Source: Chromatiales bacterium (GTDB lineage Bacteria; Pseudomonadota; Gammaproteobacteria; Steroidobacterales; GCA-2729495). From it: 64,000 nucleotides of DNA. The DNA is taken from the NCBI GenBank assembly GCA_020351875.1, contig CP070671.1, forward strand, positions 2,784,786-2,848,785, given 5' to 3'. Position numbers and translations under genes: made by a program. Every line of letters starts with the position of its first letter. Positions within the stretch are counted from its first letter, which is position 1. The notes below the pieces were generated by a model. The model was not told the origin of the DNA, searched no databases, and worked only from the letters and a program-made list of their open reading frames with translations. Below are positions 1 to 64,000 of the stretch, one piece after another.

Positions 1-64
1 CATCCAGCAGGCGGGCGATGAATCGGAGACGTTCTTCCACAATCTTGCGCTCCTTCCAGGGCAT
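1..64 (-). CDS. Transposase N-terminus, IS481-like (partial)
   Basis: Only the first 21 codons lie in the window; the rest runs off the left edge. The peptide opens MPWKERKIVEERLRF and continues with a short hydrophobic stretch, matching the usual N-terminus of IS481-family DDE transposases, which begin MPWKE and lead into a helix-turn-helix. The start is the ATG at 62-64 (minus strand). Just upstream on the minus strand is a GGCGGGGAGAG stretch that can serve as ribosome binding site. Catalytic residues are not visible, so it cannot be said whether the copy is intact. Confidence 0.7.
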   Translation of the reverse strand, partial: MPWKERKIVEERLRFIARLLD

Positions 65-140
65 CGCACTCTCCCCGCCAAAGGGGAAAAGTGTTACCCA
101 TGTCTCCGGAAGGAGGTGTCACCTGTCTCTCGGGTAGGTC
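1..140 (-). mobile_element. End of an IS481-like insertion element
   Basis: The transposase start is followed at 92-134 by two related plus-strand blocks, TGTTACCCATGTCTCCGGA (92-110) and TGTCACCTGTCTCTCGGG (about 117-134). Paired blocks like these occur at the promoter-proximal end of IS481-type elements. The outer boundary is therefore probably near 130-140, but the other inverted repeat is outside the window and no target duplication can be tested. The element sits beside the accessory fimbria-like locus, consistent with a region open to insertion. Confidence 0.5.
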
Positions 141-735
141 AGCGCATCAGGCTCTGGGGGCTCCAACGGGGGCTCCAATTCAGCGAAAAATGGCCAGCAA
201 ATAGCTACCTTTCTGGCGAGGTGGCGGCGGCTTCTGCTCGCCCAGCGACGCCAGCGCCAAGCCGAACAGCCAGGCCGCTGCTGAATGTCCGCTTTCGGGC
301 TGCCAGGCAAAGAAAAACCCCGCCAGGGGAAGCGGGGTTGGTGATATTTAAGGGGCTGGAGGAAGACCCCTTGGATATGCGGTGTACTTTAGCTGGCGGC
401 GCCTTTCAGGGGGCTTTCCTAAACATTACGCGCCTTTAATGTTGCGCGACCTGCTCCGCACCCATCCCGGTGCCGAGCCATTGCGGCAGCCAACAGGCCA
501 GGCGAAAAAAGCCCGGTTCGGAACGCGGCCACAATTATGTAAAAACCTGCCTAACGGCAGCCCTTCGCCGCCGTGTGACCGAAGTCGCAACGCGCTGATC
601 CTGCTCCCGGATTTGTAGTTTCCGAACATAAGTCACAGCCCTCTACGGTCGGTTTCACTAAAGTCACGCCGTCGTCTGGGGCGATCTGTTCGATGTTCGA
701 TGCATCGGACGGTAACGGATCCAGCATCCAGGTCG
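141..735. other. Intergenic stretch without a convincing gene
   Basis: About 600 bases between the insertion-element end and the riboswitch. The open frames on both strands are short, lack plausible ribosome binding sites and give arginine- and proline-rich translations typical of chance frames in GC-rich DNA. The only clear signals are a leftward intrinsic terminator at 313-339 and short AT-rich patches around 340-440. The stretch may be decayed sequence left by insertions. The promoter for the riboswitch leader must lie in its right part, but I could not pick convincing -35/-10 boxes. Confidence 0.5.
313..339 (-). terminator. Intrinsic terminator, leftward, without a visible gene
   Basis: On the minus strand an AACCCCGC arm and a GCGGGGTT arm form an 8-bp GC-rich stem with an 8-base loop, followed by a run of T. 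This is a strong factor-independent terminator for leftward transcripts. No leftward gene is recognisable immediately to its right, so it may be a remnant of a lost gene or protect the element on the left from read-through. Confidence 0.6.
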
Positions 736-736
736 A

Positions 737-819
737 CAGTTTGAGAGGGCAAAACCACCGAAAGGTGGTGGCGCAAAGTCACCGGTCTAAGGGGCTATGG
801 CTCTATGACAGCGGGATTG
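737..819 (+). promoter_or_regulatory. Cyclic-di-GMP class I (GEMM-I) riboswitch
   Basis: The leader matches the GEMM-I aptamer element by element. P1 forms between 737-742 and 814-819 (partly G-U pairs). The GGGCAAA block is at 747-753. A 6-bp P2 stem (754-759 with 764-769) is closed by a GAAA tetraloop at 760-763. The GCAAAG block is at 773-778, CCGGTCTAA at 782-790, a P3 hairpin at 791-804, and AGCGGGA at 810-816. By alignment to the Vibrio Vc2 aptamer, the ligand-contacting G (748) and stacking A (775) are kept; the retained G favours c-di-GMP over cGAMP. It lies about 90 bases upstream of a pilin-like operon. Confidence 0.88.
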
Positions 820-839
820 CATCAGGCTTAACCTGAACG

Positions 840-906
840 CACTCCCATCACGTGATGCGCCAGGCCCTTGTCAGAAATTGACTTGGCTAATTCACTGGAT
901 GGAGTG
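840..906 (+). promoter_or_regulatory. Possible Shine-Dalgarno-masking helix of the riboswitch
   Basis: CACTCCCATC at 840-849 is complementary to GATGGAGTG at 898-906, giving nine base pairs with one bulged C. The right arm contains the GGAG (901-904) that serves the start codon at 912, so forming the helix would block translation. A competing 12-base palindrome CATCACGTGATG (846-857) overlaps the left arm, and GCATCA next to the aptamer 3' end (819-824) can pair with TGATGC (853-858). This gives a plausible switch between two folds. No terminator with a U-run is present in the leader, so translational control is more likely than attenuation. The direction of the response cannot be told. Confidence 0.5.
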
Positions 907-911
907 TAATC

Positions 912-1451
912 ATGGACCTCAGAAAACTGATACTGGCCTCAGCGATCACGGCCACATTTGGTTTCTCGGCATCGGCTGTCGCGGATTCCCAGCTCTCGAT
1001 TGGCGGCACGGGCACGCAGGCCCAGGCCAGCGTCGATTTCCGCATTACGATTCCCGACTTTGTATTCTTCCAGGTGGGCACGCTCGGCACGGGCGACGTC
1101 GACCTGGTCGACTTTGACATGGCGGGTCTGGAGTCCGGTGACAGCAATCCCGTGGCTTCGGTCGGTGGCGGCCTGAACGTGGTGCTGCGATCCAATGCTG
1201 ACAACGTCTCACTGGGCGCGTCCGGCGGCAACCTGACTGGTGCCGTCCTCCTCGGGACGATTCCCTTTGCCGAGATCACTGCCACGGAATCTGTCGGCGA
1301 TATTCAGGTGCCGGATTTTGGCACGACCATTAACCTGCCGGCCGGTCCTTACAACCTGACGGACACCTGGGACTACAGCTACGACAACACGAGTGTCTAT
1401 GCGCCCGATGTCTACACCGGCCAGGTGACCTACACGGTGACGACGCTCTAA
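912..1451 (+). CDS. Exported pilin-like major subunit
   Basis: This 179-residue protein has a Sec signal peptide (about residues 1-24, ending near ASAVA). The mature part is cysteine-free and beta-rich, and ends in a strand of the form VYTGQVTYTVTTL. Alternating C-terminal strands of this kind are typical of chaperone-usher-type subunits and of DUF4402/spore-coat-U-like pilins. I do not recognise a precise family. It is the first gene after the c-di-GMP riboswitch and is followed by a strong terminator, as expected for an abundant major subunit. GGAG at 901-904 sits seven bases before the ATG. The next gene encodes a protein with the same kind of C-terminal strand. Confidence 0.72.
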   Translation: MDLRKLILASAITATFGFSASAVADSQLSIGGTGTQAQASVDFRITIPDFVFFQVGTLGTGDVDLVDFDMAGLESGDSNPVASVGGGLNVVLRSNADNVSLGASGGNLTGAVLLGTIPFAEITATESVGDIQVPDFGTTINLPAGPYNLTDTWDYSYDNTSVYAPDVYTGQVTYTVTTL

Positions 1452-1479
1452 TCACGCGCAATCGTTTCCGCAAAACCGG

Positions 1480-1529
1480 CCCCCGGGCTGCCAATATCTA
1501 TTAGCATTGGCACGCCCGGGGGTTTTTTT
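1480..1529 (+). terminator. Intercistronic terminator overlapping the next ribosome binding site
   Basis: CCCCCGGGCTGCCAAT (1480-1495) pairs with ATTGGCACGCCCGGGGG (1506-1522) with a single bulged C, giving a 16-bp stem and a 10-base loop, followed by seven T (1523-1529). The ATG of the next gene is at 1530, directly after the T-run, and the GGGGG at the end of the 3' arm is the only Shine-Dalgarno-like sequence in reach. The hairpin can thus both end most transcripts after the major subunit and hide the ribosome binding site of the minor subunit in those that read through. Confidence 0.85.
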
Positions 1530-2084
1530 ATGGGCCGAAAAGCCTTTTTCATACTGCTGTTTGCCAGTCTGTGGTTCTCGACGGCCCACGCGTTGCGGTT
1601 TTCCGTGCGCGCCACAACTCCCTTCGTGTATGTGCAGATCGGGCATGGGGATCTGAGCAGCTATGGCCTGCTGGGCCCGCCTGCCAGTCTTATCGATGAG
1701 GTGGCGTTCACCTTTCCAGCCGGTGTGCAATCCGGGGACGGCACACCGGTCGCCGGTACGCCGGTGATACCGATCGCATTCCTTGGCTACAGCGGCAGAA
1801 ACCGAAGCATCTACAGGATCACGATCGACTCGTCTGCCGGGCTGACGAACATCAATGGCGACAGCATGCCTTTTTCCGAGTTCAGTTGGGTAACTCAGGA
1901 TGGCGACATCCCGGCCGGGCAGTTCAATAATTCTCCGAACCAGTTGTTGTTCCAGTACAGCCAGAGAGGGCGCCGCCGCGCCCGAGGCATCGTCGACTAT
2001 CTGTCCTTCAGCTACGCCAATACACAGATCTACCCCGCGGGCGTCTATACCGGGCGGGTATTTTTCACCATTACAGAATTATGA
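1530..2084 (+). CDS. Exported pilin-like minor subunit
   Basis: The protein has 184 residues with a signal peptide (about 1-21, ending AHA). The mature part is beta-rich, carries a basic patch RGRRRARG near residue 150, and ends in GVYTGRVFFTITEL, closely matching the C-terminal strand of the preceding subunit. The two are probably divergent relatives working in the same fibre. The start codon follows directly on the T-run of the intercistronic terminator. The stop overlaps the next start as ATGA. Low expression relative to the first subunit is inferred from the terminator, suggesting a tip, adaptor or initiator role. Confidence 0.65.
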   Translation: MGRKAFFILLFASLWFSTAHALRFSVRATTPFVYVQIGHGDLSSYGLLGPPASLIDEVAFTFPAGVQSGDGTPVAGTPVIPIAFLGYSGRNRSIYRITIDSSAGLTNINGDSMPFSEFSWVTQDGDIPAGQFNNSPNQLLFQYSQRGRRRARGIVDYLSFSYANTQIYPAGVYTGRVFFTITEL

Positions 2085-2593
2085 TCCGGTCGATTACGAT
2101 TTTTCCCTGCCTGTTAATGATGCTGGTGACAGCGACCGCATTCGCCCAGCGAGTCAGGGTGGATGATTATCTGTCGCCGAATCAGACCTACGCGCTGGAT
2201 TTGCAATGGAATGCCTCGGAAATCAAGCGAGCGCTGAACGCGATGATTGCCGGGGAGGCGTCAGCGATGCCGCCACTGGTTGGCCGGGTAGACGGCGTCG
2301 AGGTCCGGCTCGACACGCGAGCTTACCTTGGCAAGCGGGCCAGGATTTTTCTCGCGCTGCCGATCCTGATCAGCGGCTTGGACAGCCCCTCCGATCTGGA
2401 ACTCCGATGGGATGCCAGCGGCGAATTCTTGCCGGGCGCTGTGCGCCCGGGGCAGTCGACACTGATATTCGAAGGTGTGGTGGACGAGCCGGTGACGGGC
2501 TTCGTCATGGACTTTGTCTTGGCGCTGGAAAACGGTGGCGCGGCCGACGGTTTTTCTCTGGAGCCCGTATATGAGATCGAATTGCTTCCATAG
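2081..2593 (+). CDS. Exported protein of the fimbria-like operon, unknown
   Basis: A 170-residue protein with a signal peptide (about 1-23, ending AFA). It lacks the C-terminal YTGxV strand of the two subunits. The body contains alternating hydrophobic segments (around residues 75-100 and 125-150) consistent with an all-beta fold, and the protein ends EIELLP. It is translationally coupled on both sides: its start overlaps the upstream stop as ATGA, and its last 23 bases overlap the chaperone gene. Position suggests a structural or anchoring component of the same surface structure. I do not recognise its family. Confidence 0.6.
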   Translation: MIRSITIFPCLLMMLVTATAFAQRVRVDDYLSPNQTYALDLQWNASEIKRALNAMIAGEASAMPPLVGRVDGVEVRLDTRAYLGKRARIFLALPILISGLDSPSDLELRWDASGEFLPGAVRPGQSTLIFEGVVDEPVTGFVMDFVLALENGGAADGFSLEPVYEIELLP

Positions 2594-3389
2594 TCTCGGC
2601 TTGCTCGCCGTGGCCGGACTCTGGCTGCCGGCGCAGAGTTTTGCCGCGACCCTGGGTGCCGGCGTATCGCCGAGCAAGTTTGAGCTGCGAGCCAAGCCGG
2701 GCCAGGTTTTGCGCGATACGTTGACGGTTCTGAATGCCAGTGAAGAGCCCAGCGAGTTTCAGTTTCGCACCGTCGACTGGCGCCTGAATGATACAAAAGG
2801 TGTGGACTATATCGAAGGCGAGTTGCCCGAAGGCAGTTGTCGTCCCTGGGTCCGGCTCGAGCGCAAGGCAGTCAAGATTCGCCCCGGCGGACAGAAGAAA
2901 TATCGCTTCGAGGTCCATGTACCCGAAGATGCACCGCCGGGCCTGTGTCGCTTTGCCATCATGATTGAACCGTCCGACGAACTGGTTTCCAGCTTGGGCG
3001 CGGATGGACAGATTCGCTTCCCGATCGTTGGCCGATACGCCGTCATCACCTATGTGACAGTGGGCGACGCGAAGGCCGAGATCGATTATCTCGGCATGGG
3101 ACAGACGTTCATCAGCGATCAACGCTTGCCCACATTGAAGTTGCGAAATCAGGGTAATACTTACGATCGAGCTTTTGGCGAAGTGACGGCCACGGACCCC
3201 AACGGCCAGAAAATTATTCTCATCGCCTCAACCTTCCCGGTGTTGCCGGATCGTACCGAGGAGATCGCGTTGGCGCCAAGGGCCCCGGCGCCGGGAGAAA
3301 GCTCCGTCAGCTTCCAGTACCCGCTGCAGCTAAAGGGCAAGATCGAAATCGGCGGTAAGACCATCAAGGTCGAAGAAACCTTCGATTAG
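2571..3389 (+). CDS. Periplasmic PapD-like fimbrial chaperone
   Basis: This 272-residue protein begins with a signal peptide (about 1-25, ending SFA). The mature N-terminus (GAGVSPSKFELRAKPG) and the following strands have the pattern of the immunoglobulin-like PapD superfamily, with the motif VLNASEEPSEFQF and two cysteines about 45 residues apart (GSC and GLC) that could form a disulfide. An upstream in-frame start at 2514 exists, but only the ATG at 2571 places the signal peptide at the N-terminus. The family role is donor-strand folding of pilus subunits, which fits the two exported subunits encoded upstream. No usher gene follows on the same strand; the convergent barrel gene is the candidate partner. 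Confidence 0.75.
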   Translation: MRSNCFHSLGLLAVAGLWLPAQSFAATLGAGVSPSKFELRAKPGQVLRDTLTVLNASEEPSEFQFRTVDWRLNDTKGVDYIEGELPEGSCRPWVRLERKAVKIRPGGQKKYRFEVHVPEDAPPGLCRFAIMIEPSDELVSSLGADGQIRFPIVGRYAVITYVTVGDAKAEIDYLGMGQTFISDQRLPTLKLRNQGNTYDRAFGEVTATDPNGQKIILIASTFPVLPDRTEEIALAPRAPAPGESSVSFQYPLQLKGKIEIGGKTIKVEETFD

Positions 3390-3427
3390 GTCGCTGGCCG
3401 TGGCCGGTTGAAGCCGCTACCAGTCGA

Positions 3428-5539
3428 TCAGTTGATCCGCTGCAGCGGAAAATCCAATCTCGATTCGCGGCGGAAGCCGATCTCCACTGGGCGGGCGCGC
3501 TCATCGTCGAGGCCCCAAGGCAGCGGCACGTCTTCGGTCAGCAAGCGAATCTCGTGCCGGCCCGTCGGTACCGGGACAAATGAGAAACGTCCCTGGGCAT
3601 CGGTGCGAGTTTCATAGCGGCCATCGAGCAGAACGACGACACCTGCTGCTGCGCGCTCTGTCGGCTGGCGGATCGAATCCCGGTTCTCATCGAAGAATAC
3701 CTGGCCGCTGATGCGTCCGGTGCCTGCTCGGCCATTGGTCCGGCCAAAGGTCTGGTGGGGTCGACCAGACTTTTTCGCATATCCAAAATTAAGCCAGATA
3801 CTGTTACTGGCGCTCGTTCGGTTGCGAATCAGCAGGCCGGCATCATCGATGTCATAGGTTGCTGCGTTGTAATTTACGCTCAGGCTGGCAAACCAGTTTC
3901 GGAGAAAAGCCCACCGCGCATCGGCGTTGAAACTGTAGCCATTGTCAGCGCTGAATGTGTCGCCTTCAGTACGGTATAGCGAGCCGTTGAGGCTCAGCGA
4001 TATGTTGTCGGACGGGTCATAACGCATCAGCGTGGAGAATTCATCACGTCGGGTATCGCCGCGCAGATCCTCGTTCCATTCGACCCGGACTTCGTTCGTC
4101 AGCCGGAGATCCTGAGGCAGCCGCCAGTCAAAGCTGGTCCAGAAGCCTCGCTGGCTGCGTTCATTAGATTGGATATCACTGTTCAGTTCGGCGTTAAAAA
4201 CTTCGAGGCGCGCTTGGCCCCTATTCGTCATCAGGCTGACAAAGCTATTCACCCGCCAACCGACCTGATCATCATTGATCAAACCACCAGAGAACTGGCG
4301 AAAGGCCAGATTCCCGTTCAGGCCGAGCCCGAGGTCACGACTGGCCCGCAGGTTACTGGTGAAGAAAGTCGAATGGGCATTACTGGATCCCACGCCGTCC
4401 GAGCCGAGGCCTGTTTCCAGATAGTCATAGCCGCCCGATAGGGTGTAGCGGTAACTGTCTATATCCCCGCGTAAATACAGGCCCATCTGATCTGATGAGA
4501 TTGGCTCATCGGTCCAGGCGAGATCCGGCGCGAAGTAGAAGCCGCCATAGCGAACCGTGGGACCGGCACGCAGTTCCTGGTAGCTGTCTGTCCATACCCC
4601 GAGGTTACCGTCGTCATCTGCCAGCAACCGGGCCGCGTGTTCCTGAGCGCCTTCGGGCAGGGTGTAGCGGCCGGCCAGCAACAGGCTGGTGTGGTCACGA
4701 ACATCTGATTCACCATCCACCACGGCTACTTCGCCACCAACGTCAACATCTTCGTTGAGCCGGGTCTCATAGGCCAGTGTGGTCAGGTTTCCTCCAGTCT
4801 CCTCAAAGTGCGGCAGTGCGACGCCCCGGTAGGTGCCGGTCTTGCCGGTTGTAAACCGGAAGCTGCTGTCGGTGCCCACCAGAGTCGAGCTGGTCCCCAG
4901 TATGGGTGAGCTGGGCAGGCGATAGCGGAAACCGCTGTGGAGCAGCGAGCTAATCCGTGTTCGATGGTGGCCGACGGTGTTGTCCAGTGTCAGGTTGTCG
5001 GAAACCGGCATGGCGGACTGGCGAAAAGTGAACAGCAAATCCGTCCCGCTGGCGCTCCGGTCGAGGTAATCGCTGTCGATTTCGGAAAACTGGAGTTCCG
5101 CATCGATGATCCCCCAGTGCAGAGTTTCACGCCGCCACAGTGCGCGGCCTCCCTGTTCGACTTCATCGCCCAGCAAATCGTCATCGTTGCGATAGTAGGC
5201 AAGCTCCGCGACGAACAGTCGCTGACCGAAGGGTTCGTTGTCTGTCGTTGAGCCATCGTCGTAGACAGGCAGCTCACCTTCAAACAAATACTGATCCTCA
5301 TACGGCGGCTGTTCGGCATCGGTTGCTTCTGCCTTGGTCTCTGCTGGTGCCCCGATTACGGATAACTCATTGGGCGGGTTTGCATCCGTGCCTTGATCGG
5401 AAGCAGGTGTGGGGCTCGAGGCGTCACCCCAGGCAGGCGCGGCCGCGAACATCGCCAGGGCGACGATGCGAAGCACGCGGGCGCGCCGCGCTTGCACCAT
5501 CCGCCGCGCGGCGTTTTCTGGCCTGCCTGAAAGGGCCAT
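3428..5539 (-). CDS. Outer-membrane beta-barrel protein with SdrD-B-like C-terminal domain
   Basis: A 703-residue protein with a basic N-terminus and a signal peptide at about residues 14-38 (a start at Met14 is equally possible). An acidic, proline-rich linker is followed from about residue 90 to 600 by repeated amphipathic strands with alternating aromatic residues, as in large outer-membrane barrels. Residues 608-703 form a separate beta-sandwich: GQVFFDENRDS, GVVVLLDG, TDAQGRFSFVPVPTG, the pattern of SdrD-B or carboxypeptidase-regulatory domains. It converges on the pilin/chaperone operon with 38 bases between. It may be the secretion pore (usher analogue), but it does not match classical FimD closely; an unrelated barrel cannot be excluded. 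Confidence 0.65.
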   Translation of the reverse strand: MALSGRPENAARRMVQARRARVLRIVALAMFAAAPAWGDASSPTPASDQGTDANPPNELSVIGAPAETKAEATDAEQPPYEDQYLFEGELPVYDDGSTTDNEPFGQRLFVAELAYYRNDDDLLGDEVEQGGRALWRRETLHWGIIDAELQFSEIDSDYLDRSASGTDLLFTFRQSAMPVSDNLTLDNTVGHHRTRISSLLHSGFRYRLPSSPILGTSSTLVGTDSSFRFTTGKTGTYRGVALPHFEETGGNLTTLAYETRLNEDVDVGGEVAVVDGESDVRDHTSLLLAGRYTLPEGAQEHAARLLADDDGNLGVWTDSYQELRAGPTVRYGGFYFAPDLAWTDEPISSDQMGLYLRGDIDSYRYTLSGGYDYLETGLGSDGVGSSNAHSTFFTSNLRASRDLGLGLNGNLAFRQFSGGLINDDQVGWRVNSFVSLMTNRGQARLEVFNAELNSDIQSNERSQRGFWTSFDWRLPQDLRLTNEVRVEWNEDLRGDTRRDEFSTLMRYDPSDNISLSLNGSLYRTEGDTFSADNGYSFNADARWAFLRNWFASLSVNYNAATYDIDDAGLLIRNRTSASNSIWLNFGYAKKSGRPHQTFGRTNGRAGTGRISGQVFFDENRDSIRQPTERAAAGVVVLLDGRYETRTDAQGRFSFVPVPTGRHEIRLLTEDVPLPWGLDDERARPVEIGFRRESRLDFPLQRIN

Positions 5540-5827
5540 TCAGGTTGCCTAAGTCTAAGTAATACATAATGTTAAAGAGGGGGCGCCGGTCGTTATGTGA
5601 AGTGGTTCTTATTGTGGGCGTCCGGGTTGCAGCCGGGGGGTCGGGGCCAGAGCCAGAGCAGAATTTCAGGGGTTCAGTTGGCCGTCGGATAGCCGCCCTG
5701 TGGATCAGGCAGCAGGCTCCGTGTCCAATCTTTGGACGCAATTATCCGCCAGAATATTCCCGGGTTCCCGGGCTGAGTTGCGGTTTTCGCGAGCCTGGCC
5801 GGAATCCCGGTTCAAGCACCGGGTCAT
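5540..5827. other. Upstream region of the barrel gene
   Basis: A 288-base gap between the stop of the membrane protein gene and the start of the leftward barrel gene. Next to the barrel start (about 5545-5580) the DNA becomes AT-rich and contains CATTATGTAT-type -10-like sequence on the minus strand, so a promoter there is plausible. I looked for a second c-di-GMP aptamer on the minus strand and did not find the diagnostic GGGCAAA and GCAAAG blocks. No convincing coding frame is present. Confidence 0.4.
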
Positions 5828-6520
5828 TCAGAGGCCGACCGCCCGCAGCAGGCTAAACACCAGCCCGGCACTGAATATGACCTCCAGGCCCGAGGTCGCC
5901 AGCGCGCCGAAGGCCGTTGGCGGGAACCGTCCGGCCAGCATCATCAGGCCAGTGACGATCGCCGGGATCCAGAATCCTGTCGCCAGTCCGATCCAGACGG
6001 ACAATACCAGCCCGATCAATACCGTCAGGATCGACGCGAATGGCGGGAAGCCTTTGTTCTCCAGTTCTGCCGCGCTGTAGTCGTAATCATCGCGGCGACT
6101 CGCCGGGGATACCGTCTGCGCATAACGCAGGCACCCGTAGTAGTTCACCGGCATGATTCGTTGCAACCGTCGATAGCCAAAAAAGTAACCGAATGCGCTA
6201 ACGCCCGCGGTCAGCAAAATAATCAGTGCCTGGAAGATCCGTGTATCGAAGGCGGCAATCCCCAGTGCGTGCCCGATACCGGCGTATGCCGGTATCAGCC
6301 ATGAGATGAGTACCGCGTGCAGGAAGAACCGCAAGCGGTTCAGGCGATACAGGCGCGGGCTGACGCCAAGCCGGTTGCCGATCGCGACGATGGCATTGTC
6401 GAAAAAGGTAATGAACTCGACGGTCGCGAGGCTGATGGCTGCTATGGGTTCAACCGATAGCACCGCGAGACTGACTATGGCCAGCAGCAGGTGAATTGCC
6501 GCAAACAGCGGAAAAACCAT
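5828..6520 (-). CDS. Integral membrane protein, unknown
   Basis: The 230-residue product is dominated by hydrophobic segments. It has about six to seven candidate membrane helices: two near the N-terminus, one around 90-110, two around 105-135, and three after a polar loop at about 140-165 (SPASRRDDYDYSAAELENKG). No catalytic or transporter motif is recognisable, so it is left as a membrane protein of unknown function. It is read leftwards like the barrel gene but is separated from it by 288 bases, so co-transcription is possible but unproven. Confidence 0.6.
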   Translation of the reverse strand: MVFPLFAAIHLLLAIVSLAVLSVEPIAAISLATVEFITFFDNAIVAIGNRLGVSPRLYRLNRLRFFLHAVLISWLIPAYAGIGHALGIAAFDTRIFQALIILLTAGVSAFGYFFGYRRLQRIMPVNYYGCLRYAQTVSPASRRDDYDYSAAELENKGFPPFASILTVLIGLVLSVWIGLATGFWIPAIVTGLMMLAGRFPPTAFGALATSGLEVIFSAGLVFSLLRAVGL

Positions 6521-6642
6521 CGGGCCGAAGATACGCGGCTCCTCGTCACTGCGTCTGCGGAATCAAAGTATAGGCAATGCACCTGAGCTGCAACGCATGG
6601 CAACGCGACAGTTGCCGACGAGTCGGGCGGCGCGTAGCGCAG

Positions 6643-6861
6643 CTAAGTGGATGACTTCGATTCTTTTTCGCGGCTGGCCAGAATGGCCCGGCGTCTGGCC
6701 GGTGTGTTGTCGCGCGGCTGGCGTCGCCGTTCTTCGCGTTGCACCGACTGTTTTTCCTGCAGCAGGTCTGACACGTAGGGATCCCACCCGGCAGTCGCTT
6801 CTTCCAGACCGTCGAGGGGTTTTTCCTGCGCGGCCATGTCGTCTTTGCCCGCTTCCATCAC
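6643..6861 (-). CDS. Small charged hypothetical protein
   Basis: The 72-residue product is highly polar, with an acidic first half and a lysine/arginine-rich second half (EERRRQPRDN, ARRRAILASREKE). It has no signal peptide and no membrane segment. Composition suggests a mostly helical or disordered small cytoplasmic protein. Support is limited to frame, composition and a position that leaves no overlap with other genes. It reads leftwards upstream of the membrane protein gene, with about 120 bases between. Confidence 0.4.
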   Translation of the reverse strand: MMEAGKDDMAAQEKPLDGLEEATAGWDPYVSDLLQEKQSVQREERRRQPRDNTPARRRAILASREKESKSST

Positions 6862-6926
6862 CAGCTTCCTTGCTCTTTATGAGTTATTAACTATAGGGAC
6901 CCCCCCGCCGGGCAGATCCCGACTGC

Positions 6927-6968
6927 ATCACAGTCAGACCCATCCATTCGACTGTGATCCGCATCACG
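6927..6968 (+). promoter_or_regulatory. Crp/Fnr-family operator-like palindrome with inverted repeat
   Basis: TGTGA-N6-TCACG at 6953-6968 matches the CRP consensus TGTGA-N6-TCACA in all but the last base. In addition ATCACAGTC (6927-6935) and GACTGTGAT (6950-6958) form a perfect 9-base inverted repeat, so two overlapping half-site arrangements exist. A TATGAT at 6983-6988 could be the -10 of a rightward promoter for the gene at 7037, placing the site close to the -35 region. Whether a CRP/Vfr/Clp-type protein acts here is inference. Confidence 0.5.
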
Positions 6969-7036
6969 TTTTACGGGGCCGCGTATGATTGCCGATCGCC
7001 GCAGCCACTGGCAAACGGGTCCCACAGGAGGGCGGG

Positions 7037-7399
7037 ATGACGGAGCACGAGATTATGTGGATCGGCCGCCAGGCGGCCGAGGACCCGGGACGCACATTGC
7101 CTACAGAGGAGCCGGGCTTCGAAGGGGCCCTGCGCAAGGCCTGCGAGTTGGCGGGTTGCCCGGTCCATCGGTATGTTGCCGCGCGAGGTGAGTTCGGCAG
7201 CTGGATGCTGGAATTGCAGCGCCATGAGCAGGTCCAGCGGCTGATCTGGAACGGTCAGGCCAGCCGGCTCAGCCTGGATGTCCCAAACCGCGGCGGCGGC
7301 TGGGACGAAATCTCTGCCGAGGTGCTGGACGAGGGCAATCGGGAAGTCCTGCATGCTGCAATGCAACGTATTCTGGCCAGTGGCGTTCCGGAAGATTGA
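7037..7399 (+). CDS. Hypothetical protein
   Basis: A 120-residue soluble protein without signal peptide. The ATG at 7037 was chosen because GGAGGGCGGG lies just upstream; an in-frame start at 6989 would lengthen it into the promoter region. The sequence contains a WMLELQRHEQVQRLIWNG segment with the look of an alpha/beta fold, but no motif that I can assign. It lies directly after a CRP-like palindrome and ahead of a run of small rightward genes. Confidence 0.55.
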   Translation: MTEHEIMWIGRQAAEDPGRTLPTEEPGFEGALRKACELAGCPVHRYVAARGEFGSWMLELQRHEQVQRLIWNGQASRLSLDVPNRGGGWDEISAEVLDEGNREVLHAAMQRILASGVPED

Positions 7400-7482
7400 G
7401 CGGCGACCTGCGCGAGTTCACGTGTGCGCCGACGCCGGGCTGTTAGTATCGAAACGACCTGGCCCGGACATGGAGCGGGTGC

Positions 7483-7695
7483 ATGGATGACGGACTAAGC
7501 CTGAAGGACAGGGTCGAGCAGCGGCTGCCGAACTGGCAGTCCTGGTACCCGAGCCTTTTTGATGCCGCGGTGGACCTCGGTTTGCTGCGCGCACAGGTTT
7601 GTTCCCCGTCGAAGCTCCTGCTCAGCAACCGCCACGCCCGGGTGCAAAGCCAGGCGGAGCAGGCCCACCGCGAAAAGTGGGGCGGTACCGAGTAA
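7483..7695 (+). CDS. Small hypothetical protein
   Basis: 70 residues with one cysteine and no signal peptide or membrane segment. The ATG at 7483 is preceded by GGAG at good spacing, the main support for the gene. The first half (DRVEQRLPNWQSWYPSLFDA) looks amphipathic. It is read in the same direction as the genes on both sides and ends 12 bases before the next start, which favours a real small gene in an operon. Confidence 0.45.
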   Translation: MDDGLSLKDRVEQRLPNWQSWYPSLFDAAVDLGLLRAQVCSPSKLLLSNRHARVQSQAEQAHREKWGGTE

Positions 7696-7707
7696 CCGGC
7701 CTCGATC

Positions 7708-8055
7708 ATGGGGCTCTCCGGATTTGGCAGTTTGTTGTGGGCGGCCGGCCTCGCCGGCAGCCTGGCCTGGCCGGGCCTCGTCGCACTGGGCTTCACCCGG
7801 CTGCGCTGGACCCGAATCAGCACCCCGGACCGCTTCGTGCACTTTGCGATTCCGCTGAGTTACACGGTGATCTTTTGCGCCCACGCGCTGCTCGCCGACT
7901 TTGTGATCGCCGGCGCCGAGCGCGCCGCCGAAACGGGGCTGGTGTCGCCCGTGTGGTGGCGCATCGTTTTCGTGATCGCCCTGGAGACCACCCTGGCCAT
8001 CGCCGCGCTCTATTGGCTGGCCGGCCGTTTTCGCGCCGGCCCGGCGGCGCCGTGA
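7708..8055 (+). CDS. Small membrane protein, unknown
   Basis: A 115-residue protein with about three membrane segments (around residues 7-30, 45-68 and 83-107) separated by short charged loops. No motif identifies a function. It begins 12 bases after the preceding small gene and may be co-transcribed with it. The ribosome binding site is weak, which leaves the exact start uncertain. Confidence 0.5.
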   Translation: MGLSGFGSLLWAAGLAGSLAWPGLVALGFTRLRWTRISTPDRFVHFAIPLSYTVIFCAHALLADFVIAGAERAAETGLVSPVWWRIVFVIALETTLAIAALYWLAGRFRAGPAAP

Positions 8056-8111
8056 AGCCGACGCTAATCCGCTAAACTTTGCGATTACCGCGGCTTGAAA
8101 AAAGTCAGTCA

Positions 8112-8618
8112 GTGATCCTTGCCCGTCTTGTCTTACTGGCACTACTGCCAACCTTATTGATGCAGCCTGCCGTCGCGGCCGACTGCAGAACGGAGGTTCG
8201 CGCGCTACTGGTGCAATCCCAGCCTGCTCCCGACAGTGTGGCGGCGGCCCGGCGTCTGTGCTCGACTGCCAGCCAGGCCGGCGACGCGATCGCCACCTAT
8301 CATCTCGGCTTGCTGGACCTCGGGCCGGCCGGGTGGCACCCGGAGCAAGCCACGCCGCTGATCCGGGAGGCCGCCGAAGCCGGGGTGCCGGAGGCGCAGT
8401 ACTGGCTTGCGTGGCAGCTCGATTCGGGACCGCTGTTGCCGAACGACCCCGCCGAAGCGCGGCGCTGGTATGAAGCCGCCGCGGCACAATCGCACCGGCT
8501 TGCGCTCCTCCGCCTGGCCGAGGTCTACGAGCGCGGCGAGCTCGGCGCCAGCGCGGCCCCGGCTCGCGCTGCCGAACTTCGTGAACTCGCGGCGCAGTGT
8601 CCAGCGGACCCGGAGTAG
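8112..8618 (+). CDS. Sel1-repeat-like periplasmic protein
   Basis: About 168 residues from the GTG at 8112, which gives a clean signal peptide ending QPAVAA; an in-frame TTG at 8079 would add 11 residues. The mature protein contains helical repeats of the Sel1/TPR type: GDAIATYHLGLLDLG, GVPEAQYWLAWQLDSG and EARRWYEAAAAQSHRLALLRLAEVYERG each carry the alanine/glycine/leucine spacing of that family. Such proteins usually scaffold protein contacts. It lies four bases before the carbonic anhydrase start, so the two are probably co-expressed. Confidence 0.65.
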   Translation: MILARLVLLALLPTLLMQPAVAADCRTEVRALLVQSQPAPDSVAAARRLCSTASQAGDAIATYHLGLLDLGPAGWHPEQATPLIREAAEAGVPEAQYWLAWQLDSGPLLPNDPAEARRWYEAAAAQSHRLALLRLAEVYERGELGASAAPARAAELRELAAQCPADPE

Positions 8619-8622
8619 ACAG

Positions 8623-9276
8623 TTGAACACCGTTGACGAACTGCTGGCGAACAACCGCACCTGGGCCCGGGAAATGCTCGGCCAGGATCCGGAGTTCTTC
8701 TCGCGACTCGCGGCGCAGCAACAGCCCCAGTTCCTGTGGATTGGCTGTTCGGACAGTCGCGTGCCGGCCAACCAGATCACCGGGCTGCTGCCGGGCAACG
8801 TGTTCGTGCACCGCAACGTCGCCAACCTGGTGCCCGGTGAAGATCTGAACAGCCACTCCGTGATTCAGTACGCCGTCGAGGCATTGAAAGTGCGCCACAT
8901 CATCGTTTGCGGCCACTACGGCTGTGGTGGCGTGCTGGCAGCATTGCGCGACGAACGCGTCGGCCTCGTCGACTACTGGCTCACCGGCGTTCGCGCGCTG
9001 CGCGATCGAGAGCAGGCAGCTCTGGACGCGCTGCCCGACGAAGTCACCCAGCACGCTCGCCTGTGCGAACTGAATGTGGTCGAGCAGGTACTGAACCTGA
9101 GCCGCACGCTGGTCGTGCAGCGGGCCTGGGACGCGGGCCAGCCGTTGCAGGTCCACGGGCTGATCTACGATATTGCAGACGGCCTGCTGCAGGACCTGGG
9201 GATACGCGCGTCCAGCGAGGGTGAAGCCAGCGAAAAATGTGCCGCTGCGCGCGGGCGCCTGACCCGGAGCGGTTAA
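8623..9276 (+). CDS. can: Beta-class carbonic anhydrase
   Basis: This 217-residue enzyme interconverts carbon dioxide and bicarbonate. Zinc ligands and the catalytic dyad are visible: CSDSR gives Cys42, Asp44 and Arg46, and CGHYGCGG gives His98 and Cys101. Length fits the bacterial beta class. I start it at TTG 8623 because homologous N-termini begin close to NTVDELLANN and the longer upstream frame overlaps the Sel1-like gene. The last base of its stop codon is the first base of the next ATG (TAATG), so the following DUF456-like gene is translationally coupled. Confidence 0.92.
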   Translation: MNTVDELLANNRTWAREMLGQDPEFFSRLAAQQQPQFLWIGCSDSRVPANQITGLLPGNVFVHRNVANLVPGEDLNSHSVIQYAVEALKVRHIIVCGHYGCGGVLAALRDERVGLVDYWLTGVRALRDREQAALDALPDEVTQHARLCELNVVEQVLNLSRTLVVQRAWDAGQPLQVHGLIYDIADGLLQDLGIRASSEGEASEKCAAARGRLTRSG

Positions 9277-9764
9277 TGGACATCGCAGCCGCGGCGCTCA
9301 TGGTTTGCGGCGTGCTGCTGGGGCTGGCCGGTTTCGCCGGCTTGCTGTTACCAGCCCTGCCCGGGGCCCCGCTGCTTTTCCTCGGCCTGGTGCTCATCGC
9401 GTGGGCAGAAGACTTCGCCTACGTCGGCGGCTGGACACTCGGCGCGCTCGCTGCGCTGGCGGCGCTCACCTACCTGATCGACGTGGTCGCGGGCCTGCTC
9501 GGGGCCAAGCGCTTCGGTGCGTCACCCCGGGCAATGATCGGCGCCGGCATCGGCGGCCTGATCGGGTTGTTTTTCGGCCTGGTCGGCGTCGTGCTGGGGC
9601 CGCTGATCGGCGCGTGCATCGGCCAGTTGAGTACCGTGCCCGACCTGATGGCCGCCGGGCGTGCCGGGGTGGGCGCTGCCATCGGCCTGGTGCTGGGCGC
9701 GGCGCTGAAGATCGCCGTGGCGTTCATGATGGTGGGCATCTTCGCGCTCGCCAGGTTTGCCTGA
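9276..9764 (+). CDS. DUF456-like glycine-rich membrane protein
   Basis: 162 residues, nearly all hydrophobic, with repeated glycine/alanine-rich helices (LLGLAGFAGLLLPALPGAPLL, GAGIGGLIGLFFGLVGVVLGPLIGACIG), which is the pattern of the DUF456 family. The LLPxLPGxP stretch near the N-terminus is typical. Function is unknown in the family. The ATG at 9276 overlaps the stop of the carbonic anhydrase gene by one base, supporting this start over an upstream one at 9237 that would add a polar leader. Confidence 0.7.
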   Translation: MDIAAAALMVCGVLLGLAGFAGLLLPALPGAPLLFLGLVLIAWAEDFAYVGGWTLGALAALAALTYLIDVVAGLLGAKRFGASPRAMIGAGIGGLIGLFFGLVGVVLGPLIGACIGQLSTVPDLMAAGRAGVGAAIGLVLGAALKIAVAFMMVGIFALARFA

Positions 9765-9769
9765 GTGCG

Positions 9770-10183
9770 ATGAGTCCCTTTGGTGATGATCCCGTGGCCG
9801 AGTACTGCGAGCGGGTGATTCGCTTCGTTGCCGCGCAAATGCTCGACCCGCACCGGTACTTCGAACAGAAGCTGCTTGGCCAGCTGTCGTTGAGCGATAG
9901 CGGTCCAGCGCGGGCCAGGCTGCTGCAGCAGCTCGTCACCTGGATCGCGGCCGACGAACTGTTGACTGCGGCGCAGCGCAAACAGCTCGACACTGAACTC
10001 GCCGCGCGGCACTGGCCGACCACGACGCTGGCGGAACGCAATCCCGCCCTGGCCCTGCTGTTACTGCGCGATCTCGATACGGCGGAAGCGCGAGCAACAC
10101 TGCAGCAGGCAATCGACGACGCGGCGCTCGTGGGCGCCGATCGACAGCTGGTGCAGGCGCGCCTGCGCCGCCATGGTGACTGA
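9770..10183 (+). CDS. Hypothetical protein
   Basis: A 137-residue soluble protein rich in leucine, alanine, glutamine and arginine, predicted largely helical. No signal peptide, membrane segment or known motif. The ATG at 9770 lies six bases after the preceding stop, so the gene continues the operon of carbonic anhydrase and the DUF456-like protein. The frame stays open far upstream, but that part is antisense-free shadow of the membrane gene. Confidence 0.5.
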   Translation: MSPFGDDPVAEYCERVIRFVAAQMLDPHRYFEQKLLGQLSLSDSGPARARLLQQLVTWIAADELLTAAQRKQLDTELAARHWPTTTLAERNPALALLLLRDLDTAEARATLQQAIDDAALVGADRQLVQARLRRHGD

Positions 10184-10227
10184 TGCGCTGCGCTATCATC
10201 CAGCGAGGCATTTCACGGTAGACGATC

Positions 10228-10638
10228 ATGCGCCTGCAACAACGACTGACACTGCTGTTTCTTGCTGTGATGCTCACGGGCTGTGGCCCGGCCCCCGACA
10301 ACAATGTAGTCGGCGAGCTGAGCGGCGAGGAGCTGATGGCCCGCCTCGACGCCGGTAATGCGCCGCTGATCCTGGACGTGCGCACGCCCGAAGAGTACGC
10401 GGCCGGGCATATCCCCGGTGCGGTGAACATTCCGCACGACGTACTGGGCGGGCGTCTTGCCGAACTGGGTAACGATCGCGACATCGAAATCGTCGTGCAC
10501 TGCCAGAGCGGCCGCCGCGCAGCGACTGCGGAGAAGCTCCTGATTGACGAAGGCTATACGGGCATTCAGCACCTGCAGGGTGACATGGCGGAATGGCATT
10601 CGGCCGGCCGGTCCGTCGTCACGGCGGCGGCGCCATGA
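10228..10638 (+). CDS. Rhodanese-domain lipoprotein
   Basis: A 136-residue protein with a lipoprotein signal (LTGC, lipidated Cys19) and a single rhodanese domain from about residue 30. The active-site loop CQSGRR has Cys92, the persulfide-carrying residue of the family, and LILDVRTPEEYAAGHIPGA is the typical CH2A motif. Rhodaneses transfer sulfane sulfur to thiophilic acceptors; this one would act outside the inner membrane. It is followed without a gap by an ABM-like gene and a SelW-like redox gene. Confidence 0.85.
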   Translation: MRLQQRLTLLFLAVMLTGCGPAPDNNVVGELSGEELMARLDAGNAPLILDVRTPEEYAAGHIPGAVNIPHDVLGGRLAELGNDRDIEIVVHCQSGRRAATAEKLLIDEGYTGIQHLQGDMAEWHSAGRSVVTAAAP

Positions 10639-10985
10639 GCCTTGCATTGTTCGTGCGCACCCGCACCCGGCCGGGCCAGCGCGACCTGGCACGCCGCGCC
10701 TGGGAAGAGCTGATGAAACCGGGGGTCGACGGCAACGCGCGTCAGCCGGTGTATTTTTTCTGTGAAGACAATGACGACCCGAACGTCTTTTGCCTGTTCG
10801 AGATCTACAGTGACAGGGCGACCTTTGAACGCGCGGCCGAGTCGCGACGCTTCGCAGAGTACATGGGGCGTATCGGCCATCTGCTGGCCGGGCCGCCCGA
10901 GGTCAACATCACGACGCCAGTGTGGATCAAGGAGCAGGGCGATCAGGCAATGCGCAAGGTGGAGGAACCGGGGGGCACACAGTGA
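10635..10985 (+). CDS. ABM-domain (antibiotic biosynthesis monooxygenase-like) protein
   Basis: 116 residues with the dimeric alpha/beta-barrel pattern of ABM-type proteins: an N-terminal strand (LALFVRTRTRPGQR), a helix, and the segment FEIYSDRATFERAAESRRFAEY that occurs in many small quinol or heme-handling monooxygenases. No specific substrate can be inferred. The ATG at 10635 overlaps the rhodanese stop as ATGA. Its own stop overlaps the following GTG, so three genes in a row are translationally coupled. Confidence 0.65.
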   Translation: MSLALFVRTRTRPGQRDLARRAWEELMKPGVDGNARQPVYFFCEDNDDPNVFCLFEIYSDRATFERAAESRRFAEYMGRIGHLLAGPPEVNITTPVWIKEQGDQAMRKVEEPGGTQ

Positions 10986-11257
10986 GCGACAGAGTTGAAA
11001 TCGAATATTGCACCGGGTGTCGCTGGCTGCTGCGAGCAGCCTGGGTGGCCCAGGAGCTGCTCAGCACTTTCGAGAAAGAGCTCGGCGAGGTGGCGCTCAA
11101 GCCCGGCAGTGAAGGGGGCATTTTCGAAGTGCGCCTGAACGGCGAGACGCTGTGGTCGCGGGCGGCTGAAGGTCGCTTCCCGGACGCGAAGGAACTGAAG
11201 CAGCGCCTGCGCGACCGCATCGCGCCCGATCGCGATCTCGGCCACGTGGATCACTGA
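10982..11257 (+). CDS. Rdx/SelW-like thioredoxin-fold protein
   Basis: This 91-residue protein has the hallmark of the SelT/SelW/Rdx family: a first beta strand followed by CTGC (Cys10, Cys13), a helix and the GGIFEVRLNG strand. In eukaryotic relatives the second position is selenocysteine; here it is cysteine with no in-frame TGA. A thiol-redox role is inferred from family. It starts with GTG overlapping the preceding stop. Its neighbours, a rhodanese and an ABM protein, hint at a small sulfur or redox unit. Confidence 0.75.
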   Translation: MSDRVEIEYCTGCRWLLRAAWVAQELLSTFEKELGEVALKPGSEGGIFEVRLNGETLWSRAAEGRFPDAKELKQRLRDRIAPDRDLGHVDH

Positions 11258-11269
11258 CAGCGGTTCCGG

Positions 11270-12079
11270 ATGACGGGCATACCGGAGACGGTGGTGCCGG
11301 CAGCGGCACCAGGTCACGATTTTCGGCTGACCGCGTGGCAGCGCGACACCGGCAGCGAGGCGCTGCTGGTCATGATTCACGGGCTTGGCTGCAGCAAGCA
11401 GAGCTTCGCCGGCGCGTGGTCGCAGACCGGGTTTCGCGACTGGTCACTGCTCGCGCCGGATTTGCCGGGCTTTGGCCGGGCGCCGAAGCCGGCCGACTTC
11501 AGTTATGACCTGCAACAGCAAGCGCGGGTGGTTGCATCGTTGCTGGACCAGCGCGCGTCCCGCCGCGTGCGCCTGGTCGCGCACAGCATGGGCGGCACAC
11601 TGGCGCTGCTGCTGCCCGACCGTATCCTGTCGCGCCTGGAAGCCCTGGTCCTGGTGGAGCCGCGACTGCTGGCGGAGAGCTGCAGTGTGGCGGCGGAGGC
11701 GAGCCGGTACCCGGAAGAAGATTTCGATTCGCAGTTCATGCAGGGGTTTCGCCGGCGCGTGAGGTCGGATCCCCGCGTGGCATTCGACGCGGAGCACGCG
11801 GACCCGCTGGCTTTTCAGCGCAGCGCGAATTCGCTGGTTCGCTGGGCAGGCAGCGGCGAGATGCTGTCACGCTTCGCCCGGTTGCCCTGTCCGGCGTGGT
11901 TTGTCTACGGGGCAGACAACCGGCACCTGGCCGAACTGCGGCACCTGCCGCCGCACCAGACCGTCGCTATCCCGGGCGCCGCGCACTTTCCCATGCACGA
12001 TAATCCCGACCTGTTCTACGCCACGCTCGCCGGGCTGCTAGACTCCGCCGGCCCCGGGAGGAAAGGGATGCCGCAATGA
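11270..12079 (+). CDS. Alpha/beta hydrolase
   Basis: A 269-residue soluble hydrolase. The oxyanion-hole motif HGLG is at residues 37-40, the nucleophile elbow AHSMGG gives Ser106, and the catalytic His lies in GAAHFPMHDNPD near the C-terminus. The acid may be the Asp in VYGADN. The overall order matches bacterial esterase/lipase-like or haloperoxidase-like enzymes, but the substrate cannot be predicted. It overlaps the next gene by four bases, and starts 12 bases after the SelW-like gene. Confidence 0.8.
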   Translation: MTGIPETVVPAAAPGHDFRLTAWQRDTGSEALLVMIHGLGCSKQSFAGAWSQTGFRDWSLLAPDLPGFGRAPKPADFSYDLQQQARVVASLLDQRASRRVRLVAHSMGGTLALLLPDRILSRLEALVLVEPRLLAESCSVAAEASRYPEEDFDSQFMQGFRRRVRSDPRVAFDAEHADPLAFQRSANSLVRWAGSGEMLSRFARLPCPAWFVYGADNRHLAELRHLPPHQTVAIPGAAHFPMHDNPDLFYATLAGLLDSAGPGRKGMPQ

Positions 12080-12450
12080 AAGTGTCGGTCACCGGCGACG
12101 TGCCCGCGACACCCGAGCTGAGTGACCTGGAACGGGCCGTACTGGACGTGGCCCTGGCTGGTGATGACCTGGCGGCGGCACGCGAGCAGGTTGCGCGTGC
12201 TGGGGTCGTGTCGCGCACTTACAGCGGTGTGGGATTCGTCACCAAGTTCCGGGTGCCGGCCGATGCACCCGCTGCGGCGACGACGGTCGCACCAGGCGTC
12301 GTGCTGGGCCGGCATCCGTGGATTCCCGCCGCCGCTGAGTTCCTGGTGGAACTCCGGGCCGGGCGCCTGCACAGTCTCGAGGCTTATTGCTACGAGGGGA
12401 TGTGGCCCGGGGACGAGGCGGGGTTCAGCCTGGTCGCAAAGGGCCGCTAG
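12076..12450 (+). CDS. Hypothetical protein
   Basis: 124 residues, soluble, with no signal peptide. The C-terminal half (RHPWIPAAAEFLVELRAGRLHSLEAYCYEG) looks like an alpha/beta element, but I recognise no family. The ATG overlaps the stop of the hydrolase as ATGA, which argues for translational coupling and for a real gene. Function unknown. Confidence 0.55.
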   Translation: MKVSVTGDVPATPELSDLERAVLDVALAGDDLAAAREQVARAGVVSRTYSGVGFVTKFRVPADAPAAATTVAPGVVLGRHPWIPAAAEFLVELRAGRLHSLEAYCYEGMWPGDEAGFSLVAKGR

Positions 12451-12489
12451 AATAAGGCTGTCGAGCCCGTCGGAGGCAGCAGAAAAACA

Positions 12490-12888
12490 ATGACAGGTTA
12501 CGGAAAGCTCAACCTCGCCGGCATGATGACACTGCCCCTGGCGGCGGTGGTGGGTGCGCTGATCTCCTTCGGGCCACGCACCGATACGATGCTGGCCGTC
12601 TTCCTGATCAACTGCATCCCCATGGTCCTGGGTGGCCTGGTGTCGGCGCTGCTGTTGCGGGGCGCGAACCGGGCCCGGGCCGGGCAGCTCATCGCGCTGT
12701 GGCCGACCCTGATTCCCGCACTGCTGGGCGCGGTGTGGTACCTGTGGCGGGCGGTGTTGCCGGAAGAGGTCGCGCCGGGCCGGGAATACCTGGCCGCACC
12801 ACAGTATCTGCTGCTGGGAGTCCTGGCTCTCAGCATCATCGCGTGGGCGGGTTGCCGCGTGGCGCGCGCCGGCAACAATTCCGGCTGA
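12490..12888 (+). CDS. Small membrane protein, unknown
   Basis: 132 residues with about four membrane helices (around residues 10-28, 35-58, 68-87 and 103-124). A CGGAGGCAG stretch upstream gives a fair ribosome binding site for the ATG at 12490. No motif points to a function. It lies between the hydrolase cluster and an uncharacterised 349-residue protein, all in the same direction. Confidence 0.5.
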   Translation: MTGYGKLNLAGMMTLPLAAVVGALISFGPRTDTMLAVFLINCIPMVLGGLVSALLLRGANRARAGQLIALWPTLIPALLGAVWYLWRAVLPEEVAPGREYLAAPQYLLLGVLALSIIAWAGCRVARAGNNSG

Positions 12889-12897
12889 CCCGCCGTC

Positions 12898-13947
12898 GTG
12901 CCGGCCAACGCCGCCCAAAATCTCCCGGCCAGCTTGCCGGAGCCGGCGCGTTTCGTGCCGTATGGCGAGCTGGGCACTCAGCCTAATGTGATCGTCGACG
13001 GGCCGCCGCAGAAGGCGACCGTGCTAACCCTGTCTCACTGGCCCAACAACGACACGCCGGCAGAGCTGAAGCGCGATACCTCCACCGCCATCGCATTTGC
13101 GTATCTCGACACACCGGCCCTGCATCGTGAGCAAACCATCGTGTCCAACAGCCATTTCGATGAAGACGGGCTGTTCAGCATGTTTGCCCTGGTGAATCCG
13201 GCCCTGGCCACGCGGTATCGTGAACTACTGGTGGACGCATCCCGTGCCGGCGATTTCGGCGTGTTCGCGCACCGTGACGCGGCCCGGCTGGCCTTCACCG
13301 TCGAAGCCTTTACCGACCCCGAAATCTCGCCGCTGCCGAGGTCGACCTTTGCGGTTTGTGAACGTCGCCGCACTGCACACCTGTATGCGGCCATGCTCGA
13401 ACGCCTGCCCGCGATACTCGCCGACCTGGACGGGCACGCGAAATGGTGGCGGGAACAGGATGACCACCTGGAGCAGAGCCTGGCGTGGCTGGGCGACGGG
13501 ACGGTCGGGATTGAAGAGCGCCCGGCACAGGACCTTGCCGTGGTGCGCATACCGCTGGCGCTGCCGGAATGTCATGCGCGCCGATACCTGCACACGGAGC
13601 GGGCGCCGTTACACCCCTTTGCCATTCACCAGCGCACCCAGCGCAACCGGTTGCTCAGGATCCAGGGCCAGCGCTACGAGCTGCAGTATCGTTACGAGAG
13701 CTGGGTGCAGGTGCACTCCCACCGACCGGCATTGCGGGTGAACCTGCAAGGGCTCGCCGATGAGTTGAACGACCGGGAAAGTGCGCCGGGCACCTGGTGC
13801 GCTGAAGGTGTCATGGAGGTGGCGCCCCGCCTGTATCTCGACGGCGTCGAGGCTTCGGGCATTCCCGAACGGGAATTTGTCGAACGGGTTTGTGCTTACC
13901 TCGAATCCGCGCCTGTGGCGTGGGATCCCTACGACTGGCCGGGCTGA
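12898..13947 (+). CDS. Conserved hypothetical protein (DUF6687-like)
   Basis: A 349-residue soluble protein starting at GTG. The N-terminal region FVPYGELGTQPNVIVDG followed by VLTLSHWPNNDTP resembles uncharacterised proteins that I associate with DUF6687; this is from memory and should be tested. Conserved-looking histidines and aspartates (SNSHFDEDG, HRDAARL) could be metal or catalytic residues. No signal peptide. It converges with the DksA-like gene, with four bases between stops. Confidence 0.5.
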   Translation: MPANAAQNLPASLPEPARFVPYGELGTQPNVIVDGPPQKATVLTLSHWPNNDTPAELKRDTSTAIAFAYLDTPALHREQTIVSNSHFDEDGLFSMFALVNPALATRYRELLVDASRAGDFGVFAHRDAARLAFTVEAFTDPEISPLPRSTFAVCERRRTAHLYAAMLERLPAILADLDGHAKWWREQDDHLEQSLAWLGDGTVGIEERPAQDLAVVRIPLALPECHARRYLHTERAPLHPFAIHQRTQRNRLLRIQGQRYELQYRYESWVQVHSHRPALRVNLQGLADELNDRESAPGTWCAEGVMEVAPRLYLDGVEASGIPEREFVERVCAYLESAPVAWDPYDWPG

Positions 13948-13951
13948 GGGC

Positions 13952-14296
13952 TCAACGGGGCCCGCTGGTTTCAGCGCAGTCGACGCATTCGGCAGAGGCC
14001 GGCCAGGCTTCCAGCCGCTTCGGGCTGATGTCTTCGCCGCAGGTGATGCAAACACCGTAGCGGCCGTCTTCCAGTCGGCGCAGCGCGGCATCGATTTGGG
14101 TAATTTCTTGCACCGCTTCGTTTTCCAGTGCTGATACCACCTGGACGTTGCCGAGCTGGGCGGCCTGTTCGGAGGAATCGGCTTCCAGGGGTTCACGCGC
14201 GTGCTCGTGAATTCGGTCCACCCGTTTTTCCAGTTCCCGCTTGTGCGCTGTCAGTATCTCGCGGAACCGCTCTTGTTCGGCCGGGCTCATCTCCAT
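13952..14296 (-). CDS. DksA/TraR-family zinc finger protein
   Basis: 114 residues with a long N-terminal coiled coil (about 1-70) and a C4 zinc finger: CITCGE and CVDC near the C-terminus, spaced as in DksA/TraR. Family members bind the secondary channel of RNA polymerase. The coiled-coil tip of true DksA carries two acidic residues in DxxDxA, which I do not see at the expected position, so activity may differ. It lies just downstream of the FixJ-like regulator gene on the same strand, 16 bases away. Confidence 0.8.
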   Translation of the reverse strand: MEMSPAEQERFREILTAHKRELEKRVDRIHEHAREPLEADSSEQAAQLGNVQVVSALENEAVQEITQIDAALRRLEDGRYGVCITCGEDISPKRLEAWPASAECVDCAETSGPR

Positions 14297-14312
14297 TGCT
14301 ACGTCTCAGTTG

Positions 14313-14924
14313 TCAGGCGGCTTCCTGGATCACCATGGACATGCGCACCAGCTCTGCCAGCGAGCGAGCGTGCATTTTTTCCATGACCCGTGCCCGGTGG
14401 ATTTCCACCGTACGCTGACTCAGGTCGAGGTCCATTGCAATGACCTTGTTGGCGAGACCGCGAACCACACATTCCATCACTTCCCGTTCCCGGGGAGTCA
14501 GGCTCTGGTGGCGTTCCGTCAGTTCCCGCTTGCGGTCTTCCTGCGATCGGTGCTCCTCGTCCCAGGTCAGCGCCTGGTTGATCCGGTCGAGCAGATCCTG
14601 GTCGCGATAGGGTTTCTGTATGAAATCGAAAGCGCCGTTGTGCATGGCTTCCACGGCCATCGGTACGTCACCGTGCCCGGTGACGAAGATCACCGGCATC
14701 GTCGAGTGATTTTCTACCAGGTGACGGTGCAGTTCCATGCCGCTCATGCCGGGCATGCGGATGTCCAGCACGATACAGCCCTGCCAGTCGGGCTGGAAGG
14801 CGTCGAGAAAATCCTGGGCGGACGGGAAGAGCTGGCAGCCGATCTGCATCGACCTCAGCAGCATACCCAGGGAATCCAGGACGGCCTGGTCGTCGTCGAC
14901 TACGAAAACGGTCGTGTCAGTCAT
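14313..14924 (-). CDS. FixJ/LuxR-family response regulator
   Basis: The 203-residue regulator has an N-terminal receiver domain (acidic cluster VDDD at 9-12, phosphorylatable Asp54 in LDIRMPG, Lys104 in QKPY) and a C-terminal LuxR helix-turn-helix (LTPREREVMECVVRGLANKVIA, about residues 140-200). The start MTDTTVF at 14924 is preferred over a longer form because it directly overlaps the end of the kinase gene by eight bases. The order kinase then regulator with overlap, plus the receiver type, matches FixLJ-like pairs. Targets are unknown. Confidence 0.88.
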   Translation of the reverse strand: MTDTTVFVVDDDQAVLDSLGMLLRSMQIGCQLFPSAQDFLDAFQPDWQGCIVLDIRMPGMSGMELHRHLVENHSTMPVIFVTGHGDVPMAVEAMHNGAFDFIQKPYRDQDLLDRINQALTWDEEHRSQEDRKRELTERHQSLTPREREVMECVVRGLANKVIAMDLDLSQRTVEIHRARVMEKMHARSLAELVRMSMVIQEAA

Positions 14925-16113
14925 GCCCTTCGTCTTCTTCTGGTTCAATCTTGGTGGGCAGAATCAGGTAGAAGGTTGCACCCGCTACCGGATTGTTGAA
15001 GTGAGATAGTGTACCGCCGTGGGCGGTGGCGATGGAACGGCTGATGGCCAGCCCCAGCCCCATTCCGGAGGCCTTGGTGGTGAAAAACGGGGTGAACAGG
15101 CCGTCTTTCGCGTCTTCCGGCACCCCGGGGCCACGGTCGGTCACGGTCACGCGAACGTGCTCCGCGTCTTCCAGCCAGGCCCGCAGGTCCAGTCGCCGAT
15201 CGCGTGCCGGGACCGCTTCCATGGCATCGATGCCGTTGCGTATCAGGTTCAGGAGTACCTGCTGGATCTGAATCGGATCGGCCATCACGACCGGCAGGTC
15301 TTTCTCCAGGCGCACGCGCAAATCGGTGTGATGGGCCCGGGCATCCATGCGCGCCAGGGGCAGGATCTGCGCGATCAGGTCGCGCAGGTCAATGGGTTCG
15401 CGGGCGGCCTCGCGGCTGCGCGCAAAGTCGCGAATCCGCTGGATGATCTCTGCGGCGCGGTGGGCCTGCACGCTGATCTGGTCCAGTGCGCGATCGACGT
15501 CCGGGCTGGCCTGCGCCTGGCCTTCCTGCTGCAGCAGTCGCTGGCAGGCGGCCGTGTAGTTGGCGATCGCACTCAGCGGCTGGTTGAGTTCGTGGGCCAT
15601 GGCCGCGGCCATCTCACCCATGGTGGTGAGCCGGCTCGCATGGTTCATCTGTTCACGTTGTCGCAGCGCTTCTTCTTCGGCCAGCTTCTGCTCGGTCAGG
15701 TCGCGAATCAGCCCCACGAAACGCATTTCGTCACCCACGCTGGCTTCGCCGATGGCCAGATCCACGGGGAATTCGCGTCCGCTGCGATGGCGTGCCACCA
15801 CTTCGCGGCCGATACCGATGATCTTGCGCTCGCCGGTGCGCAGGTAGTTGTCCATGTATCGCCCGTGCTGACGGGCATCGCGCGGATTCATGATGATGTC
15901 GATGGCCTGTCCGGTGATTTCAGTTTCCTGGTAGCCGAACATGCGTTCTGCCGCGGCGTTCATGCGCAGCAACCGGCCCTGCCGGTCCGTGACGATGATG
16001 CCGTCGACCGCGGCATTCAGCAGCGCATCGAACTCCGCCGCGCTGAACTCGGTATCGATACGTTGGCCCGGGTCCTCCATCTTTAACGGCTGATAGCCGT
16101 GACGCGTGTCCAT
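14917..16113 (-). CDS. FixL-like PAS sensor histidine kinase
   Basis: A 398-residue cytoplasmic kinase with no membrane segment. One PAS domain spans about 26-145, followed by a HisKA domain with phospho-His174 (MAHELNQP) and an HATPase domain (N box LLNLIRNGIDAM, DRGPGVP, GMGLGLAIS). The PAS region QHGRYMDNYLRTG followed by IIGIGR aligns with the heme PAS of FixL. His83 falls on the heme-ligating histidine, and Arg103 matches the oxygen-contacting arginine. That supports an oxygen or gas sensor, though heme binding is not proven. Partner: the overlapping response regulator. Confidence 0.8.
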   Translation of the reverse strand: MDTRHGYQPLKMEDPGQRIDTEFSAAEFDALLNAAVDGIIVTDRQGRLLRMNAAAERMFGYQETEITGQAIDIIMNPRDARQHGRYMDNYLRTGERKIIGIGREVVARHRSGREFPVDLAIGEASVGDEMRFVGLIRDLTEQKLAEEEALRQREQMNHASRLTTMGEMAAAMAHELNQPLSAIANYTAACQRLLQQEGQAQASPDVDRALDQISVQAHRAAEIIQRIRDFARSREAAREPIDLRDLIAQILPLARMDARAHHTDLRVRLEKDLPVVMADPIQIQQVLLNLIRNGIDAMEAVPARDRRLDLRAWLEDAEHVRVTVTDRGPGVPEDAKDGLFTPFFTTKASGMGLGLAISRSIATAHGGTLSHFNNPVAGATFYLILPTKIEPEEDEGHD

Positions 16114-16165
16114 AGCATGGCCAACGATAAACGACCGCTGCGCCGGCGGCCAGCCGGTCCGGGCG

Positions 16166-17149
16166 CTATTCGTCTGACCCGCGCAGTTCCATGAAGTCCG
16201 GCGCTTGCGCCTTGTAGGTCACACTGCTGTCGAAGCCGGGTGGTTTGACGATAAGCACGTCGCAGGGCAGGTGATCCAGGACCCGCTCGGCGGTGCTGCC
16301 GATGACGGCCTGCTGCAGCCGGCCGCGGGCCACGGCGCCCATGACCAGGAGTCCGGCACCCAGTTGGCGAGCCAGGTCGGGCAACACGACCGACGGGTTG
16401 CCGGCCACCAGGTGCTGGTGGTCTTTCGCGACATCGTGCGCGCCCATCAATTCGGCGAAGGCCGCCGCGTGTTCGGCTTTGAGCCGGGCGCTGATTTCCT
16501 CGACGGCGATCGGGGTGGGCGACATGGCCAGCGCGCCGGCGCTCGTAATGTCGCTGAGCGCATCGTAGCCGTGATACACGTGCAGCTCGCCATCGAGTGC
16601 GTTGGCCATTGCCGCAGCCAGGGCGAGCACCGTTTCGTCCAGGGCGGCCGGTTTCTCGTGTTCATGCGTGGGATCGACCGCTGCCAGTATCAGCGGTCGG
16701 TGCATCGACACGGGTTTCACCAGCCACAGGGGTGCCGGGCAGTCGCGGATCAGATGCCAGTCGGTGCTCGTGAACAGCGTGCGCTCGATTGCCGTGTGGT
16801 GATGCGTGTCTTTCAGCACCAGGCGCGGTTCGTCGCGCAGCGTGGCACGCACGATGCCTTCAGCCAGGGGCGAATCCCAGACCACGCGGGTAATGACCTG
16901 CACATCGTCGGCACCCAGTTCATCGCGGAGCGATTTCAGGTAGCCCAGCTGGTGGCGCAGGCTTTGTTCGCGCAAGGCCTCCCGCTCATCGGCGGCAAAC
17001 AGACGCCGCGCGTTGATCCGGCGGTCGTGGTGGCAAATCAGCAGTTCCAGGTCGCAGTCCAGCGCCGCGGCCAGCTGCAGGCCCCGGGCCGCGGCCGGCT
17101 GATCTGCCGCGGTGGGGTCGACGACCACCAGTATTCGCTCTTTTTGCAT
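16166..17149 (-). CDS. Tandem universal stress protein (UspE-like)
   Basis: 327 residues built from two Usp domains. The first begins MQKERILVVVDPTAADQPAA, the second near residue 150 with RPLILAAVDPTHEHEK, and the second ends with the nucleotide-binding pattern GAVARGRLQQAVIGSTAERVL, close to the G-x2-G-x9-G-S/T motif. Tandem Usp proteins of this length resemble UspE. A longer upstream frame exists, but the Usp fold starts right at Met17149. It is encoded upstream of the FixLJ-like pair on the same strand, and Usp genes often belong to low-oxygen regulons. Confidence 0.85.
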   Translation of the reverse strand: MQKERILVVVDPTAADQPAAARGLQLAAALDCDLELLICHHDRRINARRLFAADEREALREQSLRHQLGYLKSLRDELGADDVQVITRVVWDSPLAEGIVRATLRDEPRLVLKDTHHHTAIERTLFTSTDWHLIRDCPAPLWLVKPVSMHRPLILAAVDPTHEHEKPAALDETVLALAAAMANALDGELHVYHGYDALSDITSAGALAMSPTPIAVEEISARLKAEHAAAFAELMGAHDVAKDHQHLVAGNPSVVLPDLARQLGAGLLVMGAVARGRLQQAVIGSTAERVLDHLPCDVLIVKPPGFDSSVTYKAQAPDFMELRGSDE

Positions 17150-17277
17150 TCGTCCGCTGCCGTTACCTGTGCCTATTGTATGCAAAGCACGGCGGGTCGG
17201 CAGGCACGGCCGGTGACGGGGCACCCGACGCCGGTCGAAGGTTGGACGTGCTGCGATACGGGCACTAGCCTTGGCGG

Positions 17278-17868
17278 ATGACCGCTGACTCGCCAGCCAC
17301 CATCGCGGGCCTGGTGCTGGCTGCCGGCGCCGCGACCCGTTACGGCGAACCGAAACAGCTGGTGCCGGTCGATGGCGTGGCCATGGTTGTGAGCACCGTC
17401 AGGGCCGTCGCACCGGTATGCGACGCCGGGGTGCTGGTCGTCACGGGTGCCTACCAGGATGAAGTCGCGGCCGCGCTGGCGGGCGAATCCGCCCGGTGCG
17501 TTTACAATCCTGCCTGGCGCGAGGGCATGGGGGCATCCATTCGCCAGGGCATCGCCGCCACGGACCCGGGCGCAGGCGCGGTGCTCCTGGCGCTGGCCGA
17601 CCAGCCGGGACTGACCACGCAGGATTACCAGGCACTGGTCTGCGCGTGGCGAGGGGCGCCGGAGCGGCCCGCTGCCGCCTTCTATTCCGGCGCGCCCGGC
17701 GTTCCCGCCATCTTCGCCCGTGCGGACTGGCCGCGGCTCAGTGCGTTGCAGGGCGACCGGGGCGCACGGTCGCTGTTACGCGCTGCGCCGGCCCTGACCC
17801 GGGTCCCGATGCCGGCGGCGGCCTGGGACGTGGACCAGCCTGCCGACCTGGGCAAAGGGCCGGCCTGA
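17278..17868 (+). CDS. MocA-like nucleotidyltransferase
   Basis: 196 residues with the MobA/MocA glycosyltransferase-type fold. The nucleotide-binding signature LAAGAATRYGEPKQL is at the N-terminus, and ALADQPGLT supplies the metal-binding aspartate region. MocA transfers CMP to molybdopterin; related enzymes serve other cofactors. The adjacent moaD and moaE genes support a molybdenum-cofactor role. The ATG at 17278 sits in a region with little upstream ribosome binding signal. Confidence 0.75.
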   Translation: MTADSPATIAGLVLAAGAATRYGEPKQLVPVDGVAMVVSTVRAVAPVCDAGVLVVTGAYQDEVAAALAGESARCVYNPAWREGMGASIRQGIAATDPGAGAVLLALADQPGLTTQDYQALVCAWRGAPERPAAAFYSGAPGVPAIFARADWPRLSALQGDRGARSLLRAAPALTRVPMPAAAWDVDQPADLGKGPA

Positions 17869-17914
17869 ATCGTCTTGTCAGTGCGCGGGCGTGCCGTGTA
17901 ACGTCCCGACGATC

Positions 17915-18154
17915 ATGAAAACCATACGCATCGAATACTTTGCCGCGCTGCGGGAACACACGGGTCTGAGCAGCGAGGAAATCGCGACCGACGCGCAGAC
18001 CGTCGATCAACTCTACGCCGAGCTCGACGGCCGTCACGAATTCCCGGCGCTGGGCCAGCTCAAGGTGGCCGTGAACGATGAGTTTGGCGACTGGCAGTCG
18101 GGCCTGGCAGATGGTGACTTGGTGGTGTTCATCCCGCCGGTGGCTGGCGGATGA
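17915..18154 (+). CDS. moaD: Molybdopterin synthase small subunit
   Basis: 79 residues with the ubiquitin-like fold pattern and the obligatory C-terminal Gly-Gly (PPVAGG), which carries the thiocarboxylate used to sulfurate precursor Z. The start at 17915 gives the normal N-terminus MKTIRIEYFAALRE. The stop overlaps the moaE start as ATGA, so the two synthase subunits are translationally coupled. Confidence 0.9.
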   Translation: MKTIRIEYFAALREHTGLSSEEIATDAQTVDQLYAELDGRHEFPALGQLKVAVNDEFGDWQSGLADGDLVVFIPPVAGG

Positions 18155-18618
18155 GCACGTTTCGTTTCGTTCGCGGCTCGGTGTCTCCGACCGACCACCT
18201 GGGCTCGCTGCGCGATCAGGCCTGCGGGGGTTATGTCAGTTTCGAAGGCTGGGTGCGCAACCACAATGACGGCCACCAGGTGCAGCGGCTGGAATACGAG
18301 GCCTACGAAAACCTGGGTGTAAAAGAGGGTGAACGCATCATCGACGAGGCGCTGGAGCGCTTTCAGATCGAGCATGCGGTGTGCGTGCATGCACTTGGCG
18401 ACCTGGCGCTGGGTGACATGGCGGTCTGGGTTGGCGTCAGCTCACACCACCGGGATGCGGCCTTTGGTGCGTGTCGCTACATCATCGACGAAGTGAAGCA
18501 CCGCGTGCCGATCTGGAAGAAAGAGCACTACACCGACGGTGATTCCGGCTGGGTCAACTGCGAAGCCTGCGCGAGCGCAGCGACCCGGTCACCGCCGGCA
18601 TCGGTCTCCGGCGGCTAG
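18151..18618 (+). CDS. moaE: Molybdopterin synthase large subunit
   Basis: 155 residues with the MoaE order: GGYVSFEGWVRNHNDG, the central LEYEAYENLG strand, HALGDLALGDMAVWVGVSS, and the active-site region KHRVPIWKKEHY, whose lysines accept MoaD and substrate. With MoaD it makes molybdopterin from cyclic pyranopterin monophosphate. The C-terminal tail after SGWVNCEAC is slightly extended and low in complexity. Other moa genes are not in the window. It converges with the dsbA-like gene. Confidence 0.93.
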   Translation: MSTFRFVRGSVSPTDHLGSLRDQACGGYVSFEGWVRNHNDGHQVQRLEYEAYENLGVKEGERIIDEALERFQIEHAVCVHALGDLALGDMAVWVGVSSHHRDAAFGACRYIIDEVKHRVPIWKKEHYTDGDSGWVNCEACASAATRSPPASVSGG

Positions 18619-18631
18619 CCATCGCGGCGAG

Positions 18632-19462
18632 CTATCTTTCGATGCGCTCCTTGGCCACCAGTTCGTCGGTCACTGCGAGCATGTCGCTGTAACTCTTCAC
18701 CTCCGGCCCGTCCACGACGTACTTGCCGTCCACGACGATCACCGGGACGCTGCGAATGCGGTAACGCTGCGTCAGGCTCTTCGCCCGGTTCAGCTTGCTC
18801 TCCACCGCGAAGGACCGGAAGGTGTTGTCGAACTCATCCTTGCTGACACCGAAGTCCGCAAAGATCTTCCGGATGTCGTCTTCCCGGGTCAGCGTTTTAC
18901 CGTCGCGGTGCAGCGCGGTGAAAAAAGCCTGGTGCATTTCATCGAGCTTGCCCAGCGCTTCTGCGGTGTAGTACATGCGCGCGTGGATCTCGTTCGTCGG
19001 GTTCCACATGACCGGCAACCTGACAAAGCGCACGTCTGCGGGCTGCTCGTCTTCCCAGCGCGTGATGATCGGATCGAAGCTGAAGCAGTGCGGGCAGCCG
19101 TACCAGAACACCTCGGTCACCTCGACGCCGCCCGGGCCGCCGGTGGTGCCCTGGGCCGAGGTCAGCTGCGAATAGTGCTTGCCGGTCTCGTACTGCCAAT
19201 TGGTATTGACAGGTGCGGCGGGTTCCTGCGGCTTTTCCTGGGTGGTCTCGGCGACCACGTCTGGGGTGTCTTCGTCGCTGGCCGGCGGCTCGTCGTCTTC
19301 GACGGGCGCGGTTGCCGGCACGGGGGCGGGTGCCGGCGGCGGTGGCGCAGCGCGTTCTGCCTCTGCGGCAGCGGGGGGTGTCCCCGTCGCGTTGTCTTCA
19401 GTGCCGCAGGCGCTCACGACAAAGGCGAGGAGCAGACAGACAAACAGACGGTGATTTTTCAT
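18632..19462 (-). CDS. dsbA: DsbA-type thiol:disulfide interchange lipoprotein
   Basis: 276 residues. The N-terminus is a lipoprotein signal with lipidated Cys19 (VVSACG), followed by a roughly 70-residue proline/alanine/acidic linker and then a DsbA domain. The active site CPHC lies at 123-126 in FWYGCPHC, and SVPVIVVDGKYVV gives the cis-proline loop. The enzyme introduces disulfides in exported proteins. Lipidation and the long linker make it an anchored variant. It follows the cytochrome c4 gene on the same strand; this c4-dsbA order is also found in pseudomonads. Confidence 0.88.
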   Translation of the reverse strand: MKNHRLFVCLLLAFVVSACGTEDNATGTPPAAAEAERAAPPPPAPAPVPATAPVEDDEPPASDEDTPDVVAETTQEKPQEPAAPVNTNWQYETGKHYSQLTSAQGTTGGPGGVEVTEVFWYGCPHCFSFDPIITRWEDEQPADVRFVRLPVMWNPTNEIHARMYYTAEALGKLDEMHQAFFTALHRDGKTLTREDDIRKIFADFGVSKDEFDNTFRSFAVESKLNRAKSLTQRYRIRSVPVIVVDGKYVVDGPEVKSYSDMLAVTDELVAKERIER

Positions 19463-19499
19463 CGTGGAGATCCTTCGGGCGGCGCGGGTGGCGGCTGGT

Positions 19500-20120
19500 T
19501 TATTCCAGGCCCTGGATATATGACGACACGGCGACGATGTCCTCTTCGCTGAGCAGGGAAGAGATCGTGCGCATCATCTGGTTGGGATCGGATTCCCGTT
19601 CCTGGCTGGCGTAGGCACGCAGGCTGCTGGCCGTGTACGTGGCGTGTTGCCCGGCCACCGCGGGGTAGGCCGCGGCGGGGTTACCGAGGCCGCGTGGGCC
19701 ATGACACGCGATGCAGGCGCTGATGCCCCTGGCCTTGTTGCCGCCGCGGTACAGCCGTTCGCCGGCCGCGACCAGCGCCGGGTCAGCCGTGAGCGGCGCC
19801 CGCTTCTGTCCGGCGAAATAAGCCCCCAGGTCGGCCATATCCTGCTCGGACAGCGCGGCAACCTGGCCCATCATCAGCACGTTGTTGCGACTGCCGCCAG
19901 GACGGTAGGCCTTCAAGGCCCTGACGATGTACTGCTCGTGCTGACCCGCCAGGCTGGGCCATTCCGGGTTCAGGCTGTTGCCATCCTGACCGTGGCACGC
20001 CGCGCAGGTGGCCGCCTTTTTCTGGCCGGCGTCTGCCGAGCCCTCTGCCATGGCGGTCTGTGCGCCAACGAGGGCGAAGATCAGGAATGCGGCAAGCTGC
20101 TTCAGTGCTGAAATTTGCAT
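19500..20120 (-). CDS. Diheme cytochrome c4
   Basis: 206 residues with a signal peptide (about 1-25) and two class I cytochrome c domains. Heme motifs are CAACH at 39-43 and CIACH at 136-140, and each half carries an axial-ligand methionine in context (NVLMMGQ, DPNQMMR). Cytochrome c4 carries electrons to terminal oxidases in the periplasm. The ATG at 20120 was chosen because it gives a proper signal peptide; the frame stays open far upstream through the engB region but without meaning. It is divergent from engB. Confidence 0.92.
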   Translation of the reverse strand: MQISALKQLAAFLIFALVGAQTAMAEGSADAGQKKAATCAACHGQDGNSLNPEWPSLAGQHEQYIVRALKAYRPGGSRNNVLMMGQVAALSEQDMADLGAYFAGQKRAPLTADPALVAAGERLYRGGNKARGISACIACHGPRGLGNPAAAYPAVAGQHATYTASSLRAYASQERESDPNQMMRTISSLLSEEDIVAVSSYIQGLE

Positions 20121-20148
20121 CACGGCGGAGCGGCCCCGTTTCCGGAGC

Positions 20149-20177
20149 TTGCTAGACTGATGGGAGGCGCGCATTCT
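20149..20177 (+). promoter_or_regulatory. Candidate promoter of engB
   Basis: TTGCTA (20149-20154) and CATTCT (20172-20177) are separated by 17 bases and lie about 45 bases ahead of the engB start. The match to sigma-70 boxes is moderate (four and three of six). No better pair was seen in the 99-base divergent region. Confidence 0.3.
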
Positions 20178-20219
20178 ACACCAACGGTGCAGGCCGGAGA
20201 CCACCGGCGCCGGAGTCTT

Positions 20220-20870
20220 ATGTCCCAGTATCCCGATGCCCGATTCCTGGTCAGTGCGTTTCGCCCGGAGCAGTTCGTGCCCGATACCGGCACGGAAGTC
20301 GCCTTCGCCGGCCGTTCCAATGCCGGGAAGTCCAGCGCAATCAACCGCATCGTCAACCGGCGGGGCTTCGCGCGCACCAGCAAGCAGCCCGGGCGCACCC
20401 AGCTGATCAATTTTTTCGATCTTGGCGACGGGCGCCGGCTGGTGGACCTGCCCGGCTACGGCTACGCCCGGGTCAGCCGCGCGCTGCGGGAGCATTGGCG
20501 CGGCCTGCTGGTGGAGTATTTCGAGCATCGGCAGTCGCTCAGCGGCCTGATGCTGGTGGTGGACATTCGTCGCCAGCTCGGTGATTTCGACTGGCAGATG
20601 CTGGACTGGTGCCGGGATATTGGCTGCCCGGTGCACGTACTGCTGACCAAGGCCGACAAGCTGAAGCGCGAAGCCGCCAACAGGACCCTGCAACAGGTGC
20701 GCAAGGAGCTCGGGGAACAGGCCGAGGTGCAGCTGTTTTCGGCCGTGAAGGACCTGGGGCTGGACAGCGCCCGGAGCAGTCTCGCCGCGCTGCTGGCCGG
20801 CAAACAAAAAAAGGCCTCGGGCGCGGAGTACAGGGGAGCGACCGAGGCCAAGTCAACCGGTTTGGGGTGA
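20220..20870 (+). CDS. engB: Ribosome-biogenesis GTPase EngB (YihA/YsxC)
   Basis: 216 residues with all GTPase motifs: G1 GRSNAGKSS (31-39), G3 DLPGYG, G4 TKAD and a G5-like SAVK. EngB assists 50S subunit assembly. The N-terminal FLVSAFRPEQFVPDTGTEVAFAG is standard. The C-terminal tail after residue 195 is unusual because its coding sequence doubles as the leftward terminator of the polA operon. Divergent from cytochrome c4 and convergent with polA, an order seen also in pseudomonads. Confidence 0.93.
   Translation: MSQYPDARFLVSAFRPEQFVPDTGTEVAFAGRSNAGKSSAINRIVNRRGFARTSKQPGRTQLINFFDLGDGRRLVDLPGYGYARVSRALREHWRGLLVEYFEHRQSLSGLMLVVDIRRQLGDFDWQMLDWCRDIGCPVHVLLTKADKLKREAANRTLQQVRKELGEQAEVQLFSAVKDLGLDSARSSLAALLAGKQKKASGAEYRGATEAKSTGLG
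20805..20849 (-). terminator. Terminator of the arg-lptM-polA operon inside engB
   Basis: On the minus strand GGCCTCGG and CCGAGGCC (plus-strand positions 20842-20849 and 20813-20820) pair across a 21-base loop and are followed by seven T (20806-20812). It lies about 190 bases after the polA stop and within the last 25 codons of the convergent engB gene, so coding sequence of one gene terminates its neighbour. In the plus direction the hairpin is preceded, not followed, by the A/T run. Confidence 0.7.
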
Positions 20871-20876
20871 CCGGTT
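20857..20876 (+). terminator. Weak hairpin at the end of engB
   Basis: AACCGGT and ACCGGTT form a short stem across the engB stop codon, followed by GTTATT rather than a clean T-run. It may stabilise the mRNA end or act as a weak terminator. Confidence 0.35.
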
Positions 20877-21040
20877 GTTATTGCCCGCTCAGGGAGGTTA
20901 GCGGGGGGCGCGCCTGGCGCCCGGTGACTTTGAGCTTAGAACCGGTCTAAAAGTTCCCGGCCGCGGGCAAGCTGGTTTGCTGTCGTGCAGTAAACAGACT
21001 GTCAGCGAAATTCGCCGCGGACACCACAGCAATTCCCCGG

Positions 21041-23770
21041 TCAGTGGGCTTCGTCCCAGTTGCGACCCGTGCCCGCGGCTACCTTCAGTGGTACCTCGAG
21101 TTCGGCCGCGCCCGCCATCAGGTCGCAAACGCGCGCCTGTACCGCGTCGATTTCCCCGTCCGGCACCTCCAGCACCAGCTCGTCGTGCACCTGCATGATC
21201 AGGCGCGCGCCGTTTCGTTGCGTCGCGAGCCAGTCGGCGACGCTCAGCATGGCGCGCTTGATGATGTCGGCGGCGGTGCCCTGCATCGGTGCGTTGATGG
21301 CGGCTCGTTCCGCAGCCTGGCGGCGCTGGGCCTGTCGCGCGGAGATTTCCGGCAGGTAGAGGCGCCGACCAAACACCGTTTCCACGTAGCCCTGCTCGTG
21401 CGCGCGGGCGCGCGTTTCGTCCATGTACGCCTTGACGCCGGGATAGCGGTCGAAGTACAGGTCGACGTAACCCTGGGCCTCGTCGCGAGCAATCGACAGC
21501 TGGCGCGCCAGCCCGAATGCGGACATACCGTAGATCAGCCCGAAGTTGATCGCTTTCGCGTTGCGTCGCTGGTCGGCGGTGACCTCATCCGGCGCCACGC
21601 CGAAAACTTCCGCCGCGGTGGCCTGGTGAATGTCCAGGTCCTGCGCGAAGGCTTTCAGCAGGCCCTTGTCGCCGGAGATGTGCGCCATGATCCTGAGTTC
21701 GATCTGCGAATAGTCCGCTGCCAGCAACTGGTGACCTTCGGGCGCAACAAAGGCCTGCCGGATGCGCCGGCCCTCGGCGTTGCGAATCGGAATGTTCTGC
21801 AGGTTCGGATCCGAAGACGACAGGCGGCCCGTGGACGCGACGGCCTGGTGATAGGACGTGTGAATGCGGCCCGTGCGCGGGTTGACCTGGGCGGGCAGCT
21901 TGTCCGTGTAGGTGGACTTCAGCTTACTGAGCCCGCGATAGTCCAGGATCAGTCCCGGCAACTCGTGTTCTTCACTGAGTTCGGCGAGCACGTCTTCGGC
22001 CGTGGATGGCTGGCCCTTGGGCGTCTTGCGCAGCACCGGCAGGCCCAGTTCGGTGTACAGGATTTCCTGCAACTGCTTCGGCGAGCCGAGATTGAACGGG
22101 TGGCCGGCCCGCTCGTGCGCGGCAGCCTCCAGCGTGGCCATCTGCTCGGTAAATTCCCGGCTCAGTGTGGCCAGCAGGTCGCGGTCGACCAGCACGCCAG
22201 TCTCTTCCATCGCGAGCAATACGGGTACCAGCGGTCGCTCTATCGTTTCGTAAACCTTTGCCAGCTCACCCGTATCGCGCAGCTGCGGCCACAGGGTTTC
22301 ATGCAGTTGCAGCGCGATGTCTGCGTCCTCTGCCGCGTAGGGTGCGGCCTGTTCCAGCGGTACCTGGTCGAACGTGATTTGCTTCGCGCCCTTGCCCGCG
22401 ACGTCTTCGAAATGAATCGTCTCCACACCCAGGTACTGGCGCGCGACGGAGTCCAGGTCATGGCGATTGCTCGCGCTGTTCAGCACATAGGATTCCAGCA
22501 TCGTGTCCCAGGTGATGCCCGCCAGGCTGATGCCGTGATTGCGCAGCACGTGGGCGTCGTATTTCAGGTGATGCCCGACTTTGTCGTGCGCCTTGTCCTC
22601 GAGCCACGGGCGAAGTTTCTGCAGCGTGTCGTCCCGGTCGAGTTGTTCCGGCTGGTCCGGGCCGGTGTGCGCCAGGGGCAGGTAGGCGGCTTCGCCCTTC
22701 GCAACCGCGAAGGACACGCCGACAATGGATGCCTGCATGTAGTTGAGGCTGTCCGTTTCGGTATCGAAAGCGACCGGATTCGTCCTGGCCAGCTTTGCCA
22801 GCCAGCTCTCGAGTGTTGCCTGGTCCTGGATGACGGTATATGCGGTCGCGTCGTTGTCCGGTTTCTGAGCGTCTGGCGCCTTCGGCAGCGCATCCAGCAG
22901 CCTGCGCAGCTCCAGGCGTTCGTACAGAGATCGCAAGCGTTCGAGTTCGGGTTCTCCTGGCCGCAGCGAGGCCAGTTCCACGTCCAGGTCCAGCTCGCAG
23001 CGGATCGTTGCCAGGTCCTTCGACATCGTGACGGTGTCGCGATGCTCTTCCAGGCGTTCGGCGAGGCCCTTTGCGCCGCGTACAGACAGCGTGGCGACGC
23101 CGTCGAGATCCGCCAGCATGTCTTCTACGTGGTCGTAGTGCTGCAGCAGGGCGGCGGCCGTCTTCGCGCCGATTTTCGGTACGCCGGGGATGTTGTCGGA
23201 GCTGTCACCGACCAGTGCCAGGTAGTCGGTAATTTGTTCGGCACGCACGCCAAAGCGCTCAACCACCCCGTCGGTGTCCGTCGCTCGCGGTTCGCGGCTG
23301 GGCCCTCGCGGCATCGTGTCCAGCAGCTCGACATGAGGGCTGACCAGCTGGGCCATGTCCTTGTCACCCGTGACGATCGTGACGTCCATGTCGGCGGCCA
23401 CCGCGCGTTGCGCGAGCGTGCCGATCACGTCGTCGGCTTCCACCCCGGCAATGCGCAGCATCGGCAGCCCGCCGGCCTGTATCGCTTCCAGCACCGGGTC
23501 GATCTGCGCGCGCAGGTCGTCCGGCATCGGTGGGCGGTTCGCCTTGTAGTCGGCGTACAGTTCGTCGCGAAAGGTCTTGCCCGGCGCGTCGAAGACCACG
23601 GCAACGTGGGTGGGTGCCAGGTCGCGTTGCAGCTTGTTCAGCATGTTTAGCACGCCATGCACCGCCCCGGTGGGTTCACCCGCCGAATTGCTGAGTTCCG
23701 GCAGTGCGTGAAAAGCCCGGTACAAATAGGACGAGCCGTCGACCAGGATCAGCCGCGGGCGTGTTGTCAC
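21041..23770 (-). CDS. polA: DNA polymerase I
   Basis: 909 residues with the full three-domain layout. A 5'-nuclease domain covers about 1-300 (VDGSSYLYRAFHA, GVEADDVIGTLA, VTGDKDMAQLV). The 3'-5' exonuclease domain has an intact FDTETDS, and the polymerase domain carries DYSQIELR and VHDELVLEV. It fills gaps after primer removal and repair. The start is GTG at 23770, overlapping the lptM stop as GTGA. The large open frame on the opposite strand across the whole gene is a shadow. polA lies at the 3' end of the arginine operon. Confidence 0.96.
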   Translation of the reverse strand: MTTRPRLILVDGSSYLYRAFHALPELSNSAGEPTGAVHGVLNMLNKLQRDLAPTHVAVVFDAPGKTFRDELYADYKANRPPMPDDLRAQIDPVLEAIQAGGLPMLRIAGVEADDVIGTLAQRAVAADMDVTIVTGDKDMAQLVSPHVELLDTMPRGPSREPRATDTDGVVERFGVRAEQITDYLALVGDSSDNIPGVPKIGAKTAAALLQHYDHVEDMLADLDGVATLSVRGAKGLAERLEEHRDTVTMSKDLATIRCELDLDVELASLRPGEPELERLRSLYERLELRRLLDALPKAPDAQKPDNDATAYTVIQDQATLESWLAKLARTNPVAFDTETDSLNYMQASIVGVSFAVAKGEAAYLPLAHTGPDQPEQLDRDDTLQKLRPWLEDKAHDKVGHHLKYDAHVLRNHGISLAGITWDTMLESYVLNSASNRHDLDSVARQYLGVETIHFEDVAGKGAKQITFDQVPLEQAAPYAAEDADIALQLHETLWPQLRDTGELAKVYETIERPLVPVLLAMEETGVLVDRDLLATLSREFTEQMATLEAAAHERAGHPFNLGSPKQLQEILYTELGLPVLRKTPKGQPSTAEDVLAELSEEHELPGLILDYRGLSKLKSTYTDKLPAQVNPRTGRIHTSYHQAVASTGRLSSSDPNLQNIPIRNAEGRRIRQAFVAPEGHQLLAADYSQIELRIMAHISGDKGLLKAFAQDLDIHQATAAEVFGVAPDEVTADQRRNAKAINFGLIYGMSAFGLARQLSIARDEAQGYVDLYFDRYPGVKAYMDETRARAHEQGYVETVFGRRLYLPEISARQAQRRQAAERAAINAPMQGTAADIIKRAMLSVADWLATQRNGARLIMQVHDELVLEVPDGEIDAVQARVCDLMAGAAELEVPLKVAAGTGRNWDEAH

Positions 23771-24072
23771 TGGCGGGGGTCCTCGCCGGGCGCGGTGGTC
23801 GTCCCGCCGCGCGTCTCGGTCTGTTCTTCGACAGACGGTTCGTCGGGACGACTTGCGGCGTCAATTCCGGAAGTCGGGTCGCCAGTTGTTACGGTGCTGA
23901 TTTCGCCAACGTTGTCGCCGGTCCCTGGCGTCGCCGATGGGCCGGTGATTTCGGTATTGCCTCCGTCAGCATTTGGCGCTGATGGGTCCAAAGGCTCCGG
24001 CGGGAGGAACAGGTCGCCTCTCAACCCGCAGCCGGTCGCAACAAGACAGAGCACCACGGCAAGTGCTCGCAT
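23767..24072 (-). CDS. lptM: LptM (YifL)-like lipoprotein
   Basis: 101 residues. A lipoprotein signal ends in ATGC with lipidated Cys15, directly followed by GLRGDLFLP, the short conserved segment of LptM/YifL (CGxxGxLyLP) that in E. coli assists the LptD translocon. The rest is a long acidic, threonine- and proline-rich tail not found in short versions. It overlaps argH upstream by one base and polA downstream by four bases. In many gammaproteobacteria lptM precedes lysA and dapF; here polA follows instead. Confidence 0.75.
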   Translation of the reverse strand: MRALAVVLCLVATGCGLRGDLFLPPEPLDPSAPNADGGNTEITGPSATPGTGDNVGEISTVTTGDPTSGIDAASRPDEPSVEEQTETRGGTTTAPGEDPRQ

Positions 24073-25265
24073 CAGTCCTTGTCTCCCGACAGTTCCTGGG
24101 CGACGCGCCGGTACGCGTCGCGGAAGCTCAGGCCTTCTTCCTGCACCAGCTGGTTCGCGCGGGCTGCGGCATGGATACCCGGATCGAGCCGGATGTTGTC
24201 GGGCAGGAAACGTACGCCGCCGAGCAGATGCGCCATGATCGCGCACGAATCCAGCGCCAGGTCGACGGCCCGGAACAGCGGCGCCTTCAGCCGCTGCATG
24301 TCGCGCTGGTAACCCGAACTGAGTTTTGCAGGCAGAGCAAGTATTTCAACCAGGCTGGCCTGCAGCGTCGCGGTCGCACCGCGCACCAGTTCCAGCACGT
24401 CGGGGTTGCGCTTCTGCGGCATGATGGACGAGCCCGTCGTCATCGCATCGGGCAGCTGCACGTACGCGAATTCCTGCGTGCAAAACAGCATCAGGTCGGC
24501 CGCCACGCGTCCGAGGTCCTGCACCAGCAGGCACAGTTCGAACACCAGCCCCGCTTCGCCCTTGCCCCGCGACAGCTGCACGGCGGTGACGGGCTGCTGG
24601 ATTTCGGCGAAGCCCAGCGCGGCGCGCGTGTGTTCCCGGTCGAGCGGCAGGCCGGGCACGCCGTAGCCGGCCGCGCTGCCCAGCGGATTGCGGGCCAGCC
24701 GTCTCCGGCTCGCGGTCAGGCCGCCCGCATCGTCGCGGAGCTCAGCCGCGAAACCGCCGGCCCACAGCGCAACGGAACTCGGCATGGCCTGCTGCATGTG
24801 GGTATAGCCGGGCAACTCGACATCGCCCTGCCGCTTTGCCAGCGCGTCGAGGGCGTCGGCCACCGCGATGGCTTCGTGGGCCGCAGCATCGGCAGCATCC
24901 AGCAGGTACAGGCGCAGGGCCGCGAGCACCTGGTCATTGCGGGACCGGCCGAGGTGCACCCTTTTACCCGCCTCGCCGGCGCGTTCCGTCAGCCGCCGTT
25001 CCAGCGCGGTATGCACGTCTTCGTCGGCGAGCTCGATTTGCCACTCGCCCCGGGCATGCTCTTCGCCCAGCGCTTCCAGACCGGACACGATGGCCTGCAG
25101 ATCGGCGTCAGCCAGCAGGCCCTGCGCATTCAGCATCCGCGCGTGCGCCACGGAGGCGCGCACGTCATAGGGAACGAGCCGGCCGTCCAGCAAGTGATCT
25201 TCGCCGGCCGTATAGCGCAGTATCCGCTCGTCCAGCGGTTCGCCCTTGTCCCACAGCCTGCTCAT
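24072..25265 (-). CDS. argH: Argininosuccinate lyase, short form
   Basis: 397 residues; the lyase splits argininosuccinate into arginine and fumarate. Signature GSSIMPQKRNPD and the upstream HLGRSRNDQV and ELPGYTHMQQAMPSS motifs are intact. The N-terminus LWDKGEPLDERILRYTAGED and the stretch NPLGSAAGYG resemble the Bacteroidetes-type enzyme more than the E. coli one. The protein ends about 50-60 residues early, just after FRDAYRRVAQEL, lacking most of the final helical segment. It starts 12 bases after argB and overlaps lptM. Confidence 0.93.
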   Translation of the reverse strand: MSRLWDKGEPLDERILRYTAGEDHLLDGRLVPYDVRASVAHARMLNAQGLLADADLQAIVSGLEALGEEHARGEWQIELADEDVHTALERRLTERAGEAGKRVHLGRSRNDQVLAALRLYLLDAADAAAHEAIAVADALDALAKRQGDVELPGYTHMQQAMPSSVALWAGGFAAELRDDAGGLTASRRRLARNPLGSAAGYGVPGLPLDREHTRAALGFAEIQQPVTAVQLSRGKGEAGLVFELCLLVQDLGRVAADLMLFCTQEFAYVQLPDAMTTGSSIMPQKRNPDVLELVRGATATLQASLVEILALPAKLSSGYQRDMQRLKAPLFRAVDLALDSCAIMAHLLGGVRFLPDNIRLDPGIHAAARANQLVQEEGLSFRDAYRRVAQELSGDKD

Positions 25266-25277
25266 ATTGCGCTCCCG

Positions 25278-26216
25278 CTAGTCCTGCCCTGGCGCCTGTT
25301 CTTCCGGCGACAGCGTGTTCGTGTTGGCGACCACCAACGTGCCGGTGCCTTCGTTCGTGAACACTTCCAGCAGCAGGCTGTCCGGAATCTTGTAAGAGAT
25401 CATGTGCACCCTGGCAACGCCACCCTTGATGGCGGTCTCGATGGCCGCCGCTTTCGGCAGCATGCCATCCGCCATCGAGCCACCCTCGCGCAGATCCCGT
25501 AAACCGGCCAGGTCGAGGTAAGACACGATCGAGGTTTTGTCGTTCCGGTCTTCGAGTATGCCGGGTGCGCCGGTGACCAGGATCAGCTTCTCCGCGCCGA
25601 GTGCGCTGGCCAGTGCTGCGGCAACCGTGTCGGCGTTGATGTTCAGCAGCGTGCCGGCGTGGTCGGCCGACAACGGGCTGATGACCGGCATCAGGCCGCT
25701 GTCCAGCTGCATGCGCAACACGTCGACGTCCACCGACTCGATATCGCCAACGTAGCCGTAGTCCACGTGATCGGTCTCGTGGTCGTCGACTTTCACCGGC
25801 GGACGTTTGTGGGCACGAATCATGCCGGCGTCCACGCCGCTGATACCCACTGCGGGTACGTCGAGATCACGGCACGCGGCGAGAATGCGCGTGTTGATCT
25901 GGCCGTTCAGCACCATGGCCGCGACTTCCAGCGCGTGCTCGTCGGTGACCCGCCGGCCCTGCACGAACTGGGTGGGCATGCCCAGTGCTTCGGACAGTTC
26001 CGTCGATTGCCGGCCGCCCCCGTGAACGAGCACGATGCGCATCCCGACCTGGTGCAGGATCGCGATCTGCTCCACAAAGGCGCGCGTGCCTTCGGCGGTG
26101 GCGAAAATCTCGCCACCGGCTTTCAGTACGAAGACCTTGTTCTTGTACATGCGCACGTAGGGCGCCGCGTGTTTCAGCGCGCCCACTACGATGTCGCGGT
26201 CACTCTGGTTCTGCAT
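25278..26216 (-). CDS. argB: Acetylglutamate kinase-type enzyme
   Basis: 312 residues with the amino-acid-kinase fold: FVLKAGGEIF, VLVHGGGRQSTEL, LNINADTVAAALASAL, ILVTGAPGI. It phosphorylates the gamma carboxyl of N-acylglutamate. Given the succinylornithine-type transcarbamylase next door, the natural substrate could be the N-succinyl compound; this is inference. Unlike the Xanthomonas version, it has no C-terminal acetyltransferase (synthase) domain. The ATG at 26216 overlaps the last base of the argF' stop. Confidence 0.92.
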   Translation of the reverse strand: MQNQSDRDIVVGALKHAAPYVRMYKNKVFVLKAGGEIFATAEGTRAFVEQIAILHQVGMRIVLVHGGGRQSTELSEALGMPTQFVQGRRVTDEHALEVAAMVLNGQINTRILAACRDLDVPAVGISGVDAGMIRAHKRPPVKVDDHETDHVDYGYVGDIESVDVDVLRMQLDSGLMPVISPLSADHAGTLLNINADTVAAALASALGAEKLILVTGAPGILEDRNDKTSIVSYLDLAGLRDLREGGSMADGMLPKAAAIETAIKGGVARVHMISYKIPDSLLLEVFTNEGTGTLVVANTNTLSPEEQAPGQD

Positions 26217-27226
26217 CACAGGCCTCCGTTGCCGAGCATCTCGTGCAGTACGGCCATCTGGGCGTACATGCGGTTCTGCGCTTCCTGGATGACGACGCTG
26301 CGTGGCCCGTCGAGCACGCGATCGGCCACCACCACACCGCGCCGCACGGGCAGGCAGTGCATGAAGCGGCAGTCCGGGGCCGCGGTGTCGAACCACGGAT
26401 CGTCAACGCACCAGTCGTCAAAATCTCGCCGCAGGTCGCCGTCCGCCACCTTGTCCCCGTAGTGCCGGGTCGACGACCAGGATTTCGCGTAGATCACGTG
26501 GGCGCCATCGAGTGCCTCGTTGCGGTCGTCTGTCTCCCGCACCGAGCCACCGGCCGCTGCCGCCGCCTGTGCGGCGCGATCCATGATCGAGGCGGGCATT
26601 TCGAAGCCCTCAGGGCGCAACACCGTGACATCCATGCCGCGCATGGCTGCCATCTGCACCGTCGCCGCCGGCACGGCCAGCGGCAGGGCCCGCGGGTGAT
26701 AAGCCCAGCTCAGCACGAACCGCCCGCCCTGCCGCGGCACGCCGAGTTCGTCCAGCGTCTTCCAGTCGGCCAGGCTCTGGCACGGGTGGCCGATGGCCGA
26801 CTCCATGTTGATCAGCGGCGTCGAGACCAGGTCGCGCAGCGCGTTGTATTCACGGTCGGCAAGATCGTCGTCGAGGCTGCGCCTTTCCGCGAAGGCGCGG
26901 ATGCCCATTGCGTCGCCATAGGACGCGATGACCGGCACCGCTTCGCGAATGTGCTCGGCCGCCATGCCGTCCATCACGATACCGGGCCGCGTTTCGATGC
27001 CGTGAATGGACATGTCGGGCGAAATCACGAAGGCGCCGCCGCCGAGACGCACCATTGCCGCCTGGAAGGAAGCGAGAGTGCGCAGCGACGGGCTCAGGAA
27101 CAACAGCGACAGCACCTTGCCCGCCAGTGCCTGGGGGTCGGGTTTTCGTTGCAGCCGGTTGGCCAGCGCGATCAGCGCATCGATTTCTTCGACTGAAAAG
27201 TCCGCGAGGTCATAAAACTCTTTCAT
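26216..27226 (-). CDS. argF': N-acyl (probably N-succinyl) ornithine carbamoyltransferase
   Basis: 336 residues. The carbamoyl-phosphate loop is SPSLRTLAS rather than the STRTR of classical ornithine enzymes. The motifs IGHPCQSLAD, WAYHPRALPLAVP and FMHCLPVRRG follow the acetyl/succinylornithine transcarbamylases. The specificity position in the VMDG...EH loop is Glu in the Xanthomonas acetylornithine enzyme and Pro in the Bacteroides succinylornithine enzyme; here it is Ala. Published E92A-type mutants convert the acetyl enzyme to the succinyl enzyme, so a succinyl substrate is predicted. Start MKEFYDL is preferred; an ATG 15 bases upstream overlaps argD. Confidence 0.88.
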   Translation of the reverse strand: MKEFYDLADFSVEEIDALIALANRLQRKPDPQALAGKVLSLLFLSPSLRTLASFQAAMVRLGGGAFVISPDMSIHGIETRPGIVMDGMAAEHIREAVPVIASYGDAMGIRAFAERRSLDDDLADREYNALRDLVSTPLINMESAIGHPCQSLADWKTLDELGVPRQGGRFVLSWAYHPRALPLAVPAATVQMAAMRGMDVTVLRPEGFEMPASIMDRAAQAAAAAGGSVRETDDRNEALDGAHVIYAKSWSSTRHYGDKVADGDLRRDFDDWCVDDPWFDTAAPDCRFMHCLPVRRGVVVADRVLDGPRSVVIQEAQNRMYAQMAVLHEMLGNGGL

Positions 27227-27237
27227 GGTTCGTTCTC

Positions 27238-28407
27238 TCATTCAGCTGGCAGTGCTGCCAGCGCGTTCAGTAACTGGTCGATGTGTCGGGACTCGAGGAT
27301 CAGGGGCGGCAGCAGCCGGACCACGGCGGGATCGGCGCTGGAGCCGGTGAGTATGTCGGCTGCCAGCAATTCCCGCTGCACGTCGCGGGCGCGCCGCGAG
27401 CAGCGCAGCCCGGCCAGCAGGCCCTTGCCCTGCAAGCCCGTCACCGGTCCCAACGGCAGCGCGGCACGCAGCTGTTCGTGCAGTTTCCCGGCCCTGTCCG
27501 CCAGCCCGTCGCGCCGGATCACCCGCAGCACGGTCTCGATCAGCGCGCAGGCCAGTGGCCCGCCGCCGAAGGTGGTGCCGAGATCGCCGGCGCGCAGTTC
27601 GGACGCGACCGTCGCCGTCGTCAGCAACGCGGCGCACGGGAAGCCGCCGCCCAGGGATTTCGCCGCCGTGAGCAAATCGGGCCGGATGTCATACAGGTGA
27701 CTCGCAAAGGGCGCGCCGCAGCGGCCGACGCCCGACTGCACTTCATCGACGATCAGCAGCGCACCGGTAGCGTGGCACGCATCCGCAATGGCGCGCACAA
27801 AAGCGGGGTCGAGATCGTAGGCACCAGCCACGCCCTGCACCAGCTCCAGGATCACGGCGGCTGTGTCGCTAGTGACCTTGTCGGCGACGTCGTCCGCAAC
27901 GTCGCGAGCGATGTAGTCCACATCGAACGGCTGCGCCGGGAAGCCATACCAGCTGTCGGCCGCGCCCCAGGTCACGGCACCGGCACCGGCCGTGCGCCCG
28001 TGAAAGCCATGTTCGATGGCGATAACCCGCCGGCGCCCTGTCAACCGGCACGCCAGGCGCAGCGCGTTTTCGTTGGCTTCGGCGCCGCTGTTCGCGAAAA
28101 ACACCCGCTCCAGGTTGTCGGGCGCAAAGTCGATCAGCGCATCGGCGGCCCGTGCCCGGACATCCAGGGCGACCGCGTTGCTCTGGAAAAACAAGTCTTT
28201 CGCCTGTTCATCCAGGGCGGCCAGCAGCTCTGGGTGCCGGTAGCCCAGCGCGGCAACCGCGTGCCCGCCGTACAGGTCGAGCACCCGGCGGTCACCGCAT
28301 TGCAGGTACACACCGTCCGCACCCGTGGGCTCGATGCCAAGCTGGGGGTAGACCTGCAGCAGGTGCCGGGCTTCCGCCGCCTGGGCGGGTGTCGCGTACT
28401 GGTTCAT
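27238..28407 (-). CDS. argD: N-acylornithine aminotransferase
   Basis: 389 residues of the class III PLP aminotransferase family. The PLP lysine is in TAAKSLGGGFP, the phosphate-binding loop in NSGAEANENALR, and the Asp contacting the pyridine nitrogen in IVDEVQSG. It converts N-acylglutamate semialdehyde to N-acylornithine; acetyl and succinyl forms are both known substrates of the family. It lies between argC (four bases away) and argF', in the same operon. Confidence 0.93.
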   Translation of the reverse strand: MNQYATPAQAAEARHLLQVYPQLGIEPTGADGVYLQCGDRRVLDLYGGHAVAALGYRHPELLAALDEQAKDLFFQSNAVALDVRARAADALIDFAPDNLERVFFANSGAEANENALRLACRLTGRRRVIAIEHGFHGRTAGAGAVTWGAADSWYGFPAQPFDVDYIARDVADDVADKVTSDTAAVILELVQGVAGAYDLDPAFVRAIADACHATGALLIVDEVQSGVGRCGAPFASHLYDIRPDLLTAAKSLGGGFPCAALLTTATVASELRAGDLGTTFGGGPLACALIETVLRVIRRDGLADRAGKLHEQLRAALPLGPVTGLQGKGLLAGLRCSRRARDVQRELLAADILTGSSADPAVVRLLPPLILESRHIDQLLNALAALPAE

Positions 28408-28411
28408 CGAT

Positions 28412-29467
28412 TCAGACCCACCCGACCGCCGGCGTGCGAAGCCCGGTGGACTCCGGCCAGCCGAGCTGCCGGTTCATCCATTGCAGAGCACCGCCGGCTG
28501 CACCTTTCACGAGGTTGTCGATGACCGCGAACACGGCGACGCCGTCGGCATCCGTGGCCACGCCGAGATGGCAGTAATTGCTGCCGGTGACGGCCTTGAC
28601 CCGCGGCGTGCCGTCGTGCACCTGGATGAACTCATTGTCCGCATAAAATTCCGCCAGCGACGTCCGCAATTCATCCGCGTGCACGGGCTCGCGCAGTGCA
28701 GCCTGCACCGTGACGTGAATGCCACGGGCGAAGGGACCGGAGTGCGGCACGAAGTGCAGCGTGGGCCGCGTGCCCGTCGCGGCTGCGCACAGGCCCGTGA
28801 CTTCCGGTGCGTGCCGGTGTTCGAGCGCTTTATAAGCGTAGAGGTTGCCGTGTCGTTCCGGGTGGTGGGTGCCTGGCCCGGGCGTGCGCCCGGAGCCGGT
28901 GCTGCCTGTAATGCCGACCGCGTGCAGGTCGCCCGCCGCCAGGTCCAGTGCGACCAGCGGTACCGAGGCCAGCAGCAGCGCCGTGGCGAAACAGCCGGGG
29001 TGCGCAACATGTGGCCGGTCACTCACCGCCAGGTGTTCGGGTACCGCGCAGTGAAAACTCGCCAGCAATTCCGGCGCCCCGTGGGCTTGTCCGTAGACCG
29101 CTTCGTAAGCCGCGGCGTCGGCGTACCGAAAATCCGCCGACACATCGACTATCGTCAGTTCCGTACCCGCCTGCGTAGCCCGCGCGAGGCAGTCGGCGAC
29201 GAGGGCCGCGCTCGCCCCGTGCGGTGCCGCCGAGAACAATGCCGCCCTGCCGGCGGTGAAACGCTCGTAAAGGTGTTCCCGGTCGCAGAACGCCGCGTCG
29301 CCGTAGCTGTCCTGCAGCTGTGGAAAGACGCTGCTTATGGGCGTACCCGCCTGGCTTTCCGACAGCACACCGGCCACCTCCAGGTGCGGGTGCTGGGCGA
29401 GCAGGCGCAGCAGTTCGCCGGCCACGTAGCCGGTGCCGCCGAGCACAAAGGTCGGGATTGCAGTCAT
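28412..29467 (-). CDS. argC: N-acyl-gamma-glutamyl-phosphate reductase
   Basis: 351 residues. The N-terminal Rossmann motif is LGGTGYVAGELLRLL, the catalytic cysteine is in HPGCFATALLL, and HSGPFARGIHVTV is the downstream substrate-binding region. It reduces the phosphate made by ArgB to the semialdehyde with NADPH. The type resembles the ArgC of acyl pathways. It starts 12 bases after the P-loop gene. Confidence 0.93.
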   Translation of the reverse strand: MTAIPTFVLGGTGYVAGELLRLLAQHPHLEVAGVLSESQAGTPISSVFPQLQDSYGDAAFCDREHLYERFTAGRAALFSAAPHGASAALVADCLARATQAGTELTIVDVSADFRYADAAAYEAVYGQAHGAPELLASFHCAVPEHLAVSDRPHVAHPGCFATALLLASVPLVALDLAAGDLHAVGITGSTGSGRTPGPGTHHPERHGNLYAYKALEHRHAPEVTGLCAAATGTRPTLHFVPHSGPFARGIHVTVQAALREPVHADELRTSLAEFYADNEFIQVHDGTPRVKAVTGSNYCHLGVATDADGVAVFAVIDNLVKGAAGGALQWMNRQLGWPESTGLRTPAVGWV

Positions 29468-29479
29468 GGCTTGCGCTCC

Positions 29480-30541
29480 TCAGTTCGCCCGGTCACCCAG
29501 CCCGAGGCTGGCCGCTACCGCGTCGCCCAGCGCCGCGCCGTCGGTCACCGCGTTGATCGCCGCGACGCCGAGCCGGTCGGCGATGATCTGGCGGCCCACC
29601 ACGTTGTCGGTGGCCGGTCCCGTGACCACGTGCGGCTCCAGGTCGAATTCGTCGCGCAGCAGTTTCACGCCGCCCCACGCGGCCACCGGGTCGTTCGCGC
29701 ACAGTGCCAGGTAGGTCAGCGTGTCCCGAATGGCCGGGTCCCGCAGGATGGCTTCGACACCGTAAGCGCCGAGTATGCCGTCGCCCAGCTCGTACACGAT
29801 CACGTCCGGTGATTCCGCGGCGAGCTGGTTCAGCATCATGCGCGTGACCGGCGGGCCGTTGTCCGCGGTGGTGCTCACCACGCCGAAGTCCGTGAAAATC
29901 GACGTATTGCGGGCGCCTGCGTCTTCCATCGCGAGAATGTCCCGACGCAAAGACACGCCCGTGGCCTTGAACGCGTCGACGGTCAGGCCCAGGTGCCGCA
30001 GCCGGCTGATCAGCGCACAGGCTGCCGCGGTCTTGCCCGAGTTCATGCAGGTACCGGCGATGGCAACCACGGGCACGCCGCCCGTGTCGGCAACGGCATC
30101 CTTGTCCAGCGGCACCTTGCCGACGCGCGCAGGCACGCCGATGCGTTCGCCCAGGTACGGGAAATCGAGCACCGCGCCGAGCACCCTGGCGTCGAAGGGC
30201 GCGCCGAAGTTCGCATTGATGGAGTCACAAATACCGAGCACACCGCCCATGTTCAGCACCTGCACGGTATCCCCCGGCACCAGCTTTTCGGGCAGGTGAC
30301 CGGAGTAGCCGAACAGCGCCTTGCGCTGGCCGAGTGCGCCGACGATGACGTCGCCGGGACGCAGCTTTGCCATGCGACCGCTGACCAGCTCCAGCGTGTT
30401 GTAGCTGGTCTTGCTGCTGAGAATCTCGGCCGCGATCAGCACGCCTTCCTCGCAGGGAATATCCGGCGCGACCCGCAGCTCTCTTTTCAGCGCGACGTCC
30501 TGTGTGACGGACGCGATCTTGTCGGCGATGACTGTCTTCAT
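29480..30541 (-). CDS. SIMIBI-type P-loop protein in the arginine operon, function unassigned
   Basis: 353 residues. The N-terminal 150 residues are beta-rich without a known motif (LRPGDVIVGALGQ, LVPGDTVQVLNMGGVLG). The C-terminal half is a P-loop domain with AGTCMNSGKT at 162-171, the GTxxxxGKT form of SIMIBI NTPases such as dethiobiotin synthetase and of DUF1611/DgcN proteins, and a second motif VIVYELGDGILG. DgcN is a D-glutamate N-acetyltransferase, so a role in making N-acylglutamate is an attractive guess, because no synthase is encoded in the operon. It overlaps argG as ATGA, so it is a true operon member. Nothing proves its function. Confidence 0.75.
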   Translation of the reverse strand: MKTVIADKIASVTQDVALKRELRVAPDIPCEEGVLIAAEILSSKTSYNTLELVSGRMAKLRPGDVIVGALGQRKALFGYSGHLPEKLVPGDTVQVLNMGGVLGICDSINANFGAPFDARVLGAVLDFPYLGERIGVPARVGKVPLDKDAVADTGGVPVVAIAGTCMNSGKTAAACALISRLRHLGLTVDAFKATGVSLRRDILAMEDAGARNTSIFTDFGVVSTTADNGPPVTRMMLNQLAAESPDVIVYELGDGILGAYGVEAILRDPAIRDTLTYLALCANDPVAAWGGVKLLRDEFDLEPHVVTGPATDNVVGRQIIADRLGVAAINAVTDGAALGDAVAASLGLGDRAN

Positions 30542-31761
30542 TCGCCTTTCCCCGCCGCCCGGGTTTGCAGCATGCCCGTCAGGGCCAGGATCTTCGAGTA
30601 ACCCAGCGCATCCTGCGCGGTCCATTCGCCGGCCGCTTCACCGTACTTCCCTTTGGTCGCCGCCATCAGCGAGTGGGGCGATTCCGCGCCTTCGACAAAC
30701 AGGCTGCCCGGTTGCAGGCGCAGCCTGACCTCGCCCGTCACGCGTGCCTGGGAAGACTCGAGCAGCGCCTCTATATCCCGGCACACCGGGTCGAGCTGTT
30801 TACCTTCGTGGATGAAGTCGCCATAGCTGGCCGCGACCGTATCCTTGATGCGCTGTTGCAGCCCGCTCAGCACAAGTTTCTCGAGTTCCCTGTGCGCGGT
30901 CAGCAGTACCTCGGCTGCGGGCGCCTCGAAAGCCACCCGGCCCTTGGTACCGAGTACCGTGTCGCCAAGATGGATGCCCCGCCCGATGCCAAACGGCGCG
31001 GCCAGGGCTTCCACCGCTTCGATCAGCGCAACGGGTTCCATCGCGGTGCCGTCGAGGCTCACCGGGATGCCTTGCCGGAACTCGACGGTATGGGTTGCCG
31101 GGACCTGCGGCTCGTCCATGGCGTTGGCGGACAGGACCCAGGCGCTTTCCGGGATGCAGCCTTTGGAGTCCAGAGTTTCCGTGCCCCCGATCGTCACGCC
31201 CCAGAGCCCGCGATTGATCGAATACGCCGAGCCCTTGGACGGCACGGGCAGTTGCCGCTCTTCGAGAAAGCGCACCTGGGCGTCGCGCTGAAACGCGTGA
31301 TCGCGCACCGGCGCGAGCACTTCGAGCCCGGGGTTGATCGTGCGCAGCGCAATCTCGAAGCGCACCTGGTCGTTGCCCGCAGCCGTGCAGCCGTGCGCAA
31401 CGGTATCGCTGCCCCGTTCGCCCGCGACCTCGGCCATCAGTGCGGCCTGGATGCCCCGCTCGGCGCCGACGCACAGCGGATACAGGTGACCGCGGCGGAC
31501 ATTACCCGCGATCAGGTAGCGCAGTACCTGGTCGAAGAACCTGGGCCGCGCCTCCACCAGCACGTGTTCCCGGGCGCCCAGGGCCAGCGCGCGCGCTTCG
31601 AGATCGGCCGCGGCGGCGGCGTCCAGGCCCCCGGTGTTGATCGTCACCGTCACCACGGGCCGACCGTAGGTTTCCTGCAGCCACGGCACGCAGAATGACG
31701 TGTCCAGGCCGCCGGAAAAAGCCAGCACGATGGGGGCGTCGGTGGGGTTTGGGTTGTTCAT
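30538..31761 (-). CDS. argG: Argininosuccinate synthase
   Basis: 407 residues with the ATP pyrophosphatase loop FSGGLDTS at 14-21, followed by the citrulline and aspartate binding regions (GCTAAGNDQVRFE, YSINRGLWG). The form FSGGLDTSFCVPWL is the version found in Bacteroidetes and Xanthomonadales-like operons rather than the long E. coli enzyme. It joins citrulline to aspartate. If the pathway is acylated to the citrulline stage, a deacylase must act before this step; none is seen here. Overlaps argR and the P-loop gene. Confidence 0.94.
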   Translation of the reverse strand: MNNPNPTDAPIVLAFSGGLDTSFCVPWLQETYGRPVVTVTINTGGLDAAAAADLEARALALGAREHVLVEARPRFFDQVLRYLIAGNVRRGHLYPLCVGAERGIQAALMAEVAGERGSDTVAHGCTAAGNDQVRFEIALRTINPGLEVLAPVRDHAFQRDAQVRFLEERQLPVPSKGSAYSINRGLWGVTIGGTETLDSKGCIPESAWVLSANAMDEPQVPATHTVEFRQGIPVSLDGTAMEPVALIEAVEALAAPFGIGRGIHLGDTVLGTKGRVAFEAPAAEVLLTAHRELEKLVLSGLQQRIKDTVAASYGDFIHEGKQLDPVCRDIEALLESSQARVTGEVRLRLQPGSLFVEGAESPHSLMAATKGKYGEAAGEWTAQDALGYSKILALTGMLQTRAAGKGE

Positions 31762-32231
31762 CCGTTGTGTCCCGAGTTGTCTTCAATTTCGAATTCTGCG
31801 CGCAACCGTGCCTGCAGGCGTCGTTGCGTCGCGGTGCTGGCAGTCGCGACAAACACCGTGTCGTCACCGGAGATGGTGCCGACAATTTCCGGCCAGCCCG
31901 ACCGGTCCAGGTACACGGCCACGCGCGCCGCGGCGCCGACAGCGGTGCGGATCACCAGCAGGTTGGAACCGGCCGCCGCCGTGCCCCGCACAAAGTCGCC
32001 GGGCGGACGCGGATTGTCGCCGGCAGGTGCCTGGCGGGCTTCGCCGTAACCGTTGTCCAGCTTCGCGATGCCGAGCTGGCGCAGGTCGCGGCTCACGCTC
32101 GACTGGGTCGCCGGGATGCCGCGTGCCTGCAAGGCCGCCACGACTTCTGCCTGCCGGGTGACGGTCTGTTCCCGCAGGATGTCGAGAATGGCCTGCTGCC
32201 TGGTCGAACGTGCTGCCTGGTCGATGGGCAT
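31758..32231 (-). CDS. argR: Arginine repressor
   Basis: 157 residues. An N-terminal winged helix-turn-helix (TRQAEVVAALQARGIPATQSSVSRDLRQLG) and a C-terminal hexamerisation/arginine-binding domain (TAVGAAARVAVYLD, GTISGDDTVFV) are present. The start MPIDQAA at 32231 directly follows the promoter with two operator-like palindromes. It is the first gene of the operon, so it is probably autoregulated and controls the whole argR-polA unit. Confidence 0.92.
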   Translation of the reverse strand: MPIDQAARSTRQQAILDILREQTVTRQAEVVAALQARGIPATQSSVSRDLRQLGIAKLDNGYGEARQAPAGDNPRPPGDFVRGTAAAGSNLLVIRTAVGAAARVAVYLDRSGWPEIVGTISGDDTVFVATASTATQRRLQARLRAEFEIEDNSGHNG

Positions 32232-32237
32232 CAATAT

Positions 32238-32265
32238 ATGCGCATAACAATAAAAGGATGCGCAT
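32238..32265. promoter_or_regulatory. Pair of ArgR operator-like palindromes
   Basis: Two copies of ATGCGCAT (32238-32245 and 32258-32265), 20 bases apart centre to centre, sit in an AT-rich stretch directly ahead of argR. Tandem ARG boxes in E. coli are 18-bp palindromes about 21 bases apart, so spacing and symmetry fit a hexameric ArgR, although the core differs from the E. coli box. The right copy overlaps the -10 region of the leftward promoter. Confidence 0.6.
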
Positions 32266-32291
32266 ATTATCATTCTGGCAGCGGCTGTCAA
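32264..32291 (-). promoter_or_regulatory. Promoter of the argR-polA operon
   Basis: On the minus strand TTGACA (plus positions 32286-32291) is a perfect -35 box, followed after 16 bases by TAATAT (32264-32269). The predicted start falls within or just past the operator pair, giving a short leader before argR. This is the clearest sigma-70 promoter in the window. Confidence 0.65.
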
Positions 32292-32342
32292 TGGACGGTG
32301 GCACACGCTTACCATCGGTGCCGGAAGACGGGCGGAACGGGC

Positions 32343-33029
32343 ATGGACGAACTGACCACAGTGGTGCGGGAAACGGGGCCGCAGCCCGATGCTGCGGTCA
32401 TCTGGCTGCACGGGCTGGGGGCTGACGCATACGATTTCGAGCCGGTGGTCCCCATGCTGGCGCTGGGCACGGGACGGCCGCTGCGCTTCGTGTTTCCGAA
32501 CGCGCCGGTGCGCCCGGTGACGCTCAATGCAGGCATGCAAATGCGGGCCTGGTACGACATCGGTGACCTGGACCCGGACGGCCACCCGGAAGACGAAGCC
32601 GGGATTCGCCAGGCTGCGGCGAGCGTGGGCAATCTGCTGCAGGTCCAGATCGCGGCGGGCATCCCCGCCGGGCGGATCGTGTTGGGCGGCTTTTCCCAGG
32701 GTGGCGCGACCGCCCTGTTCACCGCGCTGCGTTTTCCGCAGCGCCTGGCCGGTGCAGTCGGGTTGTCGTGTTACCTGCCGTTAGCCAGGACCCTGGCGGA
32801 GGAGATCAGCGCGGCCAACCGGTCAACGCCGGTGTTTCAGGGACACGGTGAAGCCGACCCGGTGGTGCCGGAATGGATCGGGCGAAGTTCCCACGAACAG
32901 CTGGTCGCGGCGGGCTGTGACGCCGCCTGGCGTACCTATCCGATTCCGCACGCGGTGATCCCCGAGGAGCTGGCGGACGTGCGCGCGTTCCTGGACCGCT
33001 GCCTGCCTCCCATCACCGGCGCAGTTTGA
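32343..33029 (+). CDS. Phospholipase/carboxylesterase family hydrolase
   Basis: 228 residues. IWLHGLGADAYDF carries the oxyanion-hole motif, GFSQGG gives nucleophile Ser118, GEADPVVP the acid, and PHAVIPEE the histidine. This matches the bacterial carboxylesterase/acyl-protein-thioesterase-like family that cleaves short-chain esters. Divergent from argR; its last 17 bases overlap the end of the convergent nudC gene. Confidence 0.87.
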   Translation: MDELTTVVRETGPQPDAAVIWLHGLGADAYDFEPVVPMLALGTGRPLRFVFPNAPVRPVTLNAGMQMRAWYDIGDLDPDGHPEDEAGIRQAAASVGNLLQVQIAAGIPAGRIVLGGFSQGGATALFTALRFPQRLAGAVGLSCYLPLARTLAEEISAANRSTPVFQGHGEADPVVPEWIGRSSHEQLVAAGCDAAWRTYPIPHAVIPEELADVRAFLDRCLPPITGAV

Positions 33030-33951
33030 GTGGCGGGCCTTCGATACCCAGTTCGCGCAGCGTCGTTCCGCCTGCGTCGAACCAGGTTTCAATCAGCCGG
33101 AAGGCCACGGAAGTCCGAGGCGGCAGCGTGACTTCGCGCGCCCCGATTTGTTCGCGCGTCAGCCAGCGGGCGTCTGCCAGCTCGCCGTCATTCAACCGGA
33201 TCTCACTGGTGCTGGCTTCCGCATGGAAGCCAATCATCAGCGCGGCCGGAAACGGCCACGGTTGCGACGCGAAGTAGCGGCACGCGCCGACGCGCACGTT
33301 GGTCTCTTCGGCGACCTCGCGCCGCACCGCGTCTTCCAGGCTTTCGCCCGGCTCGATGAAGCCGGCGATGGTGGAGTAACGACCGTCCGGCCAGGTGGGC
33401 TGGCGCCCCAGCAGGCATTCATCGCCCCGATGCACGAGCACGATCACCGCCGGATCCAGGCGCGGAAAGCTGCGATGTCCGCAAGCGCTGCTGGTGCAGG
33501 CCATCACGAAGCCGGCCTCCTGTGCCTGGTTGGGCGCGCCGCACACGCCGCAGTGCCGGTGGTGGCCGCGCCAGTTCACCATCGCCCGCGCATAGGCCAC
33601 CAGGGCTGCGTCAGCGGCCGGCAGTTCGCCCATGACCTCGCGCAGTTCGGCAAAGACCTGGCCCGGCGCCAGAACCGGTTCGTGTGAGGCTTCGAGTTCG
33701 GCGGCGAACAGCCACTGGTCGTCGCGCCGGCCCAGCAGGATCGCGTCGTCTGCCCCGGGCGACGCAGTGCCCAGCTCGGCAGCGGTCGGCAGGCATGCAC
33801 CGGTTTTGTCCACGAGGCAGCGCTGTCGCCAGACCGGGACGAAGCGCGCCTGCGCGGACGCCAGCGCCGCGGCCAGCGCATCGGGGTCGACACGTACCGC
33901 CGTCGCCCGATCGAGATTGCTGCCGGCGAAGGGGATGTCGACGTCAGTCAT
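33013..33951 (-). CDS. nudC: NAD(H) pyrophosphatase / RNA-decapping hydrolase NudC
   Basis: 312 residues. A four-cysteine zinc site (CGVCG and CTSSACG) precedes the Nudix domain. The Nudix box GFIEPGESLEDAVRREVAEETNV has all catalytic glutamates, and SQPWPFP is the NADH-specific motif of this subfamily. It hydrolyses NADH and removes NAD caps from RNA. It is the second gene after the FlhC-like gene (21 bases) on the same strand. Confidence 0.93.
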   Translation of the reverse strand: MTDVDIPFAGSNLDRATAVRVDPDALAAALASAQARFVPVWRQRCLVDKTGACLPTAAELGTASPGADDAILLGRRDDQWLFAAELEASHEPVLAPGQVFAELREVMGELPAADAALVAYARAMVNWRGHHRHCGVCGAPNQAQEAGFVMACTSSACGHRSFPRLDPAVIVLVHRGDECLLGRQPTWPDGRYSTIAGFIEPGESLEDAVRREVAEETNVRVGACRYFASQPWPFPAALMIGFHAEASTSEIRLNDGELADARWLTREQIGAREVTLPPRTSVAFRLIETWFDAGGTTLRELGIEGPPLKLRR

Positions 33952-33972
33952 CGGCGACCGCCGCCGGGCCAG

Positions 33973-34554
33973 CTACGGGGATCCGGTGGCACGCCGTCCC
34001 TGTTGTTCGCGCAGCTCGCAAGCCGGGCAGTGTTCGTAATCCAGCGCATAGCGATCCTGAACGTAGGGCGCATCGCACCCCGCGCACCACGCGAAGTACA
34101 GCTCCCCTGTGACCAGCAACGCATGATAGAGGTTCCAGGCCCATTCGAAGGACAGCGTCGGCCGGGATTCGAGTAACTGGTAGAGCTCGTAGGCCTGGCA
34201 GACCCGCTGCGCGATCTCGACCTGGGAAGCGGCATCGCCCCCGGTGATCTGTCCTTCGCCCGTCACCCGGGCTGCCCGGCAATAGACGTAGAGCGTCGCC
34301 AGCCGGGTCGTCTCCGCCTGGCGCTCCGCGCTGCTGACGAAGGGCGCGACCTGGCGGGGCGATTTGCCGCGGCGCCGCCGTAGCGGTGGCCGTCCCGTGT
34401 CCCGGCAGTAGCTCGCAACCAGCTTGCGCACCCGGTCTTCGGTGAACCCGGTGCATGCCCGGATGGTGCCGGTCCGGGCCTCGTGGCGGATCATTCGCAT
34501 CGCGAGGTCGAACTTTTCCATCTCACCCGCATATCGGTCGTCTGTCACTCGCAT
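33973..34554 (-). CDS. flhC: FlhC-like transcriptional regulator
   Basis: 193 residues. The N-terminal half contains a helix-turn-helix-like stretch (ACTGFTEDRVRKLVASYCRDTGRPPL). The middle has CQAYELYQLLESRPTLSFEWAWNL, close to the LSFTRAW region of FlhC, and the C-terminus has two CxxC pairs (CAGC, CPAC) matching the FlhC zinc site. FlhC acts with FlhD as master activator of flagellar genes in enterics. GGGAGA upstream supports the ATG at 34554 over a GTG at 34575. No flagellar genes are in the window; its regulon is unknown. Confidence 0.75.
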   Translation of the reverse strand: MRVTDDRYAGEMEKFDLAMRMIRHEARTGTIRACTGFTEDRVRKLVASYCRDTGRPPLRRRRGKSPRQVAPFVSSAERQAETTRLATLYVYCRAARVTGEGQITGGDAASQVEIAQRVCQAYELYQLLESRPTLSFEWAWNLYHALLVTGELYFAWCAGCDAPYVQDRYALDYEHCPACELREQQGRRATGSP

Positions 34555-34675
34555 CGTGATTCTTCTCCCTTTCACCGGAAACGGGCGTGAGGCCCAAATC
34601 GAAGCTGTTTTTACCTTTTATGGTCGAAAATTCCCATATATAGTAATCCAGTGCTCAGAATCGGGGAGTTGGCTA
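34555..34675. promoter_or_regulatory. Divergent promoter region of the FlhC/FlhD-like pair
   Basis: A 121-base AT-richer gap. Rightward, TATAGT (about 34640-34645) within CATATATAGTAATCC is a plausible -10, with TTTATG-like sequence about 17 bases upstream. A leftward start is less clear. The shared region would allow coordinated or mutual regulation. Confidence 0.4.
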
Positions 34676-35281
34676 ATGCGGTGTGAAGCTCTGGATAAGC
34701 ACTTTTTTACCGAGGTTCGGGACCTGAACGTCGCGTTCCTGCGCCTGCTGGCCGACCCGAGGGCCGGCGAGGTGGGCCTCGAAATGCTGGACCTCGACCC
34801 GCAGAGCGCCCAGGCGCTCGCGGCACTGGATACCGCGGAACGCCGGCGGCTGGCCACGGTGCCCGTGCCGCTGGCGGGCCTGCGGACCTTGCCGCTGCCC
34901 GCCGCGGTTGCAGACCAGGCGCCGTTGCCCGGGACCCTGGAGCCGGGCTGGTGGCTGGCGGCCAGTTCCTTTGCCGCCGGCCTGCTGACCTACCTGTGGC
35001 AACTGGCGCGGCACCAGCCCGTGGCCGCGGCCCTGTGTGTCGGTCCGGGACAGGGGCGGGTGCAGCGCTTGGCCGCGCTGAGTTTCGACACGATCCAGCA
35101 CTGTGCGCCGCTGGCCGCTGCGCAATTGCGCGCACGCCGCATCTTTAGTCCCGAACTGCTCTCGCCGTTGCTGCAGGACGTGTGCACCCGGGCCGACGGC
35201 TGGCGCCCGGTCGGACTCGACCTGATTCCGCTGGGCCTGGCGGGCCTGCGGCCGCCCCGTCACCATCGGCAGCGCCCATGA
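34676..35281 (+). CDS. FlhD-like N-terminal domain protein with extra C-terminal domain
   Basis: 201 residues. The first 70 (FFTEVRDLNVAFLRLLADP, then SAQALAALDTAERRRLA) line up with FlhD (IYDINLSYLLLAQRL, then ATTLAALTLPQMVKLAE) in the key D-x-N, L-x-L, LAAL and LA positions. The C-terminal 110 residues are an additional tryptophan-containing, leucine-rich domain that FlhD lacks. Being divergent from an FlhC-like gene strengthens the idea of an FlhD2C2-like complex. The similarity is by eye only and needs a structure or profile test. Confidence 0.5.
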   Translation: MRCEALDKHFFTEVRDLNVAFLRLLADPRAGEVGLEMLDLDPQSAQALAALDTAERRRLATVPVPLAGLRTLPLPAAVADQAPLPGTLEPGWWLAASSFAAGLLTYLWQLARHQPVAAALCVGPGQGRVQRLAALSFDTIQHCAPLAAAQLRARRIFSPELLSPLLQDVCTRADGWRPVGLDLIPLGLAGLRPPRHHRQRP

Positions 35282-35345
35282 CATAACCGCCGCGGTCCGA
35301 ATCGCCCTTGGCCTGTTGTTCCCTGGACGGGCAGAATGGGCGGTC

Positions 35346-36299
35346 ATGCACGCTCTCGAGATTCGCCAGCTGACCAAGACCTACGCGAACGGCGTGCGCG
35401 CGCTGGACGGGATCGACCTGGCCGTGGAAGAGGGCGACTTTTTTGCGCTGCTCGGCCCGAACGGCGCCGGCAAAACCACCGCCATCGGCATCGTTACCTC
35501 GCTAGTGAACAAGACCTCCGGCGAGGTCGCGGTGTTCGGCCACAGTCTCGACTCCGACCTTGCCGCTGCGAAGAGCTGCCTGGGAGTGGTGCCCCAGGAA
35601 ATCAACCTGAACCAGTTCGACCGGCTCGACAACATTGTGGTGAACCAGGCGGGCTTTTACGGTGTGCCACGGCCAGAGGCGCGCCGCCGGGCGCAGGAAG
35701 TGCTCGAACAGATGCAGCTCTGGGACCGGCGCGACGACATCGCGCGCAACCTGTCCGGCGGCATGAAACGCCGACTGATGATTGCGCGGGCGCTGGTCCA
35801 CGGGCCGCGATTATTGATACTCGATGAACCGACGGCCGGTGTGGACATCGAAATCCGGCGCTCGATGTGGCAATTCCTGCGCGAAATCAACGAGCAGGGC
35901 ACCACGATCATCCTGACCACGCACTACCTGGAAGAAGCGGAAAATCTATGCCGGCACGTCGGCATCATCGACCAGGGCAAGATCGTTGCGAACGACCGAA
36001 TGACGTCGATCCTGATGCGGCTGCACCGGGAGATATTCGTGTTGACCACGCGCGAGCCCGTGGTGGCCTTGCCGTTGTTCGACGCGTTCGACGTGAGGCT
36101 GTTGAACGAGCGCGAGCTGCAGGTCGAGATTACCCGCAACCAGGACCTGAACGGGCTGTTCCGCGTGTTGAGCAGTGCGGGCATCAACGTGATCAGCATG
36201 CGCAACAAATCCAACCGCCTGGAGGAAGTCTTCTTTCGCCTTACCGAACGCAGTGGCGACGAAGAAGAGTTGCAGCCGGCCGCCGCGAGGGCGTCGTGA
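35346..36299 (+). CDS. yadG: ABC transporter ATPase, YadG type
   Basis: 317 residues: Walker A GPNGAGKTT, signature LSGGMKRR, Walker B LLILDEPT and switch histidine TTHYLEEAE. The C-terminal 70 residues after residue 230 form an extra domain that ends acidic. Sequence and the partner permease match the E. coli YadG/YadH exporter, whose substrate is unknown. The stop overlaps the permease GTG by three bases. Confidence 0.88.
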   Translation: MHALEIRQLTKTYANGVRALDGIDLAVEEGDFFALLGPNGAGKTTAIGIVTSLVNKTSGEVAVFGHSLDSDLAAAKSCLGVVPQEINLNQFDRLDNIVVNQAGFYGVPRPEARRRAQEVLEQMQLWDRRDDIARNLSGGMKRRLMIARALVHGPRLLILDEPTAGVDIEIRRSMWQFLREINEQGTTIILTTHYLEEAENLCRHVGIIDQGKIVANDRMTSILMRLHREIFVLTTREPVVALPLFDAFDVRLLNERELQVEITRNQDLNGLFRVLSSAGINVISMRNKSNRLEEVFFRLTERSGDEEELQPAAARAS

Positions 36300-37069
36300 A
36301 CCTGCAGGGCCAGCTCATCAGCCTCGGCACGCTGGGCAACAAGGAGTTCCAGCGCGTGATGCGAATCTGGGTCCAGACACTGGTACCGCCGGCCATCACG
36401 ATGACGCTGTACTTCCTGATCTTCGGCACGCTGATCGGCCGGCGTATCGGCCAGATGTCGGGCTTCAACTACATGGAGTACATCGCCCCGGGCCTGATCC
36501 TGATGTCCGTGATCACGAATTCCTACGGCAACGTGGTGTCGTCGTTTTTCAGCGCGAAGTACAACCGCCATCTCGAGGAGATGCTGGTGTCGCCGATGCC
36601 GAACTGGGCCATCGTGGTCGGCCACATGCTCGGTGGCATGGTTCGCGGCCTGCTCGTCGGCATGGTCGTGACAGTGGTTGCGCTGTTCTTTACCCGCCTC
36701 CCGGTCTACAACGCGTTCGTTGCCGTCAGTGTCATTATCCTGACGTCGGCCGTGTTTTCCCTCGGCGGCCTGATCAATGCGATCTTCGCGCGCAAGTTCG
36801 ACGACGTGTCCATCATTCCGTCCTTCGTATTGGCGCCGCTGACCTACCTCGGCGGTGTGTTCTACTCTGTGTCCCTGTTGCCGGATTTCGCCCAGCAGTT
36901 GTCGTTGCTGAATCCGATCCTGTACATGGTCAATGCGTTTCGTTTCGGGGTGCTCGGTGTGTCGGATATCAGCATCGGGACTGCCTACCTGATCATCCTG
37001 GCCTTCCTGGTCGGCCTGTTCACGCTGAGCCTCGTCTTGATCCATCGCGGCGTCGGCATACGCGACTGA
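36296..37069 (+). CDS. yadH: ABC-2 type transporter permease, YadH type
   Basis: 257 residues with six membrane helices in the ABC-2 layout. The conserved SGFNYMEYIAPGLILMSVI segment and PLTYLGGVFYSVSLLP in the fifth helix region are typical. Start GTG at 36296 overlaps the ATPase stop (GTGA). Together with the ATPase it forms a complete half-type exporter; no dedicated substrate protein is nearby. Confidence 0.87.
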   Translation: MNLQGQLISLGTLGNKEFQRVMRIWVQTLVPPAITMTLYFLIFGTLIGRRIGQMSGFNYMEYIAPGLILMSVITNSYGNVVSSFFSAKYNRHLEEMLVSPMPNWAIVVGHMLGGMVRGLLVGMVVTVVALFFTRLPVYNAFVAVSVIILTSAVFSLGGLINAIFARKFDDVSIIPSFVLAPLTYLGGVFYSVSLLPDFAQQLSLLNPILYMVNAFRFGVLGVSDISIGTAYLIILAFLVGLFTLSLVLIHRGVGIRD

Positions 37070-37082
37070 GGCTGCCGGGTAA

Positions 37083-37751
37083 ATGTGTGGCCGCTTCGCC
37101 TTTTTTTCCCCGCGCGAAGCCGTGCAGGAACTGTTCGGCGTTGAGTGTCCCGGCGAACTGGAACCGCGTTACAACATTGCGCCGACGCAGCCGGTGGCGG
37201 CTTTGCGGGCGGGTGAAGCGGCAACCCCCGAGTTCGCCATGCTGCGCTGGGGACTGGTGCCGGGCTGGGCGAAGGACCCGGCTATCGGCAATCGGCTGAT
37301 CAACGCGCGGCTGGAAACAGCCGCGGACAAGCCCGCATTCCGGACCGCATTCCGGCGCCGGCGTTGCGCGGTACTCGCCGACGGTTTCTACGAGTGGCAA
37401 GTGCAGCCGGATGGCCCGAAGCAGCCCTGGTTCATTACGACGGCCGGCGGTGGGCCCTTCCTGATGGCAGGTTTGTGGGAGCACTGGGACAAGGGCGTCG
37501 CACCGATGCAGAGCTGCACGCTGCTGACGACGGAGGCCACCGGGGACATGCGCCAGGTCCACGGCCGCATGCCCGTGATCCTGCCGCGGCAGGCCCTCGA
37601 GCCCTGGCTGACGGCGGCGGGCAGCGACGGGGCTCTGGAGGTGCTGGACAGTCTGGGAAATATCGAGCTGCGCATGCAGCCGGTCAGCCGCGCCGTGAAC
37701 AGCCCGGCCCACGAAGGCGCAGACCTGATCCGGCCGATCAGCGGCGCGTGA
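37083..37751 (+). CDS. yedK: SRAP protein (YedK/HMCES), abasic-site shield
   Basis: 222 residues. Catalytic Cys2 directly follows the initiator Met (MCGRF), and the asparagine in YNIAPTQ, the glutamate in GFYEW and the histidine in VHGRMPV complete the active site. The family forms a thiazolidine crosslink to abasic sites in single-stranded DNA. It starts 13 bases after the permease stop, so it may be co-transcribed, but a shared function is unlikely. Confidence 0.92.
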   Translation: MCGRFAFFSPREAVQELFGVECPGELEPRYNIAPTQPVAALRAGEAATPEFAMLRWGLVPGWAKDPAIGNRLINARLETAADKPAFRTAFRRRRCAVLADGFYEWQVQPDGPKQPWFITTAGGGPFLMAGLWEHWDKGVAPMQSCTLLTTEATGDMRQVHGRMPVILPRQALEPWLTAAGSDGALEVLDSLGNIELRMQPVSRAVNSPAHEGADLIRPISGA

Positions 37752-37776
37752 TGGAGACGTCGTTGGCAGCGCTGCG

Positions 37777-38445
37777 TCAGCGGGTCAGCACGAACTCGTT
37801 GCCCTGGTGGTTCAATACCACGCCGTCCGTGGTGATGTTCAGCACGCGCGGGCCTTCCTTCAGGGTTTGGCCTTCCCGATATTTGCTCATGTTGATGAAC
37901 ACGAAGCGCTCGTTCGGCACCTCGCTGTAAACATGAATGTCCAGGCGCAAAGGCTGCATTTCCAGACGCCCTTCCAGAACCAGCGCTTCCATGGTCGGCA
38001 GCCCGGCGTCCGCGCTGCCCGCCGGGGTTGATGGGGCTGGCACTGGTGGCGGCGGCGCCGCGACCATGCCTGCCGCCGGCCGTTCTGACGTTGCCATCGC
38101 AACCGTGGCTGCCGCTTCGGCTTCGGCAGGGTCCGCCACTTCTTCCGCCAGCGGCCGGATGTCTTCGCGCTTCGGCGCCGTCAGGGCCGGCCGGCGCGAC
38201 GGCGCAGGTGTGGCCCTGGGCACCGGGGCCGGTTGCACCGTGCGCGCACGCGGTGGCGTGTCGTCCCCGCGCATCAGGAGCGCAGCGATCAGCACTGCGT
38301 TAATGCCCAATATCGCGATCACCGTCAGCAGCCAGCGATGGGTGGTTTTTTTTGGCGGCCGGTAACCCGCGTCCCCGATGCCCGGCGTAGCTTGTTGCTG
38401 GCGCTCCCGTTCGCTTTTGCGCAGCGCGTCGAGGATGAAAGACAT
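37777..38445 (-). CDS. gspB: GspB-like type II secretion assembly protein
   Basis: 222 residues. The N-terminal MSFILDALRKSERERQQQ motif is diagnostic of GspB/PulB/ExeB. One membrane helix (about 38-60) is followed by a long proline/alanine-rich periplasmic linker and a C-terminal domain (GRLEMQPLRLDIHVYSEVPNER). With ExeA it helps place the secretin in the envelope. It starts four bases after exeA ends. Confidence 0.9.
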   Translation of the reverse strand: MSFILDALRKSERERQQQATPGIGDAGYRPPKKTTHRWLLTVIAILGINAVLIAALLMRGDDTPPRARTVQPAPVPRATPAPSRRPALTAPKREDIRPLAEEVADPAEAEAAATVAMATSERPAAGMVAAPPPPVPAPSTPAGSADAGLPTMEALVLEGRLEMQPLRLDIHVYSEVPNERFVFINMSKYREGQTLKEGPRVLNITTDGVVLNHQGNEFVLTR

Positions 38446-38449
38446 GGGG

Positions 38450-40138
38450 TTAGTTGGCTCGTGCCAGCCGTGGCCGGTTTTCGGCTCCGAGGTCCGTGTT
38501 CATTGCGATCTGCGTCTGCTGGCCTACCAGGCCGTCGACTGTCAGGCGGCGCTCTTTCTGATACTCGCGCACCTGCGCTTCCAGGCTTTCGTCGAACAGG
38601 TCCGAATCTTCCGCGACGACGGGCGTGCCGTGAATCGCGTTCAGTGATGCCCTGATCCACAGGACGTCGGGATCGCGCATACCCGGGAAAAAGGACTTCA
38701 CGACCCCGATCTGGGGGCGCCAGAGCAGCAGGTATTCGCCAAACCAGTAATCGTTGAGCTGGGCAGTGGGCACCCGGTGCTGGTCCTTGCCGATGGTCAG
38801 CACCGCGTTCTCGTCGCTGAGGCCCGACAGCACCACCTGGTGTTGCAGGCCGTCATCACCGCGCAGCGTCAGGATCACCGGCCGGTCCAGGCCCCGCACC
38901 TGGGACAGCGAGCCTCGCTGGAACAGGCAGTAGAGCTGATTGCTCTCGGCCTGCTTGCAGGCCTGCTTCGTCCCGCGTTCGTACTTCACGTTCCACAAAC
39001 CCAGCAGGGTTTGGAAAGCCCGGTCTGTGCTGGTGCGCTCGGCATTCGCCGTCAGCACCGCGCCCAGGGCCACCAGCGGCTCATCTGTCTGCAGTTCGTC
39101 CGTCAGCACCGGGCCGGCCGGTGCACGGAGGACTTCAGTGGGGGCCGGTATCGGCTCGGCGGCTGGTGGAGCCGGATCAGGCAGGGTTGCGGATGGCGGC
39201 GTCACGGTTGCGACCGGCGGTGCCGCGTCGGGTGCCCGACCCTGGTTCAGGAACCAGGCGCCCGCCACGATTGCCAGCGCCACCGTTGCCCCGATCCAGG
39301 CCGGCCGCTGCCAGCCCCGGCGCCGGTGTCCGCCGCCATACACTTCGCCCGCCGCGCCGCTCACCAGCGCGGGTGTCACGGTGCGCGAGTCCCGCGTGAA
39401 CGCGCCGAGCAGCGCGCGGTCTGCAATCACGTTAATCATTCGCGGCACGCCGCCGGAACGGCGGTACAGGTCGCGCTTGGCGGGACCGGTAAAGATCTCG
39501 CCCACGGCCCCGGCGACGCGCAGACGATGATCGACGTACTCGATCGTCTCTTCACGGTTCAGCGGTTCCAGGTGATACCGGCCAGTGATGCGTTGCGCGA
39601 GCTGGCGCATGTCGTTGCGCGCCAGCAGGTCGCGCAGCTCTGGCTGCCCGATCAGGATGATCTGCAGCAATTTCTGCTTGGTGGTTTCGAGATTGGTCAG
39701 CAGGCGCACCTGCTCCAGCACATCGACACGCAGGTTCTGGGCTTCGTCCACGATCAGGATGGTGCGTCGCCCGCGGCCATGGTTGCCCAGCAGGAACGCA
39801 TTCAGGGCCGTCGTCAGCGCCTTGATGCTGTCACGCTGCTTCGGCAGCGCGATGCCGAGTTCTTCGCAGATCGCGTTCAGGAATTCCGTGCGGGACAACT
39901 GCGGATTCAGAATCAGCGCCACGTCCGCGCTGTCCGGCAGCTGTTGCAGCAGGCTGCGCACCAACGTGGTCTTGCCGGTGCCCACCTCGCCCGTCAACTG
40001 GATAAAGCCGCCGCTCTCGTTCACGCCGTACAGCAGGTGAGCGAGGCCCTCGGTGTGGCGCTCGCTCATGAACAGGTAACGCGGATCGGGCGTTATCGAG
40101 AATGGCTTCTCGTTCAGACCGAAGAAGCTGGTGTACAT
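38450..40138 (-). CDS. exeA: ExeA/GspA-type AAA ATPase
   Basis: 562 residues. N-terminal AAA domain with MYTSFFGLNEKPFSITPDP, Walker A GEVGTGKTT and Walker B ILIVDEAQN; then a membrane helix (about 280-295), a proline-rich linker, a C39-like/cystatin-like region, and a C-terminal peptidoglycan-binding domain (LEAQVREYQKERRLTVDGLVG). ExeA binds and remodels peptidoglycan for secretin assembly. Type II secretion core genes are not in this window. Confidence 0.92.
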   Translation of the reverse strand: MYTSFFGLNEKPFSITPDPRYLFMSERHTEGLAHLLYGVNESGGFIQLTGEVGTGKTTLVRSLLQQLPDSADVALILNPQLSRTEFLNAICEELGIALPKQRDSIKALTTALNAFLLGNHGRGRRTILIVDEAQNLRVDVLEQVRLLTNLETTKQKLLQIILIGQPELRDLLARNDMRQLAQRITGRYHLEPLNREETIEYVDHRLRVAGAVGEIFTGPAKRDLYRRSGGVPRMINVIADRALLGAFTRDSRTVTPALVSGAAGEVYGGGHRRRGWQRPAWIGATVALAIVAGAWFLNQGRAPDAAPPVATVTPPSATLPDPAPPAAEPIPAPTEVLRAPAGPVLTDELQTDEPLVALGAVLTANAERTSTDRAFQTLLGLWNVKYERGTKQACKQAESNQLYCLFQRGSLSQVRGLDRPVILTLRGDDGLQHQVVLSGLSDENAVLTIGKDQHRVPTAQLNDYWFGEYLLLWRPQIGVVKSFFPGMRDPDVLWIRASLNAIHGTPVVAEDSDLFDESLEAQVREYQKERRLTVDGLVGQQTQIAMNTDLGAENRPRLARAN

Positions 40139-40205
40139 CTCGCCTTTACCGAAGGTGGAACCGCTATTCTACCAGCAGCACCCGCTTCGCGCGGCCTGGC
40201 ACCCG

Positions 40206-41096
40206 TCAGTGGTCGCGCTCGGCGATGACCCGGGCCAGGTATGCCAAGTAATTGGCACCGGCGCCGAAGGGCTCCAGCTGTGCCAGCGCGGTCTCCAGCA
40301 ATTCCGCCACCCGGGCCCGGGCATGCTCCATGCCGAACAGGGCGGGATAGGTGGCCTTGTTGCGGGCTTCATCGGCGCCTTGCTGCTTGCCGATAACGTC
40401 CGTTTCGCCCTCGACATCCAGGATGTCGTCACGGATCTGGAAGGCCAGGCCCAGCGCATCGGCGAAGCGTTCCAGCGCGTGCTCCCGCTCGATGTCGGGC
40501 TGTGGCGGGCAGGCCGCCGCCGACAGAATACTGACGCGGATCAGGCGGCCGGTCTTCAGCCGGTACATGTGCTCCAGTTCGGCGGCATCCAGTCGCGTGC
40601 CTTCCGACGCCAGGTCGATGGCCTGACCCCCGGTCATGCCTTCGGAGCCGCAGGCATCGGCCAGCAGGCGGACCAGCGTGACCTGCGCGCCCGGGTGGGC
40701 AGTCAGGGCCGGGTCGCTGCTCAGCACGTGAAAGGCCAGCGGTTGCATTGCATCCGCGGCGAGTATCGCGGTGGCTTCATCGAAGGCCTTGTGCACGGTG
40801 GGCCGGCCGCGGCGCAGATCATCGTCGTCCATTGCCGGCAGGTCGTCGTGGACCAGGGAAAACGCGTGCATCAGTTCGATGGCGACGGAGGGGGCATCGA
40901 GCATCTCCGGGTCGGTCCCCAGCGCCTCGCCGGTCGCGTACACGAGCAGGGGCCGGATGCGTTTGCCGCCGCCCAGCACCGAGTAGCGCATCGCTTCGTG
41001 CAGGCGACGCGGTGCCGTATCAAGATCAGGCAGCCAGCGGTCCAGCGCCGCTTCGATGCGCGCCTGGTAGTGCTCCGTTTTGTCGGTTTCGTCCAT
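40206..41096 (-). CDS. ispA: Farnesyl/geranyl diphosphate synthase
   Basis: 296 residues. First aspartate-rich motif DDLPAMDDDDLRRG, second IRDDILD; GGGKRIRPLL binds isopentenyl diphosphate. Produces C15 (perhaps C10) prenyl diphosphate for quinones and undecaprenyl carriers. The start at 41096 (MDETDK) gives the normal N-terminus. It is divergent from mvaD, so genes for making and condensing isopentenyl diphosphate share one promoter region. Confidence 0.9.
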   Translation of the reverse strand: MDETDKTEHYQARIEAALDRWLPDLDTAPRRLHEAMRYSVLGGGKRIRPLLVYATGEALGTDPEMLDAPSVAIELMHAFSLVHDDLPAMDDDDLRRGRPTVHKAFDEATAILAADAMQPLAFHVLSSDPALTAHPGAQVTLVRLLADACGSEGMTGGQAIDLASEGTRLDAAELEHMYRLKTGRLIRVSILSAAACPPQPDIEREHALERFADALGLAFQIRDDILDVEGETDVIGKQQGADEARNKATYPALFGMEHARARVAELLETALAQLEPFGAGANYLAYLARVIAERDH

Positions 41097-41173
41097 CCTG
41101 AACCTGTTTGCGCATGCGGCGCAAAGCATAGTCGCTGTTGCGCCGGCTACCAAACCGGCGGGCTGCAGGCGTC

Positions 41174-41179
41174 TATAAT
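41174..41179 (+). promoter_or_regulatory. Candidate -10 box for mvaD
   Basis: A perfect TATAAT preceded by TC lies 33 bases before the mvaD ATG, giving a predicted leader of about 26 bases. The -35 region (about 41151-41156) does not match well, so activation by a regulator is possible. Confidence 0.45.
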
Positions 41180-41211
41180 GCCGCTCCCGCCGCTGCGAGA
41201 TTCCCCTGCCG

Positions 41212-42186
41212 ATGCCGAGCGCGACCGCTCTCGCCCACCCGAACATCGCCCTGATCAAGTACTGGGGCAAACGCGACGAGGACGACAATTTGCCCGCGGT
41301 CGGTTCACTGTCCGTGACGCTGGACGCGTTGCGCACCCGCACGACCGTGAGTTTCGAGCCGGGCCTGGGGCGCGATGAACTGACACTGAACGGTGTGGTG
41401 GCTGCGGCGGAGCACCCCCGTCTGACCCGCTGCCTCGACGCGCTGCGGGCGCTGGCGCAGTGCAACGACCACGCCCGGGTCGACAGCGAGAATGATTTCC
41501 CCACCGGTGCGGGCCTGGCGTCGTCGGCGTCAGGTTATGCGGCATTGACGGTGGCCGGCGCGGCAGCCCTCGGTATCGATGTCCGGGATTCGCGCCTGGA
41601 AGCCGTGGCGCGAATCGGCTCGGGTTCGGCGCCGCGCTCGCTGCACGGGGGATTCGTGTTGCTCGAGAACACCGCGACGGGTACCCGCTGCGAGCCGCTG
41701 CTGGCGCCGGCCGACTGGCCATTGCACGTGGTGGTGGCGGTAACCAGTGAGTCCGGCAAGTCGACGAGTTCACGCGACGGGATGGCGGACAGCCGGCGCA
41801 CCTCGCCTTACTACGAACCGTGGGTGGCATCGCATGCCGCTGACCTGGCGCAGGGTCGGCAGTTAGTCCGCGCGCGGGATTTCGCCGGCCTGGCGCAGCT
41901 GGCCGAACACAATTGCCTGAAAATGCATGCAGTCATGCTGACCACGCGCCCGCCGCTCGTGTACTGGTTGCCGGTCACGCTGGCCTGCATAGAGGTCATC
42001 GGCGCGCTGCGCCGCGACGGCGTACCGGTCTTCTACACCATCGATGCGGGTCCGCAGGTGAAGGCCGTCTGCTTGCCGGAGGCCGCCGACACGGTTGCCG
42101 CTGCGCTACGGCAGGTGCCCGGCGTGCTGCGCCTGTTGACCGGCGGTCTGGGGACCGGCGCACGCATCGTTGACGGCAATGGTTGA
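41212..42186 (+). CDS. mvaD: Diphosphomevalonate decarboxylase
   Basis: 324 residues of the GHMP superfamily. The signature NIALIKYWGKRD, the phosphate loop ENDFPTGAGLASSASGYAAL, and TIDAGPQVKAV with the catalytic aspartate are all present. It converts diphosphomevalonate to isopentenyl diphosphate. Most gammaproteobacteria use the DXP route instead, so this marks a lineage with mevalonate genes. Its last bases overlap the following kinase gene by eight bases. Confidence 0.93.
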   Translation: MPSATALAHPNIALIKYWGKRDEDDNLPAVGSLSVTLDALRTRTTVSFEPGLGRDELTLNGVVAAAEHPRLTRCLDALRALAQCNDHARVDSENDFPTGAGLASSASGYAALTVAGAAALGIDVRDSRLEAVARIGSGSAPRSLHGGFVLLENTATGTRCEPLLAPADWPLHVVVAVTSESGKSTSSRDGMADSRRTSPYYEPWVASHAADLAQGRQLVRARDFAGLAQLAEHNCLKMHAVMLTTRPPLVYWLPVTLACIEVIGALRRDGVPVFYTIDAGPQVKAVCLPEAADTVAAALRQVPGVLRLLTGGLGTGARIVDGNG

Positions 42187-43216
42187 AGCCTTCGCGCCTG
42201 GCAAATTGCTGTTGACCGGGGAGTACGCCGTGCTCGGCGGCGCACCGGCCGTGACGGTGGCCCTGGGCGGGCCGGCCGCGGCCAGCGTGCGGGATTCGGC
42301 ACACTGGGGGCTGGAGACTTCGGCGGCAGGCGGCAGCTGGACCTTCGACCTCGAGATGCCGGCCCGCGTCGTCTGGCGCGGATCGCCCCCAAGCGAAGTC
42401 GTCGATCTGCCCGCAGCCGTGCTGGCCGAAGTCTTGCGGCACTGGCCCGGTGAACTCCTGGCGGGGCCTCGCGAGCTGCGCCTCGACACGACGGCCTTCG
42501 TACATCAGGTGGCCGGCAAGCCGGTGAAACTGGGCCTGGGTTCCAGTGCCGCCCTGGTGGCGGCCCTGGCGGGCGCCCTGCTGGCCGCGTGCGGGATCGC
42601 GGCGGAAGCGACGGCATTGCGCTCGCTCTGCCTGGCAGCCCATCGCCGGTTTCAGGGCGGGCGCGGCAGCGGAGTGGACGTATTGACGGCCATTCACGGC
42701 GGTTTGCTGATTTGCACACCGCAGACTGGCGATCTGCAGGCGGAGCCGTTGCAATGGCCTTCCGCCCTGCACCTGGTGGTGGCCTGGACCGGGCAATCCG
42801 CTTCGACACCTGCACTGATTTCCCGCTACGATGAATTCCGGGCGCAGCGCCCCAGCGTATTCGAACAGCACGCTGCACGACTTCGTGCCGCGGCGGAGGC
42901 TGCGGCCAACGCATGGCGCGCCGGCGCCGTCGCGGGCGTGCTGGATAGCGTGACGAACTACGCGGCCGCGCTGCGGGCGATCGACGGCGCCGGTGACATC
43001 GGCATCTGGACGGCGGCACACGACAGATTCGCGGACCTCGCCGCGGCGGCGGGCGCGGTTTACAAGACTTCCGGTGCGGGTGGCGGTGATCTCGGCTACG
43101 CGCTCACCGATTCCATGGATGTGGCAGATACGTACCGCGAGGCCGTGGCGGCGGCAGGCGGGCGGGTTCTGGAACTGTCGCCCGGGCTGCGCGGGCTGCG
43201 CGTGACCGGAAGCTGA
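42179..43216 (+). CDS. mvaK2: Phosphomevalonate kinase
   Basis: 345 residues of the GHMP kinase fold: APGKLLLTGEYAVLGG at the N-terminus, the loop KLGLGSSAALVAAL, GGRGSGVDVLTAIHGG, and the C-terminal KTSGAGGGDLGYAL. The substrate is assigned from sequence type and neighbours; mevalonate kinase is the alternative. ATG at 42179 is chosen over a TTG at 42170. Convergent with mvaS, one base between stops. Confidence 0.85.
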   Translation: MVEAFAPGKLLLTGEYAVLGGAPAVTVALGGPAAASVRDSAHWGLETSAAGGSWTFDLEMPARVVWRGSPPSEVVDLPAAVLAEVLRHWPGELLAGPRELRLDTTAFVHQVAGKPVKLGLGSSAALVAALAGALLAACGIAAEATALRSLCLAAHRRFQGGRGSGVDVLTAIHGGLLICTPQTGDLQAEPLQWPSALHLVVAWTGQSASTPALISRYDEFRAQRPSVFEQHAARLRAAAEAAANAWRAGAVAGVLDSVTNYAAALRAIDGAGDIGIWTAAHDRFADLAAAAGAVYKTSGAGGGDLGYALTDSMDVADTYREAVAAAGGRVLELSPGLRGLRVTGS

Positions 43217-43217
43217 G

Positions 43218-44687
43218 CTACTGGATGTAGCGGTAGTACTCGATGCCGGCGTCCTGGAATGCGTCGGCAGACTCCTGGCCGACACGCTCGACAACGAACT
43301 CCGCGCGGGGAGCGAAGGGCACGAACTCGTTGCGCGGGCGCTCACCCCGCAGTTCCAGGTACTGTTCGAAGCTGAGATCGACGCTCGGCGACAATGCGCT
43401 GTCGAAGTCGATGGCGCGGGCTGCCTGTTCCCAGCCGGGCACGACCGTCATCGGCAGCACTTCCGCGGCGTCTCCGCTGCCATAGCCCACCAGCAGCACC
43501 TCGGTGCCGGCGAGTTCTTCCTTGCGGTCGGCCGCCTCTGCCAGGCCAGCCGCCAGCCATGCAGGGAGGGCCGCAGTGTAGAGGTTGCCAAGTTCGAACA
43601 TGGCCTTGGCGCCAAGCTGCATGCGCCCGAGCACAAATTCGTGGAAGGCCTCCGTATGCCGGAACGCACGTAGCACACTCAGTGACAACGGGAAGATTTC
43701 TTCCGTGATCCGGTCGCGCACCGCGAAGTCCATGAGCTTCGGCTGGCGCCGCAGCTCTTCCAGTACATCGGCGCACGGCACGTTGGCATGGTGGCAATAG
43801 TCTTTCAGCTCTTCCACGTCATTGTCGTTACCGTGGGCCAGCGCGAACAGGTAGGCCATCGCCCAGCCGGTTTCCGGCATGCGATGATAAGGCCGGTGCA
43901 TGAACACCGCACGCAAGGAGCGCAGGTACTCCACGGGCTGCAGGCCGCGCCGCGCATACATGTCCTCTAGCGCACGCTGCATTTCGTCCACGTAACAGCT
44001 GGTTGAGTACTTGCCGTTGAACACTGGAATGTCCACGAACTCCGGGCTGGCCCCGGTGCCGTTGCGGTTGATCAGTGGCTTGCGAAAATCCACGCCGCGG
44101 TAGTCGGACGCCGTGCCCGACTGGGCCGGGTCGAGTACGCCGATAGTCGGGTTTTGCTCGAGCAGCACGGCCACCGCGCCGGCGCCCTGGGTCGGTTCGC
44201 CGCTGCTGCCGAGCGAGTAAAGCGCCTTGTCGGTGCTCACGACGATGGCCAGCGAATCGTTGCCGTCAGTCGCGAGAAACCGCAGCGCGTTCTTGATGGC
44301 ATAAACGCCGCCGAGACAGGCGTGTTTGAACTCCGGCACTTCGCAATGTCGCGACAGTGGCGCGTAGCCCTCCGCCTGCAGTGCACTGTCGACCATGCCC
44401 TTGATGATGACCGCACCGGCGGAATTGTCCGTGCTGGATTCTGTGCCGAGCGCTAGGTAGCGGACCCGTGCCGGGTCGATGTCGTAGTTGTGGATCAGCC
44501 GCAGCACCGCGTTCGCAGCCATCGTGTACACGCTCTGGTCCGGGCCCACCAGCCGGAAGCCGGTGCCCACGACCTTGCGGATCTTGTCCCAGTCGGCGCC
44601 GGTCCACTTGCACCACGCGCGCAGGTCGACCCGGTACGGGGGAAGGTAAACGGCTAATCCGCTGATGCCTGTGGCCGGAACGCTCAT
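43218..44687 (-). CDS. mvaS: Hydroxymethylglutaryl-CoA synthase
   Basis: 489 residues of the thiolase superfamily. Catalytic cysteine in FKHACLGGVYA, catalytic glutamate in GTESSTDNSAG, histidine in FMHRPYHRM. It condenses acetyl-CoA and acetoacetyl-CoA, the entry step to mevalonate. About 100 residues longer than staphylococcal MvaS, with an extended C-terminus. HMG-CoA reductase, mevalonate kinase and isomerase are not in the window and must lie elsewhere. Confidence 0.88.
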   Translation of the reverse strand: MSVPATGISGLAVYLPPYRVDLRAWCKWTGADWDKIRKVVGTGFRLVGPDQSVYTMAANAVLRLIHNYDIDPARVRYLALGTESSTDNSAGAVIIKGMVDSALQAEGYAPLSRHCEVPEFKHACLGGVYAIKNALRFLATDGNDSLAIVVSTDKALYSLGSSGEPTQGAGAVAVLLEQNPTIGVLDPAQSGTASDYRGVDFRKPLINRNGTGASPEFVDIPVFNGKYSTSCYVDEMQRALEDMYARRGLQPVEYLRSLRAVFMHRPYHRMPETGWAMAYLFALAHGNDNDVEELKDYCHHANVPCADVLEELRRQPKLMDFAVRDRITEEIFPLSLSVLRAFRHTEAFHEFVLGRMQLGAKAMFELGNLYTAALPAWLAAGLAEAADRKEELAGTEVLLVGYGSGDAAEVLPMTVVPGWEQAARAIDFDSALSPSVDLSFEQYLELRGERPRNEFVPFAPRAEFVVERVGQESADAFQDAGIEYYRYIQ

Positions 44688-44704
44688 CGATTTGCGCTTA
44701 GGCG

Positions 44705-45193
44705 CTATTCAACCGTGATCGTGATGGGTGTGGATACGACGGGTGGGTCATGGGGCACGTGGTTCGCATCGCCCAGCACCATCTGCAACCGATGTTCACC
44801 CGGTGCCAGTTCCAGCTCGGTCTCGGTCTGGCCCTTGCCGAAATGCAGGTGATTCGAATCGCTGGGGACCGGGGCCGTCGCATCGGCCAGTTCCACGTCC
44901 ACCAGCAGGTGGTGGTGGCCGGTATTCGGCGTCGTGTCGCCGGCGGGTGCGACCGCCATGCCGCTGATGCCGAACTTCACCGTCACCGGCGAACTGACCG
45001 TCTGACCATTCATCGGCGTAATGAAGAACACGGCCGCGCCCGGCGGTGCCGGCGAGCGTGGCAGGGTCGCCGGTGCAGCTGGCGTGGGTGGAGTGGCCGC
45101 GGTGTCGGTGCCGGCGCCATCCTGCTCCTGGCCGCAGGATTGCAGCGCGAGTGCGACGATCAGGATGAGGGTGAAGCGGGCGGGCTGGTTCAT
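44705..45193 (-). CDS. DUF4399-like lipoprotein
   Basis: 162 residues from the ATG at 45193. Lipoprotein signal with lipidated Cys in LQSCG, a threonine/proline/alanine linker, then a compact beta domain with GHHHLLVDVE, SNHLHFGKGQTE and LAPGEHRLQMVLGD, the histidine-rich pattern of DUF4399 proteins. The histidines suggest metal binding; function is unknown. It lies between fadE and mvaS, all leftward. Confidence 0.7.
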   Translation of the reverse strand: MNQPARFTLILIVALALQSCGQEQDGAGTDTAATPPTPAAPATLPRSPAPPGAAVFFITPMNGQTVSSPVTVKFGISGMAVAPAGDTTPNTGHHHLLVDVELADATAPVPSDSNHLHFGKGQTETELELAPGEHRLQMVLGDANHVPHDPPVVSTPITITVE

Positions 45194-45247
45194 GGGTGTG
45201 CGTGCGTTGCCCCTATGCAACGATGGTAGCGCAGTGGCATCCGGGTG

Positions 45248-47776
45248 TCATGAAGGGCTTGCGGCATCCCGGCCATTCGTGGCCCGGGGTTTCCGCGCGC
45301 GGGTGGTCTTCTTCCGGGGCCGCCGGGGCTTTTTGGCCTTCGTGCCGAGTTCGCTGCTGTCGAAATCGTCGACGCCGACCACGTCCAGCACCAGCGCATC
45401 CAGCGCGCGCAGCTGGTCGGCCTCGGCGGCGTCCAGCACGCCTTCCTTTTGCGCCGCGTCGATCTGGGCGACGGGATCGTCCGTCGCGATCAGGCCGGCG
45501 CGCGTCGCGTTGCGCAGCTTGTCGTACAGGGGTGCGGCGGCGGTGGCTTCCACCATGGCCTGGTGGAGTTTCGCCATCGCATTGTCGGGATGGGCCGTCA
45601 CGTACGTTTGCCGGCAAAGGCGGGCGCGCGACTCGGTGGGATAGGTCACGAGGTCGACGATCCTCTGGCCCAGGTCGTCACCGGGCGCGAAGTAGGTCCG
45701 GCCCCGCGGAAAAATCAGCAGCCGGAGTGCGCCGGCTGCAACCCGGCTCGGCAGGTTGCGCAACAATCCGTGCAACTGCTCCTGCGCGCGGTACAGCAGC
45801 GATCGGCAGGCCCACTCGACCAGCGGCAGGTCCTCTGGCGGGTTGCCCTCGTCCTGGTAGTGCTTCAGCACCATGCTGGCGAGGTAAATGCTGCTCAGAA
45901 CGTCGCCCAGGCGGGCCGACAGTTGCTCCTTGCGTTTCAGTGCACCGCCCAGCGTCAGCATCGCCATGTCAGCAGCAAAAGCGAAGGCTGCGCTGTACCG
46001 GTTGATGTGCTGGTAGTAGCGTGCCGTGGGCCCGGTGACCGGTGCCGGTGTGACGCGCGCGTGGGTCAGCGCCAGCACGAAGGCACGGGCTGCGTTGCTG
46101 ACCGCAAAGCCGATATGCCCGAACAGTTGCTGATCGAAATCACGCAGTGCCTGTTCGAAATCGGCTTCGTTGGCCGCCGCCATTTCCTTCAGCACGAAAG
46201 GATGGCACCTGACGGCACCCTGGCCGAAGATGATCAGGCTGCGCGTCAGGATGTTCGCGCCCTCGACCGTAATTGCAATCGGCATGGCCTGGTAGGCACG
46301 GCCGAGGTAATTCTTCGGGCCGAGCATGATGCCCTTGCCGCCCTGCACGTCCATGGCATCTGTGCCGATCTTGCGGGCCAGTTCGGTGCAGTGGTACTTC
46401 AGGATGGCCGACGCTACGGCGGGTTTCTCGCCGCGGCCGATGGCCGTGTTCGTCACGCTGACAGCTGCATTGATGATGTAGGTGTTGCCGGCCATCCGGC
46501 CCAGGGCCTCGCCGACACCTTCGAAGCGACAGATTGGCAGGCCGAATTGCCGCCGCACCCGCGTGTACGCACCGGAATTCCAGACGGCTGCCTGGGCGCC
46601 GCCCATGCTGTTCGCCGGCAGCACGATGGCGCGACCGGCCGATAGCTGTTCCACCAGCATTTTCCAGCCCTGGCCGGCGCGTTCGGGGCCCCCGATGATG
46701 GCGTCCAGCGGCACGAATACGTCGGTGCCCTTCGTGGGGCCGTTCTGGAACGGGATGTTCAACGGGAAGTGCCTGCGGCCGGTTTCGACGCCCGGCAGGT
46801 TGGTCGGAATCAGCGCGGCCGTGACGCCGTACTCGTCCTGGTCACCGATCAGGTGGTCGGGGTCATACAGCTTGAAGGCCAGGCCCAGCACCGTCGCGAT
46901 GGGTGCCAGCGTGATGTAACGCTTCTCCCAGTTCAGCCGGATGCCGATGACTTCTTCGCCTTCCCATTCGCCTTTGCAGACCACGCCGCTGTCGGCAATG
47001 GCCGATGCGTCGGAGCCCACCCGGGTGGACGTCAGCGCGAAACACGGAATTTCCTTACCGCTGGCGAGTCGCGGCAGGTAGCGCTTTTTCTGCTCGTCGG
47101 TGCCGTAATGAATCAGCAGTTCTGCCGGCCCGAGCGAGTTCGGTACCCCAATGGTGGATGCCGCCACCGTGCTGTGGCCCGACAGTTTCGTCAGGACGGA
47201 CGCGATGGCAAACGGCGAAAAGCCGAGGCCGCCGTACTCCTCCGGAATGATCATGCCGAAGAACCGTTCCTTGAGAATGTAATCCCACGCGGCCTTGGAC
47301 ATATCGCCCAATTCGTGGGTGAGCTCCCAGTCGTTCAGCAGCCGGCAGAGTTCTTCCGTCGGACCGTCCAGGAAGGCCTGTTCCTGTTCCGTGAGTCCCG
47401 ACGCCGGCAGCGAGGTCAGCCGGCTCCAGTCCGGGCGGCCCGTGAACAGTTCGCCCTCCCACCAGACGGTGCCCGCATCCAGCGCTTCGCGCTCGGTGGT
47501 AGACATCTCCGGAACCATCGTGCGGTAGCGGCGCAGCAGCGGCGCAGTGACGCGCTCCCGGCGAAAGTCTTCGAAGTTCAGCGCGATCATGCCGGCCAGC
47601 AGTAACCACAGGATTACCAGCCACAGCAGCCAGGACCCGCTGATCAGTGAGTAGACGAACAGTGCCACGCCGAACGTCAGGGTCGAGGTGCGCAGGTCTT
47701 CGCGCCGGTACGCGAGGGCCAGGGCCACGCCGAACAGCACTCCGGTCACGACCAGCCAGTAAATAAAGCCTGTCAA
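45248..47776 (-). CDS. fadE: Acyl-CoA dehydrogenase, FadE type
   Basis: 842 residues, matching the long FadE class (E. coli about 814). Two N-terminal membrane helices (about 4-20 and 32-62), an acyl-CoA dehydrogenase core with MIIPEEYGGLGFSPFAIAS, TSTRVGSDASAIADSGV and the flavin-binding segments, and a FadE-specific C-terminal part of about 300 residues. The lysine/arginine-rich C-terminus (KAKKPRRPRKKTTRARK) is unusual. It carries out the first step of beta-oxidation at the membrane. Confidence 0.93.
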   Translation of the reverse strand: MTGFIYWLVVTGVLFGVALALAYRREDLRTSTLTFGVALFVYSLISGSWLLWLVILWLLLAGMIALNFEDFRRERVTAPLLRRYRTMVPEMSTTEREALDAGTVWWEGELFTGRPDWSRLTSLPASGLTEQEQAFLDGPTEELCRLLNDWELTHELGDMSKAAWDYILKERFFGMIIPEEYGGLGFSPFAIASVLTKLSGHSTVAASTIGVPNSLGPAELLIHYGTDEQKKRYLPRLASGKEIPCFALTSTRVGSDASAIADSGVVCKGEWEGEEVIGIRLNWEKRYITLAPIATVLGLAFKLYDPDHLIGDQDEYGVTAALIPTNLPGVETGRRHFPLNIPFQNGPTKGTDVFVPLDAIIGGPERAGQGWKMLVEQLSAGRAIVLPANSMGGAQAAVWNSGAYTRVRRQFGLPICRFEGVGEALGRMAGNTYIINAAVSVTNTAIGRGEKPAVASAILKYHCTELARKIGTDAMDVQGGKGIMLGPKNYLGRAYQAMPIAITVEGANILTRSLIIFGQGAVRCHPFVLKEMAAANEADFEQALRDFDQQLFGHIGFAVSNAARAFVLALTHARVTPAPVTGPTARYYQHINRYSAAFAFAADMAMLTLGGALKRKEQLSARLGDVLSSIYLASMVLKHYQDEGNPPEDLPLVEWACRSLLYRAQEQLHGLLRNLPSRVAAGALRLLIFPRGRTYFAPGDDLGQRIVDLVTYPTESRARLCRQTYVTAHPDNAMAKLHQAMVEATAAAPLYDKLRNATRAGLIATDDPVAQIDAAQKEGVLDAAEADQLRALDALVLDVVGVDDFDSSELGTKAKKPRRPRKKTTRARKPRATNGRDAASPS

Positions 47777-47923
47777 ATGTCTGTACCTTGCTCAAACAGG
47801 TGGGGGTAGGGGAATGGCCGGACTATAGCGCAGCGCATCAGTGGTGCCCCGTGCCTGTGTATCTATTCGGAGACGGGGCTGAAACGGAGCCGCCGGCCCG
47901 GGGCACGGGGGCCGGGGGCCGGG

Positions 47924-48901
47924 TCAGAGCAATTCTGCCACCGCGGCGCGTTCCTCGCGCAGCTCCTGGTCGGTGGTCGTCATGCGCTCGTGGCTGAAAT
48001 CGTCGATGTCCAGGCCCTGCACGATTTCATAGCGGCCCTGGCTGCACCGACACGGGAAGGAATAAATGACGCCCGGTTCGATGCCGTAGCTACCATCCGC
48101 CGGCACCGCCATGCTGACCCAGTCATCACCCGGCGTACCCAGCGCCCAGTCGCGCACGTGGTCGATGGCCGACGAGGCGGCCGAGGCCGCGCTCGACAGG
48201 CCGCGCGCCTTGATGATGGCCGCGCCGCGCTGCTGCACGGTGGGAATGAAGTCGGCGACGAGCCAGTCGCGCTCGACGAGTTCTGTCGCCGGCCGCTCGC
48301 CGACGACGGCATGGCTGATGTCGGGGTACTGCGTGGCCGAGTGGTTGCCCCAGATGGTCATGTGGCGAATCTGGCTCACGTGCGAATCGGTTTTCGCGGC
48401 CAGTTGCGCGAGCGCGCGGTTGTGATCCAGTCGCGTCATGGCGGTGAAGTTGGCCGGGTTCAGGTCCGGGGCATTCGCCTGGGCGATCAACGCGTTCGTG
48501 TTGGCAGGGTTGCCGACCACCAGTACCTTGATATCAGGCCTGGCATGCTCGTTCATGGCTTTGCCCTGGGCGGAGAAAATAGCCGCGTTACCCATCAGCA
48601 GGTCACTGCGCTCCATGCCCGGGCCGCGGGGTTTGGCGCCCACCAGCAGCGCATAGTCCGAGTCCTTGAAGGCCTCGTCGGCCTGATCCGTTGCCACGAT
48701 GCCATGCAGCGTTGGAAACGCACAGTCGTCGAGTTCCATGGCCACGCCCTTCAGCGCGTCCAGCGCCGGCGGTATCTCCAGCAACTGGAGGATCACCGGC
48801 TGGTTGGCGCCCAGCATCTGTCCCGACGCAATGCGGAAGGCCAGCTGGTAGCCGATTTGGCCGGCGGCGCCGGTAATGGTGACTCGTGCGGGGTTCGTCA
48901 T
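47924..48901 (-). CDS. mdh: Malate dehydrogenase
   Basis: 325 residues of the cytosolic-type malate dehydrogenase. NAD-binding [17 protein letters not shown], substrate arginines in [15 protein letters not shown], catalytic histidine in [12 protein letters not shown]. Oxidises malate in the citric acid cycle. The 147-base gap to fadE holds no gene and no clear terminator; it has a GC-rich run near the mdh stop. Confidence 0.94.
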
Positions 48902-49003
48902 GGCTGTTACCTGTCTTTATTCGGAGGGCGCGCGCGGCCGAGAACCGGCCCGCGGGCGGCCGGGATTCTACCACCAGCCCGTGGTCTTGCGGCGCGGGTG
49001 CGC

Positions 49004-49345
49004 CTAGTCGTTCAGCGCCTTGTAGGCGCGGATCTGCTCGTTGAAACTGTTGGCCACACGTTCCATCGCGTCGACGGCGGAATTGTGTTGCTGAACGTGC
49101 GCAACTTTTTGCTCTTCGGTCTGTGTATCGCTCTGGCTCGCGGACTCGTCGTCCAGGCACTTCAGGTAGTCTTCCATGTCGGCCATGTAAGACTTCACCG
49201 CCGTCTGGGCTGCGAGCATCTCATCCATGGAAGCCTGCGAACCATCCGGTACCTTGACTTCGACCGGTGACACGCAGGCCGCAAAACCGGATGTCGCCCA
49301 GAAAGTCGCCACGCTGGTCAAAATGACAGTGCGAAGCTTCAACAT
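49004..49345 (-). CDS. Exported hypothetical protein
   Basis: 113 residues with a signal peptide (about 1-22, ending GFA) and one or two cysteines, then a predicted long helix of acidic and polar residues (EMLAAQTAVKSYMADMEDYLKCLDDE). A ribosome binding site GGAGGAAG lies close upstream. Looks like a small periplasmic helical protein; no family recognised. It ends 102 bases before the mdh start region. Confidence 0.6.
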   Translation of the reverse strand: MLKLRTVILTSVATFWATSGFAACVSPVEVKVPDGSQASMDEMLAAQTAVKSYMADMEDYLKCLDDESASQSDTQTEEQKVAHVQQHNSAVDAMERVANSFNEQIRAYKALND

Positions 49346-49504
49346 CCCGTTCTTCCTCCTGGTTGCCTTGCCAACGTCGCGGGCCGGCCGGCCCGCTCAG
49401 GCGCCGATTATGCCTCACGCAGTGCCACGCGGGTCAACGTCGGGTCCGGGCGCAGGGCGCGGCCGGCGCGCTGCGATGCGACCACGGCTGCCCGGGGCGC
49501 AGGC

Positions 49505-50212
49505 GTGACGCGGCGCGGCGTCGATCTGGCCCTCAGGGCGGTCAGCAAGCGTTACAGCGGCGGTGCGGGCACCGGCATCGTGCTGGATGACATCGATCTG
49601 CGCGTGTCGGCCGGAGATTATGTCGTGGTCATCGGTCGCAGCGGCTCCGGCAAGTCGACTCTGCTGAACCTGCTGGGTGGCCTGGACAGGCCGAGCAGCG
49701 GCGCAGTGCTGGTGGACGAGCGGAACCTGGGTGCGATGTCGGAGCGCGAGCTGGCGACGCTGCGGCGCTGCCAGATCGGCTTCGTGTTCCAGGCGTTCAA
49801 CTTGATTCCGACATTGACAGTGGAAGAAAACCTGCTCGTGCCGCTGCAATTGAACGGGGTCGACCGCCGTGCCGCGTCGGCGCGGGTCGGGCGCGTGCTG
49901 CACGACGCGGGCATGGCGGGTCTGCAGGCCCGCTTTCCCGAAGAGTTGTCGGGCGGTGAGCAACAGCGGGTAGCCGTGTTGCGGGCCATTGTCCACGAGC
50001 CCGACGTCGTGATTGCCGATGAACCCACGGGCAACCTCGACCTCGCCACGGCGCGGCAGACGCTGGAATTGCTCGAGTCCTTTGCCGGCAAGGCCGACAG
50101 GAGCCTGGTCATGGCAACCCACAGCCAGGAGGTCATGGGCCGGGCGCGGCGCGTGCTGGAGATTCGCGCCGGCCGGTTGTACGAGGTGGACACCCGGGGG
50201 CAGTCACGATGA
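49505..50212 (+). CDS. ABC transporter ATPase of the LolD/MacB class
   Basis: 235 residues: Walker A GRSGSGKST, signature LSGGEQQRVAV, Walker B VIADEPTGNLD, and switch ATHSQEV. This is the class that powers mechanotransmission with FtsX-type permeases. Start GTG at 49505. It overlaps the permease by four bases (ATGA); the next gene encodes a CrtC/AttH-like lipocalin, giving an AttEFGH-like unit. Confidence 0.87.
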   Translation: MTRRGVDLALRAVSKRYSGGAGTGIVLDDIDLRVSAGDYVVVIGRSGSGKSTLLNLLGGLDRPSSGAVLVDERNLGAMSERELATLRRCQIGFVFQAFNLIPTLTVEENLLVPLQLNGVDRRAASARVGRVLHDAGMAGLQARFPEELSGGEQQRVAVLRAIVHEPDVVIADEPTGNLDLATARQTLELLESFAGKADRSLVMATHSQEVMGRARRVLEIRAGRLYEVDTRGQSR

Positions 50213-52725
50213 TCACCGGCAGGCTCTTGCCTCCGCTGCTGCTGCAGGCGGGCCTGCGGTTCTATGTTCGCCACCCCGGCCAGTTGGCGCTGACGATTGC
50301 CGGCATCGCACTCGGCGTGGCGGCGATTGTCGCCATCGACCTGGCTGCGTACAGCTCGCGACAGGCGTTCGCCGCCTCAACGCGGCTGTTCCGTGGCCAG
50401 GCCACTCACGAAGTGACCCCGGCGGGCAGCCCGATACCCGACAGTGCCGTCGCGTTGCTGCGGCGCGAACTCGGGGCCACGAACTCCGCGCCGGTCATCG
50501 AGACGCGGCTGCGATTCGCCGCTCAAGTCGAGCGCGCCGTGACGCTGCTCGGCATCGATCCGTTTTCTGCGGGGCGATTGCAGACCACCTGGCTCGGCGG
50601 GCCGCCCACCGGTGACAGCTTCACACGGTTAATGACCGAGCCGGGCGCTGTCCTGCTGTCTTCGGCACTTGCGGCGGAACTCGACGCGGCGCCAGGCGAC
50701 CGGCTGGCCCTGCTGGAACCACCCGGTGCCGGTGAGTTGCTGGTGACCGGGCTGCTGTCCGGCAACGACGACGAGCGTTATGTGCTGGCAGACATTGCCA
50801 CGGTGCAGTCGCTGCCCCGACGCAGCGTCGGTCTCAGCCGCATCGACCTGCGCCTGGAGGCCGGGCAGGCGGACCAGCTCGCCCCGGAACTGGCTCGACG
50901 GGGCTGGCGGCTGCGACCGGTCGCGGCCAGATTGGGCCAGATCGATTCCATCACGCGGTCTTTTCGCATCAACCTGCAGGCGCTGAGCCTGCTCGCAATG
51001 CTGGTGGGTGCGTTCCTGGTTTACAGCACCGTGGCGTTCGCGGTGGTGCGCCGGCGCGAGAGTTTCGGCTTGTTTCGCAGCCTCGGGACGCAGCGCCGGC
51101 AGGTCTTCGCGCTGGTCCTGGCGGAGATCCTGGTGCTGAGCGCGGCTGGAGTGGTCCTGGGCCTGCTGAGCGGCATCGTGCTCGGTGCGGGTCTGGTTCG
51201 CCTGGTCCTGCGCACCATCGGCGATTTGTACCTGTCGTCTTCCGTCGACTACTACGGCGTGTCCGCTTTGCTGCTGGCAAAAGCCACTGCCATTGGCTTT
51301 GGCGCCAGTTTCGCAGCGGCCGCGATACCTGCGCTGGAAGCGGCCCGCGCCCGGCCGCGGATCGCGATGAACCGTTCGGCGCTGGAGCGCCGCCGCCGCC
51401 GCCAATTGCTGCCCCGCCTGCTCGCAGCCGCCGGACTGGGGGTTGTGGCAGCGGGTATCCTGGTCGGGACCGCGCGGCTGGAGCCGGCCTTTGCAGGCAT
51501 CTTTGCCGCGCTGACGGCGGCAGCGCTGGCGGCACCGGTCCTAGTCTATGGTGTCATGCACTGGCTGGCCGGCACGGTGCCTTGGCTACCGCTGTCTTAC
51601 GCGGCGCGCTCGGTCGCGGCCAACCTGAGCCGCACCGGCCCCGCCGTGGCTGCGCTGATGCTCGCCGTCGCAACATTCAGCGGTGTCGGCCTGATGATCG
51701 GCAGTTTTCGCATCAGCGTCAGCGACTGGCTCGGCTACAGCCTGGACGCCGACGTGCTGGTGCGGCCCGATCAACCGGCGGCGCTCGCCACAGGGGCCCG
51801 CGAAGCGGAGTTGTTGCAGGCCTTGCGCGCATTGCCGGGCGTGGCGGACGTGAGCCGGAGCCGGCGGGTAGCCTTGCCTGACGGGACGGGGCTCGGCGGG
51901 CTGCTGGCAGTGGACCCGGCCCCCTCCGGGCGCTGGCCCCAGGCGGAAGGCGCGCGCGATGCGATCCTTGAGCGGCTGGCCGCGGCCGACCGCGTACTCG
52001 TGTCGGAGTCTTTTGCCCGCAAGCGCGAACTCGGGCCGGGCGATGCCGTGAACTTGCTGACCGCAGCGGGTGAACGGCGTTTCGAGATCGACGCGATCTT
52101 CACCGACTACACCACGGATCTTGGCCTGGTCGCCATGCACCTGCCGCGTTACCGAAGTCATTTCGACGACCGGCAGCTCGACAGTATCGGCCTGTTCGCC
52201 GAGCCCGGACGCGAGGACGAAGTGCTCGAAGCGGCGCAAGAGCTGGCCGCGGCCCGCGGTGACCTGAGCGTTACCACCAGCGCCTGGGTGCGGGAACTGA
52301 GCCTGGAGATCTTCGACCGCACGTTCACGATCACGCAGGTGTTGCGACTGATCGCCGGCCTGGTGGCCGTGATCGCGGTGGTCAACGCGCTGCAGGCCCA
52401 GCGCCTGGACAGCCGTCGCGAGCTCGCCACGCTGCGTGCGCTTGGCTTGTCTCCCGGACAATTGCTGCGGCTCGGTGAATTGCAGACGCTGCTGCTCGGT
52501 GCCGCGGCGGGTCTGCTGGCGGTCCCGGTGGGCGTGTTGCTGGCCTGGCTGTTGATCGTGGTGGTGAACCGGATCGCGTTCGGCTGGAGCATGGTGTTCG
52601 ATATCGACTGGGCGCTACTCGGCCAAGCAGTGGCGCTGGCCGCCGTGGCCGGTCTCGCGGCCGGCTGGTTGCCCAACCGCCGTGCGCTGCGGGACATGCC
52701 CGCCGTTGCGCTGCGGGAAGACTGA
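50209..52725 (+). CDS. FtsX-family ABC permease, two-module
   Basis: 838 residues with ten or so membrane helices in the LolC/MacB-like arrangement: one N-terminal helix, a large periplasmic domain (about 50-240), three helices (about 255-390), a second set of helices (about 405-510), a second periplasmic domain, and three C-terminal helices (LRLIAGLVAVIAVVNALQ, LLRLGELQTLLLGAAAGLL, LLGQAVALAAVAGLAAGWLP). The duplicated layout matches AttF/AttG-type or YbbP-type permeases. Substrate unknown. Confidence 0.85.
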   Translation: MITGRLLPPLLLQAGLRFYVRHPGQLALTIAGIALGVAAIVAIDLAAYSSRQAFAASTRLFRGQATHEVTPAGSPIPDSAVALLRRELGATNSAPVIETRLRFAAQVERAVTLLGIDPFSAGRLQTTWLGGPPTGDSFTRLMTEPGAVLLSSALAAELDAAPGDRLALLEPPGAGELLVTGLLSGNDDERYVLADIATVQSLPRRSVGLSRIDLRLEAGQADQLAPELARRGWRLRPVAARLGQIDSITRSFRINLQALSLLAMLVGAFLVYSTVAFAVVRRRESFGLFRSLGTQRRQVFALVLAEILVLSAAGVVLGLLSGIVLGAGLVRLVLRTIGDLYLSSSVDYYGVSALLLAKATAIGFGASFAAAAIPALEAARARPRIAMNRSALERRRRRQLLPRLLAAAGLGVVAAGILVGTARLEPAFAGIFAALTAAALAAPVLVYGVMHWLAGTVPWLPLSYAARSVAANLSRTGPAVAALMLAVATFSGVGLMIGSFRISVSDWLGYSLDADVLVRPDQPAALATGAREAELLQALRALPGVADVSRSRRVALPDGTGLGGLLAVDPAPSGRWPQAEGARDAILERLAAADRVLVSESFARKRELGPGDAVNLLTAAGERRFEIDAIFTDYTTDLGLVAMHLPRYRSHFDDRQLDSIGLFAEPGREDEVLEAAQELAAARGDLSVTTSAWVRELSLEIFDRTFTITQVLRLIAGLVAVIAVVNALQAQRLDSRRELATLRALGLSPGQLLRLGELQTLLLGAAAGLLAVPVGVLLAWLLIVVVNRIAFGWSMVFDIDWALLGQAVALAAVAGLAAGWLPNRRALRDMPAVALRED

Positions 52726-53894
52726 TGCGCCGCACGCTGCTGGCAATGGCAGTGGTCTTCGCTGCTCTGGCGGCGGGGGTGTTCTGGTTGCGGGGCGGCC
52801 ACGAGGCTGCACCGCCGGCCGATACTGCGACCGTGGTGTCGTTGCTGGGCAGTGGTGACGACGACGGCTTTCGGCGCGCGGCACGGCCAGGCGACATACG
52901 GCTGCCGCGCGACCATGGATCGCACGACGACTATCGCAGCGAGTGGTGGTACTTCACCGGCAACCTGACAAGCGCGGACGCGCGCGAGTTCGGTTTCCAG
53001 CTGACCTTCTTCCGCTTCGCGCTGGCGCCACCGCAGCCGCGCGAATCCGGTTGGGCCACGAACCAGGTGTACATGGCGCACTTCGCCGTGGCGGACAGGA
53101 CAGCCGACGACCACCGGGTCGCCGAACGCTTTGCGCGCGGTGCAGCGGGCCTGGCCGGGATCACCGGCAAACCCTTCAACGTCTGGCTCGACGACTGGTC
53201 AGCAGCCAGCACGACGGCGGAGTTCCTGCCGTTGCAGTTGTCGGCCCGCGACACGGCCACGGGCATTGCTCTGTCGCTGCGTCTGCAACCGGGTAAGCCG
53301 CCGGTGTTGCAGGGCGACCGGGGGCTCAGCGCCAAGGGCGCCGAACCGGGCAATGCGTCCTGGTACTACAGCTATACGCGGCTGCCCGCCGCTGGCGTCG
53401 TCGCAGTGGATGGCGTGAACTTCGAGGTCACGGGCCTGGCCTGGCTGGACCGCGAATGGAGCACCAGCAGTCTCGCTGCCGACGTGGTTGGTTGGGACTG
53501 GTTCGGTTTGCAGCTGGAAGATGGCCGGGACCTGATGCTGTACGCGCTGCGTCACCGGGACGGCAGCCTCGCACCCCAGTCGGCCGGCAGCCTCGTCGGC
53601 ACAGATGGTTCGCGACGGGCCATCTGGCGCGATGATTTCTCGGTGGCGCCAACGAAGGCCTGGCGCAGCCCCGCGACCGGCGTCAGCTGGCCGACGGAAT
53701 GGCGGGTACGGGTGCCCGACCACGGTCTCGAGCTGGACGTGCGTGCGGCGCTGGACGACCAGGAGCAGGACGTGGCGGTGCGCTACTGGGAAGGTGCCGT
53801 GGATATTTTTCCGGCCGGCGGCGGGGCCCGCCTGGGCAGGGGCTACATGGAACTCACGGGCTACCGGCGACCGCCGGCAAACAGGCCCCGGTAG
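52725..53894 (+). CDS. CrtC/AttH-like lipocalin-domain protein
   Basis: 389 residues with an N-terminal membrane anchor or signal (about 1-22). The segments HDDYRSEWWYFTGNL, FFRFAL, MAHFAVAD and LDREWSTS are the hallmarks of the AttH/CrtC family (two lipocalin-like domains). In crtC proteins the fold hydrates carotenoids; next to an ABC exporter the AttH role is the better fit. Start overlaps the permease stop by one base (TGATG). Its end overlaps the convergent GGDEF-EAL gene by 34 bases. Confidence 0.8.
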   Translation: MRRTLLAMAVVFAALAAGVFWLRGGHEAAPPADTATVVSLLGSGDDDGFRRAARPGDIRLPRDHGSHDDYRSEWWYFTGNLTSADAREFGFQLTFFRFALAPPQPRESGWATNQVYMAHFAVADRTADDHRVAERFARGAAGLAGITGKPFNVWLDDWSAASTTAEFLPLQLSARDTATGIALSLRLQPGKPPVLQGDRGLSAKGAEPGNASWYYSYTRLPAAGVVAVDGVNFEVTGLAWLDREWSTSSLAADVVGWDWFGLQLEDGRDLMLYALRHRDGSLAPQSAGSLVGTDGSRRAIWRDDFSVAPTKAWRSPATGVSWPTEWRVRVPDHGLELDVRAALDDQEQDVAVRYWEGAVDIFPAGGGARLGRGYMELTGYRRPPANRPR

Positions 53895-56332
53895 GCGGTT
53901 TCGCCGCCACGTTCCCGCAGCAGCAGCTCCAGGTAGTCGTCGCCGCTCATCGGCGAGCCGAACAGCAGGCCCTGGGCATAGTCGCAGCCCATGCGGCGTA
54001 GAAAGTCCAGTTGCTGGCCAGACTCCACGCCCTCGGCAACCACTTTCATGTTCAGGTTGTGGGCCATTTCAATAATCGTTGCCACGATGGTTGCATCGTC
54101 CGGGTTGCTGACCAGGTTCTCGACGAACGACCGGTCGATCTTCAGCGTGCCGATCGGGAACTGCTGGAGGGCACTCAGCGACGAGTAGCCGGTACCGAAG
54201 TCGTCGATCGCCATGTGCAGACCCGTCTGGCGGAGTTCTCGCAACACGCGCACGGTACGCTCCGGATTTTCCATCAAAGTTGACTCCGTGATTTCAAGTT
54301 CCAGGGAATCGGGCGTGATGCCTTTGCGCCGGAAGATGCGGTTCGTCCGCCGCACGAAGTTGGGTTGCGCCAGTTGCTTGAGCGACAGATTGACCGAGAT
54401 CTGCCCTGGCACCACGGTCTGGCGCTGCCACTCGGCCAGGTCGGTGCACACGCGTTTCAGCACCCATTCGCCGATCTCGAGTATGAGCCCGGTTTCCTCG
54501 GCCAGCGGGATGAATTCCGACGGCAGCACGAGGCCGTGGTCGGACAGTTCCCAGCGCACCAGGGCTTCTGCGCCGGCCACCTCACCGGTGGTGAGTTCGA
54601 TCTTCGGCTGGTAGTTCACCAGCAGCTCGTCCAGCTCGTAGGAGCGGCGCAGCTTGCTCTTGATCATCAGCCGTTCTACCGCCGCGGCGTTCATGTCGGG
54701 GTTGTAGAACTCCAGCCGGTTACCGCCCGCGCGCTTTGCGTGGTACAGGGCTGCGTCGGCATTGCGGATCAGGTCGGGCACGTTGTCTGCGTCCGCCGGG
54801 AAACAGGCGATGCCCATGCTGGCCGTGATGTACAGCTCGTGGCCCTGCACGATCAGAACGTCAGCGATTTCCTTCAACACGCGTCGCGCGACGGATTGCA
54901 GCCATGCCCGCTCGCCGGCAACCGGCTCGTCGACTTCCAGCACTACGCCGAATTCATCTCCGGCAAGCCGGCCGATGAAGCCGCCGTCGGGCAGCAGCTT
55001 GATCACCCTCTGGGTCAGGGTCTCGAGACTGGAGTCGCCGGCGCTGTGTCCGAAGGTGTCGTTGATGTCCTTGAAGCGATCCACGTCGAGATATAACAGC
55101 GCGAGCCGCCGGCCCGAGCGGCGCGTCCGTGCGATGGATCGCTGCAGCAGGTGCTGGAACTGCAGACGATTCGGTACCTTGGTCAGCGAATCCGTGCGCG
55201 CGAGGTATCGGATCCGCCGCTCCGCGGCCTTGCGTTCCGAGATGTCGCGGGCCGAGACCACGAAGCCGGACGGGTGTTCCGCCGTGCCCGGCAGGGCCGA
55301 CGAACTGAGCGACACCGGGACGGTTTTCCCGGAACTCTTCAGCAGGGTGGTCTCGTGGTCGCGGCGCGGGCCGGCGTCGAGCTGAAACGTGTCGCGGCGG
55401 TTGTTCGGCAGCAGGTCCTGCACCGAGCGCCCGATGAGCTCTTCTTCCCGGTAACCCAGCAGGGCTTCGGCAGCGGCGTTCGCGCGCAGAATCTCCTGGT
55501 CGACTGACGCCAGAATGATCGCATCGGCCATGTTGCCGATCATCTGGTCCAGGTAGTCGCGTGACACCGTCGTGTTGCGAAGCTTGTCGCGCATCTCTTC
55601 GAAGGCGCGCGCCAGCTGGCCAAGTTCGTCGGTGCGTTCGGTAGGCAACCGGGCGCCGAAGTCTCCCGTGGCGAGCCGTTCGGCCCCGGCCACGAGGCTG
55701 CCAATCGTGCGCGACTGGCGCCACGCGACGACCGTGGCCAGCACGCCGATCAACAGCAGGGCAATGGCGCCATAACCCAGCAATTTCACGCTGCCGGTGC
55801 GGCGCGCCTCTTCGCGAATAGTGGCCAGTTGCTGGCCCAGCTGCGCGTTGGTGGCCAGCAAACCGCCCGCATCGAAGACCTGCACCAGTGTGCCCACGGG
55901 TGCGTCCGAATCGATCAGCGGTGTCGTGACTGTCAGACGTTCGCCACCGCGTTCCGGTCCCCCGCCACCGATGCCGGCCTCCAGGCCAAGGTCACCGGCA
56001 TGTTGCAGCAGCAGGCCTTCCGTATCGCGCACCAGGACCAGGCCCGCGCCGGATTCAGTGATTGCGTCGTTCAGCAGCTTTTCGAGTTGTGCCAGGTTGC
56101 CCGCTGCCACCGCCGGTGCCAGCGCGCTGGCAAGGCTTTCGATCACTTCCGGCGACCGCCCGTCCACGCGGTTGGTCAGCACGGCGCGATTGGTGTCGAT
56201 GGCCGCCGCCATGATGTCGGACAGCGCATCGCGATACACGATTGACAGAATCGTCGCCGTTACCCCGACCATCAGCGCCGCGAGCACGACGCTGATGACC
56301 AGGTACTTGGGAACGAGGCGAACTTGGCGCAC
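53861..56332 (-). CDS. Membrane GGDEF-EAL c-di-GMP enzyme with HAMP and PAS
   Basis: 823 residues. Two membrane helices (about 10-32 and 180-200) flank a periplasmic sensor region; HAMP (about 205-255), PAS (about 260-380), GGDEF (about 385-540) and EAL (about 555-805) follow. The diguanylate-cyclase motif is AGDEF instead of GGDEF, and no RxxD inhibitory site is visible upstream. The EAL domain has EALVRWE, ELEITES, DDFGTGYSS, KIDRSFV and EGVE, so phosphodiesterase activity is likely. Net effect on c-di-GMP is not predictable. It could influence the riboswitch at 737-819. Confidence 0.9.
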   Translation of the reverse strand: MRQVRLVPKYLVISVVLAALMVGVTATILSIVYRDALSDIMAAAIDTNRAVLTNRVDGRSPEVIESLASALAPAVAAGNLAQLEKLLNDAITESGAGLVLVRDTEGLLLQHAGDLGLEAGIGGGGPERGGERLTVTTPLIDSDAPVGTLVQVFDAGGLLATNAQLGQQLATIREEARRTGSVKLLGYGAIALLLIGVLATVVAWRQSRTIGSLVAGAERLATGDFGARLPTERTDELGQLARAFEEMRDKLRNTTVSRDYLDQMIGNMADAIILASVDQEILRANAAAEALLGYREEELIGRSVQDLLPNNRRDTFQLDAGPRRDHETTLLKSSGKTVPVSLSSSALPGTAEHPSGFVVSARDISERKAAERRIRYLARTDSLTKVPNRLQFQHLLQRSIARTRRSGRRLALLYLDVDRFKDINDTFGHSAGDSSLETLTQRVIKLLPDGGFIGRLAGDEFGVVLEVDEPVAGERAWLQSVARRVLKEIADVLIVQGHELYITASMGIACFPADADNVPDLIRNADAALYHAKRAGGNRLEFYNPDMNAAAVERLMIKSKLRRSYELDELLVNYQPKIELTTGEVAGAEALVRWELSDHGLVLPSEFIPLAEETGLILEIGEWVLKRVCTDLAEWQRQTVVPGQISVNLSLKQLAQPNFVRRTNRIFRRKGITPDSLELEITESTLMENPERTVRVLRELRQTGLHMAIDDFGTGYSSLSALQQFPIGTLKIDRSFVENLVSNPDDATIVATIIEMAHNLNMKVVAEGVESGQQLDFLRRMGCDYAQGLLFGSPMSGDDYLELLLRERGGETAYRGLFAGGRR

Positions 56333-56376
56333 GGGTCAGGTCTTCGGGTTCACTGTCTGTCTAAGGGTCGGGCGGA

Positions 56377-56751
56377 TCAGTCGCGGTACCCGTAGCCCAG
56401 TTCCGTCACGTCGGCGACCAGGCCATTTTCGAAGCGAATGATGCGCATCAGTTTCCGGGGACCGAAGTTGTAGGTCCATTCGTCTACCAGCACCTCCACG
56501 TAGGAACGGTCGTTGATCAGCAACTCCTCGTCGGAGAAGCCGCGCAGGTCACGATCGCGAAACACCCGGCTGCGGGGAATGCCCCGGCGCACGATGCTGC
56601 GGGTCTGGGTCGCGACAGGTTCGCCGCAGTACTTCAGGACCTTCGGCATCGGATCGCCGCGCTGGACCAACTTGTTTCCACACCTCAGGGCCAGTGCCGG
56701 CTCCGTGAAGCCGATGGCGAGGAGCAGCAAAAGCAGACGCCCACTCTGCAT
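56377..56751 (-). CDS. DUF2845-like exported protein
   Basis: 124 residues with a signal peptide (about 1-22, ending ALA). RCGNKLVQRGDPMPKVLKYCGEP at the mature N-terminus with its two cysteines and EWTYNFGPRKLMRIIRFENG in the second half match DUF2845. Function unknown; the fold resembles small periplasmic beta proteins. GGAGG at good spacing supports the start. Confidence 0.75.
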   Translation of the reverse strand: MQSGRLLLLLLAIGFTEPALALRCGNKLVQRGDPMPKVLKYCGEPVATQTRSIVRRGIPRSRVFRDRDLRGFSDEELLINDRSYVEVLVDEWTYNFGPRKLMRIIRFENGLVADVTELGYGYRD

Positions 56752-56893
56752 TGTTTTATCCTCCCGTCCCGGCGGCGAGTGACCGCAGAACGGACTCTTA
56801 TTGTGACCTCAGTCTACACCGACGGGTTCCCGGGCGCTTGTCCGCCGGACCGGCGTCCCAGCCGATGAGGGCCTCGCCGACCCCCGGTCGATT

Positions 56894-58486
56894 ATGTCCG
56901 GCCCGCGTCCGCGCAGCGGTGCGCCGACCGTGACGAATCGCCGGGAAGCCAGGCTCGCAGCCCTGGCCGGGCCTGCCGGGCTCCTCGCCGGCACGCGCCG
57001 GGGCATCGAGAAGGAGAGCCTGCGCGTCACGAGTGAGGGCTATATTTCCCGTCGCCCGCATCCGCCCGGGCTCGGCTCGGCGCTCACAAACCGGTACATC
57101 ACGACCGACTTCTCCGAGGCCCTGCTCGAGTTCATCACGCCGCCGCTCGGCGAGTGCTGGGAAGCGGTGCAATTCCTTTGTGACCTGCACCAGTACACCG
57201 GCGAGCACCTGGACGGTGAGTTGCTGTGGCCGATGAGCATGCCGTGCATGATTCGCTCCGAAGACGACATTCCGATCGCCTTCTACGGCTCGTCGAACGT
57301 GGGGCGGATGAAGACGCTTTATCGCAAGGGGCTGTCGTTACGCTACGGGCGCTATATGCAGGCCATCTCCGGCATTCATTATAACTACTCGTTGCCCGAG
57401 GAGTTCTGGCCCCGGTTCCGCGATATCGAAGGCACGGATCTGCCCCTGCAAGCATTCCGGTCATCCATGTATCTCGGACTGGTGCGCAACGTCAGGCGGC
57501 TGGACTGGTTCCTCTTGTACTCACTGGGCGCGTCGCCTGCGGTCTGCAAGAGCTTTCTGGCAGGCCGCGATACCAACCTGGAAGACTTCGATCGCGGCAC
57601 GTTTTACGGTCCCCATGCAACGTCGCTGCGCATGAGCGACATCGGGTATCAGAACGCGCAGCAGGCCGGGCTGCGGGTGTCTGCGAACAGTCTCGACGCC
57701 TACATTGCCGCCCTCGACCGCGCGATACGCACCCCCAGTGCGCAATGGCAGAAACGGCAGGCGAACCAGGACGGTGAACGCCGGCAGCTGAATGCCAACG
57801 TGCTGCAGATCGAGAACGAGTACTACAGCACGATCCGACCGAAGCGCGTGGCCCGCAGCGGCGAGCGACCCACGGCAGCCCTGCGCCGGGGCGGCATCGA
57901 GTACGTGGAATTGCGCGCACTGGACGTCAGCCCTTTCGACCCGGTGGGCATCAACCAGCGGCAGGCCAGGTTCCTCGAGATGTTCCTGCTGAACTGCCTG
58001 TTGCTGGACAGTCCGCCCATCGATCGCGACGAGTACGTTGCCAATGTCAGCAACCATGGCGCCGCGGCAAAGCGCGGAAGAGAACCGGGCCTGAAGCTGC
58101 GCCGCGGCGGTCGGGAAGTCGCGCTGCGTGACTGGGGCAGGGAGCTGCGTGACCAGCTGCTGGAAGCCTGCGAAGTCTTCGATCCTGACGGCGAACTGGG
58201 GTGTGCCGATGCGGTGCGCGAATGCACCGCCGGGCTGGAAGATACCGCGCAGACCCCATCGGGTCGCCTGCTGGAGGAATTGCACCAGACCGGGCAGCCG
58301 CTCTTCGTGTACGCCATGGAGTTGGCCCGCGGCTACAACGATTATTTCCAGTCGCTGTCACCCGATTTCAATGTCCATGCTGCAGAGTTCGCAGCGGAGA
58401 GTCGGGCCTCTGTTGACCGGCAGCGCGAAATCGAGGCGACTGACGACATCGATTTCGACACTTACCTGGCCCGTTTCTTCGGCTGA
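56894..58486 (+). CDS. gshA: Glutamate-cysteine ligase
   Basis: 530 residues, the length of the proteobacterial GshA type (about 518). GTRRGIEKESLRV at the N-terminus holds the active-site glutamates; TDFSEALLEFITPP, RYGRYMQAISGIHYNYS and YVELRALDVSPFDPVGI are conserved. It makes gamma-glutamylcysteine, the first step of glutathione synthesis. ATG at 56894 is the only start giving the family N-terminus. Confidence 0.95.
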   Translation: MSGPRPRSGAPTVTNRREARLAALAGPAGLLAGTRRGIEKESLRVTSEGYISRRPHPPGLGSALTNRYITTDFSEALLEFITPPLGECWEAVQFLCDLHQYTGEHLDGELLWPMSMPCMIRSEDDIPIAFYGSSNVGRMKTLYRKGLSLRYGRYMQAISGIHYNYSLPEEFWPRFRDIEGTDLPLQAFRSSMYLGLVRNVRRLDWFLLYSLGASPAVCKSFLAGRDTNLEDFDRGTFYGPHATSLRMSDIGYQNAQQAGLRVSANSLDAYIAALDRAIRTPSAQWQKRQANQDGERRQLNANVLQIENEYYSTIRPKRVARSGERPTAALRRGGIEYVELRALDVSPFDPVGINQRQARFLEMFLLNCLLLDSPPIDRDEYVANVSNHGAAAKRGREPGLKLRRGGREVALRDWGRELRDQLLEACEVFDPDGELGCADAVRECTAGLEDTAQTPSGRLLEELHQTGQPLFVYAMELARGYNDYFQSLSPDFNVHAAEFAAESRASVDRQREIEATDDIDFDTYLARFFG

Positions 58487-58560
58487 GCCTTGACGGCATT
58501 GGTTGTGGCGGGCCGCAACACCCGTTTAGTATCGCCTCTGACTCCGGACACCGGTGGGTC

Positions 58561-59235
58561 GTGACACGCACGTTCCTCTTCAGCTTCCTAGCCGGAGGCG
58601 CTCTCATTCTCGCGGCCGCGGCCATATTCCCGTTGCCGGTGCACGAGCGCTTCCCGTCCCGGATCGAGGTGCTGACCAATGGCGGGCGAAGCGAGTCGTT
58701 CGTCATTCATTGGCCCGAAGATCGCCTGCAGCTGACCGGTGAACTGGACGGTGCCGCGGTGAACCAGGCCGACGGTGTGGCCGTGCTGGCGCCGCGGCGG
58801 CGGCCGCCGGTCTCCGCCGAGGTATTTCGCCTGCGTGACGTCGAGGACCGGGTGATCGGCATCGCCACCCGACTGACGGGACGGATGCCCGGCCGGCGTG
58901 GGCGCGAACGCTCTGCCAGCAGCTGGACGCTGATGATTCCCAGTCGCGGAATCCTGATGCTGACCCAGAATAACGGTGCCAATGTCGGCCCGGTGCGAGT
59001 CGGTGGCCGCTGGCTGGCAGCTGTCGATTCTCCCGGTTTCTGGGCCACTGGCAGTCGTTACCGGATCAGCGCGGGACCGGCGCCGGGCGGCCGCGGCCGC
59101 GTGCTCGCCGGCACGGGGGAATTTCGGTCTCTGACCGGCGAGTACTCGGAGGTCTGGGAACTGGAAGAGCTCGCGGCCAATCAACGCAGCCAGGGCACGA
59201 TCCTGCTGAACACCGTGACGGCGAGGCAACGCTGA
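58561..59235 (+). CDS. Membrane-anchored hypothetical protein
   Basis: 224 residues beginning at GTG. One N-terminal membrane helix or signal anchor (about 4-24), then a periplasmic beta-rich domain (SWTLMIPSRGILMLTQNNG, GTGEFRSLTGEYSEVWEL). No family recognised. It is coupled to the next gene by a TGATG overlap, and the two proteins may work together at the membrane. Confidence 0.55.
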   Translation: MTRTFLFSFLAGGALILAAAAIFPLPVHERFPSRIEVLTNGGRSESFVIHWPEDRLQLTGELDGAAVNQADGVAVLAPRRRPPVSAEVFRLRDVEDRVIGIATRLTGRMPGRRGRERSASSWTLMIPSRGILMLTQNNGANVGPVRVGGRWLAAVDSPGFWATGSRYRISAGPAPGGRGRVLAGTGEFRSLTGEYSEVWELEELAANQRSQGTILLNTVTARQR

Positions 59236-59846
59236 TGCCGATACTCGTGGCGATCCTGGGTCTGCTCACCGGCATGGTGGTCACCGGCTTCGCGTTGCTG
59301 CAGGACCCGTTCTCCCTGTTTGAATCTGCAACGGACACGCCGATCGACGCACCGGCCCAGCTCGTCACCAGCAGCGCGATTGGCCGTGGCCTGACTTTTT
59401 ACCCGGTGGGCATTCTGGGTTTCGAGGATGCCCAGGTTGAGCCCTTTGCGGACCCGGCGCTGCGCTATGCGCGGCTGGAGCTGGCACTGCTGGACAGCGG
59501 GGACGGCGGTGCCCGGGCGCTGGCGGTGAAACTGTCCGCACCCCGCGGCGACAACAGCCTGGTGCGCGGCCGGCTGGTGACGGACAGCGCGTGGAACGTA
59601 ATCTGGCCGGGACATGGCAGCCTGTTTCTCGCGGGTCGCGACGATTATCGTCCGCTGCTCGCGGACCACTTGCTGAACGCCGCCAGCGGCAAGGGTTTGC
59701 AGGGCACCGAGCGACCTCAGCTGATGACAATTGCGCCGCGCCTGCTTGGCAGCGGTGGTCGCCTGGCCGCGGCGGCCGGCACCTACCGTGAGTACTGGAA
59801 TCCGGATTCCCGGGTTGAGCTGGAACTGGGCCTGGTCGACGACTGA
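59235..59846 (+). CDS. Membrane-anchored hypothetical protein
   Basis: 203 residues with one N-terminal membrane helix (about 3-23) and a soluble domain carrying LTFYPVGILGFEDAQVEPFADP and YREYWNPDSR. No family recognised. The ATG at 59235 overlaps the stop of the preceding anchored protein by one base. Converges with the ferredoxin reductase gene, four bases between stops. Confidence 0.55.
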   Translation: MPILVAILGLLTGMVVTGFALLQDPFSLFESATDTPIDAPAQLVTSSAIGRGLTFYPVGILGFEDAQVEPFADPALRYARLELALLDSGDGGARALAVKLSAPRGDNSLVRGRLVTDSAWNVIWPGHGSLFLAGRDDYRPLLADHLLNAASGKGLQGTERPQLMTIAPRLLGSGGRLAAAAGTYREYWNPDSRVELELGLVDD

Positions 59847-59850
59847 GGCT

Positions 59851-61083
59851 TCAGGCCAGCGCCGCTGCGGCGATTTCCTTGAAAGACACGGATGCGTCTG
59901 CAAGCTCGCCCGGATCCAGGCAGGCCTTTGCCGCAATCAGTTTCTTGCCTAGCATGAACTCGCGGGCGCTGTTCACCGCTTCGACCGCCTGCAGCCGGCC
60001 GTCGTCCAGGTGAAATACGGCGAGCGAGCGCCCGGCGGGATCGCCGCGCAAGACCCTCGCACAGCCAGGATCGGCCAGGCCCGCAATCTGCAGTTTCAGG
60101 TCGTACTGATCCGACCAGAACCATGGCACCTGTGAATAGGCCTTGGGTTTGCCCAACAGCGTGGCCGCAGCGGTCTTCGCCTGTTCCTGCGCGTTGTGCA
60201 CCGATTCCAGGCGCACACGCCTGCCGAGCAGGCTGTTGGGATGGTTCGTGCAATCGCCGATCGCGAGTATGTCCGGGTCGTCGGTCTGGCAATACTCGTC
60301 CACCAGGATGCCATCATCGCAGGGCAGGCCGGCCGCCTCCGCGATATCGGTCACCGGCACCACGCCGATCCCGATCAGGACGATATCGGCCGGCACTTCC
60401 TGATTGTGGCCGTCGATCACGGCCTGCACGCGACCTTCGCCGCAAATGCTGCCCATCGGCGGCAGGCCCAGCAGGAGCTCGACGCCGGCTTCGGCGTGCA
60501 CCCGTTCGTAGAAAGCTGACAGTTCCGGCGACGCGACCCGTGCCAGCACCCGGTCGGCGATTTCCTGAACACTGACCTTGAGTCCGGCCTGCACGGCAAC
60601 GGCCGCCACTTCCAGGCCGATGTACCCGGCACCCACCACGATCAGCCGTGCGCCGGGCCGGAAGTCGTCGCGGATCGCGAGCACGTCGTCGACCGTGCGC
60701 AGGTAATGCACGCCGGCGAGTTCTTCACCGTCGATGCCCAGTCTTCGCACCTTGGTGCCGGTGGCCAGTACCAGCTTGGAGTAGGGCAGTTCGCTGCCAT
60801 CGTCCAGCTGCACGGCCTTGGCTGCACGGTCAATGGCAGTCACGCGGGTGTTCGCACGCAATTCCACATCGTGTTCGCCGTAGTAGCGTTCCGGGCGCAG
60901 GTACAGGCGTTCGAGTTCCAGTTCTCCGGCCAGGAATTTTTTTGACAGCGGCGGGCGCTGGTAAGGCGGGTACGGCTCCTCACCGACGATGACGATGCGC
61001 CCGTCGTATTTACCCTGGCGCAGCGAGACCGCGGTCTGGCCCGCGGCGTGGCCCGCACCGGCAATCACGATTGTGTCAGGCAT
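59851..61083 (-). CDS. FAD-dependent ferredoxin/rubredoxin reductase
   Basis: 410 residues of the putidaredoxin/rhodocoxin-reductase type. FAD-binding IAGAGHAAGQTAVSLR, NAD-binding VVGAGYIGLEVAAVA, the conserved PPLSKKFLAGE, and DILAIGDC near residue 275 that closes the FAD site; the C-terminal reductase domain has PWFWSDQYDLKLQIAG. It passes electrons from NADH to a ferredoxin, often for P450 or dioxygenase systems. No partner gene is adjacent, so the acceptor is unknown. Confidence 0.9.
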   Translation of the reverse strand: MPDTIVIAGAGHAAGQTAVSLRQGKYDGRIVIVGEEPYPPYQRPPLSKKFLAGELELERLYLRPERYYGEHDVELRANTRVTAIDRAAKAVQLDDGSELPYSKLVLATGTKVRRLGIDGEELAGVHYLRTVDDVLAIRDDFRPGARLIVVGAGYIGLEVAAVAVQAGLKVSVQEIADRVLARVASPELSAFYERVHAEAGVELLLGLPPMGSICGEGRVQAVIDGHNQEVPADIVLIGIGVVPVTDIAEAAGLPCDDGILVDEYCQTDDPDILAIGDCTNHPNSLLGRRVRLESVHNAQEQAKTAAATLLGKPKAYSQVPWFWSDQYDLKLQIAGLADPGCARVLRGDPAGRSLAVFHLDDGRLQAVEAVNSAREFMLGKKLIAAKACLDPGELADASVSFKEIAAAALA

Positions 61084-61185
61084 CTGTTGTCCTTTTCTGC
61101 TGGTTCCGGTGTTGGCGTGTCGGGACCGAACTGCGCGACGATTATACTCACGCGCCGCGCGGTCATTCTTTCCTGGAGCATGGGT

Positions 61186-62160
61186 ATGAGCAACGCGATT
61201 CAGATCGACGAATTCGGTGGCCCGGAGGTCCTGAGGTGGCGAGAAGTTGCGCTACCCGCGCCGGGTGCCGGCGAAGTCCTGGTGCGACACACGGCCGTTG
61301 GCCTCAACTTTATCGATACCTATCATCGTTCCGGACTGTACCCGCTGGAATTGCCAACCGGCCTCGGGACAGAGGCCGCCGGCGTGGTCGAGGCCCTCGG
61401 CAACGGCGTCGATCAGTTGGCCCCCGGAGACCGAGTCGCGTGGCTGGGGCTGCCTCCCGGCGCTTACGCGGAACAACGCGTGTACCCGGCCGAGCGGTTG
61501 GTGCGGTTGCCGCAGGACATCAGCGACGAAACGGCAGCAGGGGGACTGCTGAAGGGGCTCACGGCCTGGTACCTGCTGCATCGTTCTTACCCGGCCCAGC
61601 CCGGAGACTGGGTGTTGCTGTACGCTGCCGCGGGCGGGGTGGGTTCGATTGCCGCGCGCTGGGCAGCCGCGAAAGACGTGCGCGTGATCGGCGTGGCCGG
61701 ATCCGCGGCAAAGGCGGCACAGGCTCGGGAGAATGGCTGTGAGGCCGTGGTGCTCGCCGACGCGGATGATTTCGTCGCGCAGGTGCGCGCCCTCACCGGC
61801 GACGAAGGCGTGGCCGCGGTCTATGACTCAGTGGGCCGCGACACCTTTTTTCAGTCGCTGGATTGCCTGCGCATGCACGGCACCATGGTGAGTTACGGCA
61901 ATGCCACGGGTGCGGTGGAGCCGTTTTCGCCCATGGAACTTGCCCGGCGGGGCTCACTGTTCCTGACGCGGCCGGCGGTCTTCGACTTCATCCGCACGCG
62001 GGAAGAGCTGGAAGCTGCCACGACGGCGCTGTTCAGCGCGATGCAATCGGGTGCGGTCCGGGTGGACGTGAACCAGCGTTACCCGCTGCGCGATGCGGCG
62101 CAGGCACACATCGACCTGGAGGCGCGCCGCACGACCGGTTCCACGCTGTTACTGCCCTGA
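61186..62160 (+). CDS. qorA: NADPH:quinone oxidoreductase (zinc-independent MDR family)
   Basis: 324 residues. N-terminal GVGLNFIDTYHRSGLYP-like stretch of quinone oxidoreductases (AVGLNFIDTYHR), then the NADPH-binding YAAAGGVGSIAARWA and YDSVGRDTFFQSLDCL. No zinc-binding residues of alcohol dehydrogenases. GGAG before the ATG at 61186 favours it over one six bases upstream. The last 12 bases overlap the convergent permease gene. Confidence 0.9.
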   Translation: MSNAIQIDEFGGPEVLRWREVALPAPGAGEVLVRHTAVGLNFIDTYHRSGLYPLELPTGLGTEAAGVVEALGNGVDQLAPGDRVAWLGLPPGAYAEQRVYPAERLVRLPQDISDETAAGGLLKGLTAWYLLHRSYPAQPGDWVLLYAAAGGVGSIAARWAAAKDVRVIGVAGSAAKAAQARENGCEAVVLADADDFVAQVRALTGDEGVAAVYDSVGRDTFFQSLDCLRMHGTMVSYGNATGAVEPFSPMELARRGSLFLTRPAVFDFIRTREELEAATTALFSAMQSGAVRVDVNQRYPLRDAAQAHIDLEARRTTGSTLLLP

Positions 62161-64000
62161 GGCCACCGGCACGGCATCCAGCGGGGTCAGCGGCCACATG
62201 ATCGGCAACAGCAGCATGACGGCGATGAAGATCACGACGGTCAGTGGCACGCCCACCTTGATGTAGTCGGTGAAGCGATAACCGCCCGGTCCCATGACCA
62301 GGATGTTGGCCGGGTGCGAGATGGGGCTGGTAAAACTGGCCGACGCTGCCATTGCCACGGCCATCATCGCGGTCTGCGGCATGATGCCCATCTCCGCGCA
62401 CGCCGACAGCACGATGGGTGACATCAGCACCACCAGTGCGGCGGTGGGCACGATCATCGTCGCCAGTGCCGTGACCCCGTACAGGCCCATGATCACCGGC
62501 CACGGGCCGAGGCCGCCCAGCGCGTCCATGACTCCGCGGGCCAGGAATTCCGCAGTGCCGGTTTCCTGCATCGCAATGCCCAGCGGCAGCATGCCGGCGA
62601 TCAGGAACACCGCGCGCCAGTCAATCGCGCGATACGCCTGTTCCATGCTGAGGCAACCGGACAGCACCATCACGCTGGCACCAACGACAGCAGCGATGGA
62701 AATCGGCAGCCAGCCCAGCAGCACAGCAATCACCACGGCCAGCATGATGGACGCGGCGACCGGGCCGCGTTTCGTATCCGTGACGGTGATGGTGATCGGG
62801 GTCAGGACCAGCAGGTCCGGATCGTCGTTCAGCAGCACGAGTTTCTGGCGCGGCCCCACCAGCAACAGTGCGTCGCCGAACTGGAGTTCCTTTTCATTCA
62901 GTTCAGAACGGTAGGTCTTGCCCGAACGCAAAATGGCCGACAGTTCCAGGCCGTACTTGTCGCGGAAGTTCACATCCGACACCCGCATCCCAGCCAGCGG
63001 CGATTGCGGCGCAATGGTGGTTTCCACCGTGGCCAGTCGGTCGGAGTCGAATACGTTCAGCGTGCGCGGCACGCTGCCGCCGATTTCGAGTTCCTGCAGG
63101 CCGCGCAGCACGTCCAGGTCTTCCGGACGGCCCTGGATCAGCAGCAGGTCGCCGCCGAGCAACACTTCATCCGGGTCGGGCATGTACGCCAGTTCACCCT
63201 CGCGAAACAGGGCCAGCAGCCGGAAGTCGAAGGCGTCACCAATGCGGCTCTTCGCGAGCGTAGAGCCACCGAGTTCGGAGTCTTTTGGAATGCGCACGAC
63301 GAAAGTGCGCTCCTGCAGCCGGTAGGTTTGTGTCAGGTCGTCTTCGGTGGCCACCCGGATGTCGCCGAACTCGGCACTTTTATTCAGGCTTTCGACCACG
63401 TCGTCGGCACCCTGCAACAGCAACTGGTCGCCGGCTCGCAGCGGCACGTAAGCGAGATTGACACGACGCACGAGATCCTTGCGGCGAATGGCGACAACGC
63501 TGGCGCCGAAACGGCGGCGAAAGTCCGTGTGGTGCAGCAGTTCCTTAACCAGGCTGGAATCTTCGGCCACCGTGGCCTCGACCAGCTGAATGCGCCCGCT
63601 CAGGAACTCGTCCATCAGCGGCGCTTCGCGTTCGATCACCAGGTCGCTCCAGCGCCGCAGCTCTTCGAAGCGGTCCAGGCGACCCTGCACGAGGAGGCGG
63701 TCGCCGCCCACGAGTACCGTGGTGCGTGATGGCAATGTTTCCACCTGCCCCCGTCTTTCGAGGGCCATGACCAGCAAGCCGGCGGCTGAGCCAATTCGGC
63801 TTTCCTGCAGCGTCTTGCCCACCAGCACGGACATGGCCGGCACGGTGACCGTGAAGGTGCTTTCCTGCAGGCCGTACTGCGCGCGCAGGTTGCGCTGGCT
63901 GCGCTGGGACTGCGCCGCGGGTTCCTTACGCGGCAGCATCAGCCGGCCGAACAGCGCGGTGAACAGGATGCCGATACCCATCGCGCCGATGCCGACACCG
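62149..64000 (-). CDS. SLC13-family permease with RCK_C domains (5' part outside window)
   Basis: At least 617 codons are visible; the N-terminus runs off the right edge. The visible part starts with the end of a membrane helix (IGILFTALFGRLMLP), then about 400 residues of cytoplasmic RCK_C/TrkA-C type modules, seen as repeats of GxxLxxSRIGxxxG followed by VLVGGDRLLVQG-like strands (four copies: VLVGGDRLLVQG, LRAGDQLLLQG, VLLGGDLLLIQG, LQFGDALLLVG). The C-terminal membrane part has SASFTSPISHPANILVMGPG, typical of divalent anion/sodium symporters. Substrate (sulfate, dicarboxylate) unknown. Confidence 0.88.
   Translation of the reverse strand, partial: GVGIGAMGIGILFTALFGRLMLPRKEPAAQSQRSQRNLRAQYGLQESTFTVTVPAMSVLVGKTLQESRIGSAAGLLVMALERRGQVETLPSRTTVLVGGDRLLVQGRLDRFEELRRWSDLVIEREAPLMDEFLSGRIQLVEATVAEDSSLVKELLHHTDFRRRFGASVVAIRRKDLVRRVNLAYVPLRAGDQLLLQGADDVVESLNKSAEFGDIRVATEDDLTQTYRLQERTFVVRIPKDSELGGSTLAKSRIGDAFDFRLLALFREGELAYMPDPDEVLLGGDLLLIQGRPEDLDVLRGLQELEIGGSVPRTLNVFDSDRLATVETTIAPQSPLAGMRVSDVNFRDKYGLELSAILRSGKTYRSELNEKELQFGDALLLVGPRQKLVLLNDDPDLLVLTPITITVTDTKRGPVAASIMLAVVIAVLLGWLPISIAAVVGASVMVLSGCLSMEQAYRAIDWRAVFLIAGMLPLGIAMQETGTAEFLARGVMDALGGLGPWPVIMGLYGVTALATMIVPTAALVVLMSPIVLSACAEMGIMPQTAMMAVAMAASASFTSPISHPANILVMGPGGYRFTDYIKVGVPLTVVIFIAVMLLLPIMWPLTPLDAVPVASGQ

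Follow-up and report, generated by a model that had tools for sequence, protein, structure and literature searches.

The c-di-GMP-I aptamer and the five-gene cassette

The locus lies at the beginning of a 64,000-nucleotide stretch of DNA (G000:C1:2784786-2848785), which in its full length is called the window here. It consists of a class-I c-di-GMP riboswitch aptamer, a leader of 87 nt on the 3' side of the aptamer, and a five-gene cassette, the products of which are three small secreted proteins, one protein resembling WxLIP and fimbrial chaperones, and one large outer-membrane barrel of usher-like type. Four of the five genes are co-directional (912–3389) and begin with signal-peptide-like sequences, and the fifth is convergent to them (3428–5539). 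Genes for an ImuB-like protein and an error-prone DnaE2-like polymerase are situated 5' of the window (L008:6-4470), and the stretch of about 1.2 kb between them and g1 contains no clear gene. The features of the cassette are as follows.

912–1451, plus strand: g1, secreted beta-rich protein of 179 aa, probable major subunit (family A7, 14 sequences)
1480–1529, plus strand: terminator-like hairpin with a T7 run in the gap between g1 and g2 (dG −33.4)
1530–2084, plus strand: g2, 184 aa, paralogue of g1 and candidate minor subunit (hhalign profile-profile probability 99.7 and E 3.5e-26 to g1)
2081–2593, plus strand: g3, secreted protein of 170 aa, in ATGA-type overlap with g2
2571–3389, plus strand: g4, predicted two-domain Ig-like periplasmic protein, WxLIP-related by profile and fimbrial-chaperone-like in its structural model
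3428–5539, minus strand: g5, predicted outer-membrane beta-barrel with a C-terminal SdrD_B/carboxypeptidase-regulatory-like domain (AlphaFold pLDDT 81.9)

A Pfam search with the window g1 protein gave no match, PDB searches with g1 and g2 returned only noise, and no relation of g3 to g1 was detected beyond the signal region. Homology of g1 and g2 to WxL proteins was considered and set aside, since the match is limited to the C-terminus and has an hhalign probability of 3%, though none of 60 column shuffles reached it. The hairpin at 1480–1529 suggests attenuation after the gene of the major subunit, so that g1 is expected to be more abundant than g2 to g4, and this would fit overproduction of g1 as the major subunit. 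Hairpins of other sequence with a T run occupy the same site in G001, G409 and G189, and several more distant loci have GC-rich hairpins there without a clear T run.

By profile and model, g4 is closest to the WxLIP proteins of Gram-positive bacteria. Its profile finds EfmWxLIP1 (E 7e-5), and comparison with a WxLIP alignment built from Bacillota plasmids gives an hhalign probability of 96.5 (P 1e-9), a value as high being reached by 0 of 60 column shuffles. The match to PF06030 (DUF916, PGBD) has an E of 6.6e-5 and, at 23.4 bits, stays under the cut-off of 27.3. In VIA comparisons, the g4 model, which is of low confidence (pLDDT 51.5), scores Z 8.5 with WxLIP, 6.5 with CsuC and 5.7 with PapD, and g4 has no PapD match in Pfam. 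The C-terminal transmembrane helix of WxLIP proteins is lacking in g4 and 14 relatives, the ends of which are polar and beta-rich by inspection.

The AlphaFold model of g5 contains 26 barrel strands and a C-terminal Ig-like domain. In Foldseek, the first 12 matches of this model are all FimD/PapC ushers (E 3e-13 to 1e-8), the best being FimD (E 3.1e-13), while Pfam gives no usher match for g5. VIA places the porin of the Mtr complex first (6r2q_B, Z 21.3) and the ushers at about 16, together with many other barrels. Because VIA ranks the Mtr porin above the ushers, the term usher-like is used here as a lead and not as a statement of membership.

Profile searches in 369 genomes of the class matched g4 in 16 and g1 in 12, and in the order the g4 profile was matched in 26 of the 396 genomes searched; the cassette is thus present in about 6% of the sampled genomes of the order and about 4% of those of the class. 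All five genes are present at 20 of the 20 loci examined in the order, and at the class loci examined as far as the contigs permit, where g1 to g3 are in some cases duplicated or lost. In the window, g5 is convergent and is not part of the g1–g4 transcript. However, at most loci of the order g5 overlaps g4 or lies 3' of it in the same orientation, which argues for a functional link of g5 with the operon. The name fimbria-like operon, given in the initial annotation, is a reasonable one for this arrangement, but the operon is non-canonical, as no usher, PapD-type chaperone or pilin family of Pfam is matched.

Ligand-contact residues and conservation of the riboswitch

The elements of the riboswitch and its leader, with pairings taken from the folding computations described below, are listed here.

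738–824, plus strand: c-di-GMP-I (GEMM-I) riboswitch aptamer (RF01051, 78.4 bits; contact equivalents G748, A775 and C820)
738–743, plus strand: candidate 5' strand of the P1 helix, AGUUUG (six pairs with 823–828 in the window and in G001)
823–828, plus strand: candidate 3' strand of the P1 helix, CAGGCU (nascent-RNA folding)
813–820, plus strand: aptamer 3' strand, GGGAUUGC, predicted to pair with the anti-SD region 839–846 in ligand-free nascent RNA
839–845, plus strand: anti-Shine-Dalgarno GCACUCC, predicted to pair with 901–907 once the aptamer has formed (0.84 in the window, 1.00 in G001)
901–904, plus strand: Shine-Dalgarno (SD) sequence GGAG, 7 nt 5' of the ATG at 912

Analysis of the 64 kb window using cmscan returned c-di-GMP-I as the sole Rfam match at gathering level (E 9.7e-14, model positions 1–87), and the alignment covers 87 of 87 positions without gaps. 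The score of 78.4 bits is well over the gathering threshold of RF01051 (35 bits) and bears out the earlier assignment to GEMM-I. All of the conserved blocks, namely the GAAA loop of P2, the CGCAAA block and the GGUCUAAGG block, were found. G748, at Rfam position 11, is the equivalent of G20 in Vc2, A775 that of A47 and C820 that of C92 (the C by our own alignment), positions which contact the ligand in Vc2 (PMC11218506). The ligand-contacting G noted in the initial annotation is therefore kept, and so are A775 and C820. In GEMM-Ib riboswitches (3',3'-cGAMP), an A replaces the G at the position of Vc2 G20. The window aptamer has G and not A at 748, which favours c-di-GMP over cGAMP as the ligand. 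Judged by its sequence, the element at 738–824 is a genuine member of the c-di-GMP-I class, and it is predicted to bind c-di-GMP.

The initial annotation had placed the aptamer at 737–819. The element does lie there, but this 3' end falls one base before C820 and misses the likely P1 strand at 823–828. In two orthologs, the candidate P1 (738–743/823–828) comprises six pairs, two of them G-U, plus an internal loop; its first pair is A-U in the window and G-U in G001. The 3' strand of P1 overlaps a competing hairpin formed by UCAGG (822–826) and CCUGA (832–836). The 60–70 nt on the 5' side of the aptamer (668–737) are highly conserved with G001 and the sequence further upstream is not, so that the promoter is probably located in this segment. 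A scan of 668–737 found no sigma-70 consensus.

The aptamer lies directly 5' of g1 in four genomes belonging to two families of the order, namely the window genome, G001, G522 and G451. G001, of the same genus, retains the aptamer, the leader and all five genes (83.1 bits with RF01051), while G522 (70.2 bits) and G451 (77.5 bits) belong to another family and were found by the search of the order. The window aptamer is 91% identical to that of G001 and 86% identical to that of G522, and the other riboswitches of the window genome reach at most 71%, which indicates that the aptamer was inherited with the operon and that the two probably share a history. The riboswitch is absent from the operon at 19 of the 20 loci examined in the order and at 13 loci of the class that lie outside this order; it is absent as well from one further class contig, which holds only part of g1.

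Predicted mutually exclusive pairings in the leader

The nine-base complement of the ribosome binding site (RBS) described in the initial annotation exists, as CACUCC(C)AUC at 840–849 against GAUGGAGUG at 898–906, with one bulged C. Its uninterrupted core consists of seven pairs, one of them G-U, between GCACUCC (839–845) and GGAGUGU (901–907). However, such a complement is by itself at the level of chance, as at least seven pairs to the RBS were also reached by 1125 of 2000 linker sequences shuffled by dinucleotides. Bare complementarity was therefore dropped as evidence, about half of the shuffles matching over the same length or a longer one. GCACUCC and the SD region are common to the window and G001, and the rest of the linker has diverged. 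Two other pairings were rejected, since a local stem CACU/AGUG around the SD is disrupted in G001 and the pairing of GCAUCA (819–824) with UGAUGC (854–859) is not kept there. A scan of the plus strand from the aptamer to the start codon found no intrinsic terminator.

Computed folding of the nascent RNA shows competition between the aptamer and the linker. P1 appears at transcript lengths of 90–95 nt in the window, and in G001 it does so at 95 nt alone. Once 110 nt have been made, and up to about 165 nt, the pairing of 813–820 with 839–846 dominates (0.83–0.85 in the window, 0.67–0.83 in G001); it abolishes P3 and P1 and lasts until the SD emerges. When the aptamer is imposed, GCACUCC is left free and pairs with GGAGUGU, and the SD is wholly paired in both the window and G001. 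In a wider context, extended by 25 nt on the 5' side and by 40 nt into the coding region, the unpaired value of the SD falls from 0.47 with the aptamer free to 0.00 with the aptamer formed in the window, and from 0.35 to 0.03 in G001. A drop as large was seen in this context in 0 of 300 linker shuffles for the window and 1 of 300 for G001, and shuffled linkers with the aptamer formed had a mean SD exposure of 0.2–0.3. The competing pairings that the initial annotation had pointed out in the leader were matched by 0 of 300 and 2 of 300 shuffles in these two close orthologs and thus exceed chance.

The two sides of the competition were also combined into a joint measure, the product of the pairing of the RBS by the linker with the aptamer formed and the holding of those same linker bases by the aptamer 3' strand in the free nascent RNA. 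It was reached by 1 of 300 shuffles for the window, 1 of 300 for G001 and 5 of 300 for G522. The anti-RBS of G522, GGUCUGCU versus AGUAGACC, differs in sequence and is alike in logic. In the leader of G451 the anti-SD arrangement is absent and the joint product is 0.00. What argues for an expression platform is not the complement to the RBS alone but the fact that it and the aptamer exclude each other, a feature that recurs in leaders of diverged sequence. An RBS that is masked with the aptamer formed and exposed without it, the OFF pattern of Vc2, is seen in silico for the window and for G001 (wider context) and for G522 (joint test) and not for G451; three of the four orthologous leaders thus fit the OFF arrangement in these models, and G451 does not.

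Equilibrium folding of the short leader was dropped as a test of polarity, since it tells nothing about G001, whose SD is paired in either state. In the shorter context the SD of G001 is sequestered at equilibrium even in the ligand-free form (unpaired 0.01), and in the full-length G522 leader it is paired in both states (unpaired 0.02). A switch in these cases would therefore have to be kinetic. Holding the aptamer and P1 against the competitor costs 10–20 kcal/mol in the nascent RNA, as computed for secondary structure without tertiary contacts and with a single energy model. At such a cost the ligand would have to bind before the competitor does, that is before about 110 nt have been transcribed.

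Predicted polarity and relation to known systems

Taken together, these results make it probable that g1, which likely encodes the major subunit in a predicted surface-protein operon of chaperone/usher-like type, is controlled at translation by the class-I riboswitch, acting as an OFF switch. In the absence of c-di-GMP, the aptamer 3' strand (813–820) would pair with GCACUCCC (839–846) as soon as this emerges, breaking the aptamer and trapping the anti-SD, so that the SD at 901–904 would be accessible. Binding of c-di-GMP when about 90–105 nt have been transcribed would hold P1 and P3; GCACUCC would then stay free and mask the SD when the latter emerges. Such a switch would place the operon under direct c-di-GMP control, as the initial annotation proposed. 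No sign of regulation was given there; the computed folds suggest that it is repression. Translational repression in the c-di-GMP-bound state has a precedent in Vc2 of V. cholerae (PMC7371385), for which it is also described in Inuzuka 2018, as cited in PMC9262584. The OFF reading is supported by the many GGDEF domains of the host (17 matches in the genome). On the other hand, c-di-GMP promotes adhesive structures more often than it represses them, which counts against it.

The opposite sign, with c-di-GMP raising expression of the operon through a platform that the secondary-structure model has missed, seems unlikely to us. It stays a real rival, since reviews stress that the sign of regulation is not transferable from one switch to another (PMC6366702). 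Activation is known for C. difficile pilA1 (class II), for B. thuringiensis cap (class I) and for a V. cholerae class-I switch opposite in sign to Vc2 (PMC6366702). The target in the window is moreover a predicted surface system, as with several pili and adhesins elsewhere, and G451 is without the OFF architecture. However, among the computed states of the window and G001 there is none in which a formed aptamer leaves the SD exposed (unpaired 0.00 and 0.03, respectively). Shuffled linkers with a formed aptamer still expose the SD at 0.2–0.3 on average. It is also possible, with a rather small probability, that the riboswitch acts mainly on continuation or stability of the transcript, by Rho access or RNase, and not on ribosome binding. 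Control by Rho or RNase is known for other riboswitches, and the 87-nt leader, with its absent intrinsic terminator, leaves room for it. Yet the pairings that exclude each other are centred on the SD and exceed those of shuffled linkers, so that the translational expression platform suggested in the initial annotation is the best-supported reading.

We consider it very improbable that the aptamer binds its ligand and regulates little, as a relic or a weak switch. Some C. difficile riboswitches are non-functional (PMC6366702), and most relatives of the operon are without the riboswitch. However, the aptamer, with its 91% and 86% identity across orthologs, is more conserved than the linker, and the riboswitch is kept in four of the four genomes of the two families in which the operon was found.

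The RNA belongs to a known class; its target is unusual and its OFF polarity is predicted. Vc2, in the leader of V. cholerae tfoY, has the same class of aptamer, its ligand is predicted to hide the downstream RBS (translational OFF) and kinetic control has been proposed for it too (PMC9262584, PMC7371385). However, the target of Vc2 is a regulator, whereas the window switch precedes a predicted surface-protein operon, with the OFF state predicted in silico. The GEMM-I switches C. difficile Cd1 and G. metallireducens pilM likewise set the 3' region of the aptamer against a downstream strand within a cotranscriptional time window (PMC9262584), but they act on intrinsic terminators, none of which was found in the window leader.

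The cassette resembles the chaperone-usher pili (FimC/FimD, PapD/PapC and the archaic Csu) in its small secreted subunits, its two-domain Ig-like periplasmic protein and its large barrel, as well as in the best Foldseek match of g5 to FimD and the hairpin after the gene of the probable major subunit. It differs from them in having no Pfam match to usher, PapD or pilin families; compared with ushers, the g5 model has about 26 strands and no inserted plug domain is apparent in its strand pattern. With the WxL/WxLIP clusters of Bacillota (DUF916-DUF3324) it shares a g4 probably homologous to WxLIP and adjoining small secreted proteins in the operon. In contrast to those clusters, g4 is without a transmembrane helix, WxL homology of g1 and g2 is not demonstrable, and an outer-membrane barrel is present. 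We tentatively suggest that the cassette may encode an assembly system of diderms whose small beta-sandwich subunits are served by a WxLIP-type chaperone and by a plug-less usher of about 26 strands. Such a system would form a separate branch linking the WxL clusters of Gram-positive bacteria with the chaperone-usher pili of Gram-negative ones, and in two families it would be subject to translational repression by c-di-GMP. Searches of the open-access literature did not find the combination of this riboswitch and cassette.

If the OFF reading is true, the locus is a natural case of a riboswitch by which c-di-GMP lowers, and does not raise, a surface structure. Because the anti-SD is common to two leaders, a third appears to follow the same logic with a different sequence and a fourth does not, the platform should be dissectable by simple mutations. 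The five-gene cassette is uncharacterised, and the apparent kinship of g4 with WxLIP bears on the evolution of chaperone-assisted surface proteins across envelope types.

Further riboswitches and a signalling domain were noted in the host and its relatives. One GGDEF domain is encoded inside the window, at about 54716–55201 on the minus strand (G000:C1:2839501-2839986). The genome has six matches to RF01051, one of which scores higher with c-di-GMP-I-GGC and one of which is borderline. The five other than the window aptamer precede, as far as gene identities can be read from sequence, a pilMNOP-like operon, a redoxin/TPR set, an FAD oxidase, an M23 peptidase/secA pair and, weakly, a small secreted protein. 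The borderline match (L012:7852-7918, minus strand, 35.2 bits) has a shortened P3 and lies about 230 nt 5' of the small secreted protein gene, which contains a masked N run. G522 carries two divergent riboswitches about 1 kb apart, at L154:6303-6384 (plus strand) and 5217–5303 (minus strand), assigned to RF03167 (c-di-GMP-I-GGC) and RF01051, and in G189 a Cobalamin riboswitch is present near the cassette (L094:2789-3006, minus strand). At least one RF01051 match is present in 53 of 60 relatives. The aptamer 5' of the pilMNOP-like operon (L011:7671-7797, minus strand) has a long P3 extension, giving it a length of 127 nt, and matches about as long (121–130 nt) occur in several relatives.
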